A DNA stretch of 64,000 nucleotides from Polytrichum commune (taxonomy: Eukaryota; Streptophyta; Polytrichopsida; Polytrichales; Polytrichaceae), in NCBI GenBank assembly GCA_950295325.1, contig OX485804.1, positions 15,934,001 to 15,998,000 on the forward strand, written 5' to 3'. Positions 1-64,000 of the stretch are shown here, piece by piece (the stretch's first letter is position 1; every line of letters begins with the position of its first letter). Under the pieces are notes generated by a model, which saw only the letters and a list, made by a program, of their open reading frames with translations, ran no database searches and was not told the origin of the DNA. The translations under genes and the position numbers were made by a program.

Positions 1-182
1 GCTTGATATACGCAATTGAGACATTACAAGGTTAAGGATTGTTAGAAAATAGTGCACATGTTGTTTCTTCAGCACATTTGGTAGAGCACCTCAGCTCACA
101 AATTCGAGTAATACATAGTCAATTCACTATAATTTCTCAAGTGATGCTGTTCATCAGTGCACAAGAATTCTTCACACAAGGA

Positions 183-373
183 TCAAAAGCTGAAAAAGAA
201 AACAAAATACATCCCGTCAGAACGCTCTCCATCCATCCCAAAGCCTGCGGAATGAGCAGGCGAGACGTTCATTCGGCGGCCAATCTCCACCAGCATTGCT
301 GCCTGAATGAAGGCCGCAGTGTTCGCGCTCAGAAAGGAGAGCCTGTACTCATAGTCCGGGATGAAGGTATGTC
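183..373 (-). CDS. possible C-terminal exon of an unrecognised gene
   Basis: On the minus strand an acceptor-like tag (plus position 374-376) is followed by an open frame of about 62 codons ending in TGA at 183. The peptide begins HTFIPDYEYRLSFLSAN, runs through an alanine-rich, helix-like stretch and ends in an aromatic tail (YFVFFFSF). It has the composition of real protein sequence, but I do not recognise the family and could not link it with confidence to an upstream exon; the candidate frame at 482-874 on the same strand is not convincing. It could be the last exon of a gene reading toward the left edge, or a chance frame. Confidence 0.22.
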
Positions 374-2449
374 TACATTGGAGAACACAGATCAAAGGTA
401 CGCACTATAGAACAGATCCTGTTCAAGTATAGTCGTACTGGCAGTTAGTTCAAACTTCACCATTATCCTGCTCTTAGGATTTCACGCTATGCCTATGGGG
501 CAAATCCTGAAGGCATAGAACAATCCTGAGGTGTGTTTCAATTTAGAGGGTGCAGTGTAACTTCGAAATGTGATCTTGTCTACAGGAGAACGAAAATTCT
601 CTGGAACATGCTTGCGTACAGACATGTATTGTAAGAGCTGGAAGTCGGAGAGCAACTGTAGTGTGAATATTAGCTTGAAATTCATCCAATGCAGAATATC
701 CACAATGAGACATCGGAAACTCAGCAGAAGAAAATCCTGAACCTGACTCATGAAGTCCAAAATTTCAGTCTTTTTCTGACCCATTAGCCTTCGATAAGCA
801 GGCGTCTGGCACTTGCACAATTCACCACTATTGAGTTTCATCTCAACATCAAGCAATACAATCTCATCCATCAAACATCAAAAAAGCATTTGGTTGTTGT
901 CTACAAATCCATCTCCATGGAAGCTCTATCCCACACTGGAGATGGATCTGTGCGCTCACAGGTTGAAGAAACCATGAAAAGAATTGACAATGTAAGGAGT
1001 TTGTTCCAAGGTTCTACTCACGTCCTACTTGATTTTACATATCCAAAAGACATAAGAGAACATCCAAGTTTTAGGGTTTAGCTCTTAAAGGTCTACTGGT
1101 GTGAGACCCAGCTATGCAGCCCAAAGTCTCTTTGTTCATTGTGGGAGTCTACTTCCTGTATTGAGTGGTTCTTTAGATACCCTCTGCAGAAATTCACAGA
1201 AGCTCCCAAGTTTTGTTGGATCTTTCCAATTATCCCTTACTTCAATTGGATTGAATTTACTGTGTTCACTTAAATTTTCAGTGCATTGGAGTTCCTGGAA
1301 GCTCAAGTACTTGTTGAAAGTTTCAACTCTTAACTCACTATGCAAACATAAGAAATCTAAATCACATACATATTGTTATTACTACGAGAAGTAACCTCCA
1401 AGTTGATATGTCCCAACAAGCCCACTACCAAGAAGCATTCTCTACCAACTCTTCTGTTTTCAGTCCCAAGACACATCTGTGTGATTTGTTGACCTCTGCA
1501 CCAGAAATTGCTCTTCCAGTATGTACACACAGTACACTCTTTAAGTTTTGCATCCAATTCATTCCACCAGGTATAATTTTCCTCGTACATTCATACAATC
1601 TGAAAAGTCCATAGACCTATTACCTCACATATTTTCTGCGGCATACAGAACCAACAAGCCCTACATTTGATATACAGAAAGTACAAAGATAAAAAATAAG
1701 AAGGAATCGACAAATCGTGACACATTTCATGCCTACATTACGTTCAAGGTTCTTAATCCTCACCTCAAGTACACTTCAGCTTTTGGACCCACATCAGTCA
1801 TGAAACGCTTCCAAACATTGAGGAGAAAGTGCAAGGGTCGTTGGCTATATGCAGCAAATAGGCAGGCGTATCCACAACACTTGATTTCAAATTGCACCAG
1901 GAAAGTCAATACCACATGGACAGCGCTTTGAAAACAATCAAATTTTGTAGAAGCAATCACAATGTGCAAAGGAGAAAAATCTCCTAACGAAGGAAACTGA
2001 TTGTTGAGTTTTCACTGTCCACAGCACAGCATTGATGTTACTTTTTCATTAAGCAACAGCTGCTACATTGAAGTTAAAATCATAAACCTACTCTGTTGCT
2101 GTGTCTAAAACATGACAGCCGAAATCATTTTCTTCTGGGACACTACAGCAGGGATGCACAAACACCCAAGAACTTATACGTTTGCAGAATGGCTCTTGCG
2201 ACAAGTCAACCTCTGTCATCCTTGCCCAAGACACCATCAAATCACGTGCTTGACATCTTTCTCGAGCAAGTTGAGCAAGGTATTGGTTTCAAAATTGGAT
2301 TTAGTGTCATGTTCTCACCTGCTTCAGTAAGCATAAGCTCCAGATTGCGCCTGGATGTCGAGAATTTATCGACAACTTCAGTAGTATCTTAGTGTCCAGT
2401 ATCACATTGATCACTAAAAAGTATACAAAAGAGAGTACATCGACATGAA
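374..2449. other. no gene recognised
   Basis: Both strands hold only short open frames with no recognisable domain. The stretch lies 3' of NOP53, so its right end probably includes the NOP53 3' untranslated region. If the minus-strand exon at the left edge is real, other exons or introns of that gene could lie here. Confidence 0.4.
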
Positions 2450-3697
2450 TCAAAGAGGAAGTACAGCAAGGCCCTGTTTCAAGGCCTCCTTCTCTGCGAG
2501 TGTGGCGGCGTGCATTTCCCTCTCCTTATTGCCCCTGGTGCCCTGTTGAATCTCAACCCACTTCTTCTTCTCTTTCCTCTGAACTGGCAGACGAGGCTCC
2601 ACAATTCCCCGCCGCTGCAAACTTCTATACCTATCTCGCATGAGCATGGGGTAAGCTTTCAGTTTCCTCAAAGACCCTGTTACTTCAGAACTTAACAACA
2701 CTTGCTTGGGCTCTGGTTTGAATTTATGTCTCCCAAGCCGCGGTGGACCTTGTGCCCTCTTCTCCTCCCTCGACACAGTTCTTCGGATTCTGCGAATTTC
2801 CTTTTCATTATCCTCTTCCTTAATACCCTCCACTATCAAAGGCAACTTCTGCAAATCCTTTTGAAGCTTCGTCTTCTTCATCTTTGCCGCTTCCACTCTC
2901 AAAACAGCCCTCCTTCGTGCCTTCCTGTTGAGATCAGCCCTTGTGAGCTTCTTATACTTCACAGATTTCAACATGGAGTCACCAGCCTTTTCCTCGTTCT
3001 CATCATCCTCCTCACCATCATCACGGTCAGCATCCAAAAAGTACATATCCTCTTCAGTAATAGCACGTCCATCCACATGTATAGCTACCGATTTTGGCTT
3101 AAGCTCCCTATCGATCACCTTCTGCATTTCATCTGCAACTGCAAGCCCTAAAGCCTCTTGGTGATCCTCAAACGAAGGATTATACGAGCATCCAGGCATG
3201 TCCACTTCCACAGCCGATGCCAAAATTGTATCCCTCTTCAATCCTCCAGATTTCACAGGCTTGCCACCCTCCTGGCCATCCTCCGCATCCCATGCATCAT
3301 AAAACCCTGCAGACTTTGCCCTCTGCTTCTTCCCAGCCGACCCTACCACATCAACAGCAGCCTTCGGCTTTGCCAAGGGTTTGGCATGGTCCCTATCCTT
3401 GCGTTTTTTGTTGCTATGGCCGGGCTCTTTGAGAACTGGAATTAGAGAATTGCGCTCCAAGATGCTGTCCGCATGAAGCACCTTACTCCTATGCTTTTCC
3501 ACCTTGCGCACCGCAGAGGTATCCTTGGTAGTGTCTACGAAGAAGAGAGCCTCGCTGGGGACATCTTCTAAGGCACCTCCACTCCGGTCTGCCAAAGCAG
3601 TTTTTTCCACATACTCATCCACCTCCTTCGTGCCGATGTTCTTCCTCCATTCCTTCTTTCCCTTCCGCGAGGTCTTGCTCTTGGATTTCTTCCCCAT
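2450..3697 (-). CDS. NOP53: ribosome biogenesis protein NOP53 (GLTSCR2/SMO4 family)
   Basis: An intronless 415-residue frame. The open frame extends upstream to 3793, but I place the start at the ATG at 3697 because the protein then opens with the very basic MGKKSKSKTSRKGKKEWRK, as expected for this family. It is lysine/arginine rich throughout, with an acidic patch in the middle (around residues 245-265, rich in D and E). The C-terminal third carries the conserved basic block with RRTVSREEKRAQGPPRLGRHK and SLRKLKAYPMLMRDRYRSLQ, which I recognise as the NOP53 signature. NOP53 proteins act in the nucleolus in late 60S subunit maturation, where the yeast protein helps bring the exosome helicase Mtr4 to the pre-60S particle. 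Telo-box sequence just upstream fits a ribosome-biogenesis gene. The length is close to other plant members. Confidence 0.93.
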   Translation of the reverse strand: MGKKSKSKTSRKGKKEWRKNIGTKEVDEYVEKTALADRSGGALEDVPSEALFFVDTTKDTSAVRKVEKHRSKVLHADSILERNSLIPVLKEPGHSNKKRKDRDHAKPLAKPKAAVDVVGSAGKKQRAKSAGFYDAWDAEDGQEGGKPVKSGGLKRDTILASAVEVDMPGCSYNPSFEDHQEALGLAVADEMQKVIDRELKPKSVAIHVDGRAITEEDMYFLDADRDDGEEDDENEEKAGDSMLKSVKYKKLTRADLNRKARRRAVLRVEAAKMKKTKLQKDLQKLPLIVEGIKEEDNEKEIRRIRRTVSREEKRAQGPPRLGRHKFKPEPKQVLLSSEVTGSLRKLKAYPMLMRDRYRSLQRRGIVEPRLPVQRKEKKKWVEIQQGTRGNKEREMHAATLAEKEALKQGLAVLPL

Positions 3698-3785
3698 CGC
3701 GGCAGCTCGTAATCCTGTTCCGTTCCGGTTTCTGTTGCCGAGCTTCTCCGGTGTACAAAACCCTGTGGAGACGAGTGCACTCACT

Positions 3786-3835
3786 CCCCCCAAACCCTAA
3801 ACCCTGCCTCAACCCTAATTTGGCTCTGTCTCTGG
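3786..3835 (-). promoter_or_regulatory. telo-box-containing leader/promoter of NOP53
   Basis: Plus-strand AAACCCTAAACCCT at 3792-3805, followed by another ACCCTAA, sits about 95 bp upstream of the NOP53 start. AAACCCTAA (telo-box) elements are common near the transcription start of plant ribosomal-protein and nucleolar genes. The role here is inferred from position and gene class. Confidence 0.45.
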
Positions 3836-4747
3836 GACTCGAACGCTATGTTACTCCATCCCCACCCGCACCTGTAAACGCATCAGTACCCTACTCACGG
3901 GTCAGATTAAGCGGTTATTATTTACTAATGGACCTCTGCCATCCTGGCTTATTATTATTATTATTATTATTATTTCACATGTGCATGTGAATTAATGCTC
4001 CGACCATGCACTCAACATCCCATCATGAACCGCCGATCGTTTTAAAAATGACGAGGCGATGGCCTCACCACCACCATGTTGTACATTATACATAGATTTC
4101 TTTACTCTATTAACTTATACATTTTGGAACTTTGGAACGGTTAGAGTCCATGGGTGTTGGCACAATCAGCCATCAATGGCAAAATATTGAGCAGATGTTG
4201 CAAGGATGGTCCAAGACATTAATTCATACGCCTTTGCACGGTGCCTTGCTCTAGTTGGATTTCTTCTCATTGCATTTTTTCACAATGTTGTTTCGTATTT
4301 TGTTTCAATTGTTGAGCTCCTACAATCTGCAAAATTGTGTGCAACACAATGCACTCATTTCCCAAACCTTTAACCATGCCTCAACCCTAATTTGGCTCTT
4401 TTGCCAAACTCCTCTTTACACTATTGTTGGGACCCATGCACTAAGTTGCCCCAAGTCCACTAACCCCTCCAAACTCTTTACATTGAAATTTTGGATTTGA
4501 ATGGCTCACACGATTCATCATCAACCCATAACATTTGTTTTGCAATCATCGTGTAGCAATCACCTTTGGGTATTGATGAGAGGGTCGGTGCTTGAGACTT
4601 AAAACCTCCACTCTTAAACCATGCCACGTCTTTTGCCACTTAGGCTTGGGTCTAAATAGCTTTATCGATGGTGTGAAGACCGTGTTTTTTTTAACGAACA
4701 TTTAAGCTAAACTAAAGTCATGAGGGAAGGGGGCACAAGTTGCCTGA

Positions 4748-5110
4748 GGACCACTTCACACACAAGCCAAGAGTTGTGACCATAAAACTATGAAAGCCCA
4801 AAGGAGTATTCAAAGGCCGTCCCAAGACACTTCCAAAATCATGTAGTGTGGTCATGGGCCTTGAATTGTAGTATGAACTCATATGCGACCAGGCCCTCAC
4901 CTAATGCTATTTCAATGAATTATTATCCATGTGGGGTCCTCACACATGATAAATAAAACAAATCATTGGTTGTGAGATTCGGAGTGTCATGGACTCCCAA
5001 TTTTGTGTTAAGCCTACCTCCAAGAGGTGGTTTTTGAAAATAGTCTAAGTGACCATGAAACATGCTCCATTTGATGCCATGTAGGAGTCCATGTAGACTT
5101 TACATCCATC
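4748..5110. mobile_element. decayed copy of palindrome-centred MITE family B
   Basis: It starts with a CCACTTCACACACAAGCCAA terminus like the intact copies at 30071-30660 and 53264-53841. Inside is a diverged version of the central CAAG..CCACCTC/GAGGTGG segment (around 5010-5030) and the 'gtaggagtccatgtagact' tract seen near the other end of the intact copies. The right terminal repeat is not visible, and the copy runs into the 5S-derived repeat. Confidence 0.55.
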
Positions 5111-5127
5111 TTGCATACACTTACTCC

Positions 5128-5447
5128 GTTGGACCCTCACTCTTGAGTACTTCGATAGGTGACCTTCCTAGCACTTGATTTCCGTTGCACCCTGCGATTT
5201 ATGATCAACCTGATCATAGTGGGGGTATCCAAGTGAACTAAATATTTTCAAACAACCATGTGGGAATCTAGGAGCTTGCATTTGGGGGAGATAGGTGCCG
5301 GCCAACTTGTCTGAACCCATTCGTGGTGTTCACTTTTGAAAGGAGGCAATAGTTGACTTGGGCCCTCTAAATTCTCATAATGTACATATAGACTTTGACC
5401 AACTAAAAAATGAAGCAACACCATAATTCACGCCGGTGGCAACATCA
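5128..5447 (+). repeat. 5S rRNA-derived (Cassandra-like) repeat, copy 1
   Basis: A diverged 5S-like head (AGGTGACCTTCCTAGCACTT, matching the end of the 5S internal promoter) is followed by a tail shared with the copies at 21150-21512 and 41336-41690: ATCATAGTGGGGGT, CATGTGGGAATCTAGG, GGGGGAGATAGGTGC, GAAAGGAGGCAA and a GGTGGCAACATC end. The first half of the 5S part is badly worn. Cassandra elements carry 5S sequence within their LTRs, and this may be a solo LTR of such an element. Confidence 0.6.
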
Positions 5448-7104
5448 AGGTCGTTTTTCTTTCTTTTCTATTCTTTCTTGGGCTCCCCACTTGCCATGGC
5501 AAATTTAACCTCAATGTTAAAGTGGAGTTGCCATGTGGCAATTGCCCCAAACACAGTAGGTGGGTGAGAAATATGGTCTTCATCCTCAACAAACCAAACC
5601 AATTGCGTTTGCTCAAACATTATAAGGTTTTTCATTGGCTTTATCATGTGGGAAGAGACCTAAGGGTGGTATATGAAATGGGCCAAAGTTTGATAGCCAA
5701 CCATAAGCGGTCATGTATGATGTTAGTAACTCACTCTACAAGTGGAGTCCAGTTGCAAGTGAGTATTGATGGTAATGTGATCTTTAAAATGAACCAATTT
5801 TTGGTCCTGGTTGGACATCCAAACCAAAAGTGACCATGTGTGCAAGATAATACCATGGCAGAGCATTCTTGCAACTAACCACTTGATGGAAACATGCTTT
5901 CTCTCATAAATTAAATTTGATTTTACTGGAGAAAGTATCAAAATTATGTTGAAAAGTTGAACTTGTGCCCAATATGTGGAACAAATTTGCACATATGGAG
6001 AAGATTCTAAAAAAATCAAACAAGTATCCATAAAATATATACAGTAGATGCATCAAAACACTGCTTCACATCTAATTTGTACATTTAACATACTACCTAA
6101 CATTACTAACTTGCCTTTAACCCCCTAAACACCTAGGTCTTTTTTCACAAAACAATACACATTTTTCATTTGCTATGAAAATGAAGGTTGCAAGGCTAAA
6201 AAGAAAGAAATTTTGTGAAGTGCAGTTGTGGACAATTATATGTGGATCCCATCCATGCAGTTGTTGTTCTCACACATGTAAATGCTTGATTGTTGTGTAA
6301 GCATTTCAAAAATTTAAAGTTCAATAAATTTCCCGTAAATACTAGAATAATGTAGAGTTGCAATTCATTTATACGTGCTCATCATAAGTAGACTTATAAT
6401 ATCCCAAGAATTCACAACCAAAAATGATTATTTATGTCTGTCAATGAAGCAATTTCTAGTGTGCGTAGAGAGATATGTAGAATATTATTGTGAAATTTTA
6501 AACAACCATTCATAGTTATGAGTGTGGCATGAGTATCAATCCCACATCATCATGATTGGTATTGAATCTTCATGAAATATGAAAGTCTAAACTTTAAAAA
6601 ATCAGTTTTGGGTCATACTTTTTCTATTTTATAGGTGGGTGCATGCTTTCAATATACAATATCAAAATTAACCTACTTGACAGGGTATCATATGACATTT
6701 GGTGCTACATGACAAAAAGTCATGAAGATCACTCTAATCAACATGGCGCACCGATTTCAACATCAAACTAAATTGGGTGCATGCCTACACTAATACATAC
6801 AATCAGATTACCTTTGTGAATAGGGTGCCTCTTTACTCACGCAAATTATCTTGGATCAAAACCATATTACAAAAACTTATAACTTTTTACTCATTTGTAT
6901 AACAACCTCAATATGAATGTAGTTATACTTTTTTGTTTTGTTAATGTGGTAATAAATCTTCAAAAGAGTGTAGAATGTTGATAAATAAGCTTGGGCAAGC
7001 TACATAATTGCACATATCAGTGTAGCAGCCTCCTGTGATGATGATGGTGATGGACATGCTCGGGTTTTGTGAGACAATGCCATGTCATCATGCCATGGGT
7101 CATT

Positions 7105-7139
7105 ACACATACATACATACATATATACATACATACATG
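7105..7139. repeat. (ACAT)n microsatellite
   Basis: Repeated ACAT/ATAC units with one ATATAT interruption, about 400 bp upstream of the PTAC10-like start codon. Confidence 0.85.
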
Positions 7140-7180
7140 AGTGACCCATATCCACATATGTGCTCAGGTGGCAGGATTCA

Positions 7181-7194
7181 GGGTTTAGGGTTTA
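7181..7194 (+). promoter_or_regulatory. telo-box-like motif upstream of PTAC10-like gene
   Basis: GGGTTTAGGGTTTA is the reverse complement of a telo-box (AAACCCTAA). It lies about 360 bp upstream of the start codon at 7553, probably in the promoter or leader. The regulatory role is inferred. Confidence 0.35.
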
Positions 7195-7552
7195 TCAGTG
7201 CCCTCTCCCAATTTCACGAAAATCGTTGAATCCATGGAGTTTCTGTAGCTTTCCTCCAATTTGGAGTGCAAATGGGGGATTTGCACAGCTGATTTCTGCC
7301 TGCTGCAACAAAAAAATTTGCATTGCCGAAACAGGTTCAGCAAAGCCGAGCCTCCGCATCTGTTGAAGAAGAAATTTGGCTGAGAATTTGAGCTAAGGCA
7401 GAGGAGCTGATAAATTTTGAGCTATCCAGAGGAAGCTTTGGGAATTTCGACGTTGCGGTTGTAGCATAAAGGCAGGCTGAGAGGCCTATACATGTGGTAG
7501 GAATCCTCTTCCGTCCAAGAATTTTTATCTGCAAAGGGTCGAGGGTTTAAGG

Positions 7553-10500
7553 ATGGCGATGGTGCACACTGCAAGGTGTGCATCCACACAGATGCGAGCT
7601 CTGTGCCATGACCACTTCCAACAAGGTCTCTCATCATCGAGACCATCGGTGCACATTCGCATTACTTCTCTCCCGAAATTTCTCAAATTCAGTGCACGGG
7701 CGCAGGGGTTAGTGCCTTCGAGTGGCATCACTCGGTGCATATTTTTGGGAAAGCATGCAAAAACTTCCTCATGCTCAAGTTGGGAGCCATGGAGGGCTGG
7801 CTTCAGGGCCCGGCGGATGTGTGTTGCAGCGGCAGCAGCTCAGCCCCCAGAAGGCTCGGCGCAAACATTCAGGGAGGAGGACTATGAGGAGAAAGAAGAG
7901 ACCGAGGAAGAAGCACGGACACGCAATTGGGTAGAAAGAGGGTACGAGTTCATATGCTCAACTCTTGATGATGTTATTTATTAAAATGCTCTCTCTTAAG
8001 CTTCATGGTCTCTTTTGTGGGAATGTCAAGAACTAATGGTCTTTTAAGCCCAAATAAAGCACGTGTCTCGAATAAAGTAAGCTCTTGGCCTCGCCTTAGG
8101 GGTTTTGTAGTCTCCTTGTGTCGAAATTGAGGTCTTAGTGCACATGCTATACATCAATTTGATTGAGTCTTCGCGTTACATCTGGAGATTAGTAGCAGAA
8201 ATGCTGTGTTTAAAGCTTCAAGAACCTAAAAGTCTTTGTTGTGGCGATGGTCTTTTAGCCGAAATAGGTAGTTTGCCTAAATATATTAAACCTTTGGCTT
8301 TTGAATTCCTACTTCAGGGTTCTGTTCTATCTCTTCTGGTTTCCTTGTGTCCAAATTGAGTTCTTAGCACACATGCTATACAAAATCTGCTTGAGTGTTC
8401 CCGTTACCTACAGAGATGTGTCATAAAATCAAGACAAGGATCCACTGTCGTCGAAGGTGGCTTCTTCTATGCAGATTAACTGTTGTGTTTGGCTATTGCT
8501 GTGTGTGCGCTCACGTGTGTGTGTGTTTTTGTGTTTGTGTTTTAACTCCGTTCTAATTTCTGATTGCTTGGTATTGAGCATGTAACTGTACAAGCTTTGG
8601 TTTAACTACCTCTCTTGAGTTTTATTTTATAATTTACTGGTACCTTTATCTGTATGTGCTTATGTTTGAGCATTGGTACCCACAAGGATATCTTCTGTGT
8701 AAATGTCACATAGCATGAATATGTTAATTCTAATTGTCTTGACATTGCTCTTTAAATTATTGGTAGAAGAGGTGAAAGTAGTTTTAGAATGTTCAATGTT
8801 TCTTTAGCTTTATTGGCGGTTGACAAGAAGGCGATGGGTGTACAAAATCATCACATTGCACTGTGCAGTCCCTCAACCTGTGTATATCGATTGTAAGGCC
8901 GACTTGCTGTGCAGACTGCTATCAACTGGAAGTCATAAACGTGATTTAAGGTCAAGATAGTAGAGAGCTATTGTTGAGATGGTGCAAAACCTTGAGACTG
9001 AAGGAAATTGCTCTCCAATGTTGCATATATATGTATGTTAGTCTTCATCACTGATATAGTAGAGTCTGGCTCAATCTTGCTATGTTCTTCCGCATCAAAT
9101 GGTCATGATTAATATGAGTAAATTCGAAATTCTTAGGCTTTGTCAATGTGGCTTGGAAAGCGGTCCTCAATCAGTTCAATTTTTTCACAAAAGGGGAAGA
9201 CCGATATGTAAATTCATCCTGTGGTAGGATTCTGTCAGGGTCTTACTTTCTAATCAGCTCTGCATTGCAGTGCAGTTTCTTAAATGGTGAGGGAAAAAGT
9301 CTTTTAGACTTGTTTAAAGTCAGAATATATGTATTGTGTAGGATTTGAGCAATCTCTAGTGTCTTGTAAGTCTGATCTATACACTTTGTAAGCACTAGAT
9401 ATTGAGAGGTACCAACGTGAGCTGGTTGCACCCAATGGCCATTATCTGATGTAATTCCCATCAGGAAGAGATTATGCACATCATTGAGAGCTTTCTAGAC
9501 AATCTGTTTGGACCATACGAATATTTTTGAGTGAGGTGGATGTCCTAGAGTATGTGGTTCGGTCTAGAAAGTCTCCAGTTCCATTTTGTGGGAGTTCTAT
9601 TTGTATTCACATTTACAGTTTCTTCTCTAGCATTTGAATTTGAAGAAGTCATGCACATCATGTAGAACTTTGTAGACAAACTGTTAGATCCCATGACTTT
9701 TTTGAGTGAGGTGGATGTGTTTGAGTGTGTGCTTCAGCCTAAGAAAGTTCAGATGGAGGATAGAATCTCTTCTTGATGGTAAAAAGTGATTTTTGAATGT
9801 TGTGAACAGGTGGGCTCCATGGGAGGAGAACTTGTCGCCAGAAGCAGAATTTGCAGTTGAGAGTCTTGCCCCCGGGGAAGAGGAGCCAGTGGTTTCATGG
9901 GAATCGTATGAGAAACTAAACCCAAAGTGGCAGAAACAACGGATGAAGACATTGCAGGAGGAGGAAGAAAGGAAGGAGAAGGAAAAGGTTAAACCAAATC
10001 TCGAGGGAAGCTTGTGGGACCAACCACTTGTGTTCACTTTGATACCGCCCCGAGACTGGCCCCCTCCTGGATGGCACGTTGATCCCAAGGAGCTTGCTTA
10101 CATCCGTGAATCACAGGCTCTTGAAGATTTTGTTGCCACTCCTGAAGTCTTGGCAGCTGCTGAGAAAGAGGAGATGGATGAAGAAAAGTTTGATCCAGAT
10201 TTCCCTAGGTGGAAAATGTTCTTGAACCAGTATATTGAGTGGGTTGCAGCTAATAGAGACCGACTTGATGAGGAATCACAAGAGGTTGGTGTAAAATTTT
10301 CAAGAACTTTATTTTGATTATCATGATTGGAATCTATTACTTAATACAGTCTAATTTCTAGAGGTCCTGATGTTTGTGGAAGGGATGATGATGAGGGGTG
10401 CATTTTCTTGTTGAGGTAATAAGAGGTCTCTCAAACTTTGGAACAATGGCAACATTTTCTCACACCTTTTAGATGAGGTGCATGAGATTGTATAAAAAGA

Positions 10501-13500
10501 TCCAAATGGTCATGGCAACCGCTTGAGACAATATGGACAAAACAGACTCAATAAAACGGCCTAAGATTCAAAGACAGGATAAAATGTCTCAGAAGTTTCA
10601 AGGAGGCCATTTTGCAGCTCAGGGAATTGGAAGTAGTGTGATGCTGTGAGGCACGTACTAATAGGTGGCAGTTGTATCACCAGGATTTCTACTTCAAGTT
10701 TTTGCAGAATTTTCTGTGGTTGTTAAAAGAATGGATTGCTTATAGCTTTGTTACAAATTAACTTTTTTGTTTTTTTGGGATATCTTGTTGTTGACTGGTT
10801 GCTGGTTTTTCTATTGATCTTATGTGTGTAGGTTGACGCAGAGTACTATCCGGGGAGGAGAAGAATAGGAGAGAATGCTGCAACCGATGGTGACATGCCT
10901 CTGGTTGTATTCTCGTGGCTTTTTCGTGCTGATCATGTTGACATTTTCTTCATAAAAAAGTTTAGCACATCAGGAATCCCCCTTTATTAAATGGTTATGT
11001 TTTTCATACACCACTGTGACATGTATTGTGATTTTTGCTCACCTTTTATATTTGGGCTTGTTTGGAATCAACTTAATCCATTAGATTGTGACATTCTGCA
11101 TTGCTTTGGATCTAAGAATTACAAGGTGCCAAATGTTGGGGAACCTCATGGGCCTAAGATACAAAGATCTGTATAGTGTGAAGAGGAGATCACTTATCTA
11201 TCATTGTTGTCTTTTCTGGATATGTGCATATTTCGATGGATTCAGTATGAATTACCATTCATCTATCCTGGACAGGTATACATTACTCAGCCATTAGAAT
11301 CAGGTTTAGGTTCTTAACCACTATGGGTTGAGAATCTGTTTTATTCTGTTCTTATGGTGTTTGTTTAGGTGCTGTCATGAAATAAACAAAGATATGTCAG
11401 CATCTGTTTCTTTGGGTAATGGGGTATGCCAGATATTGGAGGCTTTGATTAGTTCCTGTGTATTCTTGAAATGCCACCTATTACAATAGCACGAGGATAT
11501 CTTTGATCAGAGGAGACATCAGTGAAACAGCTGCAGTGTATGGCTATTACATTTCCATTTGTATTTGCAGTCTTATATTTGAAAATCTACCTACAAAGGA
11601 AATGCATGAAATTAGTAATAAAGGAAAGACTTGGTTCACATATCTGTGATAACAGTCACATGGTTCAAACAAAACCTATTTCCTTGTGTACAGTTAGTGG
11701 TTCAATTACTTCTCTTCCTTGTGCTGCTCCTTTCACAGTATGAAGGTCCGTTTTGCAGTCTATGTGTTGTGGATCTGTCTATTTGGAGGTTACTGCTGTT
11801 CATCGCAATTGCATGTGAATTTTTTTTTTCCAAACTATTGATTTCTAAAGTGTTTCTTTGGTTCCTGTTTGCAGCATTACTGGGGCGTAGTCTCATATGT
11901 TAGTCTATATGAAGGAGCTTTTGTCTTTTTTGGTGGAGTTCATGATGGGTACCTTCTTCTGTCACTAAATAATCACCGTCTGATTACAAACTGAGTCTGG
12001 CCTAAGAGTGTTTTCTACAGAGTCATCATTGCTATTGTTTTACTGAGCAATTCCGATGGGCTTGAAAACTGGACAGATGATGATTGAGTTGCAAAGTGTG
12101 ACGAGTGTGACAAAGTTATACTGAACTATTGATGTCAATGCAGGTGGGTTCCTATTCTAGATAATGATTGGTACTACATTCGAAACCATATCAAAGTTGG
12201 TATGCGTGTCCAAGTCGAGGTTCTGGTGAGTGCCTTTCTTGGTTTGGAAATTAAGTTTTCTCACAACTTTCAGAGTCAGAAGTAGGTGCTTCTTTGTGTT
12301 TGATAATATCTATGGAAAATGGTGTGTTCTGAGTATGAAGTATCCTAATGTTGAGTTTCTGTGTTGGTCATGCAGGCTAAAAGAGATCCATATAGGTTTC
12401 GATTTCCCATTGAAATGCGATTCGTGGACCCCAACATTGATCATATGATGTATGTACACTTTGTCTTTTCTTAAGATGTTCCTGTTTGTATGTCATGGAG
12501 CTTATGGAACGGACAATTGTATACTTGGCCTAAATTCCTTTGGCAAACATTCCATCTGCATTCGGTACCAATAGTTATGTTGCCAACAGCTTTCATATTT
12601 GCGTGCAGTTTTCGAAGATTTGAGTACCCACCCATCTTTGGACGACCTGGAGATAATGAACTTGATGAAGTTGCTGTAAGTTCCTCATACATATTTTGAT
12701 ATTTTATGAAATGATTTCTAACTGCTCGTCTTAAAGTGTTTCCAATTTGTCAATGAGAAATTTGATCACAATGTCAAGGGTGAACCTGCTAAGTATTTCT
12801 GGTATGCAGAGGGATTCAGGCAGACCGTACTGGCCAAAGCCACGTGTGACGAAATCACCTGAAGATGAGGATGAGGATGGTCTTGCAGTACATCCTGCTA
12901 TTCCTAGGGTAAGTTACATATTGTCATTGTATGATAATTCTGACAGGAGCTTCTCAGACCTTGAGAATATGTCTGGGCCTTGTTCCATTTGGGGTCTTTA
13001 GTGTGGGGAGCCCCATAAACATTTAGAAATCAAATTGCAACAGCCAATGAGGGCAAGGGGCAGTGAGGAGTATGGAAGTTAGGGATAAGGCTAAGAGAAG
13101 TGGAGTACGTGACCTAATAGGTCATGTGCACTTTCCTTGGACAATCAATATGATCATTGAAACTAAATTGAAGGATGCATTGGATTATCAAGGTCGTCGA
13201 TGTAGTAATCCTTTTGGTACCTAGTAGTTGCATGTTTTAATTTCCTTGGCTATGTCATTGCTCCTTGCGTACATCTCCCTTGGAACCAGTCATAATCTTG
13301 AAACTTACCAGAGCTTTGATGAACACACTGTAAATGAGGGCAAGGGAAGACTTAAGGAATCCATAAAGTAGGAAGGAAGGGAGAGAGGAGAGACTCACAA
13401 GGAGGGAGGGAGGGTAGATCTACTGGTTTCTGGTAGACTAATGGTAGTCTGCTGTTGGAAGTAGAGGTGAATAATAATTAGATATGAATAAATAGAGCTC

Positions 13501-16020
13501 AAGTCAAACCTGGAGTCTCTGTTTTGCTAAGACAGGTTGTTATTACAGTTATGGCAGATTCATCAAGCTGAGCAAATGGTCTTGGATGAAGAGGAAGGAG
13601 GTGATGATGATCTTGATGATGATATAGCTAGCTATCTGGATGATGAGGATGATGATGATGATGATGAGGAGTACGATGTGGAAGAGATGACGTTTGATGG
13701 AGAGGAGGAAATTTTTGTACCTCAGTGGTTTGAAGGTGGTAGTGGGGAGTACGACATCCCAACACTTGTCTTGGTAATATTTTATCTTCACAAATTGAGT
13801 AACTGCTCCAGTGGATGGCTAAAAGACCAGTGTTGCACTTGTCCAAGTTTCTGCAAGTCTTTGGACAGTTAAAAGAACAAAAAATACGGTGAAGTGCTTG
13901 GTTCCTCTTCAGTTTACACCTAACTCTAAACCTCTTATACCTTAAACCCTAAATCTAAAACCTTAAAACCCTAAAACTCTAAGACCCTCTATCCCCTTAA
14001 ACTGAGATGATTTTGTTTGTATTTGAAAGTCAACTTTCCAATTCCAGCATACAGTTGTGCTCAACTTGAGTATTCCATTTGTTTCAGTTAATTTTTTCCT
14101 GACCATGCATTCTGCATATTCTTGCTTCGGACGTTGCAGAATACCGACCCAAAGTGGCTTAACCTGGAGGCAGCGCGTGCAGAAAGACAGGTACTGCAGA
14201 GCTTGTACAGGATAGGTTCTCTCTTGTTATTGAATTGTTCTATATTTCCCACTATTGAAATTCTAGGCATCATTGCAACTAGGTTTAAATAATATGACCT
14301 ATGATGTGGATTTTAATCTTGAGAAGTTTTTGGCACTCCAGGAAATTGCACGTTTGAGTGAAGAGGCAGATGTCAGAGGAGAGGAATTCGAGCCTCCGAT
14401 GCTACGCTTTGAGAAAAGAGTTGAGCTGCTGAATCAAATGCATAATCAACGGCGCATGGAGCAGGATGAGGCCTTGTTGCGAGACACAGCTTAGTCAGTC
14501 TCTAGAATGCCCTTTTCTAGCATGTTTTTTCAGGCAATGTTGTTATGCTTCCTGCAGATAAGTTTTGAATCATACTAGGAATTGGTTACTATGCAGGGTG
14601 TAACTAGAATGTATCGTATTTGACAACTTGTCGTGGTGCTGGGTTGTTTGCAGCCGGAAAGAGCTTGGACTTCCAGTAGAGGAGCCTGGGCGTTATGCAG
14701 ATAAAGAATTCTGGGGCAAAAATCCATACGATCCAAACGACCCAAGGTGGCGACATGATTATTGGGGCGACCCATCCAAAATAAAGGAGGACATTCGGCG
14801 GGACAGGGAACCCCGAGTTGCTCGTGTTGATGAAACTGCTGTTGTTGAAGACGTTGAGGATGAAGACCTTGGTATGTAGTTTCAGCAATACTCATCCTAC
14901 TAGCTCCCCTCTGGCATGTAAAAAGCAAGATGAAAGTGGAACTATTTCATTTTTTCTGGAGGTAGTTACAAGATGTCAATTTCTCATTGTCCGACTTGTT
15001 TGCTGATTACTGAAGGCCACTGTGCTTATGACATCTTCAGTGTATATTTCCAATGATAATGAAAGCACATTCTGGGGCCGTACAGTCAAGCATGACAGGA
15101 AACATAGCAAATTTATAAATCGACATTGATTATACATCAATAGTGTTATTCTCATTGCAGCTAAATCTTATCCCTGCAAATATCTTCTGTTATTGCTACT
15201 TGACTATGCTGATTGGGATATTCATCCAGCTGCCAAAGAGGAAGAGGAAGAGGTCGAAGTGGAGGAGGTTACAGGTGACGTGGCATCACCATCACCATCA
15301 CCAGCACCAGCACAAGCAAAGAAAGCAAAGCAGGGCAGTGGAGTTGTCAATGGCACAGCCACAGTGGCAATGGATGATGTCCGCACGATGTTTGCCATGC
15401 AGCCTGAGGTAATTCCTCATTAACATTTAACAATCTATCGGCTACTCTGGAATGGAATTTGATGTCTCTGTGTGCAAGTGTAAATGTTCAGAGTACAGCT
15501 ATTTATCCTTTGTACTGTGCTTCCTAAGGTCTGCTCAGGTATTTGATTCCACATGAGGAAGCTGAAGCATGTGGAACATTACCTCTTAAGGTGAACCCTG
15601 AAATAGGAGGAAATCCAAAGGTTTCTGTCTGCATGCAAATGCCATTTGAGTCATGGGAATCTTTTGCATAAGATACCAGGACTCAAATCTGATGGCATCT
15701 TATAACCTACTTTTAAAAAAATATCTTAATGAGAGAAGTAATGAAATACTAAATTGCTTTCAATCTGAAGTGGATATATTATATGTACTTTCCTCAATAA
15801 GTATACGTAAGTGGCTAATGAAGTGGGTATATTATATATACTTTCCAATTTTAAGTATGTAGAGCTCATGAATGATACACAAACTAACCTTGGTCATTTT
15901 TTTCAGGATGACATTGTGGCCCCGGATGATATTGATGATTTAGAGGAGGAGGATGGTGGTAATGTTGATGAGGACATTGCAGAAGGGGGTGGTATTGACA
16001 TGCCAGATACCAACAGATAA
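7553..16020 (+). CDS. PTAC10: PTAC10/PAP3-like plastid RNA polymerase-associated S1-domain protein
   Basis: Fifteen exons give 814 residues: 7553-7941, 9810-10284, 10832-10903 (or 10906), 11246-11275, 11875-11948, 12144-12225, 12376-12449, 12609-12675, 12810-12908, 13549-13773, 14140-14190, 14267-14493, 14654-14871, 15161-15408 and 15907-16020. Phases agree at every junction. Residues 1 to about 90 are rich in S, R and A and poor in acids, like a plastid transit peptide. Family marks are RNWVERGWAPWEE across the first junction, IPPRDWPPPGWHVD, an S1 RNA-binding domain (about 320-400, with GVHDGWVPI and KRDPYRFRFPIEMRF), WQIHQAEQMVLDE, and EEPGRYADKEFWGK with YDPNDPRWRHDYWG. PTAC10 is a component of the plastid-encoded RNA polymerase complex, needed for plastid gene expression. 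Exon 10 (residues 455-529) carries a long Asp/Glu run, and the C-terminus is also acidic. Exon 4 is a 30-bp micro-exon. Confidence 0.93.
9466..9752. repeat. ~110-bp direct duplication in PTAC10 intron 1
   Basis: A unit beginning AAGAGATTATGCACATCA at 9466 recurs as GAAGAAGTCATGCACATCA at 9642. Both continue through 'gtgaggtggatgt' to a CTAGAAAG/CTAAGAAAG end (about 9576 and 9750). The copies differ at many positions, so the duplication is old. Confidence 0.65.
13911..13990. repeat. degenerate telomere-like CCCTAAA tract
   Basis: Imperfect units such as CTCTAAACC, CTTAAACCCTAAATCTAAA and AAAACCCTAAAACTC lie in PTAC10 intron 10. It resembles a worn array of the plant telomere repeat. Confidence 0.5.
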
Positions 16021-17389
16021 CCTACGACATCAAATTTTGTAGACACCAGACAGAACATCAAACTTTTGTAACCAAAGATCAGAGATTTTACAACTTTCTG
16101 GGATGAGCAGCCATTTCCCTATTTTACGGACATTTTTGCCAGCACAATGGTGATTTCGTTTAGTTGATGGGTAGGATAGGCTACTAAGACACCCATCCTT
16201 AAGATTAGAGGTCCGGAAGGCTTTCTGAGATGGGATGACATAAAATGTCAGAGTAGAGGTCAACAGAGTTACATAGGTGTGGTGATGGATATTCACAGCC
16301 AAGTCTTAGTTGGCAATGCAAGTGATGATCTTGCAAGCCTGCATTGCCAATGGCCTCAGTCACACTATATTTGCTCCCAAATTTGTCACATGTGGGAAAA
16401 ATGTTGTTTCCTTCAAATTGATACACAGAAATAGGAGAATTTAATTTGTTTGTTTCAAAGTTAGTTGTTTGGGTGTCAAAGCTGTATGGAAGTCAAGTTC
16501 CAAACCTTTCAACTGGTTCAAAATGTTCTTGGTAATTTATTGTCACTTAGCAATATTATGAGTGTAAACTTCAGTTCTATGGATACTATTTCAACATACA
16601 TGAATCCGCGATGACTGTTTTTGGAAGAATCTCTACTATGGGTTCCAAGGGTACATGAGTATTACAAATATCTTGATGCAAGGAACAATGGATATTAATT
16701 CACATGTTTAATATTCAGTGGGCTGATCAGAAAATGTATCCGTATTATGTCCTACCTTTAAAATGAGCACCATTGAATTGTAAACAATGCTCACTTTGTG
16801 CCTTGCATCCTTGTTGTAAAGGGAGCTGTTTGGATCTTGCTGTTGATGCGGGTGCCTTTAGTTCATGGTTACTTCTCTTGGTGGTCTATCAAGCCTGCAC
16901 CTGGGTATGTCATTCTACACATACGGTCCGTCTTTGTGTGTTTTTGTCCTTTATCCTCTCCTTAGCTCTGGCTTGGGGTTACCCAGGAGTAATGTGAGGA
17001 GTGTTATCCTCTATTGATGGAAAGTTGCCATTTGATTCCGAATTACTACAACAACAACGTAGCGGTCATACCAAGAGATTATGGTGACATGTTTAATCTC
17101 AATTGGATATGAGGAGGCACATTATAATCTATAATGAATCCCATGATGATGGATTGATTATTATAAGCATTGTTGGACGTGTGTCATCCTCCCATTGGCC
17201 TGTTGTAGACACCCAATACCTACCTTGCTGTTGTAACCATGGCTTGGTAGTTGGGCGCCTACTACTTACATGCGGTGAGAGGGCTCTCATCCATCATTAT
17301 GTTTTTTCTCCAATCCTTTGTCTTCCTCCCTCCTCTCCGACCCACATCTCTCCTTGGGTTCCTTCACTTACAAAACAACTCGTCACACT
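16021..17389. other. 3' flank of PTAC10 and intergenic sequence
   Basis: The first few hundred bases are probably the PTAC10 3' untranslated region. No gene or element boundary is recognised in the rest; the short frames here have no family resemblance. Confidence 0.4.
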
Positions 17390-17800
17390 CCACATAACTG
17401 ATGTTCAATCACACTACTGTAATCCTTTCTTGCATAATAGGAACAAATCGATATGTTGCATACACACATATTTTGAGAAATGTCAAAACATTTCCTACTA
17501 GTTTGTCATGTTTTGGAGGAAGGGAGGAAGGAAAGGTGGGAGATAGGATTACTCCATCCTCCAAGTTCATTATAGGCAACATATGGCTTCCTCCTCCTCC
17601 TCCTCCTCCTCACCTTCAATGACAATCTTGTGGATTTGGCGTGATGGGAGTGTTGTTGTTGTTAACAATGGACAACAAGTGGGTGCAATTTGCCAGTCCT
17701 AAACAATACAATGGATCTGTGTACAATAAACCCAAGAAGAAAGGACGAAGCCTTGTGTAATGTGATGTGGGAGGTTTTCATTGACAATGCAACCATGGCA
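17390..17800 (+). pseudogene. decayed tandem copy of leader and exon 1 of the thioredoxin-fold gene
   Basis: This segment follows the sequence of 18250-18620 block by block. GATGTTCAATCACACTACT (17400) matches the leader at 18255, GGGAGATAGGATT (17539) matches 18384, and ATGGCTTCCTCC (17583) matches the start at 18428. Then come TGATGGGAGTGTTG, TGTACAATAAACCC and TGTGGGAGGTTTTCATTGAC (17766), which match signal peptide, mid-exon and active-site-proximal sequence. The signal-peptide region is replaced by a TCC run, and the frame hits a stop (CAGTCCTAA near 17700) well before the CXXC site. No copies of the later exons follow, so only the first part was duplicated or kept. Confidence 0.75.
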
Positions 17801-17810
17801 TCAACACACA

Positions 17811-18042
17811 GAGAGGGAATTATCATGTATGAGCTTATCTCTCATCCATCCAACATAAAAACAAAGACTCCCTATACATTGGTGACCGATTCAACTCTAA
17901 TGAGTAGGACTAGACACATTTGAGGCTTTTGGAACTAATTCCGGAGTGAAATCAATTAGAAATAGAGCTCTAGAATGCTTACTATTTGAAGGCCTTTATG
18001 TTGATAAATGAGAGGTAGGCTCGTATGTGATAATTCCCTCTC
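17811..18042. mobile_element. short inverted-repeat element family D, copy 1
   Basis: The termini are inverted repeats of about 40 bp: GAGAGGGAATTATCATGTAT followed by GAGC, CTCTCATCCATCCAACATAAA on the left; ATAAATGAGAGGTAGGCTCG, then TATGTGATAATTCCCTCTCTC on the right. Two related copies lie at 28836-29073 and 33106-33312. It is too short to code for anything and sits between the pseudo-exon and the live gene. Confidence 0.65.
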
Positions 18043-18427
18043 TCCCATGAGCACTATGTCCGGTAACGAACACGTGTCGCCCTGCCATCAGCTATGGTGG
18101 GCTAGTTCATGGAAATGGACCAGATCCATGCCCTCATTCATCGCCTGTTCTCATCCAGACCTACGTTTTCATCCATCTGCTGCCCTCATCCCACTTCTCT
18201 CTCTCGGGAGACTGCATTTGCAGATCGTCGACTCATCACGCTGCACACACATCGATGTTCAATCACACCACTCTAATCCGGTATATGAATTGATCCGCTA
18301 CACACACTTACACCCAATACAGGAATCGAGCTTTTGGCACAAATTCTGCCTGTCTTGGAGCGAGCAAGCAAGGAAACAAAGAAGGGAGATAGGATTGGGC
18401 ATTCCCAAGTTGGCAGCAGGCAAGCAG

Positions 18428-21400
18428 ATGGCTTCCTTCTCCTGCTCTTCGATGACACTCGTGTGGTTGGTTGGTGTGGCGGGAGTGTTGCTGTCTGCGG
18501 TGGGGAGCGGGCGGGCGCAATTCGCCATTCCTGAACGCTACGACGGGTTCGTGTACAATGGGCCAGGGGGGAAAGGGCGGGGTCCTGTGGTGTGGGAGGT
18601 TTTCATCGACCCCCTGTGTATCGACTGCAAGATAGGGTGGCCGGTGGTAAAGAAGGTGTCGGAGCGCTACGGCAGCTCCCTCGTCACCATTGTGCACCCT
18701 TTCCCCGCCCCGTAAGAATTCCAGCTTGCTTTGTTCTCTTTCCGCCCACTTGCTCTGCTCTGTTATGTTTCCTTCTTGTTGTTGGATGCAAATTGCAAAG
18801 CTCAACAAATGTGGCTGTTTTGGGTGTTAAGTCGATCTTAGTAATGGATTGGGCAATGACAGCTCCTGAGGCCTTTCTGTAGATTAAGAGTCTGGCCACG
18901 AGGGTGGAGCCCCAAATGTGTACCTGCAATGAGATTTGTACAATGGCAGAATTAAAAGCTGCCATTAGAGCTATCCTTTAACTCAAATGGGCTTTTTGTT
19001 GGGAGGTGGTCCACTATAATATTGCATTGTTTGTGTTGCATACAACATCAATAATTTCTTTCCACTTGCTACGTACATGCTCGAAGGTACTGTTTGAATT
19101 TGAATGAAGAGCATCCTCTTTGGTCAAACTCATTTTAGTACCTCTTGGCAAGCCAAAATGAGTTTGACCCTCCACGAGCTGATATAGAATGTTCTTGGGT
19201 CAAACCTCCCCATTGCCCCTAAGCATGCACCGAAAACTTACCGAACATGGAAGGTGTTGTTGTAAAATAACCAACTCCTGAGTGAAAGTCATGCTGAGTT
19301 AGAGCGTGAAGAATAGACCTGTTTTTGGCACCTTCTCTCGACGGGCGAACCCTCTTTCCAAGCAATGGACACACCTTCCGTTCCAGAGCAAGAACGGAAG
19401 AACCTTCCAAAAATGCAGGCAACTATTGGAGAATTTCACTTGACTTGACAAGACATGTCCAAATACACTAGAAAAAAATGTTAGGTCTTTATGAACTAGG
19501 TAACGGATGCGAGGAGCCTAGCACGGGCTGTAATAGATGCCCAACCTACAGAGCCGTGGAAGTGGCCGTGGTAGTGGTGAGGTAGGTATTGGGTGCTTAC
19601 TATAGCTGGTGGCAGGACAACGTGTGTCCATTACCGAAAGTATTCGCCCTGCCAAGGTCGTCAATTACGAGTGAACTGCAGGTGATAATGTGCCTCCACA
19701 TATCCAACAGGAATAGGCACATGAGCAAAATAGCTTGGCCTAACCACTACGGCTGTGGAAGTGGCCTTCTTCGTGCCTCCATCATTCTGAGGCTTTAACC
19801 TGAGGCTCTATTGCTCTGTTTCCCTCTTGTTGGGTGGAATTTGCCGGCTCAACTGTGGCAGTTTGGGTGTTGAAGGGGCGATTGAGGTGTGGGTTTGTGT
19901 GTGGCAGGTTCCATCATAATGCATTTTTTGCATCCAGGGCGCTCCATATAGCTGACTCCACAAATTCCTCCCTCGTGTACCCTCTTTTGGAGCGCATCTT
20001 CGCTAACCAGGTATGGATTGATTGGTATGGGATGGGGAGGCTCACAAATTTCTCCTTGCGTATCTTCTTTTATTGGCTCATCTTCACCAACCATACCATT
20101 ATTACACTTCCTATGACTGTTCTGCCAGACTGAGAATGATGCAAGGATCAAAAGCCCTGTATGTTGTGCAATAATGAGCCTTAGTCTGAGAATACATGTG
20201 TGAAGGCTTTATGTCAGGAGATGTGCTCAAATTGGGGTGGGGACTAATACAAGCTTGCCATTTGACTATATTTGGCATTTTATTCCCAGAATGAATTGTT
20301 GGGGTGATTGTTTGGTGCTTTGATGAGGCTGCTGATGGAGCTGCTCTAAGATAAGTGGGCCTAAAACGGACACTTTTGTCGACTAGCCCACTTCTCCTAG
20401 GACATTAAACACGTGATTAGCATGGGATGCTTAGCAAATCCAAGTTGAGGCCATAGCCATTTTCCTCATAATTTATGGAGCTCATAAAAATATCTTATCC
20501 ATTATCAAAGTGGACACTCTCTTCTTCAATGATCATACAGGCCTGCGTACCTTAGTGTTCACAGAAAGGGGATGACCTAGGTGTATGTCCAATGTGACTT
20601 ACCTTTGCAGGACTCGTTTTCGAATCCCAAGACGGAGCATGAGACACCTGTGAGTGTCGTGAGCCGGCTCATAGCTTTGGCGGTGGAGCTTGGCATATCT
20701 CAAAACTCTTTTGGAGCAGGTTTCAACAACTCCCACACTGACCAGGCTACACGCATTTCCTTCAAGGCAAGTTTGGACCTTCAACTATTTCTGATGCACT
20801 GCCAGTACTTGCATGACCTCCTTTTTTGAGATTCTTTGTTTCTAAGGAATGTGGGCCTTATGTGGTCACTCTTCTTAAATGGACATCCATATTTGAGTGA
20901 AATACGACAAGGGTTGTACTTCAAGAATGGACACTAAGAAGATTTGGACTATGTGCTCAATATATAGACACCATTCTAGGTTCCATGGTTTGGAGGTCCT
21001 ATGTGATCATTCAAAGAGGAAGTGATTGTTCAGTTTGACTTAATACTTTGAATCTTTAACGACTCTGATTTTGAAACTTATGACAATCTCTGTGACTTGT
21101 GTGAGGCAATTCCCGAGACGATCGAATGGCCATTAATGTTTGTGTAGGTGGAAGTGCCCATTGGGAAAGGTGGCATAGACCCAAGGTCTTACCCAAATCC
21201 CATGGGAACTCTGAGGTTAAGCCGCTTTAAGATCGGAATGGTACTTGGATGGGTGACCTTCCTTGCACTTGATTTCTTGGGCACCCAATCATGGGGGTAA
21301 TTTGGGTGAATATGATTTCCAACCAACCTTGTGAGAACCTAGGGGATGGCCGTTTGGGGAGATAGGTTCTGTGCTCTTTTGAGGTGTTTAGCTTTAAAAG

Positions 21401-21758
21401 TAAGCAGCAGTCGTCAAGGTCCCTCTAATTCTTGTGATGTCAGTTTCAGGACAGGACTACATATAGACTTGAAGATGAAAACCAGTAAAACATGCTGGTG
21501 GCAACATCGGAGTTATCTCTTCTCTTCTGCCCACAAGTGGGGCCACATACCTTAGTTGGGGATACAATTTACCTTGCTGACCAGCAAGAATTGTTGTGGG
21601 CTGTGCAGTATGGATGCTCCAGGGGTGTGGTAGGGACTCCTACCTATTTTGTCAACGGAGTGACAGTTGGTGGAGCGGACGAGAGCTGGAGTGTGAATGA
21701 ATGGGCGAAGGTTTTTGACCCTTTAGTGAAGACACCAGGGTTTATTCTGGAGTCTTAA
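18428..21758 (+). CDS. secreted DsbA/thioredoxin-fold protein with CXXC site
   Basis: Four exons (18428-18711, 19908-20010, 20611-20766, 21609-21758) give 230 residues. The ATG at 18428 is chosen because it opens a clear signal peptide: a hydrophobic core at residues 10-25, then GSGRA before QFAIPERYDG. The mature part starts with VVWEVFIDPLCIDCKIGWP, placing a CXXC site at Cys64/Cys67 at the start of a helix. The C-terminal segment GVVGTPTYFVNG carries the cis-proline loop typical of DsbA-like folds. Plants have a small family of such secreted thioredoxin-superfamily proteins without known substrates. The live CXXC here suggests a thiol-disulfide role in the ER or outside the cell, which is inference. 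Intron 3 uses a GC donor (AAG|GCAAGT) and contains a 5S-derived repeat. The gene converges with the catalase gene. Confidence 0.83.
19122..19170. repeat. short perfect inverted repeat (hairpin)
   Basis: GGTCAAACTCATTTT is answered 19 bases later by AAAATGAGTTTGACC, a perfect stem in intron 1 of the thioredoxin-fold gene. It could be the scar of a small foldback element or an RNA hairpin. Confidence 0.6.
21150..21512 (+). repeat. 5S rRNA-derived (Cassandra-like) repeat, copy 3 (best 5S part)
   Basis: ATCCCATGGGAACTCTGAGG, then TTAAGC (5S box A region), GATCGGAATGGTACTT and GGATGGGTGACC (box C) appear in the order and spacing of plant 5S rRNA. They are followed by the tail shared with the other two copies (AACCTTGTGAGAACCTAGG, GGGGAGATAGGTTC, GCTGGTGGCAACATCGGAGT). 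It lies in the last intron of the thioredoxin-fold gene. It is not a working 5S gene: several positions differ from 5S and the flanking sequence is not a 5S spacer. Confidence 0.75.
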
Positions 21759-22041
21759 GAGTTCTCTTGCAACAGGGACAAGAATTGCATAGTAGCAAGT
21801 CATTGATCAAGTATTTCCATCTTCACTTGCAAAGGTTGAAGGAGCTCAGAATGTTGCCATGCCAAGTAGAATTTTGTATATATATATACTTCTGTATAAA
21901 TCTTATCTGTAATTTTCAATCTCCAAGCCTGAGATTGTATTGATTAGAACAGAGTTACAACTTAACCAGATTTTATTGACTGTTTATTTTTGAATGTTGG
22001 TAAGAACTTAGCTCATTATCACTTTGAGATCGATTTTTAGA

Positions 22042-22137
22042 TACTCGTAGATCATCACAAACACTGATGTGAACATCATATCTTTATTCCACAACTTTAT
22101 ATGCAAGTTTATTTCATTCAGAGCAGGGTTATATCCA
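22042..22137. repeat. 96-bp direct repeat, left copy (target duplication of LINE)
   Basis: From TACTCGTAGATCATCACAAA to GAGCAGGGTTATATCCA, it matches 23373-23468 with only three differences that I can count. It bounds the LINE fragment on the left. Confidence 0.85.
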
Positions 22138-23372
22138 TAAAGTCTGAGCACACTCAGGCATCACAGGCAACGAATTAGCCGACGAACTCGCAAATGAAGG
22201 GACAACCCAAGAAAAACCAACAAGCACCCCACACATCCACATTGCCCATCCGACCCCATATTAGCTAGCCAACTGTCCAACAGCCACACACGACGGCGCC
22301 ATCCGCAACCTATGCACATTCATATCAAAAGAACATGGAAACCAAGAAAAAACCTTTGCCAAAACTAAATTTCCATACGTAGACAAATGGTTATCAAACA
22401 CCCAGATAAATCAGAAACTCTCTAACCACTTTTGGCATAATGACAAAATACCAGATATCCAAATCACCCAAACACTAAAATTTTGATATGCCCAATATAT
22501 GGGCAACCACGGGAAAAACATATTTTGGCCCCTCACACACCAAAACCCCAACTGCACACTATGTCATAGGAACGAATGAGACACGTGGCCCCACTTACTA
22601 TCTACATGCGAACACCCATACCTAAAAGGTCTTAGAATCGCAAGACGTAACAAAGCAGTACACCTTATCACCCAGACACTACAAGCCAATAAAAACACCA
22701 GATTCCTTACCATGGTCAATGCAGGTCATCTCAACAATCGCCTACAAGAACAAACCGTACCAGACTAGCTACTACGATGCATATGCCATCAACAACCATG
22801 CCAATGTCAAGCTAAACTTAGACCCGACATCCTATGCATGATTGGAGCCCCCAACCATATAACACTTCCTATATCGCCATCACCTAACCACACAGTACAA
22901 TTCATTGAATTCACATATTGCCACAACAGATTCCTTGAACAAGCCATTTCACAAAAACACGCCAAATATGACCCACTAAATAACACCATCCAGAATAATG
23001 GCTGGAAAACCAACCCCATCATAACAATCACGGCAGGAGTAAGAGGAGCCATACATGAACACTCCATTCAAAAACTCATAGAATTAAAAATCCCAAAATC
23101 AAACATCAAAAAACTCATGAAAGGCATACACCAAAACGCCATTAAATTTCTCACCTATTTAGTATTAAACAAACGAAAACTAGACAACAAACAGACACCG
23201 GTCCCCCACCATAACAACAACGGACTACTAGTGACCCATCAGAGCCCACCTCCCCAAAGGAAGCATAAAACCATATACTGCATCATGGAATACCGTGATC
23301 AGTATAAGGCCAACGGGCTCGAAGTCATGCCGGTATGCCAGTACGGGCGTTATTTTTTCTTTTTTTCTTTTC
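22138..23372 (+). mobile_element. 5'-truncated LINE (non-LTR retrotransposon) remnant
   Basis: Reading in three frames across breaks, the left end encodes the last part of an RNase H domain (AHSGITGNELADELANEG). Next comes a cysteine/histidine zinc-binding segment (CTLCHRNE and HLLSTCEHPYLKG) and then a long C-terminal part (open at 22838-23398). In-frame stops (for example TGA in AAAGTCTGAGCA and TAG near 22260) show it is dead. The fragment starts inside the RNase H domain, the usual 5' truncation left by target-primed reverse transcription. It ends in a pyrimidine-rich tract (23350-23372) rather than poly(A). The 96-bp direct repeats on both sides are the target duplication. Confidence 0.8.
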
Positions 23373-23468
23373 TACTCGTAGATCATCACAAACACTGATG
23401 TGAACAGCATATCTTTATTCCACAACTTTACATGCAAGTTTATTTCATTCAGAGCAGGGTTACATCCA
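23373..23468. repeat. 96-bp direct repeat, right copy
   Basis: Partner of 22042-22137. On the minus strand it contains two AATAAA hexamers and is likely the original 3' end region of the catalase transcript. Confidence 0.85.
23414..23444 (-). terminator. candidate polyadenylation signals of the catalase gene
   Basis: Two TTTATT hexamers on the plus strand (23414-23419 and 23439-23444) read AATAAA on the minus strand, about 445-475 bases past the catalase stop codon. The same pair is duplicated beyond the LINE at about 22080-22116. Confidence 0.45.
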
Positions 23469-23887
23469 ATTTCAAATTCTTGAATATAGTATTCTCAACA
23501 TTGGTCAAGGTCTGCATGTATGAAACGAAAATAGGTGCAACATGAAAATGTGAAGAACTATATTGTACAAGGTTTGAGAAAATATGCAAGAAAAAGAGAC
23601 AAATGATGATTTTGAAAAGATCAGATAATTTATCCATTGAAATAGTGCCATTTGATGAAGAACAAAAATGCAAGAACTACAATAGGTTATCATCATCTTA
23701 GCTTGAAGCTCAAGATGTTTTCCTGCTCACAAATGTACAGGATAGATACAAAGAGTACAACATCTAGACACCTTCTTTCTATACATAGCTGTCGCCCTAA
23801 CTCACTGCAAAGTAGGAGGCTCTTTCATGTACAAAAGGCAGTTTACCAGTTCATTTCCCGAAAATTTTCAACTCCACTTTTTAAAAT

Positions 23888-26800
23888 CTAAGCAACCATG
23901 GTGTATGGATCTTCCGATTTCTTCTTCATGTCCAGCATCTCTTCCACCTTGTCAGCCAAGGAAGGATCGCATTTGCGGAATATACCCAATTGTCGCTGGA
24001 TAATAAAATCCTTAGCACCTTGGATGTGGCCCGCAATATTTTTAGCCGTCTGCTCCTGATCTTCCTCTGACATATTTTGCCACAACATTTTTGGCTGTAC
24101 GTAATCATCTTGCTCAGACCACTTGCGGGGAGGTGCCCTCGAGACAATACCACCTTCATGCCTGTTCAATATCACCAAGTACATAATAACCACAAAATTT
24201 GTCAAGCATTTTCCTAATGAGAAAAACAAAAACAAAAACATCATGGATTTCTTCCAAATTGATCCAAGTATATGAGCTACAATCATAGCCGAAAGAGCTA
24301 AAAAATTTCCTCTCAACGACCTAACCCTTGTGGTTTACAGAACATAGTACTTACTTGTAAGGGTGCACGTCGGGCTCTGAAGAGTCTGGCCGTGGCAAAT
24401 CCTCAAAAGAGTTCGGGTAGTAGTTTGGCTTACTACCGCCATTGTCGGTAACATTCATCATCCCATCACGAGCATATGTTTGCACCTTCGCAAATGGACA
24501 TTGGTTGATAGGAATCTGCCAACAACACAAACAGATTACAAGTAGCAGTGAGATTTTACCATGTATCAGATTTCGCTACTACCATGAATGCTAGTAAACA
24601 TCCACAATAAATGGTTTGAACATTCCCAGCTCACTAAACCTTCGATACTGCAGATAAATTGCCATGTACCAAAAATTAGTATTACCAGGAATGGCATTGC
24701 GCATGCACATTTCATGATACAAAAACACTTCCGCTAATTTGTGTCACTAAAAATCATCATTACGCTTTCACAACACATAGTATGCAAATCATCAGCTAAT
24801 TTGTCTCACTAAACTTTCGATTTTGCAAATAACTTCGACACCATCCCTTGCTGTGTACCAAATATCGTTTCTACCATGAATGGCATTGGAATTTCATCTC
24901 AAAAAGTGAAGGAAACTGAAAACAGTTTACCTGCAAGTAATTTGCTCCTAAACGGTGTCGGCCAGCATCATCGTAAGAGTAAAGTCGAGCTTGAAGCACA
25001 CGGTCAGGTGAAGCTTCAATTCCAGGAACCATGTGTGCAGGTGAGAAAGAAGCTTGCTCCACCTCCGCAAAGTAATTGGTTGGATTTCTATCGAATTTCA
25101 GCTTACCAACTTCCCGCAGAGGATAATCCTTGTGCGACCAGACCTTGGTCAAATCGAATGGGTCAAACTTGTACGAGGCTGCGTCTTCGAGAGGCATAAC
25201 CTGCACTTTAAATGTCCATGAGGGGCCATTTCCATTCTGAATGTTCTGGAACAGGTCTTCAGTAGAGTAATCTGGGTTAATCCCCGCAAGCTCCACAGCA
25301 CGCTCATGGGTGAGGTTCTTGATCCCTTGGTCACTGATGAAATGGAACTTCACCCAGTGGGCTTTACCTTCCTTGTTAACCCATTTGAATGTGTGCGACC
25401 CATAACCATGCATGTGGCGATGACCATCAGGAACTCCTCTTGGTGAAAATGTGATCAACACCTGCGGCAGAGGATCATAATCTGTTACATATATTTCCTA
25501 TAGTAAATAGAGGTGGAAAATTTTCTTAAATAATGGCGCCAATTTCTGGGGCTGCCAAATCTCCATTTACAGCATGCTTGGCATTAAGAAATGGCACCAT
25601 CACACTTTAAGCACAGATTTAAGCGCTTCTTCTACAAATTCAACCGCTGATGACATCTGCAAGTAAAGCTAATTCCCGAGTGCAACGATTCAGAAACCAT
25701 GCTAGTAATTTCCTGTAGAATGTTTTAAATAAAAGTTTCTTTGAAAGTGGTGCCGATTTTCTATGGTTTTCCAAATTCCAGTCACCAGCTATTTGAGTCC
25801 CATACTATTTGAGCACAGATTTGAACAATTCTAATACATATTCAACAGCAGATGACATCGGCAAGTGGAACTAATCGATTACCTGGTGCAAGGATTCGGG
25901 GACCAAGCTGAGAAAATCCCAGAAAGCATTAGGATCCTTCATGTGTGTCTGTGGGTTACGTTTCTGTGAGTGAATGAGGTCAGGGAATTTCATTGCGTCG
26001 CGAACGAAGAACACTGGTGTGTTGTTGCCCACCATGTCCCAATTTCCTTCTTCCGTGTAAAATTTGATTGAAAATCCACGCGGGTCCCGAGCTGTGTCCG
26101 GGAAGCCAGATTCACCTGTCACAGTAGACCATCGCCCGAAAACTTGCGTCTTCTTGCCAACTTCGCTTAAGAATTTGGCCTTGCACAAGTCGGTCACATC
26201 CCTGCACATCACAGACGGATGGATACACATAAACATCAACTTTCCTTCCTTTGCTTGTTCATCCCTTTCATCGCAAGAATCACTGTGGCGGATCCGTTTT
26301 TGATATCGTTGTTCTCCATGTAGAAATTCCACTTCGACACAAAAAAAATAATGAGAATAATAGTAATAATAGTAATAAAGAAGTATTCATAAAGGTGGAT
26401 TTGCCAAATTGTTGGGGAAGCACTTACTGTGTGACTTCGAAGTAACCATGAGCTCCGGCACCCTTTGCATGCACGACGCGCTCTGGGACTCGCTCCCGGT
26501 TGAAGTGGGCCTGCTTATCGAAAAAGTGCAGATCTTCAAAGCTTATTGACCCACTCTCCCCGATTGTCAGACTGCAAGCCACGGTTAATCATATCATTAG
26601 ATTTTCCATGCCACACACACGTAGCAAACACATGCAGAAACATCCAAGTAAGAAAAACAACACCGCTCTTATAGTTTGCAGTAGTCCACGCACAATCCTG
26701 GACAAGAAAGCATGTGTCCATCAAACCATTTGTGATGGTTCAAACGATTCCTCACACTCCTGCACTCCCCGCTCTACCCCTTCTTTCAAAACATCTTCAC

Positions 26801-27230
26801 ACATAATGTGCATCGACATCCTCGAATTCATCACATCCAAACACATCAGGTATAGACACTTTTGTTTACTTCCTATGAATCTTGTTAAATTCTGTTTTTT
26901 CTCCTTTCTTCCTTTCCTTCACCTGTTATTGTCATCGGAGACCGGATGACCAGCCAAAGTGGTGTACAAAGGCTCCCCGCTGTGTCCCAGGCGCGGCTCG
27001 GGGTCATCAGCACCGGCGGTTCTCCCATTCCCATTGCCTGACCCTAAATTGAAGATGCCATGTCTCACGTTCTGCAGGAATCCTGGCGCCATAGCTGCTG
27101 GCAACTTAACCCTCGCACCTCGAAAACTCGAACTGAGCTGAGCTGATGAAATGTTTGAAGAACCCTTCCTACAAGGTGAGCCAACTGTAGCAACTCCACA
27201 GCTCTGCAAAGATGCAACTGCGTATGCCAT
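23888..27230 (-). CDS. CAT: monofunctional heme catalase, clade-3 type, with plastid-like presequence
   Basis: Six exons (26923-27230, 26428-26571, 25883-26201, 24931-25461, 24355-24515, 23888-24161) give 578 residues, all phases matching. It converts hydrogen peroxide to water and oxygen. The distal His is in RVVHAKG (His137), the distal Asn in VGNNTP (Asn210), and the heme-ligand Tyr in [14 protein letters not shown] (Tyr420). [34 protein letters not shown] and PGIEASPD are hallmarks of clade-3 (animal, fungal, bacterial) catalases. Ordinary plant clade-1 enzymes read differently at these sites (for example QDYRHMEG and NKNIDNFF). The first ~95 residues are an extension rich in S, A, G and R with almost no acids at the start, as in plastid transit peptides. 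The C-terminus (YTMVA) has no SKL-type peroxisomal signal. The usual THD after the distal site reads TQD at an exon junction. Confidence 0.92.
24560..24910. repeat. internal repeats in catalase intron 4
   Basis: Related segments recur: TACCATGAATG at about 24580 and 24873; GTACCAAAAATTAG and GTACCAAATATCG; and CACTAAACCTTCGAT with CACTAAACTTTCGATTTTGC. They suggest two or three old tandem copies of roughly 110-130 bp. Confidence 0.4.
25530..25920. repeat. partial tandem duplication of catalase exon 3 end and intron
   Basis: The segment near 25530-25715 matches 25741-25920 (GGCGCCAATTTCTGG with GGTGCCGATTTTCTATGG; CAGATTTAAGCGCTTC with CAGATTTGAACAATTC; GATGACATCTGCAAG with GATGACATCGGCAAG). 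The second copy runs into the last bases of exon 3. In the first copy the splice donor reads TCGGGAATT instead of CAGGTAATC, so it is dead. Confidence 0.6.
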
Positions 27231-28835
27231 CCGGGGCTAGCTTGATATACTTAAGCTTGCTGTGGTAATTGTTGTTGTTGTTGTTGGCAGCAGTCGAAGC
27301 TTCGCTGGCAGAATCTGGAAAAACAGACTATTCAAAGGATGAAACGTCGATTTGACGTCGGAAGTACCGCAGTTGGCCGGGTAATGTTTTATACCCGAAA
27401 GCCGGTGTTGGAAGCTTTCCACTCTGCATCACTGCAAGCAACACTTGTAGAAATTTGAGGAGGTTAAGGGAAGTGTGGATTGAGGGAGGACGGTCCAAGT
27501 GGCACTTGGTGAATCAAAGCGGCGGTCATTGCCCCGAAAAGTGTTCGTTGAGTTTGTTGTACCAGCAGATTATCCAACACCTCGTCACACCTCTAAAGCG
27601 ACTGCAATCAAGTGCAGCATCGAACACTCGCCTGTTTTTGCAACGTCGTCGAAGTTCGCATGAAAAAGAAAAGGGAATGCAAAAATGGAGAAACATGATA
27701 CAGTAAGGGTGAAGCATCTTTAACCGATAAAATGAGAGAGTTTGCATCTGTTTAGGAGGAGTAATAGAGAGGAATCGTTTTTCTTGCGAAGAGAAACAGA
27801 ATCTAAAGAGAATGCAATTTTATTTTTTTAAATTCAAGATTATGGAAATTGCTACAAATTTCAGCGTGTAAATTTTACAGTTATACATACTCGATCTATA
27901 GGTTAGCCCATAACTGCTCATCTCAATGCTACTTCTTGGCTACAACAATCGTCCAAATTCTTATGAGGGTAATCAATCACAAGCCGCCACCACATAAACC
28001 TTAATTTTGTTTGCTCAAAAAGTATAGATCTCATCTATGTTGGCATTACGTGACTCTAGTGAGCGGTTAAATGAACATGGTCGACTATGGATGCCTCGAC
28101 CTTACAAGGTATGAAAGTGAGAATGAAAACCCGGATTTGATTGAATGTTTGGTTGTTTGGTTGTTTGTTTAGAGTAGAGGTGTCCATAACCGATCACTTA
28201 GAAGATTTTGCACTAGATCTTGAGAAGTATAAGGTAATGTACATTTTTCCCATGTAGAAAGTTAAAAATCAAAAGGACTGCAAATTTTTTGGTAACTTTA
28301 TTCCTTGAATTGAAATTATTTGGAGATTTTTGAAGCCAATAATTGGCCCAAACATGTTACCAATGTCTAGGGGTTATCATAACCCACCCGTTTTAACCGC
28401 TTGTTCCTTCTTACTTTAACACTCAAAACCAAACCATGTATCATGGCATTATTGGGTACGGCCTGATCGAAATTCAAGCTCAGCTTGGTCAAAATTCAAT
28501 CCCAGCTTGATCGAAATTCTAGTACCCTATAGGTTGCCGATGGGATCCTTATCAGGAATAGGTGCCTCTACTAAAGTGGTCTTCTGATGGACTCACTGTG
28601 TGATGTTGGCACAGAGTCAGAGAGAATATCCAGATGATGAGATGGTATTAATAACTTCGGCGAAAACTGATCACTTAAGTAACACAAGTAATAAGAAGGA
28701 TCACTTATGTTGGTGACTTATGATATTGCTCCTCATGTCCCCAAGTGTTGAGATTTCTATATAGAGTCCATTAATATCATGCTCATCTGATATAATTGAG
28801 TCACTAATAAAATTATGCAACCCCGTCAATTTATG
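27231..28835. other. upstream region of the catalase gene and intergenic sequence
   Basis: The region just upstream of 27230 should hold the catalase leader and promoter; a (TTG)n run lies at 27271-27288. Around 28460-28525 a unit of about 22 bp ending in TGATCGAAATTC is present three times. No gene is seen. Confidence 0.4.
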
Positions 28836-29073
28836 GAGGGAAAAAAATCATTGTACACATGAGCGTACCTCTCATTCATCCAACATAAATGCCCTGAAAT
28901 AGTATGTAGTCCATATGTTGGTTTTTGAAGTTAATTTTACACTTGAATTAGGTTAAAAAGTCCCTAATTGGTTTGCTTGAAGTGATTTGAGATAAAACGG
29001 CAACAAACCCATGGGGTTTAAGTCTTTATGTTGGATGGATGAGAGGTACGCTCGTATACGATAATTCCCTCTC
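28836..29073. mobile_element. short inverted-repeat element family D, copy 2
   Basis: It has the same ~40-bp termini as at 17811-18042 (left GAGCGTACCTCTCATTCATC, then CAACATAAA; right GGATGAGAGGTACGCTCGTA, then ATAATTCCCTCTC). The interior shares the 'agtgatttgagat' tract with the copy at 33106. This copy has the cleanest right end. Confidence 0.7.
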
Positions 29074-29449
29074 TCTCCCCCCAATTCTTCTAGTTCCTAT
29101 AATTTTGAACAATCACATCATATTTCTCCTCAAAATTGTGACGAGTGTTTTTTGAATTGTATGACTTTTGAGAGGTATTACTTCCAAATGGGTTCTCATG
29201 TGTAATCTACACGCTCGTATTTCGATCCATATTGTCGTGAACCTTGATGGGCGCCTTGTCTGTTCTCAAAAGTAGACTGAACATATAAGTCCAGTGTGAC
29301 GTTGTTGTTGGTGTGCCATGTTAATTAGAGTGATCTTCGTGACTTGACATGTAGCACCAAGTGTCATGTGATGACCTCTCCAGTTGTCATCGAGTGATTG
29401 CAGACAACAAATGTGAGCCTCGATTATGAATAAATTCGAAACACACTAA

Positions 29450-29988
29450 GGGCCGCTTTACACCTAGAGGTTGGGCCAATTCGTTGTGTAAGAGGCTTGA
29501 AATCCTCACTTGTGATTGGCCAAAAGGTTGAAATTGACCCCAACCCCTTTACACCTAGGGGCTGGGTCAATTTGGTGGTATGAATTTTTTAATCACAAAA
29601 TGCATGGTATGACACGGCCCGAGCTCATTGAATTGGGTGCACCCAAATTGGAGGGCCAATTCTTGGCCTCGGGACCAATGCCACATTTCAATAAACAATT
29701 TTTTTTTGTTTTTTAAATATGAATTTCAACGAACTATATCCATTGGATTATGTGAAAATATGAACGGCTCTATGCTACATTATGCTAGATCCGTCGGGTT
29801 ATGCTAGATTTATTGAATCAGCCTAGCTTCTTGGCCCTAAGGCCTTTACATATGAAAAAATTGGCCCCCATTATAATCTTATTATAACGTGTAGTTGAGG
29901 CCGGCCTCCAACCCAAAAGGGGCTTAAATTAATTTCATGCAATTGGCCTCAAGGGGAATTGGCCCGGCCTCTAGGTGTAAAGCAACCC
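29450..29988. mobile_element. Tourist-like (PIF/Harbinger type) MITE, family A
   Basis: GGGCCGCTTTACACCTAGAGG on the left is answered by CCTCTAGGTGTAAAGCAACCC on the right. TAA lies directly outside both ends (29447-29449 and 29989-29991). A GG-beginning terminal repeat and a TAA/TTA 3-bp target duplication are the marks of PIF/Harbinger-derived Tourist MITEs. The 539-bp interior contains no coding frame of note, though a second copy of the 'tttacacctagggg' sequence at about 29550 suggests an internal duplication. Confidence 0.8.
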
Positions 29989-30070
29989 TAAATCTTTAGA
30001 TGTTTAGTGTGATTCTCCAGTGAGCTTTGAAAATGTTAGTTTATAGTTATCGTGTTTGGGACTGGAGTAA

Positions 30071-30660
30071 AGGCCACTTCACACATGAGCCAAGAGCCGT
30101 GACCTTGTAATGGTGAGGACCCTTGACTCTCATCCAAAAGCCGTACCATGGGTGATGGGAAAGCCCTTTTACGTAGTCTTGGGCCCTCAAGCATAGTGTG
30201 AAGTGAGAATGAACCATGTTGTGGGACCATTGCATATTTTGTTGGTGGAAAAAGAGGGGAGGATTTGGTTTAATATAATATGTCTCCAATTTTATCAATT
30301 TAAGATAATTACTTGGTGGTGTTTGTCTGTCTTGGAATTTGTCATGGAATATGCCATGCAGTCTGTCCTAAAATCTGTCTTGCTAGAAAAAATATTAAAA
30401 AAAGCATGGTCTCCCAGAATTTGCGTCAAGCCCACCTCTTGGAGGTGGGTCTGACGCAAATTCCGGTAGATCATGCACCCTTATCCACAACCAGCCATGT
30501 AGGACTCCATGTAAACTTTTCTTCCACGAACTTTTCTTTGGGCCTTTAGGCCTTCACCTCCTAGTGTGAAGTGAACTTGGACGGTCTCCGCCTTTTCGAC
30601 CAATGAGAGCTCTTACATTGCCATGGTCAAGGGCCTTCAGCCTTGTGTGTGAAGTGGCCC
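30071..30660. mobile_element. Tourist-like MITE family B, copy 1, with central palindrome
   Basis: The left end AGGCCACTTCACACATGAGCC and right end GTGTGTGAAGTGGCCC are inverted repeats, flanked by TAA on both sides (30068-30070 and 30661-30663). At the centre (30417-30464) GAATTTGCGTCAAGCCCACC and GGTGGGTCTGACGCAAATTC form a near-perfect hairpin around CTCTTGGA. A second copy in inverted orientation lies at 53264-53841 and a worn one at about 4748-5110. The open frames inside are not transposase. Confidence 0.82.
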
Positions 30661-30808
30661 TAACTGTGTGTGTATGGAGAGACACCCCCAAGACACCAAA
30701 AACTTTTACATTTACAATGTTTTTTCCAGGTGTGGGCAGCCAGACGGTTCTGACATCCCAGGCTGACGAACGTGACACGGAGTCATGCGATGAGCTGGAC
30801 AGAGATCG

Positions 30809-30834
30809 CCACGTGGAACGGGTTTGCCACGTGG
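30809..30834. promoter_or_regulatory. pair of G-box (CCACGTGG) motifs
   Basis: CCACGTGG occurs at 30809-30816 and again at 30827-30834, 18 bp apart. G-boxes bind bZIP/bHLH factors in plant promoters, but no gene starts nearby, so this may be promoter debris or chance. Confidence 0.25.
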
Positions 30835-31098
30835 CAGGGGCCTTGAAGATCCTGAGCAACCAATAAGGGATCCACTGGACCGCTCCTCAAAAGGAAAGGG
30901 AGTCTGACTGTCTGAGTTCCACTTTGCACGTGGCCCAATAAAATTATGTAAGTTTGTGTAGTGGTGTTTTCTTTTGCCTTGATTCGTCCATCTTCATCTT
31001 GCTATTTCAGATGGCCCAATCAGGTAAGCTATTTCTAAGGAGGAAACACATGGCCGAGTTACCAAGTAGTGCCAGTGCCACATCAAACAACACGAATT

Positions 31099-31655
31099 TT
31101 CGTGGGGTGTCAGATCCGGGCTGGGGCAGCCCTCCACGGAAATTTCTGAGCCCAATCGAAAACTGCTGCCCATGCCGTCCAACTTCGAAAAAAACATTGT
31201 CCTTGCATTCTTGGAGGTCGCTTGATTACATATCTCATATTGAGTGCACTTCACCTTGAAGGTCCAAAATCCAATATATATGTGCATTTCCAATTAATCA
31301 ATAAGCAATTGATGGGGATTTCATTCCGGAAGTGAAACCATCAATGAAGCACGTAATTAACTTGGAGGTCAAATAACTTTGTCGTTCTAAAATCGTGACA
31401 CTTTAATTAGTGTGTTGATTTTGCATGTATATTCTATAAAATTTCAAGTAATGCCGTCTACTTTCACAAGTATTCATATTGCATGTAAAGGATTTTAGAC
31501 CTTGAAGGTGAAGTGCACTCAATATGGGATTTTGTAGTCAAGCAACCTTCAAGAATGCAAGGGCAATGTTTTTTCCGAAGTTGGACGGGGCGGGCAACAT
31601 TTTTCGGTCAGGCTACCCCAGCCCGGATCTTACACGCCCGAAAGTTCATGTGGGG
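31099..31655. mobile_element. foldback element with long inverted arms (family F)
   Basis: The first ~175 bases are repeated in reverse complement in the last ~165. AGATCCGGGCTGGGGCAGCC matches, on the other strand, AGATCCGGGCTGGGGTAGCC; the arms continue through TCCAACTTCG.AAAAAACATTG, CTTGCATTCTTG and ATTGAGTGCACTTCACCTT. A loop of about 220 bases separates the arms. No coding frame. A flanking duplication could not be fixed by eye. Confidence 0.7.
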
Positions 31656-31811
31656 ATGTTTGCTATCCGCGGGTTAAGAGTCCATGCATGACATAACTAA
31701 GCATCGACATGATGGTCTCTTTTGAAATAAAGAAGTTGCAATCAAAAAAAAAATCCAATAATTTACAAATGCTTGTTGAAAAGTTCACAATACACAGTCT
31801 ATGCGTTCCCC

Positions 31812-33065
31812 GTCGGTGCCAGGGAGAAATTTTGACATAATGGTCCAAGGTTTCAATGTTTCCAAGTCCAATTGGTTACATACTGTGATATTTGGGATTT
31901 TCATCAATAATTTGAAAAAATATTTCACATATTCCCTAAAATGATTGGTAATTTTCATGAAGTCCAAATTTTCAACCAGTTCTTCTTTAAACTAAACCAA
32001 TTCCAATAATTGACAACTAATTCTCCCCGTTCATTGCTTCATGTAAACCGAGAATCCCATAATTAAAGGAGAACTATGTTCATGTGAGACCTGGTCCCAC
32101 AGAATGCAGCCAAGGAGTTGTGTGATGTTATTGTGTGATGTTATTGTCAACACTCAACTTCTGCTAACTTATTTAACCTATGATCTGAAATTAAATACAC
32201 CTAATCGCTTTGGCCTTGATAAATGTGCAGTATGAAAATGCCATCCCGGTTTTACTCTTACAGTCACGTGCACTTAAAATCAATACCTCCACTGGTGTCC
32301 TCTGTTGATCGCAACACATGCACTTACTTGGTTTCCCAACAGTGTCTGGGGAGATTCTTGGGCATAATCAATCAATATCCTAAAGTTTCCAAGTCCAGCC
32401 GGTTACATGTTGGCATCTTTCGGTTTGTTTTTAATTATAAAATTGGGGTATATTCTATCAATTCCTCTAAAATGGTCGGTAAATTTCCTGACGTCCTGAA
32501 CTTCAACCGGTCATTTCTCAAACTCACCGGGCTCATCTATAACTAAGGGGCACTTTATGTTAGGGCCCATTTGGAGTTGGGCCCATTTGGAGTTGAAGTG
32601 GGCCTTAACTTTAGCCCTACTTTACAAAGTGGGCCGTAGAGTGGGCCTTGCAATATAAAGTCCATAGGCCCACTTGTAGGGTCCAAATTGGTTGATGCCT
32701 AGGGTTTGGAAATGGGCCCTAATATAAAGTACCCCTAAGTAGTCGGTTCTCCCCGGTCATTGTTTCCCAAGCCTTCCCTCAACCCGGTCAGTATCATGAA
32801 GCCAGTGCCAAATCCAAAAGGTTTATGTGGTTTGAAGCAGTGATCGGGGAGATTTTTGGGCATAATCGGTTGAGATCCTAGTGTTTGCAAGTCCAACCGG
32901 TTACATGTGGACATCCTTCGGTTTTCCTTCATTAAATTGGGGTATATTCTATAAATTCCTTTAAAATGATCGGTAATTTTCCTGCAATCTTGAACTTCAA
33001 CCGGTTATTTCTCAAACCAAACCGGTTCATTTGTAACTAACTGCCGGTTCTCCCCAATCATAGGT
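31812..33065 (+). repeat. three dispersed copies of a ~215-bp repeat
   Basis: Units at about 31812-32045, 32342-32546 (resuming 32739-32775) and 32838-33065 share GGGGAGATT.TTGGGCATAAT, CAAGTCCAACCGGTTACAT, TAAAATGATCGGTAATTTTC, a CAACCGGTTATTTCTCAAAC segment and a TTCTCCCC end. The second unit is interrupted by a 189-bp MITE. The family is not recognised; it could be part of an LTR element or a satellite. Confidence 0.65.
32547..32735. mobile_element. 189-bp Tourist-like MITE nested in a repeat (family E)
   Basis: GGGGCACTTTATGTTAGGGC on the left is the inverted match of GCCCTAATATAAAGTACCCC on the right, with TAA at 32544-32546 and 32736-32738. The interrupted host repeat is intact in another copy, which reads AACTAA then CTGCCGGTTCTCCCC at the same point. 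The insertion site and 3-bp duplication are therefore fixed directly. Confidence 0.85.
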
Positions 33066-33105
33066 TCGAAGTGGAGTGTGGAGTTGTTAGGGCAAGAGGG
33101 AATTA

Positions 33106-33312
33106 TTGCATACAAGTGTACCTCTCCTTAATCTGACACAAAAACCCTATAAGTTGTTTACTTAGGTTAAGGTGACACCGGAATTTGTTCAAAGACTCCG
33201 AATTACTCTAGTGAAAGTCATTTGAGATGAAACAACCACAAACATAAAAAAAGAGTCGACTTTTAAAGTTGAATAAATGAGAGGTACACAAGTATGACAC
33301 AATTTGCTCTCG
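33106..33312. mobile_element. short inverted-repeat element family D, copy 3
   Basis: Left GAGGGAATTATTGCATACAA, then GTGTACCTCTC; right ATAAATGAGAGGTACACAAG, then TATGACACAATTTGCTCTC. It is the most diverged of the three copies, but the interior 'gtgaaagtcatttgagat' matches copy 2. Confidence 0.6.
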
Positions 33313-34305
33313 GCAATTGGTAGTTGCACTAAGCAATTCACCTTCCATGAGTTGGGTGGAGTTAGTTTGGATTTACGTGCACTTATCTACCCTCAAGTTT
33401 AGTCAATGCTCATTGAAGTTCTCATCACTCATTGATAAAAACCCCACAAATTGGTCCCGTTCCAATGAGTGATGTGTATAATATCACCAAGTTGAGGTGC
33501 AAACAATGCATGCTCAGTGCAGCACAATCCCATCTCAAGCTCGTGTACCTAGCTATGCTAATTTCCAAGTTCACGGCATGCGGACTGCATGTGAAGACAT
33601 AAAAATTTGTCTCCCGCCCTTCTCTACAACATTGACCCAAATTGTACCAAAACATTCATGAGCTATAAGTGTGAAAATGTAAACATCAACAATGATGACC
33701 AACAGTGTTTCATCCAAACATAATCGATGCAAAAGGAACAAAAATAAAATATTGTATGACTCCAGTTTTGATGTAGATAGAACTATTTTGGACATGTTGC
33801 ACTTGTGCACATATGACTCACGAACTGCTACACTACATATGATATTACGCATCACCAATTCTATTGTCTTGCTCACCACAAATTGTAAACTGCGGTATAG
33901 TGTCCACCAACACTAAATGTTAATCCAACATCACTTGTCATTTCTTGTAAATTTTCCGGGGGATTTTAGATGTACGGTGTTGCAATTTCTGTCACTCACC
34001 AAGTGGCTTTTCATCCAAATTTCAATCATCCATAACAATATTTCATCACGAGTTGTTGGCAGGAGGAGGTAGGGGTCTGGCCAATGGATGAACTCATCCA
34101 TCATCCATGACATATTTCGTTCACTTATTCGTAAGAAGTGTCATCCGAAAAGCTACGGTAATGACACTTAAATACCATATGACACTAAATATCACATTTA
34201 GTGTAGAAATGTCCGAAACCGCCCCCGCGAACTTAGGAACGGCGACTGCGTCAACGTCCATGCACCCTTGCCACTCCGAATGTAAGAGTCCGCGCCGGCA
34301 GGGTC
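33313..34305. other. intergenic; 3' flank of the helicase gene
   Basis: No coding sequence recognised. The right part should hold the helicase 3' untranslated region. Confidence 0.4.
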
Positions 34306-37300
34306 TTACAGCGGCACGGGGTGGAAGCAGTGTCGGGCTTTCGCATCGGAAATGAGATCCTTCCAGACCGATGCACCCCGCGACAATGTCTTCGCATTTC
34401 CAACGATCCACACGCAATACCTGCCAAAGCTCCACTTCTAATCATTACGAGTCATGCCAAGGGCATCCATCCCCTTGAACCTCGATCAAGGACTCATGCG
34501 AGGAACCCACGATTGCTGAGCAAAGATTGGTGAGCCTGTAACTTACCCACACAGGAGCATCGGCTCTCTCATTACCTTAGCTGTTGTTAACCCACCTTAA
34601 GTAATGTATGGGAGCTAGCTGGCTCACCTTCCACGAGTAATGGCGACGTTGAGACGGCGACAATCTTTGACGAAGCCGATGCCGTGTGCTCTGTTATTTG
34701 CTCTTACGGTGCTGAAAATGATCACGTCCTTCTCGCCGCCTTGGAAGCCATCCACAGTTTTCACCTGGATGTCGATGGCATTACTCTCTAGCGGTAGATG
34801 CTTCACCGACTTCTCCAGAGCCTGTGCTTGCATCGCATAAGGTGAAATTATGCCTACGCTTACCTTCTTCAAGCTGCGTTCTCTTGCACACGCTGCGCAG
34901 GTAGAGGAGATTAGTGCTTGTAATACGGAGTGTTTAACTGGAAACGATGCAACAGGTGAAGTCGCACTTCTCTACTCACATCGATCATGACATGTTCATC
35001 CTCATGAAAAATACCTAGTACGGAAGCACAAGTATCTTTGTCGAGCGGGGCGAATAACAAATTTAACAACTATAGAGCACGTAAGAAGTTTCTCGGCAGC
35101 TTCAGTCATGAATTGTTCAAGAGGAGGAATGAGGGTCCATGAGTGGTGGTTTTTCAACTACCGTAGGCAAGCACTTTCACCAGGTTCGTAACGAGCTGCA
35201 CTTCCATCGGATTAGTCCAACTCTTCTTCTCTGATACTTCATATCCATGCATACAATCTAAAAAGGCATATGCTCCATGTTGTAGCAGTGCATAAAGGCT
35301 TCGCCCATAGTCGGCTGAAAGAACATTGGGGCCGTCCTTCACAGCACCATCGTAGAACTGCGAATTCGGAAACGCACTGATGGCAGGGTGCATACGGTAT
35401 TGAATGTTCAGAAGATGTCGGCATCCGTGCCGCAAACTCTGAAGCCTGTCCATGAGGCTACGGCCATAGCCACATTTTTCTGCAACCTGTCACTCCTTAG
35501 GTTTAGATGTTTTTCAAACGAAATTAAAGACCTTCTGTAAGCATATAACCATATCCAAGATTCTGTGCAAATTCTGGTCCTTAGCCAAGATTAGGAGGTC
35601 GAACGCTCGAGCACAGATGCCCATGCATCCACATCCCATCCACATGCCGAACAAACTCGGTTCCGGTTTAGGTTTACGGTTTTTGGTTTAAGAGATGTGC
35701 ATGTCATAGAAGATTGCGGTCATGATTTCTGGACTATCAATCTAGGATAATTTTGTGGAGAGGTTGATAATTGTGCAGAATTCTGGAGATACAGAACAAC
35801 AGAAAATCCAGAATATCTGAAGAGGGCAGAGAAATTCGAGAAGAATTATGCTGAACATGGTGCGAAGCAAATCGATCTACCTTGCTTATGACGGTGGCTG
35901 GAAGTTGCTTGTGATCTCCAACCAATATAAGTTGCTTGAGCTCGGTAATACTCGTGATGATGGTAGTCTCGGCCTCCACAAGCTGAGACGCCTCATCAAC
36001 GATTCCGCACTCAAAGGGTATTTTCCGCATCCCGTGCCTGCCAGCTGAAGAAACTGTACTAAAAACTAAGGTAGCTTCTTTCAAACACAATGACTGTAAC
36101 CAATCTTTGTCGAGAGTACACCCTAGAGGGTTCTTCGTATTGAACAAATCACGTCCAGTACTCGGAATCAACATTTTAAGAAGCGTTTCCTTGATTTGAA
36201 GAAATCTTGTTTTCGAGTCGCCATTCCCAACACCGCCCAGGTTGATCGCTGAAAAAGCACCGACCAGGATGTCCGTTTTATGGGCAGTGAACCAGCTGAC
36301 AGCACCTTTAGGAGCTTCCGAGGGCATGGACGCTACAAGCTCCTTCATCAGTTCACATACTTTAGTGATTGCATTGCGAGTTCTCTCGTCCAATCGGCAT
36401 CTTGGAAGCTCCCTGACGAGCACAGATGAGGACTTCGCCAGGTTATTTTTAATCCCCTTCATGATCTGTCCCGCAAATTTCCAAAATGGATCGTTGGGAT
36501 TTCGATTAGGGCATTTCTCCTGACCCTTGATGCCGGTTGTACGTGCATATTGACCGGGTGCATCTTTCATGAACTTTACAAAGGAATCTATGGAATCTTT
36601 CCATCCCCGCAAGGCTGCCTTTAAACGATCTGCTCTATACGGAAGGAACACTTTCGTCAGTAGAGTACCATCAACAGCTCCCCGCAGTCGTTCTAGGCTG
36701 CCCACCAGTACAACCTCACGCAATTCAAGAGGCGACCACTGTCTAATTGCCTCAATGTTACTAGTACTTTGCACTTGTAAGTTTTCTGTGCAATACTTGG
36801 AAAACGGTATTTTCTGCTCTCGCCCTTGCTCCTGGAAGAAATCAGTCATCATCCTCGTGGCAATCTCAATAACGGCTGCGTTTGTTGGCGCCGAGATCAG
36901 TGTGCGACGATGGAGACACCCCAACACAGACAGCAAGGCGACCAGCATTGAGGTCTTGCCAGTGCCGGGTGGACCTTGTACCAATCGGACATGTGGATTT
37001 GGTTCCATCGTTAGAAGGCCTGCCACTACACTTCGAAGAGCTTTTGCTTGTGAAGGATTCAGTCCGATGGATGCGCAATAGGCTTTGGCATATTCCAAAG
37101 TCCTGGCTCCCTCCGGCGCTTGAGGAAGGTTAAGACTCTTGGTTCCCTCATGAGAACCAGTCTGATGATCATGCACGAAGTCATCCAAAATTTGTCAGAA
37201 ATGTGCGGATTGAGGAGAGTTCAAGTGATATCTTGGAGTATGAAATCCAACAAACGTTGAACCTGCGGTCAGGATATTCAACACTACGCATAGCAATCGA

Positions 37301-38436
37301 GAAACAAGATCTGAGCTATTTCAAGTGGTAGAGCGATAGATGATGTTTTCTCCATATTCCACTGTCAACCACTATCATACATTTCATCGTCACAGTTATC
37401 CCAGCAGCTAAATACGTATTTCAAAGTATTTGCACAATCAGAGTTGCATTGTCAGCATTTTGAAGGGATATAGAAACAAAGTTAATGCAAATCAATCAAA
37501 GTCCTGCACTTCTCAACATATTGTTGTAGGTCAGAGGTGGCAGTTTACCTTTTTGATTTGTAGAATGCTTTGCATCACAGGTAATAACGGTGACACACTG
37601 TTGACCGGCGAGTTTACTTTGTCAAGGGCATTCCAGATACGTTGAGCTGGTATGAAACTCACGCCCGTGCGCACAGCTCTCCATGACGATTTTTTCTTGC
37701 TAATACTCTTCTGGATGAAGTCCAGATCCGATGTCTGTACGTATGCAGTCGCTTCAGTCTGCTCCTCAGGAGTTGTCGAAGCTGATGCAAGAATACAGCG
37801 AAATTTATCATTTTCTGGGATGATCAGGCACTCTCGTGTACTGTCCCACTTGAGCTCGTCACTGCATAGCAGAATGATTTCTGAACCATTAATTGGTGAT
37901 TCGAAGGTGCTTCTAGTCCATGAGGAAGATTTCAAGCGGAAATTCGTCTTCGTATATTGTTTTTCAGTTCCTGTGCTCTTCTTCTGGCAGCTTATGTCCA
38001 CTGGCAAGACTGATCCCATGGTTATGGACTCGAGAGCATGATGCAGCTGAGCCCGGGTTTCCTCCAGAAGAGGCACCCGGAAAGCTTGTTGATAGGCTTT
38101 GGTGGATGAGAACTCCATCGGCACAGTGCCCACCTTTGCACACAATCAAGATTGCACAACACAAAATCTCAAAGAAGACATGATGATTACTCCACTGATA
38201 TCCGAATCACTGAAACCTTTAAATTGGAAATGTGGTGATTAGGAAACTACATTTTCAACGGAAACTGCAGGGGAGCATCAAGAGGGGATAAATATGGCAC
38301 AAGGTGAATTCTCTGGAGATGGGAATGCAGCTAGCTCATAATTAGGTACCTTTGTCTCCAAGAAGGTTGGATCGGCGATGCTGCGAATAGGCCATTTTAG
38401 AACTGTTGCCTGTAAACCGTCAGGTGACTGAGCCAT
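34306..38436 (-). CDS. SEN1/UPF1-type superfamily 1 RNA/DNA helicase
   Basis: Six exons (38350-38436, 37549-38133, 35881-37161, 35162-35486, 34628-34892, 34306-34420) give 885 residues with consistent phases, so the gene is complete. The N-terminal half has the SEN1-like start (VLKWPIRSIADPTF and VPMEFSSTKAYQQAF). The helicase core is whole: QGPPGTGKTS (Walker A, about 287-294), APTNAAV (Ia), VDEASQ (II, about 612), VGDHKQLPATV (III), NIQYRMHP (IV, 680-685), VDGFQGGEKDVI (V) and LNVAITRGR (VI). It ends with the family's WIVGNAKTLS...W segment. Members are ATP-driven helicases acting on RNA or RNA-DNA hybrids; which branch this plant paralogue belongs to, and its exact job, I cannot say. A GGTAAG donor-like site near 38590 (minus) hints at a leader intron. 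Confidence 0.92.
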
Positions 38437-40982
38437 TAGTAGCGTGCTGTGGACTAGTTGCGTGCCGATGGATCACTTTCCCAGATATCTGAGCAAGTCA
38501 AGCGAAACCAATTAGCTGGGTTAAAAATTGACTCAGGAGTCATGGGGGAGTCATGAGAGTTGATTCACTCGAACCACTCAAAGTACTTACCAACAAAGTC
38601 CGTTCTTCCAAAGTACGTTGATGATCTGCAGACACTGGATATGCTTGCAGCAACCGCCGGTTTGATGAGAAATGTAGTTGTGATGCAGATTGACAATCAG
38701 CACACCCCTGAAACTGATATCCTCGTTGCTAATTTCAGGACGAAGGTTCGCTGGCTGTCGATCGATGCAAGACTCACGTTGTTTGCAAGGGTGAACTGAT
38801 TCCTCCTCGAGGTATGATATATCTCTCCGTCAGACACTCACAACACCTGCAGTGATCGAATTTTTGTGTGACCGCCAATTGTTACTCCGTTCAATCTCAA
38901 ACTGGACCGGAAATATCACGACATTTGGTGAGCTGCAGAGACAATTAGAGCAGCTAGCCTTGGCTGGCATCAGGGTATACCGACAACCCAGGAAAGATAT
39001 TGCAGCGGTAATTCAGAGAAGGGACTCCTTGCCAGGTTTTCTACCCTAAACTTGTATCACCCGCAAGTTAGTGGTACGTGCTGGGGACCACCCAAGACTT
39101 GGTGGACACGAAGTAGAGAATACCCATTCAATGGCTACTTAAACAGTTCGGAAGATGGTTCCCAGTCACTAGTATGGCCTACTCATGCTAGAATGTTTCT
39201 TTTCCCACAAAAAACAGCGGTTCTAAATTCTGATAAGTGGATATTGGTGTTCTGAAGCACTGAGTTTCCTGATGCGAAAATCTTGTAGTTTCTGGATATT
39301 CTGGAGTTCAATCCACAAGAATCCATTTGGTTTATCACTTAATAATGCTTTCCAAAAAGCTTGTGTTGATGCCGAAGCCCCACGCTGTCAAACCATGACT
39401 TGGAGGCAATTATCTACATTACATCAACCGCACCTACGCCCATTTATATGGGGATAAATTTAATTTGGTTACTTACGATCTCAACCTCAGATTGAAGAAG
39501 GGTCCCACTACATGCTGGATTTTAATTAAGTTGCCTCATGAGGACCTGTTTCATAATTGTTTCAGTTGATGAAGGTAGGCACTAATATCTGATAGTTTTC
39601 GGAGATAGCTTCTGCAGCCTTGAAGGAATGGAACTTACCTCTTTCTTTGTTCAATCTGCTTTCGATGAAGTGGTCTAATTAATTAGCAAACTAAATCTCA
39701 TAATGAAGCATATTACAGGAATGAGTGGAAATCTTTGAAGGCTGAGTGATTCAGAGGCAAATCAGGTTCGATTCAATGGATGAAGTGATTAGACGTGCTT
39801 ATTGAGTTCGCCCGACTATTGTATTTACCCAAGTGTTGTTGAGTTTACCTGGCCGCTTGCTGTAAGCTAATGAGTAGACTAGGGACAACCTGATCACACC
39901 CCAGGCATAGGTACTAAATTTATATGTTTCCTTCAAATTAGGCTTCTATGAGAGAGAATGTTTCATTGCACATTCTCTGCTGTGTACAGGTGCCTGGGTG
40001 ACAGGATGTCATAAATTTGCACATTCTCACCATTCACCAATTAATATGATGACTGCTAATAATTTCAACTATTTTATTGTGTTACTGTATGCCAGGAGCA
40101 GGGGGGCAAAATCAGAATACCCATTCAGCAGATACGTGCTTTTGTTATCTTGACAGGTTTTCCACTGGAGACTATGAAAACTGTCATACCTATATTGTCT
40201 TCAGAGCTGACAATTATAAGTGCCTGTCCTTCCAACATTCAGCCAAACAAGAAATCCCATATCTTGATATGTATTTGCATGAAAAGAGCTCAAGCTCCAA
40301 TGGAGAAATTAGCGGCCAAATTCAAGTGTGATGAGCATGGAGTATTGGGATGAGTAGGATGACATGTCACGAGCGGGATGCAGAAGGAGGTCTACTAATT
40401 CTCAAACTTAGAAAAGATTGCAACAAGTATTTTAGATAATCACTATGACAGGAATCTAACTTCAGGTATCGCTTAAGAAGGCCAGAAAAAAGATGAACCA
40501 AAAACAGGGCTGCTGTGACCACTCTGATCCAGTTCTATAGTACAAGCTGAATGTGTGCAGGACAGAAGCAATATATCCCGTCTTGCTCAAACTCTATGCC
40601 ATTTCCAACAACTTACACATTCAAAGGGAGGATCTGACAGGAACACAACTAGAAATTTGAACACTTCAGTCCATTCTCAAGCTTTATATCTTTATAGCTT
40701 TTAAAGGTTGAAATAGGAATTGAAATGTTCAATTGATCTTGTTGTGTCCCTGTGATCTCCTTCTTGCAATAACACCTGCCATTAATATAGCCAACCATTT
40801 CAGTTGCACAAATGAGACCACATTTGGGTCACAATCGAAATGCACAGAACATCATGATCTGGCTAAGAGTTCAAGATGTGTCTTGAAATGGCAGCATGGG
40901 TGGGCATGAATTACAGATATCTTTGTAAACCAAGGATTTGTGGGGGATAAAAGAAGCTCAACACCATGCCTGAGTAAAGGCA
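38437..40982. other. upstream region of the helicase; possible unrecognised plus-strand gene
   Basis: Candidate plus-strand exons with good splice signals are: TTTCAG|GACGAAGG to CTCGAG|GTATGA (about 38740-38811, peptide DEGSLAVDRCKTHVVCKGEL...); CTGCAG|TGATCG to ATCAGG|GTATAC (about 38853-38974, peptide VIEFLCDRQLLLRSISNWTG...); and a 3' exon after TTGACAG at about 40158-40331. The peptides look protein-like but I do not recognise them, and the intermediate exons could not be joined. It may be a gene divergent from the helicase, a decayed one, or noncoding. The rest of the stretch shows nothing recognisable. Confidence 0.25.
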
Positions 40983-43558
40983 TTATTCATGCTTCGAGTT
41001 ATGGATGAGAGATGCACCATTTTCAAAAGCAAAGTCATGGAGTTGCACATTCGAAGAATCATTGCTTCCTTGATCTTTCCCCCGTTTCTCGTGGAAATTG
41101 GCCGTCCACTCCACCAAGCTTATCTTTTGACCTTGATTCAGCCGTGCTAACGGACGAGTGCTCTTCACAAATAACTCTGCATTTTGCCATGTGTCACACA
41201 CACCTAGTTTGACCAGCAAAGCACACAACAGCGTCACACTGCGACCATGCCCTGTTCCACCACCAGACAAACAAATATGAACTTCCACAACAAATGCAAC
41301 CATATAGATACTTAAGACAGAAAGAAAGAAAGATGACTCCACGTTGCCACCAGCGTGAACTATAGTGTTGCTTCATTTCGAGTTGGTCTAACTCTATATA
41401 ATCCTGAACTGGACATTATGAGAGCTAGAGGGCCCTTGGTGACTATTTGCCTCCTTTCTGAAGCGAACACCTTGAACGGGCGTGGACAAGCTGACCAGCA
41501 CCTATCTCCCCCAATGGCAAGCCCCTAGGTTCCCACATGGTTGGTTGAAAATATCCGGTTCATCCAGATAACCCCCACTATGATTGGGTGGACCATAGGT
41601 GCACCAAGAATCTAGTGCTAGGAAGGTCACCCATCCAACTACTACTCCAGCCTTTGGCAGCTTAACCTCAGAGTTTGGACCAAACTAGTGTCCTACATGC
41701 GATGTCAAGATGAAGATAGAATAGAAAGACTGTAGCTGATCATAGTTCAACAACAAAACCAAGTTCTCGAAGAGAGAGGATCCCTGGATGAAATAGTGAC
41801 TAGCTTAATCAACTCTTATTTTGCTTAAGAATGCTTCCTCAACCCACAATAGCAAGGTTAAGGCTGAAAAATTTACTGGGAAGTTCCTCTTAACAAACCA
41901 CAGAGTACAGAATTATAGGGAGGCGATTATGTAGCAATCACACCATTGTTCTTAAAATTGTTCATGATTTCCGCTTCCCCAAGTAAACTTTACTGCTGAA
42001 ACCCTACAATCTGCACATGGAAGGATGAGCAAACACAATTAACCTATTACTGATCTACTTATGATGCTCTTCCTCCACCTACAGCGACAAGCTCTAATGC
42101 AGAAAGCTCTACTCATTGCTGCAAAATTCCTCGAACCAACTACAGACTACAGAATAACAGGGGAGGCAATCATGTAGCACACTCAAACGATTGTTCTTGA
42201 AATTGCAATGTTATTCCTCCAACCTACAGCACAGAGGAGTAGAGCCAAAAGCTCTACTTACCGCTGGTGAAACTCCTCAAACAAACTACAGATTACAGAA
42301 TAAGAGGGGAGGCAATTATGTAGCAATCACACCATTGTTATTGAATTTGTTAGTGAAATTGTTTGTGAAATTCGCTCCTCCAAACAACCTGTTATGCTGA
42401 AGTCTACAATTTACACATCCGAGGATCAGCACAATTAGCCTTGAATCTTATCTGTTTACGATGCTCAGTGCCGAAGTTCTACTCGTTGCTGCAAAATTCC
42501 TCAAACAAACTACAGCCTACAGAATTCTAGTGTAGGCAATCATGTAGCAATCACGCCTTAAAATAGTTTGTGAAATTCGCTCCCCCAATCAACCTCTACT
42601 GCTAAATCCCTATAATTTGTACATGCAAGGATGAGCAAAAACAATTAGCCTTGAATAGCGACTCTTATCTGCTTAAGTTGCTCTTCCTCCATCTACAGCA
42701 CAGAGATTTACATCTGAAAGAAAGCTCCACTTTGCCGCAAAATTCCTCAAACAGACTACAGACCAGAGAATAATAGGGAAGCAATCATGTAGCAATCACG
42801 CCATTGTTCTTAAAACTGTTCTTGAAATTGTTCGTGAAATTTGCTCCTCCAATTAACCTAGACGGCTTAATTCCTACAGTTCAAACATGTTTCATGTTTG
42901 CTCATCTACTCAACCTGTCCTGCTGAAACCTAGAATCTACACATGCAAGGATGAGTAACACACACAATAAGGAATGGGAATGGCAACTCAATCACTCACC
43001 GAATGCGCAATGGATGAGGACACGATTCTTCTTCCCATTCTCCCAACCATCATATCTCTTCAACAACCACTGAACAGCAAACTCAATTTCTTCCGGCCGT
43101 GGACCCCTTGAATCCCAAGTAGGTACACAAAGGTAAGGTAAGCCTTGAACGCACGGACTACGGGGGAGCTCACAGGTGCAATCCACCACGGCCTGTACGC
43201 CGTCCGGCAAATCGCTCTGCAAACTCGGCCACCCGCCAACGAACAAACCCTTGTACACTTCGGTGAACACAGGCTCCGTTGTTCTAAGTCTGCGCACCGT
43301 GACGTACGCCTTGAGCGAGAGGAGGTAAGGGTAGAAGGCCACAATGGACCACCACGGGAAGGAGCCGTCGGGCTTCTTCCCAAATAGCGTCGGCTGGTTG
43401 ATGGATGGGTATGCGGCTATAGCCGCTCCAAACCCTACCAGTGATGCGTGCAGGAGTGGTACAGTAGAGTATGCCGGTAGGTCTGTCTTTGAAATTAGCC
43501 CTATGTATACCGCCATTACTACAGCTGAGGGCAGGGATGCTGCCATTGATAGCCCCAT
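40983..43558 (-). CDS. membrane-anchored dual-specificity-like phosphatase
   Basis: Two exons (43000-43558 and 40983-41251) give 275 residues. The ATG at 43558 is the first in frame; the open frame continues upstream without an ATG. Three hydrophobic stretches (about residues 1-23, 31-54 and 66-88) look like membrane segments. The catalytic domain follows, starting at EVYKGLFVGGWPS, with a WDSRGP general-acid loop. The phosphate-binding loop HCAFGHGRS (Cys184, Arg190; CX5R) is completed exactly across the intron. This is the HCxxGxxRS signature of cysteine-dependent phosphatases; plants have uncharacterised proteins of this layout. The substrate may be a phosphoprotein or a phospholipid and is not known. 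The single 1.75-kb intron holds a 5S-derived repeat and a minisatellite, and the leader is triplicated. Confidence 0.85.
41336..41690 (-). repeat. 5S rRNA-derived (Cassandra-like) repeat, copy 2
   Basis: Reading the minus strand: CAAACTCTGAGGTTAAGC (box A), then TGGATGGGTGACCTTCCTAG (box C), then the common tail AATCATAGTGGGGGTTATC, CATGTGGGAACCTAGGGG, GGGGGAGATAGGTGCTGGTC, GAAAGGAGGCAAATAG and CGCTGGTGGCAACGTGGAGT. It lies inside the phosphatase intron, opposite in orientation to the other two copies but in the same sense as its host gene. The tail matches copy 1 especially well. Confidence 0.75.
41890..42950. repeat. degenerate minisatellite, about five units, in the phosphatase intron
   Basis: The anchor ACTACAGACTACAGAATAA, then 'ggggaggcaatcatgtagcaatcac', recurs at about 41896, 42142, 42286, 42510 and 42757. 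Between anchors, related blocks recur: CTGCAAAATTCCTC, CTCCTCCAA.CAACCT, CTACAATCTGCACATG, AAGGATGAGCA and GCTCTTCCTCCA. Spacings of roughly 245, 145, 225 and 245 bp show deletions in some units. Confidence 0.75.
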
Positions 43559-43955
43559 TCCTATCGCCACGAACCAAAACAACAAATCCCCTTCCCTATA
43601 GTCTCCTTCCCCTCCCTGTAGTCTCCTCCCCTTCCCTCCAGCTCCAATCAAAGGCTTTCTTGTTTAGCACCAAAAATGCATTGTTAAACCATTCACATCG
43701 CCACAAATCACAATCCACACACAACAAACAACAACTCCTCTTCCCTTCCCTTCCCTTCCCTCTAAATCCAATCAGAAACCTTCCTGTTTAGCACCAAACA
43801 TGCATTGTTAACCCCATTCCCATCGCCATAAATACGACCAACGAACAACAGATTTCCTCCCCTCGAATGTCCTCCTCTTCCTTTCCTTTCCCCTCCCTTC
43901 CCTCCCCTTCCCTCCAGATCCAATGAGAAACTTTCTTGTTTAGCACCAAGAATGC
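43557..43955. repeat. triplicated ~130-bp unit over the phosphatase start codon and leader
   Basis: ATTCCTATCGCCACGAACC (43557) recurs as ATTCACATCGCCACAAATC (43691) and ATTCCCATCGCCATAAATA (43816). Each is followed by a CCTTCCCT-rich tract and TCTTGTTTAGCACCAA.AATGCA. The first unit includes the coding start of the phosphatase; the other two lie upstream in the leader or promoter. Confidence 0.75.
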
Positions 43956-44210
43956 AGTGGGAGAGGAGAGACAGACAAGTTGCGAAGAATCCTTCGGAGG
44001 TTCGTTGTCAATCTTCGTCTTCGATTCCAGTCCGCTTCAATTCGGTGTAATCTCATTTAGCAGTGGAAATTGCAGCGGAAACGGAAAGAGATGGTGAGGA
44101 AGAGAGAGGCAGACAAATTACGAGGAGGCCAAAAGTGGCCGATAATTGATGCTTCTTCTTCTTCTTGAATTTCAATCTTTATTCAATTTTGTCAAAGTTC
44201 AGCAGAATTA

Positions 44211-44231
44211 GAGAGAGAGAGAGAGAGAGAG
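44211..44231. repeat. (GA)n microsatellite
   Basis: A run of ten GA units about 650 bp upstream of the phosphatase start. GA/CT tracts are common in plant leaders and core promoters. Confidence 0.8.
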
Positions 44232-44412
44232 TGAAGCTTATCGATGTGGTCGAAGTGTTGCTGTCTGAGTAGCAATTCTTGAGGTTCTGGAGCAACTTCG
44301 GAGGAAGAGAAACACTGAGCGACCGAGACAACGCTCACGAGATTTTTCGGCTTTCTCTGAGGTATTTTAGAGATTTACACTTGGACACGTGCACCACTCG
44401 TTGTGGGTCTCA

Positions 44413-44844
44413 GGGTGAGTTTCCATGTTGGCCGCTCGCCCACCAAATTCTAGTGTAAATAAGGACAACCCCGCCCAAATGTAGAGGGAATCTAGGAATA
44501 GGGTTTGTATGTGCCAACTAGCTCCTTTCATTTCTCAAATCCGGGCCCACTTACTAATTTTCTCTTTCTCCCGGTTATTAAGGATGGAGTACTGGACCAA
44601 TATTGGTTCTCTTGAATCTTCAATAGGTCTTAATCTTTTAGTGACCAGCACTTGTACGTTAAAGATTCTTTAATGAGCACATGGAAGTCTAGTAGCCCGT
44701 ATCCACAATCCTCCACAGTCCTCCACACTCTAGCAAACCACAAGAATGTGGTGGATTGCGGCTTGTGCCTAACTACATGCAAACACCTCTAACCCACTAT
44801 TATCTAGAACATAGTGGGCGAGCGTCCTACATGGAAACTCACCC
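44413..44844. mobile_element. Tourist-like MITE family C, copy 1
   Basis: Left GGGTGAGTTTCCATGTTGGC and CGCTCGCCCACC; right GGTGGGCGAGCG-type sequence and TACATGGAAACTCACCC, an inverted pair of about 40 bp. TAA follows the right end (44845-44847) and TCA precedes the left, a possible worn duplication. The interior matches copy 2 (CCACTTACTAA; CCAGCACTTGTA with CCGGCACTTGTA). Confidence 0.78.
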
Positions 44845-44847
44845 TAA

Positions 44848-45227
44848 GGGTCTCCATGTAGGTTGCTTGCCCACCATATTCTATTGTGAATAAAGACAAA
44901 CCCACCCAAATGTAGAGGGAAGTTGGTGGGGTAGGGTTCGTGTGTGCCAACTAGCTACTCTCATCTCCTCAAAACCGAGCCCACTTACTAACGTCCTTCT
45001 CCATGTTAAAACCTCCTCCTCCTCCTCCTCCTCCTCCTCCTAAAAGCAGTCTTCAATCCTTTGGTGACCGGCACTTGTAGGTTTAAGATTCTTTAGTGAG
45101 CACAAGGAAGTCTAGCAGACCCCCAGAATGTGGTTGGATGGCGGTTTGTGCTTCACTACATGCGAACACCTCCAACCCACTAGTATCTAGAATCTAGTGT
45201 GCGAGCGGCCTACATGGAAATTCATCT
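44848..45227. mobile_element. Tourist-like MITE family C, copy 2, head to tail with copy 1
   Basis: It begins GGGTCTCCATGTAGG and ends CCTACATGGAAATTCATCT, with TAA on both sides (44845-44847 and 45228-45230). The left TAA is shared with copy 1, so one inserted at the other's target site. A (CCT)10-like run at 45012-45041 lies inside. Confidence 0.78.
45012..45041. repeat. (CCT)n microsatellite
   Basis: About ten CCT units inside the second family C MITE. The first copy has no such expansion at the same place. Confidence 0.85.
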
Positions 45228-47000
45228 TAAGCCCTCAATCTGGCCCAACTTTATCATCTCTTAGCAGTCCCAACCTTTGTCACATGTAAAGTGATGAGAC
45301 CCAATTTTAAGTCCCAATGCTCTTGAGGACTAACGGTAGAGATGTTTACTATCCAACAGATGAGCCCAATCCAGCCCATGTTGAGAATTCAGGCCGAAGA
45401 AAACTCATCCCCATTTCTTCAAGCTAGCCCGAAGGTTTGGCACCAAAATTGTGCCACCTAGGATGCCACATTGGATAAGTGAGTGTTCAAACCCAACCCT
45501 AGTAGAAAGCCCTTGTGCCAAATTTGATGAATCCAAGTGATCTTATTGGGCCAATTTTTAGAGTTTGGGACGGCCTTCAATGCAGGCCCAAGCATATAGT
45601 GGGCCTAAGTTACTAGTAATTGGAATCTAAGTTAGATACGTGCCTTTAAAGTTTAGCCCCTCCAGATTGAAGGGGAAGGCCACACACATTCGAAAACATT
45701 GGTTTAGGGTTTAGAGTGAATCCAAGAAAAAACATTTTGGCCTTAAATTAACCCTTAACTTCCCAAACCCATGAAAAGGTTTGTTCTAAGTGTATTCCAC
45801 TCAATGTTAGTTGTTAAATTTTCATGGATAAGTTTTGAGGTTAAAATGGGATTTGTCCGTAGGATCTTCAAACATGAGAGATGAGCTATAATTTGGGGGG
45901 GGGGGGGGACTTTTAGATCATAAACATTGAAGGAAATGATGCACGAGAAAATGTCATGTTTTATCCCGCCATCTTAGATCGGAGTTGAAAATGGACTTTT
46001 ATACCTAGTAAAAGAGGGATGAACATGGAAACCTCGTCAAGGGCAAGCAAATGTCAAGCCCGGAGTTCTTTACCTTGGCCCACTGGTCTTTATTTTGAAA
46101 CTAGCATTTTTTAACATTTGGGGCCTCCACATTAGAGCTCGAACCTCCAATATGCATGGTTTTGATGCTTAGATTTGACAAGTTTCCATCCAAAATTTAT
46201 ATTGCTTGAGAGCTTGACCGATCTTCAAGCTGTCAATAGTATACCTTGTCATATGTTGGGATTTTTAATAGTATAGCAACTGACTTCCAAAGACCACAAA
46301 AAGAAAGTGTCACAAAAAATCACGTCAATTACAAGTACAAAAAGCTAGACTTTTAAAAGCCTCCTCACAAGTATATGCTATTGATGGGACCTCGCCCCAG
46401 GTAGTGTTGCTCAGTTGTGCCTGTAGAAGATGGAGGTTGATTTTGAGAGAAAAAGGGATGTAACAATGACCTTAAGAGCTATAAATACATGTCCCTCTGG
46501 TTCACTTACACTGCCTTCCCATGACATAAACAATCCCCGACATCCATCTGCCCTTTCAGCTCTGACAATGAATATGGAAACTCAATGCCACATCTTCTAA
46601 GTGGACTGATGCCACCATGAATTGTGAAACAAAGTAAATAACACCCTCCCCCAACCAATCCAAGGGTTGGCCAACGTCAATCCACACTAACATCCCCCCG
46701 TAAGCAATGGAAAAAAATCCCACTTATTGGTTCGAGTGAGTGTAAAGCGCTCATTCACAAATGGATATCAAGGAGGGGGGAGAAATGGTATTAAACGAAG
46801 GAGAATGTTTGAGCACCGTTAAGTTTGGAGCTCAACATTCTTGAGCGACCTTCATTAGGTAGCTTAATAATTTGACCAAGGGCTTTTTAGACTTACACAT
46901 AGCTTGTACAAGACGTTCCAAAGGGGATCCAACAAGGGGCCGGTAAAGCTTTATAAGCCTGGCAAAATTTCATTGAGCTCTCAAATGAAAGCTCAAGTGT

Positions 47001-47486
47001 AATTGTTGAGAGAATAATACTATCAGATACACAAAGAGGCAAAGTTACGGTGTAATTCTCTAGAACTACCAGGATCGGTAGAAGAGTAGTTTTATGACAA
47101 GTAAATTAATAAAAAAATGCAAATGCCACTTGGCGGTATTTGAAGCCACTGGTATGGCTGGCTTTACCTACCAGGCTAATAACCTGGTCATGTCTTTGCT
47201 TATACTCTCGGGATAACCATGGCGGATATCTGGTAAGCTCCTAATTACTTTCTGGTACCCTCGGGATACCCTGGGGCTAATCCCCAGTGTTAGCTCTTGC
47301 TAACCTGGTACCCTCGGGATACCCTGTAAAGTTCATACATCTGCCTATACCCTGGACCTCAGATGGTCTTTTCCCCTAAGGGCCTCATATGGCCATTTCT
47401 GACTCTAGCTTATACTCAAGTTCTTTGTTGGTCAGCTGATACATCAGATTGTCTAATTAGCTGGAGTCTAATTATCTAACAACAAC
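47001..47486. repeat. possible solo LTR with internal short repeats
   Basis: The stretch opens TGTTGAGAGAATAATAC and closes TTATCTAACAACA, as LTRs often do (TGTT...AACA). Inside, GGTACCCTCGGGATACCCTG occurs twice (47254 and 47307) with a third variant near 47203. CTGGGGCTAATCCCCAG (47271-47287) is a perfect hairpin. A flanking target duplication is not clear, so the call is tentative. Confidence 0.35.
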
Positions 47487-50400
47487 AATGCACTTTAGGG
47501 AATACATACATATAAGAAGCTCACCTTACTAAGGAGAACTTCAAGGTTTATTTCTTAAAACTCTCAATTTTCAAGCTCTCAACCTTTGTTGACAATTTGA
47601 GTGGTTTTCAACACATGTGAAGAATAGGATCTCCCTAAACAAGGTACATTTTAGTAGTATTCAAATTTATTAGAACTTGAAAACTAAATATTGATGTTAA
47701 ATGACGCATTTGATAGCATATAAGATTATGCAGATAATGAAAAATAAAAAATTGACAATGGTTTATAATTATTTCATTTCTATTTCTATTTCAGAGCTAA
47801 AATTTTCTACCTTGCAATTTAAAAAATCAAATCTAAACCGTGTTTAATGTTGAAATTTTCTTTAAATTTGATGAGTTTGTTCTCACTGTTGAAGTCCTAC
47901 CAATGTTAAAGATTTTCAAATTTTCCCGATTTTTAAAAAAAATGTATAATTATAAAATATCTTTTATCTCTTATATCAATTCTCAAATCCATCAAGAGTC
48001 CAAAAGGACTTACCACCAAAAACCTCAATTTCAATTTCAAATACAAAAGTTGGTCACTTACTTTTAAACTAAGCTCATTATCTATGTTAAATAAAATTAC
48101 TTAATATGTCATCAATGCCCGAGGGGGGGCACTCATAGTAAATTTTTGGAGACACTTATGAGAAGCACTTATTTTCAGGAGGGGTATTATGTTTGGGAAT
48201 TAAAATATTAGAAAAAATCTACTGAGATTAAAATTTTAATACCCTATTGATAATTAGAAATCTAGAATACATTCAATCTTAAGTACCCTGTTTTTTTTTA
48301 GAAAAAATTGATAGCCTTTAATTTTTAGCTGAAGGAGGGGTGCATTGTGTATTGGCATTTTAACAATGGGATTACATTGTTGTATGGCAGGAAGAAAGCA
48401 CACTAGAAATTAATTACAACAAAAAGATTGTAATGGGAGAATGCAAGTAAAGTGCAACCTTAAAATTTAGTGTGTTAAAAAACACAGTTGTCCAACATTT
48501 AAAGGATAGCAAGAGTTCGTACAACATTTACAAAAGATTTTCAAACATCAAATGTTGTCTTAGATATACCCCTTCGTGTCAACGTTTAAACATAATGGAG
48601 TTCAAAGTATATTTAATGAAGAGAGACCTCCACGGAGCCCTCCATCTTCTTTGATGAAGAAAAGTGCGGTCCTTAACACTCTCCTTCACATAACTAACAC
48701 ATCGAAAATGCCTTAGTCATTGCCTATCTCTCTACAAGTGGACAACACTTTCTAATAAGCTAAACTAATTGAAACTGAAAACTTACAAAACGATTGAAAA
48801 GGTTGTCATATACCTATTGAAGCACTTGTTGGGGAGATGAGTTTACTCATCCACGATCACTGCAACCAGCTGCCACAAAGCACCATCACTTGTATTTACA
48901 CCGGACTAAACCAAGGTTTCCAGACACTAGTGTCATAATGTTAGATATGGATGGACCAGTGTCTCCCCTTACCTACATGAGTGCAAAAGAACACTAAACA
49001 ACACAAACCAAAGTATGCAACTTCAAAAATGCTTGGCATCTGTACTTGCCTTGAGGAAGAAACATAAATGACTGATCCAGTTGTGGCGTTCATAACTCTC
49101 CAATTTGTAAGGATGACAAGCTAGAATATTACCTCCACACCCTCCCCAAGCAGATAGTTTATAACAAGCAAAAATGTGCGCAAGAATAATCAAACGCGAT
49201 AGGTTTTGTGAAGAGCAATGACAACATTTCAGCGCTCACAGGTGCAAAACTGAACCAAACCCTAGAAGACGTACAATGACCCTAAGAATGGAAGACCAAG
49301 CACGCCAACGGCTACAATAAAAGATGCGCTTAGGCTCCATGGAAGAGAAGATCATTGTCGAGACAGCCGACCCCCTTGGCTCACCCGAAACCCTAATTCA
49401 TCTACAAAAATAAGCTAGATAAAAGTACTTTCATCCATCTCATTTGAGCCTACATAGTATTTAGCTTAGGATACTCAGATTCAAGGATACTTTAAATAAA
49501 CATATAATAAAATTACGCATGTTATATTGCATGTTTTTTTATAAGAGGTTTTGAACATTAATTCACCCCTTTTATTTTATACATAATTCTTCAAAAATTT
49601 ACCTTGAATGAATATTAAATACCTTATATTTTATGACACGTCGTTTCTTATATATTGCTAGTGCCCCCCCCCCCCCGCGGGAAATCAATGGTCCTTAAAT
49701 TGGTTCATAAACATCAAAATAAACACCATATTTACTTTACATTTTTTTCTTTGTTTTTAAATTTTATATTTGCTATTTATGATTATGTATTGGGTTCTCT
49801 TCACACAATAAAAATCTAAAGTCTCGATAAATCTTTGTTAGTTTCACTATAAATAGATTCTTTCAGTTTCAAGTATCAAAATTTCTATTGTAAACACATG
49901 TTTCTCACTACTTTCATCTAAGTTTCTGGCTATTCTCTTCCAGTATAAGCCATGGTACATGAAAGACAACATTGACCTATTGTCCTTTGAAACTACAAAA
50001 ATGAACCTCTTCATATTCATTGATAACTCTCATGTTGATGACACACTACTAACTTATACCTCTATCGGCATGAAATATGTTATAATAATATCTTGCACCT
50101 CAAAAATGAACAACCTTCTCACAAACTATTAATACATAATGATGATGCATAGTTTGTAACTAAGTCTAATATGTATATTATTACTATTAATTCACATTTA
50201 ATATAACAAATTTAGTGTAACAACATATCTAAAAATAACATATACAATTCACGAGGTGAACATGAAATTAAGAATAAGTATCTTCTTAATATTGAAATTG
50301 TTGTTCACTGTTATTTTACCATGAAACTCACAAAATTTTCATTTTGGTCATTTTGTGTATATGAACAATAATATAGGGTAGATAAAGATGTAATTAAAAT

Positions 50401-53263
50401 GTGATCTTAATTTATGTTCATAATATTTTAAAATAATAACAATTAGCCGTTACGCAACCAATCATAGGCATAATAATTGATTTCACACTTGAGAATGTGT
50501 TGAATAACAACAAAGACGTATGTACTTTTATTTGATTTTTAAACCTCATGGAAGCCCACTAATAGCAAAATATGATCATATAGATTTGTTAAAGGAGTTT
50601 TTGCCATAAATACATGCTTCTACAGATGTCATACAAGGATATATTGCCAGTGACGTATATGGGTTATGTAATTAGTGGCTTTTAAATCATGTTTTCCTTA
50701 CTTCTTAATTTTGCAATGAAAATTGTATATGAGATGGTTTTTTTAAAATAAAAAAATCAGTATAAAAGCATAAGAAGATGGAAAAAAAGGAATGGAGGAA
50801 AAAATAATAATGAGAGAACCGCTTTTTGATAGACATGTACAGACAACCCTTAAATCATAGAAGGCAATTGTTCCTGCATCTTAGTTTGACGAAACCAACA
50901 CAATGGCCAACATCCAAAAACAATTTTTTTTGGAGTTTGATATTTTCTTAACATTGATTGAATTTATGACGTTTTCAATAACATTATACAAATGGCTTTA
51001 TAGTTGGCGAAGAGTTAAATATCACCACAAAGTCTAACGCCGCCTTCCTATTGTGGTTGAATTCTTCATATATTTTATACCACAGTTGCATGTTGTTTAT
51101 TGGGTTTAGGTCTTCTTAATTTAAATATTATTTCTTAGTTCTTTTGAAAAATAAAAAATAAAAAGTCAAGCTCCTAATGTGGGCAACAACTTTGGGAAGT
51201 TATACAACCTGAATCAAAATGTCTAACACTTGGCATGTGTTAGTTATGATGTATATTGCCTTGTATTGTGTTTCATCAACTTTTTTATGTATTAGATTAT
51301 GGAGTGCCAAATGAAGCTTTCATCTATTTACCATCAATCACTTCATCCATCAAACGGTTTCTAATAACGGTTGCTTGTCCTTGATTTCATAAACCCTCTT
51401 TCCATCTCCATTCTTGACTATTGGAGAAATAAATTTACATCATGCCGAATGAGTTATTGCCGAATTATAATGAAAATTATGGCCAAAGTTTTTAAGAATA
51501 TATTGACTAGTGGTCTCTCAATGAGGTGGCCGTATGCCTTCATAATAATTGTAATTTAATCCAAACACTTGGGAGAGGTCCTATCTAACTTGTCCACATT
51601 GCAAATCATTCCTCACCCTACCATCCATCCTCACCATGTAAGTTTCATTATGTATGTCTTCTTTTCCATTCGGTTCTTCTAGTTGCTCCAACACAAGACC
51701 TTCATACTAGAATTATATTTTAATTTTAATTTTAAACAATTAAACATGTCCTAGTGTCTAGGCAATGTTTTATTTAAATGACCGACATATTTACATCAAA
51801 CACTTTAAGGATGAAATTATATTTTCCTTTCATCCATTTGTTTTCTTTGTTTAATTTAAATCTTACATTCTCACTTTCACCATAGATGCAATTGCCTCAT
51901 AACGAATTCCCTCATGTGTTCAATGTATTGCCTTTTTGGTCATCATTTCAGACGTGAGGTTCCTTTATGTTCATTATTTATGTCATTTTCATCATTTTTG
52001 CCATTCAATGTTCACAACGTTGTCCAATCTACATATTTTTCTTTAAGGAAAGCAAATGAATATTTTTAGTATGGAAGCATACATCATGAGGTCCAATATA
52101 GCTCAATCAATTCATAAAAATCATCATGGACCTCATAAATATGTTTTTCATAAATTTGGACTTTAAATAGATACAAACCTAAAGTACTCTTGAATACAAA
52201 TGAAATATGGTATGAATTATTTATCATGAAGCACCATATGCCTCAAAATTATAGTTATGAAAACCTTTGTGGTTATTGAGAATATTTTCAGTTAAAAAGT
52301 TGTTTTTTGATATCCACGCTAGGTTCAAGTATTGTGAATTTTATTTTGGGGGGCATTTGGCATTTGTGGATTCCATGTACAAAAATAAATATGAAAATCA
52401 TGGTTCCTACATGTGTACCATGAACCGTGCATGTACTAATGTTTCATACATGTTTGATTGCCTAGGCCATGTCAAAACGATATGTTTTTACTATAGTTGT
52501 GGTTAATTAATGAAGCCCTTCTTATGTTCAACATAGGTGGGGTGCTGATTTTGTCATGAATAAATATTTTTTACCAAAAAAAATTTGTCACATTTATTGG
52601 CGCAAGGGAAAAAAGAAAGGGGGGAGGGGGGACTTTCATGGATTTGTTTTTACTTGCACTTCAAAAAAATTGTGTGATTTGCCCATGTGTTCTTAGGGAC
52701 ACCATGCTAGGTGTTGGTGGTGGATTGGCCCCTATACCATTAAATCCTGGACCAATACCCCCTCCATGCATCTCTCTTTCTACTGTCCTGCTTGCATCTA
52801 CCCTCCCTCTGGTATCGTTTTCTCTATATATGGATTTAGCCCACATGCATTTGCCCACCTTCTTCACCCCCTTATTTCTACCATTCCACTTGCATGGTCC
52901 ACACTTTTTTTATCTACCTCACCATCCATATCCCTCTTCCTTCTACATGCATTTGCCCATTTTCTCACCCTCCATGTTGCATCTAGCCTTTCTTCTTTTA
53001 CCCCCTATTTCCATCTCCTTAGCGGGACTTTACCCTCTTTCATGTGCCCCACATTCCCTCCTTTTTAATGTATTTACATTATATTTGCTTCTACCCCTAT
53101 TTCTACCACACCCATTGGACTTATTCCATTTTCGACCCCTATGCTTTCAAGTCATTGCACACATTTGGAGTCTTCAATGGTGTTACGAGTGCAAATGTTT
53201 GCGCCTCTATGCAAGCATCTTGCCCCTTCCTTAAATCATGTAATCACCGTTTTTTCGCCCTGA

Positions 53264-53841
53264 AGGCCACTTCATACACAAGGTTGAAAGCCCCTGACCA
53301 TGGCAATGTAAGAGCTCTCGTTGGTAAAAAAGGCGGAGACAGTCCAAATTCACTCCAGACTAGGAGGTGAAGGCCTAAAGGCCCAAAGAAAAGTTCGTGG
53401 ATGAAAAATCTACATGGAGTCCTACATGGCAGGTTGTGGATAAAGGTGCATGGTCTACCGGAATTTGCGTCAAATCCACCTCCAAGAGGTGGGCCCGATG
53501 CAAATTCCGGGAGACCATGCCTTTTTTTAATATTTTTTCAGTAGGACATATTTCAAGACAGACTGCATGGTAGATTCCAGGACAGACAAACACCACCAAG
53601 TGATAATCTTAAATTGATAAAGTTTGAGACATATTATATTAAGCCAAACCCTCCCCTCTTTTTCCGCCAACAAAATATGCAATGGTCCCGCAACATGGTG
53701 CATTCTCACTTCACACTATGCTTGAGGGCCCAAGACTACATAAAATGGCTTTCCCAACACCCATGGTACGGCCTTTGGATGAGAGTCAAGGATCCTCACC
53801 ATTACAAGGTCACGGCTCTTGGCTCATGTGTGAAGTGGCCC
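53264..53841. mobile_element. Tourist-like MITE family B, copy 2 (inverted)
   Basis: This is the reverse complement of the element at 30071-30660 over its whole length. The left end is AGGCCACTTCATACACAAGG and the right end ATGTGTGAAGTGGCCC. The flanks are TGA (53261-53263) and TAA (53842-53844), a target duplication with one change. The central palindrome is at 53461-53508. It is similar enough to copy 1 to suggest fairly recent activity. Confidence 0.8.
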
Positions 53842-56800
53842 TAAGTTACTTTTGTATGTGAATACCTTTAATTATTGCACTATATAATTAACATAAAAAA
53901 TTAGTGTGGACCACATTAAGTTTGGAGTAAAATGTAAATAAAGTGGATCCAAGACCACGGGGTTCACATGAGTTATGAAGACTTTCAACGAACACATTGA
54001 ATATTCATAGATATTTACTACCATGTTAAGGGTATTTAGTGTAACTTACTATTCTGACTTTCGCAATGCCCTAACTTTTAAGGGCCGGCACATACTATTT
54101 TAGTGTTATTAAACGTAATGCTCTAGAAATACTACCTTATTATAGTAAAAATTGTGAAGGATCTATTTGACTATTTGGTCGATTAAATTTTTTATTGTAA
54201 GAATTCAGGGTAAAAAAAAGTTATAATAGAAGTTATGATGATTTTAGGTATAGAAATTAACTTGAGAGCTTAAAAAATGGATACAAAAACATTATTAGCA
54301 CGTTGTCTAGAGAGGACTAAGTTAAAATCAACGTACGTCATAAAAATATTAGGATATAAATAGGAACATGTTTTGGTTCAAGGACGATAACATAAGATTC
54401 AAAGGCTAACTCTAAGGGATCTGAGGTGACAAGATGCCAAAATCATCAAATTAGTGGAGGCAAGTTGACTTCATAAGTTATTGTTTGCATATAACATTTA
54501 AGTTATTAGGATGTAGGATTCCACGTGACGATGTCGGAATTCATGTGACAAGTGTATTTTGACACTACAAAGTTAACAATGGATGAAGAATTATTGGATA
54601 AAAGATTGTGAAACTAAGTCTTCATAATAAGTATCCGAAACAAATGAACAAGGAGGAATGTTATATTAAGTTAACCATGTTTTTGAAAAGACACAAGTCA
54701 AGGAAGGAACTCACCTTCACAAATTCATTATTTGAAACGTTATCTTTAAAGAAAAAGGCTCAACTTTATCTTCAATCATCTTTCATTTCCGACTTCCACC
54801 TTCAGAAGGCTCAGACCTCTCATCTTTTAATCTCATCTTAAATCCAGTCAACTCTCAACTTTGAGCAAATGATTTTGTTACTTTTATTAGAGTGTAGTAG
54901 TTTTGAATATTAGCCTATCTAATACTTTTAGATATAATTGGTATAAAGACTTGCAATAGTAGTACAATATCATGAGCCACGGTGTTGTAATTTTTACACC
55001 TTAAATTAAAAATTATTTGTTTAGGTTGATTTTTGCCTCTTAGAATTAGTTTATTTTAGTAATCATTTGTTAACTCTATAATAATAAATATTTCTATACG
55101 GCAATTAACTGATGGAAAATCTTGAGTTAATAAAACAATGATAGATAATCTTGAATTAGTATTAAGTAGGTCGAGTTGACTTCAGAGGTTCACTATGGCA
55201 TATTTCAACAACCATTTATTGTAAAGCGTATCTCAAATAATAGGTTTAAAAGTTTTTTTTCTAACCCAAATCATCTTGTAAAAATCTAAAATGTTGTCTA
55301 AAAGTCATAAATGTTTATGTGAGACATCTTTCTATTTGGAATAACTGACTTTAAAACCTCATCATGGTTTTTCATGGACGTCGATTTTCACAAATATTAT
55401 GTCCATAGGTAGGTTGTAAAGTTTCATTCCTATTCCTAGTAGTTTCATTTTATTCTAAAATTTTGAGATTAAAATATAAGAGTTTATGCGATACAACTTC
55501 AACATCTTAATTATTATTATTTTCAATAAAATCTTCTACTGCTTATAAATAATTAGAATGGAATTTAGACCATATTGTGATGCATTGTAATAAGTAGAGT
55601 ATACTAAAAGGATTTAAGTTATTTGTTTGACAATAACTAAGCTTGAATTGGACTTTAAGGCATTTAGTATGACAAACTAGATTTGTTTCACTCGCAAAGA
55701 CTTTCGAACCTTAATCTAGTTATTTATAACTAAAAGGTACGTACACATTATCTTTGGCTTCAAAACCCAAAGGGTGTGAACTTTACCTCACAAAAAATTT
55801 GTTCGCTTATTTTGAAAGTTGTGGGGATTTTGAAGATTCCAATGCCCCTTCAGTTAGAATAGATTTAGGGTATGTGATGATTTTAATTTGTGTATTTTCT
55901 TCCACTTACTTGTCTTTTGGTCAGTGCTCAGTCATTTTGCGCATACACAAAAACATACGGTCTATATTGGGAACAAATCAATGGGGTGACTTTTGGGAGT
56001 CAAGTGTTGTTTGTGGCTGACTAGGCCAAGTATATGGTCGCACTACATAAATGTCATTTGGGCCCAAAGCTCTAACACACCGTTTACTTCAAAGTAGCAA
56101 TCGATGCCTAATGCCATTCAAACCAAGGGGGGCAAGTTTCTACCTTTATATGTTTAGACATGTGTTCCCTTCAATTCATATTGCTAATGATGTTCCTATG
56201 TAATTATTTTATTATGTTTAAAAGTATTTGGTATTATTAATATGGTTTAGGTTATAAATTAACATTATACATGAGGTGACATTTATGCGTACGGTTATGG
56301 TTATGTGTTCATATAATGTTTAGTATTAAGGTTATGTATTATTACGATGCATGGTGTTAAAGTTATGTGTTATTATTATATGTATGGTTAATGTTATGTG
56401 TTCAAAGTCGTCTTTAGGGCCATTGTTATGTGTGAGGTTGATAGTAGGTGTGCGTATTATATGTATAATGTTATTTGATTGTAGTACATCTTTGGGGTGT
56501 ATGGGCATTATGCAATGGGTGTTTTAGATATGCGAGGTGTTTTTGGAGTTACTACATGGCAAGGGCTTGGTATTTTGTGTATCATTGGTAAAGTTCAAGG
56601 GCAAGGACTATGAGTTGGAGGTTTTGGCACACGTGGCCAACCCCAAGACAATCCCATCATGAGGACATATCTTCAACTAGCTCCGCATTTTGATGAACGA
56701 GGGCCTTGTGGTGGGTCCGAAAAATGGCCATTCACTTTCGTCTATTTGAATGCCATGAGCTAGCTCCCACTTACTCTCTTGTCACCAATGGTCCACACCG

Positions 56801-59800
56801 GCACATGGAAACCAAATTTGTATGTGATGTAAAACCTCAAAGCTTGAATTGGTTTCAATTACTAGCATTGTTGACATCACTGAGATGAATGTCTCTCTGA
56901 CTATAGGCCGGTGTTGGGGCATGTTTGAGAACATCATCAAGGTTATTCTACTAAATGCATTTTTCATCCAAATTTATTGATTTATATTCTTTATGATATA
57001 AATTTTCATCCATATTGTATTGTGCAAGGCATGGTAGTACATGCACGGTATGGAAAATGATGGTCCACCTTGAAAGATTTGCCCACGACTTGGACAAAGT
57101 GTGCCCAATTCTTGGTGGACCATCACAGTTTGAGCTACTGGAAAATGTCCTACAAGTACATTTCCTAATCTCTATCCATTTTCACTATAGACTTTGTCTA
57201 GTTCGTATTAACATGCTATGTATTGAATTGTAATGTTTACATGTTACATGTTTGAGGGTTGACCCCATTTTTTTTTCCTTGGCTTTGTAAAGACCACCAT
57301 TATGAGTGCATGGCACTCATTCTATGGGAAAAAATGGCAATGGTTAGTAAAAGAGTTCGTTGTACAACCAATTTGACGTTGTTATCCTTGATAGGTTATT
57401 AACACACTATGAGCTTCTTTTGGAGGTGAGTACATGTGGGACATGGAAATCAATCAACAACCACCAGTTACAAACCAAACATGTAATAATGTGTTATTTT
57501 AAGATGTTGTAGCTACACGCAAAGTTGGAGTTTTTGTTTGATAGGAATTTTGTCAAACAAGTGGAAGGTTGTTGAGTTTTTGTCCAAGTCACATTAATTG
57601 CAGAAATGGCCACTTGGTTGGCCTCCTTGGCCTTGGCTAGTTCATTTGCAACTACTAGCATATTGCCATGCCATGGTTGGATTTAAGCTACGTGAGGCTA
57701 TTGATTGGTTATTCTTGTGGGTTGTGTGTGGGTGGGAGCTTGGAGTGAGCCGTTATTGCAGTTGTGAACATGTTGCAGCTCTAAGCATGCACCAAGGTTG
57801 GCCTAATGGCACAACATGTAGCTAGAGGTTGTTACCAAAGACTACAGTAAACAACCTACATCATCCGAGTCCAAACCTGGGATATTATCAACCAAAAGCT
57901 TGATTTTGGTGGTTTTCACATCATAAATTGCAAGACGAGAACATGTGATGTTGCAAAGCCATGAGTTTTGCAACTATGATACTACAACACCTACCTACAT
58001 TTGAGAGCTTGATTGAGACCAGGTGGGAATTGAGGTTTGACTACATGTGGGAAACTGCTAGTAGTTTTTGCAACTCTGATGGATAGGGGTGGACGTGAAC
58101 CCTCGTTGTAAAGGTGACAAATTTTGAGATTAAGGACTTCCTTCAATGTACTAGCATTTTTTGTAAGATTAATGTGATGTTCTAAAATTTGCTAAAAGAA
58201 CAATATAGAATGGCACATGGCCCGCAACATAAAATTATGATGAATGCATACTTGTCTTTGAAAAACCTTGATGTGTTTGGAAGGATTTAATAATAAAAAA
58301 ATTGAATGCATGTGTTTTCCTCACCTATATTGCAATGTCTTGGAATGCATCATCCATTGCTTGCAACCTTTGTGTAGATAAGCTTTTGAATTGGGTTTCA
58401 ATTAACAAAAACACACAAGGAAGACTAAATAAGTATCAAATTGAACTCTAGGTGTCACTATTATGTTAATTGATATATCACAATGACTTTAGAATGAAAT
58501 TAAGGTAACAAATCCAAGGAATACTTTGTTTAATGTGAATTTTGGGAAATTAGGAGATTAAAAAATGAATTATTGGGGTCACTCAATGCAGTACATGCAA
58601 TTGCGTAGTCTCTCCCTCACAACCAACCATAGTCCAGTAGTCATGCTCACTATACCATGGTATTTCAATGTAGGGAGTCTCAACTCAACAATAGTCTTTT
58701 GAGTAACCAATAGCCAAATGTAACCAAGGCCAAGGGCACCTAAATTTGAACTACATTCTTTCTTTAATTAATTAATGATTTTAATGGATCGAGAAATACA
58801 ATGGTATCAACGTTGCATGTTAAATGTGTTCATTATTTTATTTTCAATTTAATGAGGCAGTGGGACTATCATCCTTACGTGGACCGGCTGAAGAATCACT
58901 CATGTGAGTTTCCAGTGACTATCAGCCATCACAAGTTAGTATTTCAATTCATGCCAAATCAACTTTAAAGGAATTTCTTTCATGAACTTAGAAATTTCAA
59001 ATAAAGTCTTTACCATTTTTCCACTAAATAGCAAAACAACACTTTACTCAAAGCATTAAGATAGAATATGATAATTTGCAAAAATCTAGTGTTTGGTTAC
59101 CGAGTACTACGCCTATCGGAACCTAAGTGAATTGTAACCAAGTATCAGAGTCCAAGAATCAAGTCACCCAATCTCAATGTCGAGTCCAATGTAGTGTAGT
59201 GCAAGCCATAGTCTTAAGTAACCAATGAACGTCAAATGATACTTGAGGATTGATTTGTTCTTACTTACTTATATGTTGATTCTTGGGCTCCCCTCCCAAT
59301 GATATGGGGTAACACCCACTAACCTTCTCCATGACTTGGTTCACCTCCCGGCACTTGACCGTCCATCTCCCTCATGCTATCAATTGGCTCTTGGGTTATG
59401 GTCCTCCTCGAAACCGAGAGAACTAGGCCACTTTACATGATAATAAGCCTCACTAATATCATTCCATATTCTTTAAATTACTTCTTACACTTTCTAATTC
59501 GGAAGAGTTTTACTTTCTGGATTTTCTTTCACAAATAATCGAATGACCAAAAGTAATTCCGACAATGTTTCTCCCCTCGTCAAGGGCTACATTTTACTAA
59601 TTCATTCACTCTTATAAATGTGTCACTTTGTTATTATGACTGAATTGTGTGATTGAATGCAACAAAGTTTTATCCTTGAGGGTTTCCATTGGATGTTGGT
59701 ATGAGTGGAGGTTCGTGTCTACAACCTCTGACTATATTTCCTAATCACTAGGAGATGAAGAATATGGTCTCTTAATAAGACACAACTCACCACTTGTATT

Positions 59801-62362
59801 AACCATATTGAGACTATTGTCTCTGCATTCCCATGCCATTTAACATAGACACCCAAAAACTTGGCATCCCCAAAACTTAAAGCTTCACACCATCAAGTTC
59901 ATGCAAACAATGGTCATGGACAAAGTACTATGATTAATGACATAAAAATATAACCGTCCTTTCACAAGACAACCCCAAATTTAGTGTGATGGGGAAGAAG
60001 ATTATCATATGAAAATCACACATAACACTTTTGATCATGTAGGGGCTTCGTACTCATGCAAAACCAAAGACAATGGTCATGTTAAATTACAATTCCTTCC
60101 AAATAATGTGCAAGTATTAAAGGGTTTCGCATTCCTCAGACAATGGACTTTTACAAAAAGCATATCACCAAAACAATATCGCTCATTTCACGAGAGCATG
60201 ATTAATTAATTTTCTCAAAAGTTGTGATACAATGGTCATGCTCCATTCATACAAAAAATAATCACTTTAACAAATTCAGGGCTTCACATCCTCAACCACC
60301 ACACTCAAACACTACAATTTGACAATGATAAGAGAGAAAGATCCACTCTCTTCTCAGGAGGGAGTTGATAATTGGGTTTTTCTATATCTTGAGTCTTCTC
60401 CGACTCTCCCCTCACTATGGCCTCCCAAAGAATATATATCATGACATATTAACAAAACCATGGTCTCAAGCGTTATGTTTGTCTATAGCCAAATCCATAA
60501 GTCCTAAATAATTATTCACATGTTTATTGTCTCTCACTATTAAGCTCTCGACTATGGTCAATATGTTGGAAATAACTTCTTTCACTGCATCTCAACTAAA
60601 TATTTACTGATTTCCTACGTCTTCATTGTTTCAAAGTTCTATCTACAAATTTGAGCCTAAACTTCATTAGGATTCCAAAAATTTAACTACTCTATCCACA
60701 AACTTGCATCACACTTTGCCTTATATCCAAAAAATGGTCAAATGGCACAACACATCGAACGTGAGAATTCAAAACTTATAGGCCACCCCCATTGTTTGCC
60801 ACCATTAGCAACAAACATTGGGCCCAGCTGATTTGTTGGGAGCTCATCCTCATTGTCACAACGCGCTAGGACCAAATGTAAGTCCGACACATCCTCTTTC
60901 ACTAGCCACTTCAATGCATTTCAACGAGCAGGAGCAAATCATGCAAGTTTTAGCCATGGATTGGCGCAAGTGTGGAGGACAACGATGATTGGAATTGCAC
61001 ATAACATGACATGCAATGCACAACATTTAATTCACCATGAAGGAGGGCACAAAGCAAGAACAAGACACAAAAACTCAAAGAGAGGATTGAAAGATCGGTA
61101 GGGAGGTAGAGGACCCTCACCAAGTTTGGTTGCTCGAAAATCTTGCACATGAGGCTCACTTTGGGAGTAGTAGGCTTTATACACATCCCAAATGTCCTCA
61201 TCATTGGTCAAACAATAATCAAATAGTGAGATAATTGCTCAAGAAGGTGACAATGTTAAAAAATTAAGGAGTTGGGGTCTTACCTGAAATCACAATGTCG
61301 AGGCAATTGGTCCATCTTGGACGTTGCATTTGGTGGCTTATTGTGGCACAAACATGGACATTAGTGGAAAACCCAACCTCGCACACATCCTTGTTGGATC
61401 AAAGGTGGCATTAGTGGCAAATTCCAAGGGTTGTTGTTTGTGTGCACAAACAACTCTTTGAGAGCTTTGCAGGTTGATGTGCTTGTCAAATGTGAATTGT
61501 TAGATAATATCGTTTTTATCGGGGTGTGCTTATTCTCTAGGCGTACACCATCTAGCTTTCTTCTTATATATAGTCGTTGTTGGGTGCATGAAAATGAATT
61601 TTGGTGGAGTGGCACACATGGGTGTTAGGGGAATTATGCATGTTGTGGTCTGTCGTTGTGTGCCGCTTTTGGAATGTTCATGGTTTTAGTACTTGTTGTG
61701 GGTTTTTAAATTTGTCGGTTCTATTGTACAATGCTTGGTGTATTTGTTGGGTGAGTGTAATTCTCTGTAGGGGTTAGTGAATTATATGCATTATGTTGTT
61801 TCGTTTTTTTTAAATTTTTTTAATATTTTAAATTCATGAATTTTTATTTTTCTTTAAGTCTCTGTCGTCAAGGAGAATTCATTTCACTTCTTCACGTAGG
61901 AGCTAGAATTCTTGCCTTAGTGCAACTTGTAAAGGTAGGTCTAGTTTATGTGAGAATTTCAATGGCACAGAAAGGCTTTGAACATGGACTACAAGATATC
62001 GTGTGTGTGTACTTCAACCTTTCCAAGTAATAGGTGTTGGTGATATGTTTCTTTGTGTGCTTTTCTTTCCTAAAATTTTATGAGGGGGTCTACTATATTA
62101 ATACAACACCCAATGCAAAACAATACAAAAATTCACCATGCATGTATTGTGAAATGAGATAGAACCAACAAAAAGAAACCAATAGAAGATTTTTATGTAT
62201 TGTAGAATACTATTTGAGATTTTGAGAATACCATAGAATCCAACCTCCAAAACCCTAAGTAAGTTATACCTCCTAGAGATAGACTCATGATGTTCTCTAT
62301 CACTCTTATATTCCATGGAACCACAACATACATGCACCAACTGATGCCACCTAACATACTTA

Positions 62363-62757
62363 GGGTGAATTTTCATGTAGGTTGCTCACCCATTAGATTC
62401 TAGAAAATAATGGGTTGGAGTTGTTCGCATGTACTTAAGCGCAAGCCGCCATCCAACCACATTTTGATGATATGCTAGAATGTGGAGGGCTGTGGACATG
62501 GACTGCTAGACCTCCAGGCGTCCATTAAGAAATCTTTAACCTACAAGTGCTAGTCATTGACGGTTTTGAAGACCAGTTTCAAAAGGAGAAAAAGATTTTA
62601 ACCTGAAGAAAAAGTTGAATAGACGAACCATGATTTAAGAAGATGAGAGTAACTAGTTGGCACATACAAAGCCTACACCACCATATTTCCTCTACATTTG
62701 GATGCGTTTGTCCTTACTCATACTAACATCTGGTGGGCGAGCCGTGGAAACTCGCCC
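62363..62757. mobile_element. Tourist-like MITE family C, copy 3, in the CNX5 promoter
   Basis: Left GGGTGAATTTTCATGTAGG and right GTGGAAACTCGCCC are inverted repeats, flanked by TTA at 62360-62362 and 62758-62760. It lies in reverse orientation to copies 1 and 2 and ends about 130 bp before the CNX5 start codon. Confidence 0.8.
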
Positions 62758-62890
62758 TTACTTACACAATTCTTCAGTGAGCTCCACCCATCCATCTCGA
62801 CATTCAAAGTCTCTTTGTCGATGAAATTATCATTCGCTTATACAATTCTTCCAGTCCTTGACTACTTTCCAACTCTCTCTAAGTATCGCA

Positions 62891-63469
62891 ATGGCAGAAC
62901 CCGCAACAGCACCGATGCAACGGAGCGGAGGCGATAATAATAGCGCCACGAAGAAGAAGAAGGAGATGGTGGACTTGAAGGCGCAGCTTGAGAACCTTCG
63001 CCTGGAGACCGCAAGCCTGGAGCACCAGCTCGCCGTTCTTTCCAAACAGCACGAGCAGGATGATTATTCGACTGAGGATTCAACAACCAATTCGAATTCG
63101 ATTTCGAGCAGCAATTTTTTTTGTTCTCAACCTCCTCCTCCTGCTTGGGTGGCAGGCGCAGGGGGCCACACCTTGACAGCCTCGCAGATTCAGAGGTACA
63201 GTAGGCAACTTCTCTTGCCTTCGTTCGGAGTGGAGGCACAGGAGCGTCTTGCTAAAGGCTCAGTCCTTGTGGTGGGAGCCGGAGGTTTAGGGTCACCGGT
63301 GGCCATGTATCTTGCTGCAGGTGGAGTTGGGAGATTGGGAATTATGGACCCGGATTGCGTCGAGGTGCATAATTTGCATCGGCAGGTGATTCATAATGAA
63401 TCGTCGATTGGGGAAGCTAAGGTTGAGTCGGCCAAGCGGGCGTGCCTGGCAATCAATTCGTCTCTCGAG
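62891..63469 (+). CDS. CNX5: CNX5/MOCS3/UBA4-like sulfur-carrier activating enzyme, first exon (cut by window end)
   Basis: The start is the ATG at 62891. This exon codes for 193 residues and ends at CTCGAG|GTGAGA in phase 0. Residues 20-55 form a heptad-like coiled coil (LKAQLENLRLETASLEHQL). The E1-like adenylation domain follows: QRYSRQLLLPSFGVEAQERL, the nucleotide-binding VVGAGGLGSP (129-134), DPDCVEVHNLHRQ and NESSIGEAKVESAK. These enzymes adenylate the C-terminal glycine of a small sulfur carrier (MOCS2A/CNX7 for molybdenum cofactor, URM1 for tRNA thiolation). They then sulfurate it through a C-terminal rhodanese domain, which would lie beyond the window. The first-exon sequence shows no break. 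Confidence 0.92.
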
Positions 63470-64000
63470 GTGAGACTCCCACCCATCAGCTACAGGTATT
63501 GCAAGACACACTCCTATTTGTATCGTAAATCACTATAGAATTCATAAACCTTAAACCCTAATCCTACCGGAGAGATTAGGATGAGACTTGCACTCTCGTG
63601 CATTCATCAGTTACAGGAATTGCAAGAACTGGTATTTGCGAAGCGTGGAAAGCTGTTCCCCAAGTAATGTCTGAGGCTTGGAATCAGAATTTGTGAGAGC
63701 ACATTTTTATCGTGTTCTTTCTATGGGAGTTTTGGATGAATTTGGGTTTGAAAGTTTTTTTCTAAAATGCACACGATTACATGGCCCAAAAACAGTGGTG
63801 ATCCTCTGAAACAAACTCCTATTTGTATCATAGAATACCACAGAAATCAACCTCCACTCGTCTGTTGAATATTACCAGTCAAATATTAGGATAAAAATGC
63901 GATCTCACAAATATTTGACTAGTTATATGTAATGTAGCTGATGAATGCATGGGAGCAGGAGTCAAATATCTGCTCATTTACCAGGTTTGATTAGAATGCG
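63470..64000 (+). other. first intron of the CNX5 gene
   Basis: Begins GTGAGA. No frame continuing the E1 domain was found before the window ends. A telomere-like AAACCCTAA lies at about 63551. Confidence 0.5.

Follow-up and report, generated by a model that had tools for sequence, protein, structure and literature searches.

Genomic setting and structure of the catalase gene

The window, a stretch of 64 kb of Polytrichum commune DNA, contains on its minus strand a gene predicted to encode a clade-3 catalase of 578 amino acids, with the ATG at 27230 and the stop codon ending at 23888 (Table 1). The six exons are separated by five introns of 351, 226, 421, 415 and 193 bases, all with GT..AG junctions, which confirms the boundaries 23888-27230 and the number of introns given in an earlier note on this DNA. 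Searches of the product against Pfam revealed a Catalase domain at residues 90-472 (E value of 7e-189) and a Catalase-rel domain at residues 504-564. The TATAAAA motif upstream of the gene occurs in 13 of the 1278 bins of 100 bases into which both strands of the window were divided. No ATG lies between this TATA box and M1, which is thus the first ATG after it.

Table 1. Positions of the catalase gene features in the window.
Feature	Position	Strand	Remarks
TATA box TATAAAA	27387..27393	-	first base 163 bases before M1
Exon 1	26923..27230	-	extension and first core residues
N-terminal extension, residues 1-87	26970..27230	-	transit-peptide-like; composition compared with same-genome controls
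Second in-frame ATG (M47)	27090..27092	-	candidate alternative start; G at -3, G at +4
Exon 2	26428..26571	-	carries distal His137
Exon 3	25883..26201	-	carries Asn210 and a 10-residue block
Exon 4	24931..25461	-	Arg265 and His367 (NADPH site), haem ligand Tyr420, 16-residue block
Exon 5	24355..24515	-	gene model
Exon 6	23888..24161	-	Catalase-rel domain; C-terminus ...DPYTMVA, without PTS1 pattern

The genome assembly comprises 408 Mb in 64 contigs, with ∼406 Mb in contigs C1 to C7 (77.9, 70.3, 59.2, 59.1, 52.9, 44.7 and 42.1 Mb), and the catalase gene lies 16 Mb inside the 70.3-Mb contig C2. The 18 matches to the Pfam Catalase domain in the genome represent at least five genes: the window gene and its paralog L019 on contig C3, both of clade 3, and L020, L021 and L022 of clade 1. 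Among these catalases, only the window gene and L019 reached the Catalase-rel domain at an E value of 0.001. The paralog (G000:C3:24535000-24541000) has five exon junctions in common with the window gene at the protein level, plus one inside the core. Its reading frame has a stop codon just upstream of the core start, indicating that a further 5' exon is needed. Enumeration of ATG and donor combinations with a lowered donor threshold returned four candidates for this first exon, of at least 31 bases, none of which was convincing.

Two other parts of the window, both on the plus strand, were noted. An open frame of 209 amino acids without a Pfam match is located 3' of the catalase gene at 22769-23398, in a region of strong GC skew. 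The region 7481-10317 contains exons with a long presequence-like start, also without a Pfam match, which we take to resemble a plastid transcription-complex protein of the PAP8/pTAC6 type.

Catalytic, haem and NADPH residues

Alignment to reference catalases revealed the distal residues His137, Asn210 and Ser176, the proximal residues Tyr420 and Arg416, and the propionate-binding residues Arg134, Arg174 and Arg427, in agreement with the claim of the earlier note that all catalytic residues are present. The clade-3 blocks named there as diagnostic were also found in the product, with 18 residues of the blocks and PGIEASPD. The residue rules described for clade 3 in a review call for a small residue at position 217, Arg203 and His/Gln305 (PMC9687031), and the window gene follows them with Ser279, Arg265 and His367, respectively. 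By the same rules, Ser279 predicts the clade-3 (His-III) orientation of the haem, and Arg265 together with His367 predicts binding of NADPH. Two further substitutions were found in this site. At the position of Lys237 the window gene has Ile299, and only one of the 82 rows of prokaryotic clade-3 catalases has Ile there; at that of Asn213 it has His275, with His found in 18 of the 82. The first of these may weaken NADPH binding, and the sequence at both positions speaks against full NADPH binding of the mammalian type.

An unusual substitution was identified near the haem-ligand Tyr, where Gly424 in exon 4 and the equivalent residue of L019 occupy the position of human His362. Both plant clade-3 genes therefore have Gly in place of the His/Gln of the haem-ligand signature, a replacement found in none of the 96 other rows (0/82 prokaryotic clade-3, 0/8 clade-1 comprising three own and five bacterial sequences, and 0/6 clade-2).

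Clade assignment and origin

A quick tree of 60 rows was drawn from 100 sequences with SH-aLRT support as the only measure; human catalase was the one animal row, the remainder being prokaryotic rows and the catalases of this genome. The window gene and L019 formed a pair with support of 100, and a further branch, likewise supported at 100, placed this pair with the clade-3 rows. L020, L021 and L022 grouped with five bacterial rows (support of 95), which we take to be clade 1, beside the set of rows to which E. coli HPII and CatE belong. Forcing the five catalases of the genome together cost 97 log units and was rejected with an AU p of 6.35e-06, and membership of the window gene in clade 1 was rejected accordingly. 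The assignment to clade 3 put forward in the earlier note was thus borne out, and the deduced sequence identifies the product as a clade-3 monofunctional haem catalase.

The window gene product was 75.5% identical to L019 (372/493), 60.3% to human catalase (246/408) and 56.0% (270/482) to L023, which ranked first among the prokaryotic loci listed. Identity to the own clade-1 catalases was 44.5-45.9%; these belong to the same superfamily and have the same catalytic residues, but carry Val rather than Ser at position 217. One relative with 47% identity was found in viral contigs and was left out of the comparison. Among the best 60 of 95 PDB matches, vertebrate catalases came first with E values of about 1e-174, followed by 1si8 (2.5e-165); lower scores were obtained for 2j2m (4.4e-128) and for HPII of E. 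coli (about 1e-106). We take 2j2m to be a clade-1 enzyme, and the clades of the other PDB entries are likewise assumed. The human (1f4j) and bovine (8cat) enzymes, the best matches within these 60, share the residues of the NADPH rule with the window gene, which differs from human catalase in the N-terminal extension of ∼87 residues, in having no PTS1 pattern, and in having Gly424 for His362 and Ile299 for Lys237.

The closest outside row in the tree was human catalase with a support of 91, below the threshold of 95 at which branches were starred. With this support, and with human, prokaryotic and own catalases as the rows, the tree is compatible with either an animal or a bacterial closest relative, and the gene may be a bacterial gift or an old eukaryotic gene.

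Clade-3 catalases are common in bacteria, and one contig of the assembly (C19) looks bacterial, observations that could suggest bacterial contamination or a very recent horizontal transfer. The window gene has five GT-AG introns and lies 16 Mb inside its contig, however, and its paralog with the same five junctions at the protein level is on another contig. Furthermore, of at least 590 confirmed prokaryotic relatives 80 loci were retained, and identity to these did not exceed 56%. An origin by contamination or very recent transfer is therefore exceedingly improbable; contamination is ruled out by the introns, the position in the contig and the paralog. These results, together with the tree, uphold the view of the earlier note that this is a nuclear gene of the plant. 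Contig C19 itself (G000:C19:7145-7408, L135) contains an uninterrupted ORF with a twin-arginine-like start and an adjoining ORF, presumably encoding a superoxide dismutase and an isomerase-like protein, and presumably represents bacterial contamination of the assembly.

The N-terminal extension

The alignment to the catalase core starts at residue 88 and the Pfam domain at residue 90, which leaves an extension of ∼87 residues. The earlier note had described an extension of ∼95 residues in an exon of its own; the extension is present, although shorter, and exon 1 continues into the core, of which it covers the first ∼15-19 residues. Residues 1-74 contain no Asp or Glu and seven Arg or Lys, and residues 1-20 are without charge. 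Presequences from the same genome served as controls: three RbcS proteins and one thylakoid ascorbate peroxidase (tAPX) for the plastid, and one MnSOD for mitochondria. LHC genes were left out because exon 1 was not recovered. Fourteen LHC matches of equal score lie in one stretch (G000:C5:1751760-1846160), and the RbcS matches are likewise grouped, at several places in the genome. Together with the summed length of C1 to C7 and the one-intron tAPX gene, these arrays suggest a moss.

The first 20 residues are uncharged in all four plastid controls, as in the extension, whereas those of MnSOD include two Arg or Lys. On two other measures the fit is poorer. The extension contains 18% Ser/Thr, whereas the plastid controls have 25-31%, and its helical moment of 0.45 falls between those of the plastid controls (0.12-0.31) and of MnSOD (0.57). 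An extension beyond the core, few acidic residues and an uncharged start were taken as the mark of a plastid protein, and all are found in the window gene. A stretch of 11 residues presumably resembles common transit-peptide blocks.

ATG-initiated frames of 74 codons without Asp or Glu were found in 5 of 111 open frames in the window, the catalase gene included, so the lack of acidic residues alone is suggestive of a transit peptide and is not proof. In 20000 composition shuffles, the frame was open in 2.4% and was both open and free of Asp and Glu in 0.01%. Extensions of this length are uncommon among prokaryotic relatives of clade 3: of 80 rows, 77 have their nearest Met no further than 30 residues before the core and three have none, and in six of the 80 the frame stays open upstream over more than 60 residues. 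A search of the genome for relatives of the presequence, in which three candidates were scored, returned only the gene itself to an E value of 10.

The C-terminus showed no PTS1 pattern, and residues 1-120 showed no PTS2 pattern. The remark in the earlier note that the C-terminus lacks SKL therefore holds insofar as there is no PTS1 pattern; it is not diagnostic of a location outside the peroxisome, because plant catalases are reported to rely on a PTS1 of non-canonical type (PMC6137984).

Ascorbate peroxidases and peroxiredoxins

The genome was searched for ascorbate peroxidases (APX) with the pea enzyme as the query and then with the own tAPX. A single gene of the chloroplast type was detected, L150 (G000:C1:19634800-19638200), with the reservation that genes in assembly gaps may be missed. 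It has one intron, and the hydrophobic C-terminal segment is encoded in the same (last) exon as the catalytic C-terminus; thus the membrane anchor cannot be removed by skipping a separate last exon. The 15 matches to the pea query correspond to seven places, L150, L151, L152, L153 and L154-L156. L151 and L153 are closer to the pea cytosolic enzyme, and L152 (on C4) is a copy of L153 (on C1) in which a stop interrupts an exon and residues 1-81 are unmatched in the stretch examined. L154-L156 are presumably class III-like peroxidases. Three further weak matches on C2, with 39% identity, were obtained with the own tAPX query.

The structure of L150 matches the situation published for Physcomitrella, in which the only chloroplast APX is bound to the thylakoid, its gene having one splice site, and stromal APX is lacking, described as a possible limit on protection of the chloroplast (PMC3095285). 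The same paper offers multiplication of peroxiredoxins as a substitute for stromal APX, and mentions catalase twice, neither time in relation to a catalase of plant plastids. A catalase in the stroma would fit the gap left by the undetected stromal APX. Three matches to the peroxiredoxin family PF10417 were found in the genome, suggesting that removal of peroxide from the stroma does not need catalase and that a plastid catalase would be an addition rather than the only stromal defence.

Location of the protein

The results favor, with modest confidence, a clade-3 catalase whose precursor carries a cleavable chloroplast transit peptide and which works in the stroma. This reading is based on the gene structure, the clade, the catalytic residues, the lack of PTS1 and PTS2 patterns, a largely transit-like composition and the detection of one chloroplast-type APX, which is membrane-anchored. 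Translation would start at M1, and the nuclear-encoded precursor would be imported into the chloroplast with cleavage of a transit peptide of ∼75-85 residues. The mature catalase would assemble in the stroma as a haem tetramer and convert H2O2 to water and oxygen with no reductant spent, an activity that would complement the thylakoid-bound APX, given that no stromal APX was found for this plastid. The plastid presequence claimed in the earlier note is thus plausible and in part like the controls from the same genome, but it remains putative; the second in-frame start at M47 leaves room for mitochondrial or dual targeting.

The M47 form soon enters an amphipathic stretch and could be mitochondrial. 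It might be the principal product, or leaky scanning might yield it alongside a plastid form from M1. The start context is stronger at M47 (G at -3 and at +4) than at M1 (C at -3), a 14-mer near M47 is among the two with the highest moment in the extension (0.45), and the M47 form has its first basic residue at position 10, the same place as in MnSOD. Against a mitochondrial form, this moment is below the 0.57 of MnSOD, and four Asp or Glu are present in the first 40 residues, the first at 29, compared with two in 41, the first at 36, in MnSOD. A precedent is provided by RPOTmp1/2 of Physcomitrella, in which the first AUG yields the plastid product and the second the mitochondrial product; it cuts both ways, since with the native 5'UTR translation from the first (plastid) AUG is reported to be repressed (PMC3895441). 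On balance, such a use of M47 is considered unlikely. A signal directing the protein from M1 to mitochondria alone is very unlikely: the helical moment of 0.45 is above those of the four plastid controls, but the first 20 residues contain no Arg or Lys, unlike those of MnSOD.

The extension might also be no working signal, with the protein cytosolic or else peroxisomal by a non-canonical or piggyback route. The non-canonical PTS1 of plant catalases would allow the latter, and typical catalases are generally predicted to be peroxisomal in a study that has P. patens, M. polymorpha and K. nitens among its species (PMC7730656). That L019 has no resolvable presequence exon and that the Ser/Thr content of the presequence is below the plastid controls point in the same direction. 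These considerations are countered by the lack of both PTS patterns, the position of M1 as the first ATG after the TATA box, and the rarity among shuffles of a frame both open and free of acidic residues for 74 residues, such that a cytosolic or peroxisomal location is doubtful, rather more so than the use of M47. Also counting against the plastid reading, catalase goes unmentioned in the main text of a paper on the Physcomitrella N-terminome (PMC11450134).

Relation to known catalases and significance

Pan et al. (2022, PMC9158360) reported clade-3 catalases, their group alpha, in Klebsormidium, Physcomitrella, Marchantia and Selaginella and proposed transfer from bacteria. The earlier note had treated a clade-3 catalase in a plant as unexpected, a view that is not supported because the group was already reported in bryophytes, Selaginella and Klebsormidium. 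The window gene is similar to these in being a plant gene of clade 3 that, as in some of those species, is present beside clade-1 genes. A review from the same year still describes Viridiplantae as lacking catalases of clade 3 (PMC9687031). The lengths published by Pan et al., 503-651 amino acids for K. flaccidum (all group alpha) and 329-601 for both groups in bryophytes, lycophytes and ferns, would leave room for extensions. The targeting of group alpha is not discussed in the main text, which contains no instance of the word plastid and one of chloroplast, in a background remark that catalases in general have been detected there. Thus the new part is the apparent plastid-type presequence, the clade-3 type being already known in bryophytes. 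No report of plastid targeting of plant clade-3 catalases was found among the papers listed in the literature searches.

Catalases have been directed to chloroplasts artificially, with a bacterial enzyme in tobacco (Shikanai 1998, as cited) and with GhCAT1 in cotton, where stress tolerance of the transgenics was raised (PMC3545958). In both, a transit peptide was placed on a catalase; those constructs are artificial, whereas the putative arrangement here appears natural. A Brassica napus gene is named 'chloroplast-localized catalase' in a qPCR study (PMC6307994). It is likewise a plant catalase labelled chloroplastic, known from the label with neither sequence, clade nor localisation evidence attached, and it counts against novelty in the wider sense.

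If the targeting label of the window gene works, peroxide within the chloroplast would be broken down by this enzyme, a task usually credited to others. We propose tentatively that in a lineage without stromal APX the stroma may be protected by a reductant-free catalase of the animal type and, if M47 is also used, that the same gene may supply mitochondria through the start codon chosen. A catalase naturally present in the stroma would work independently of ascorbate and thioredoxin, would have the same design as that engineered in tobacco and cotton, and would help to explain how plastids without stromal APX cope.
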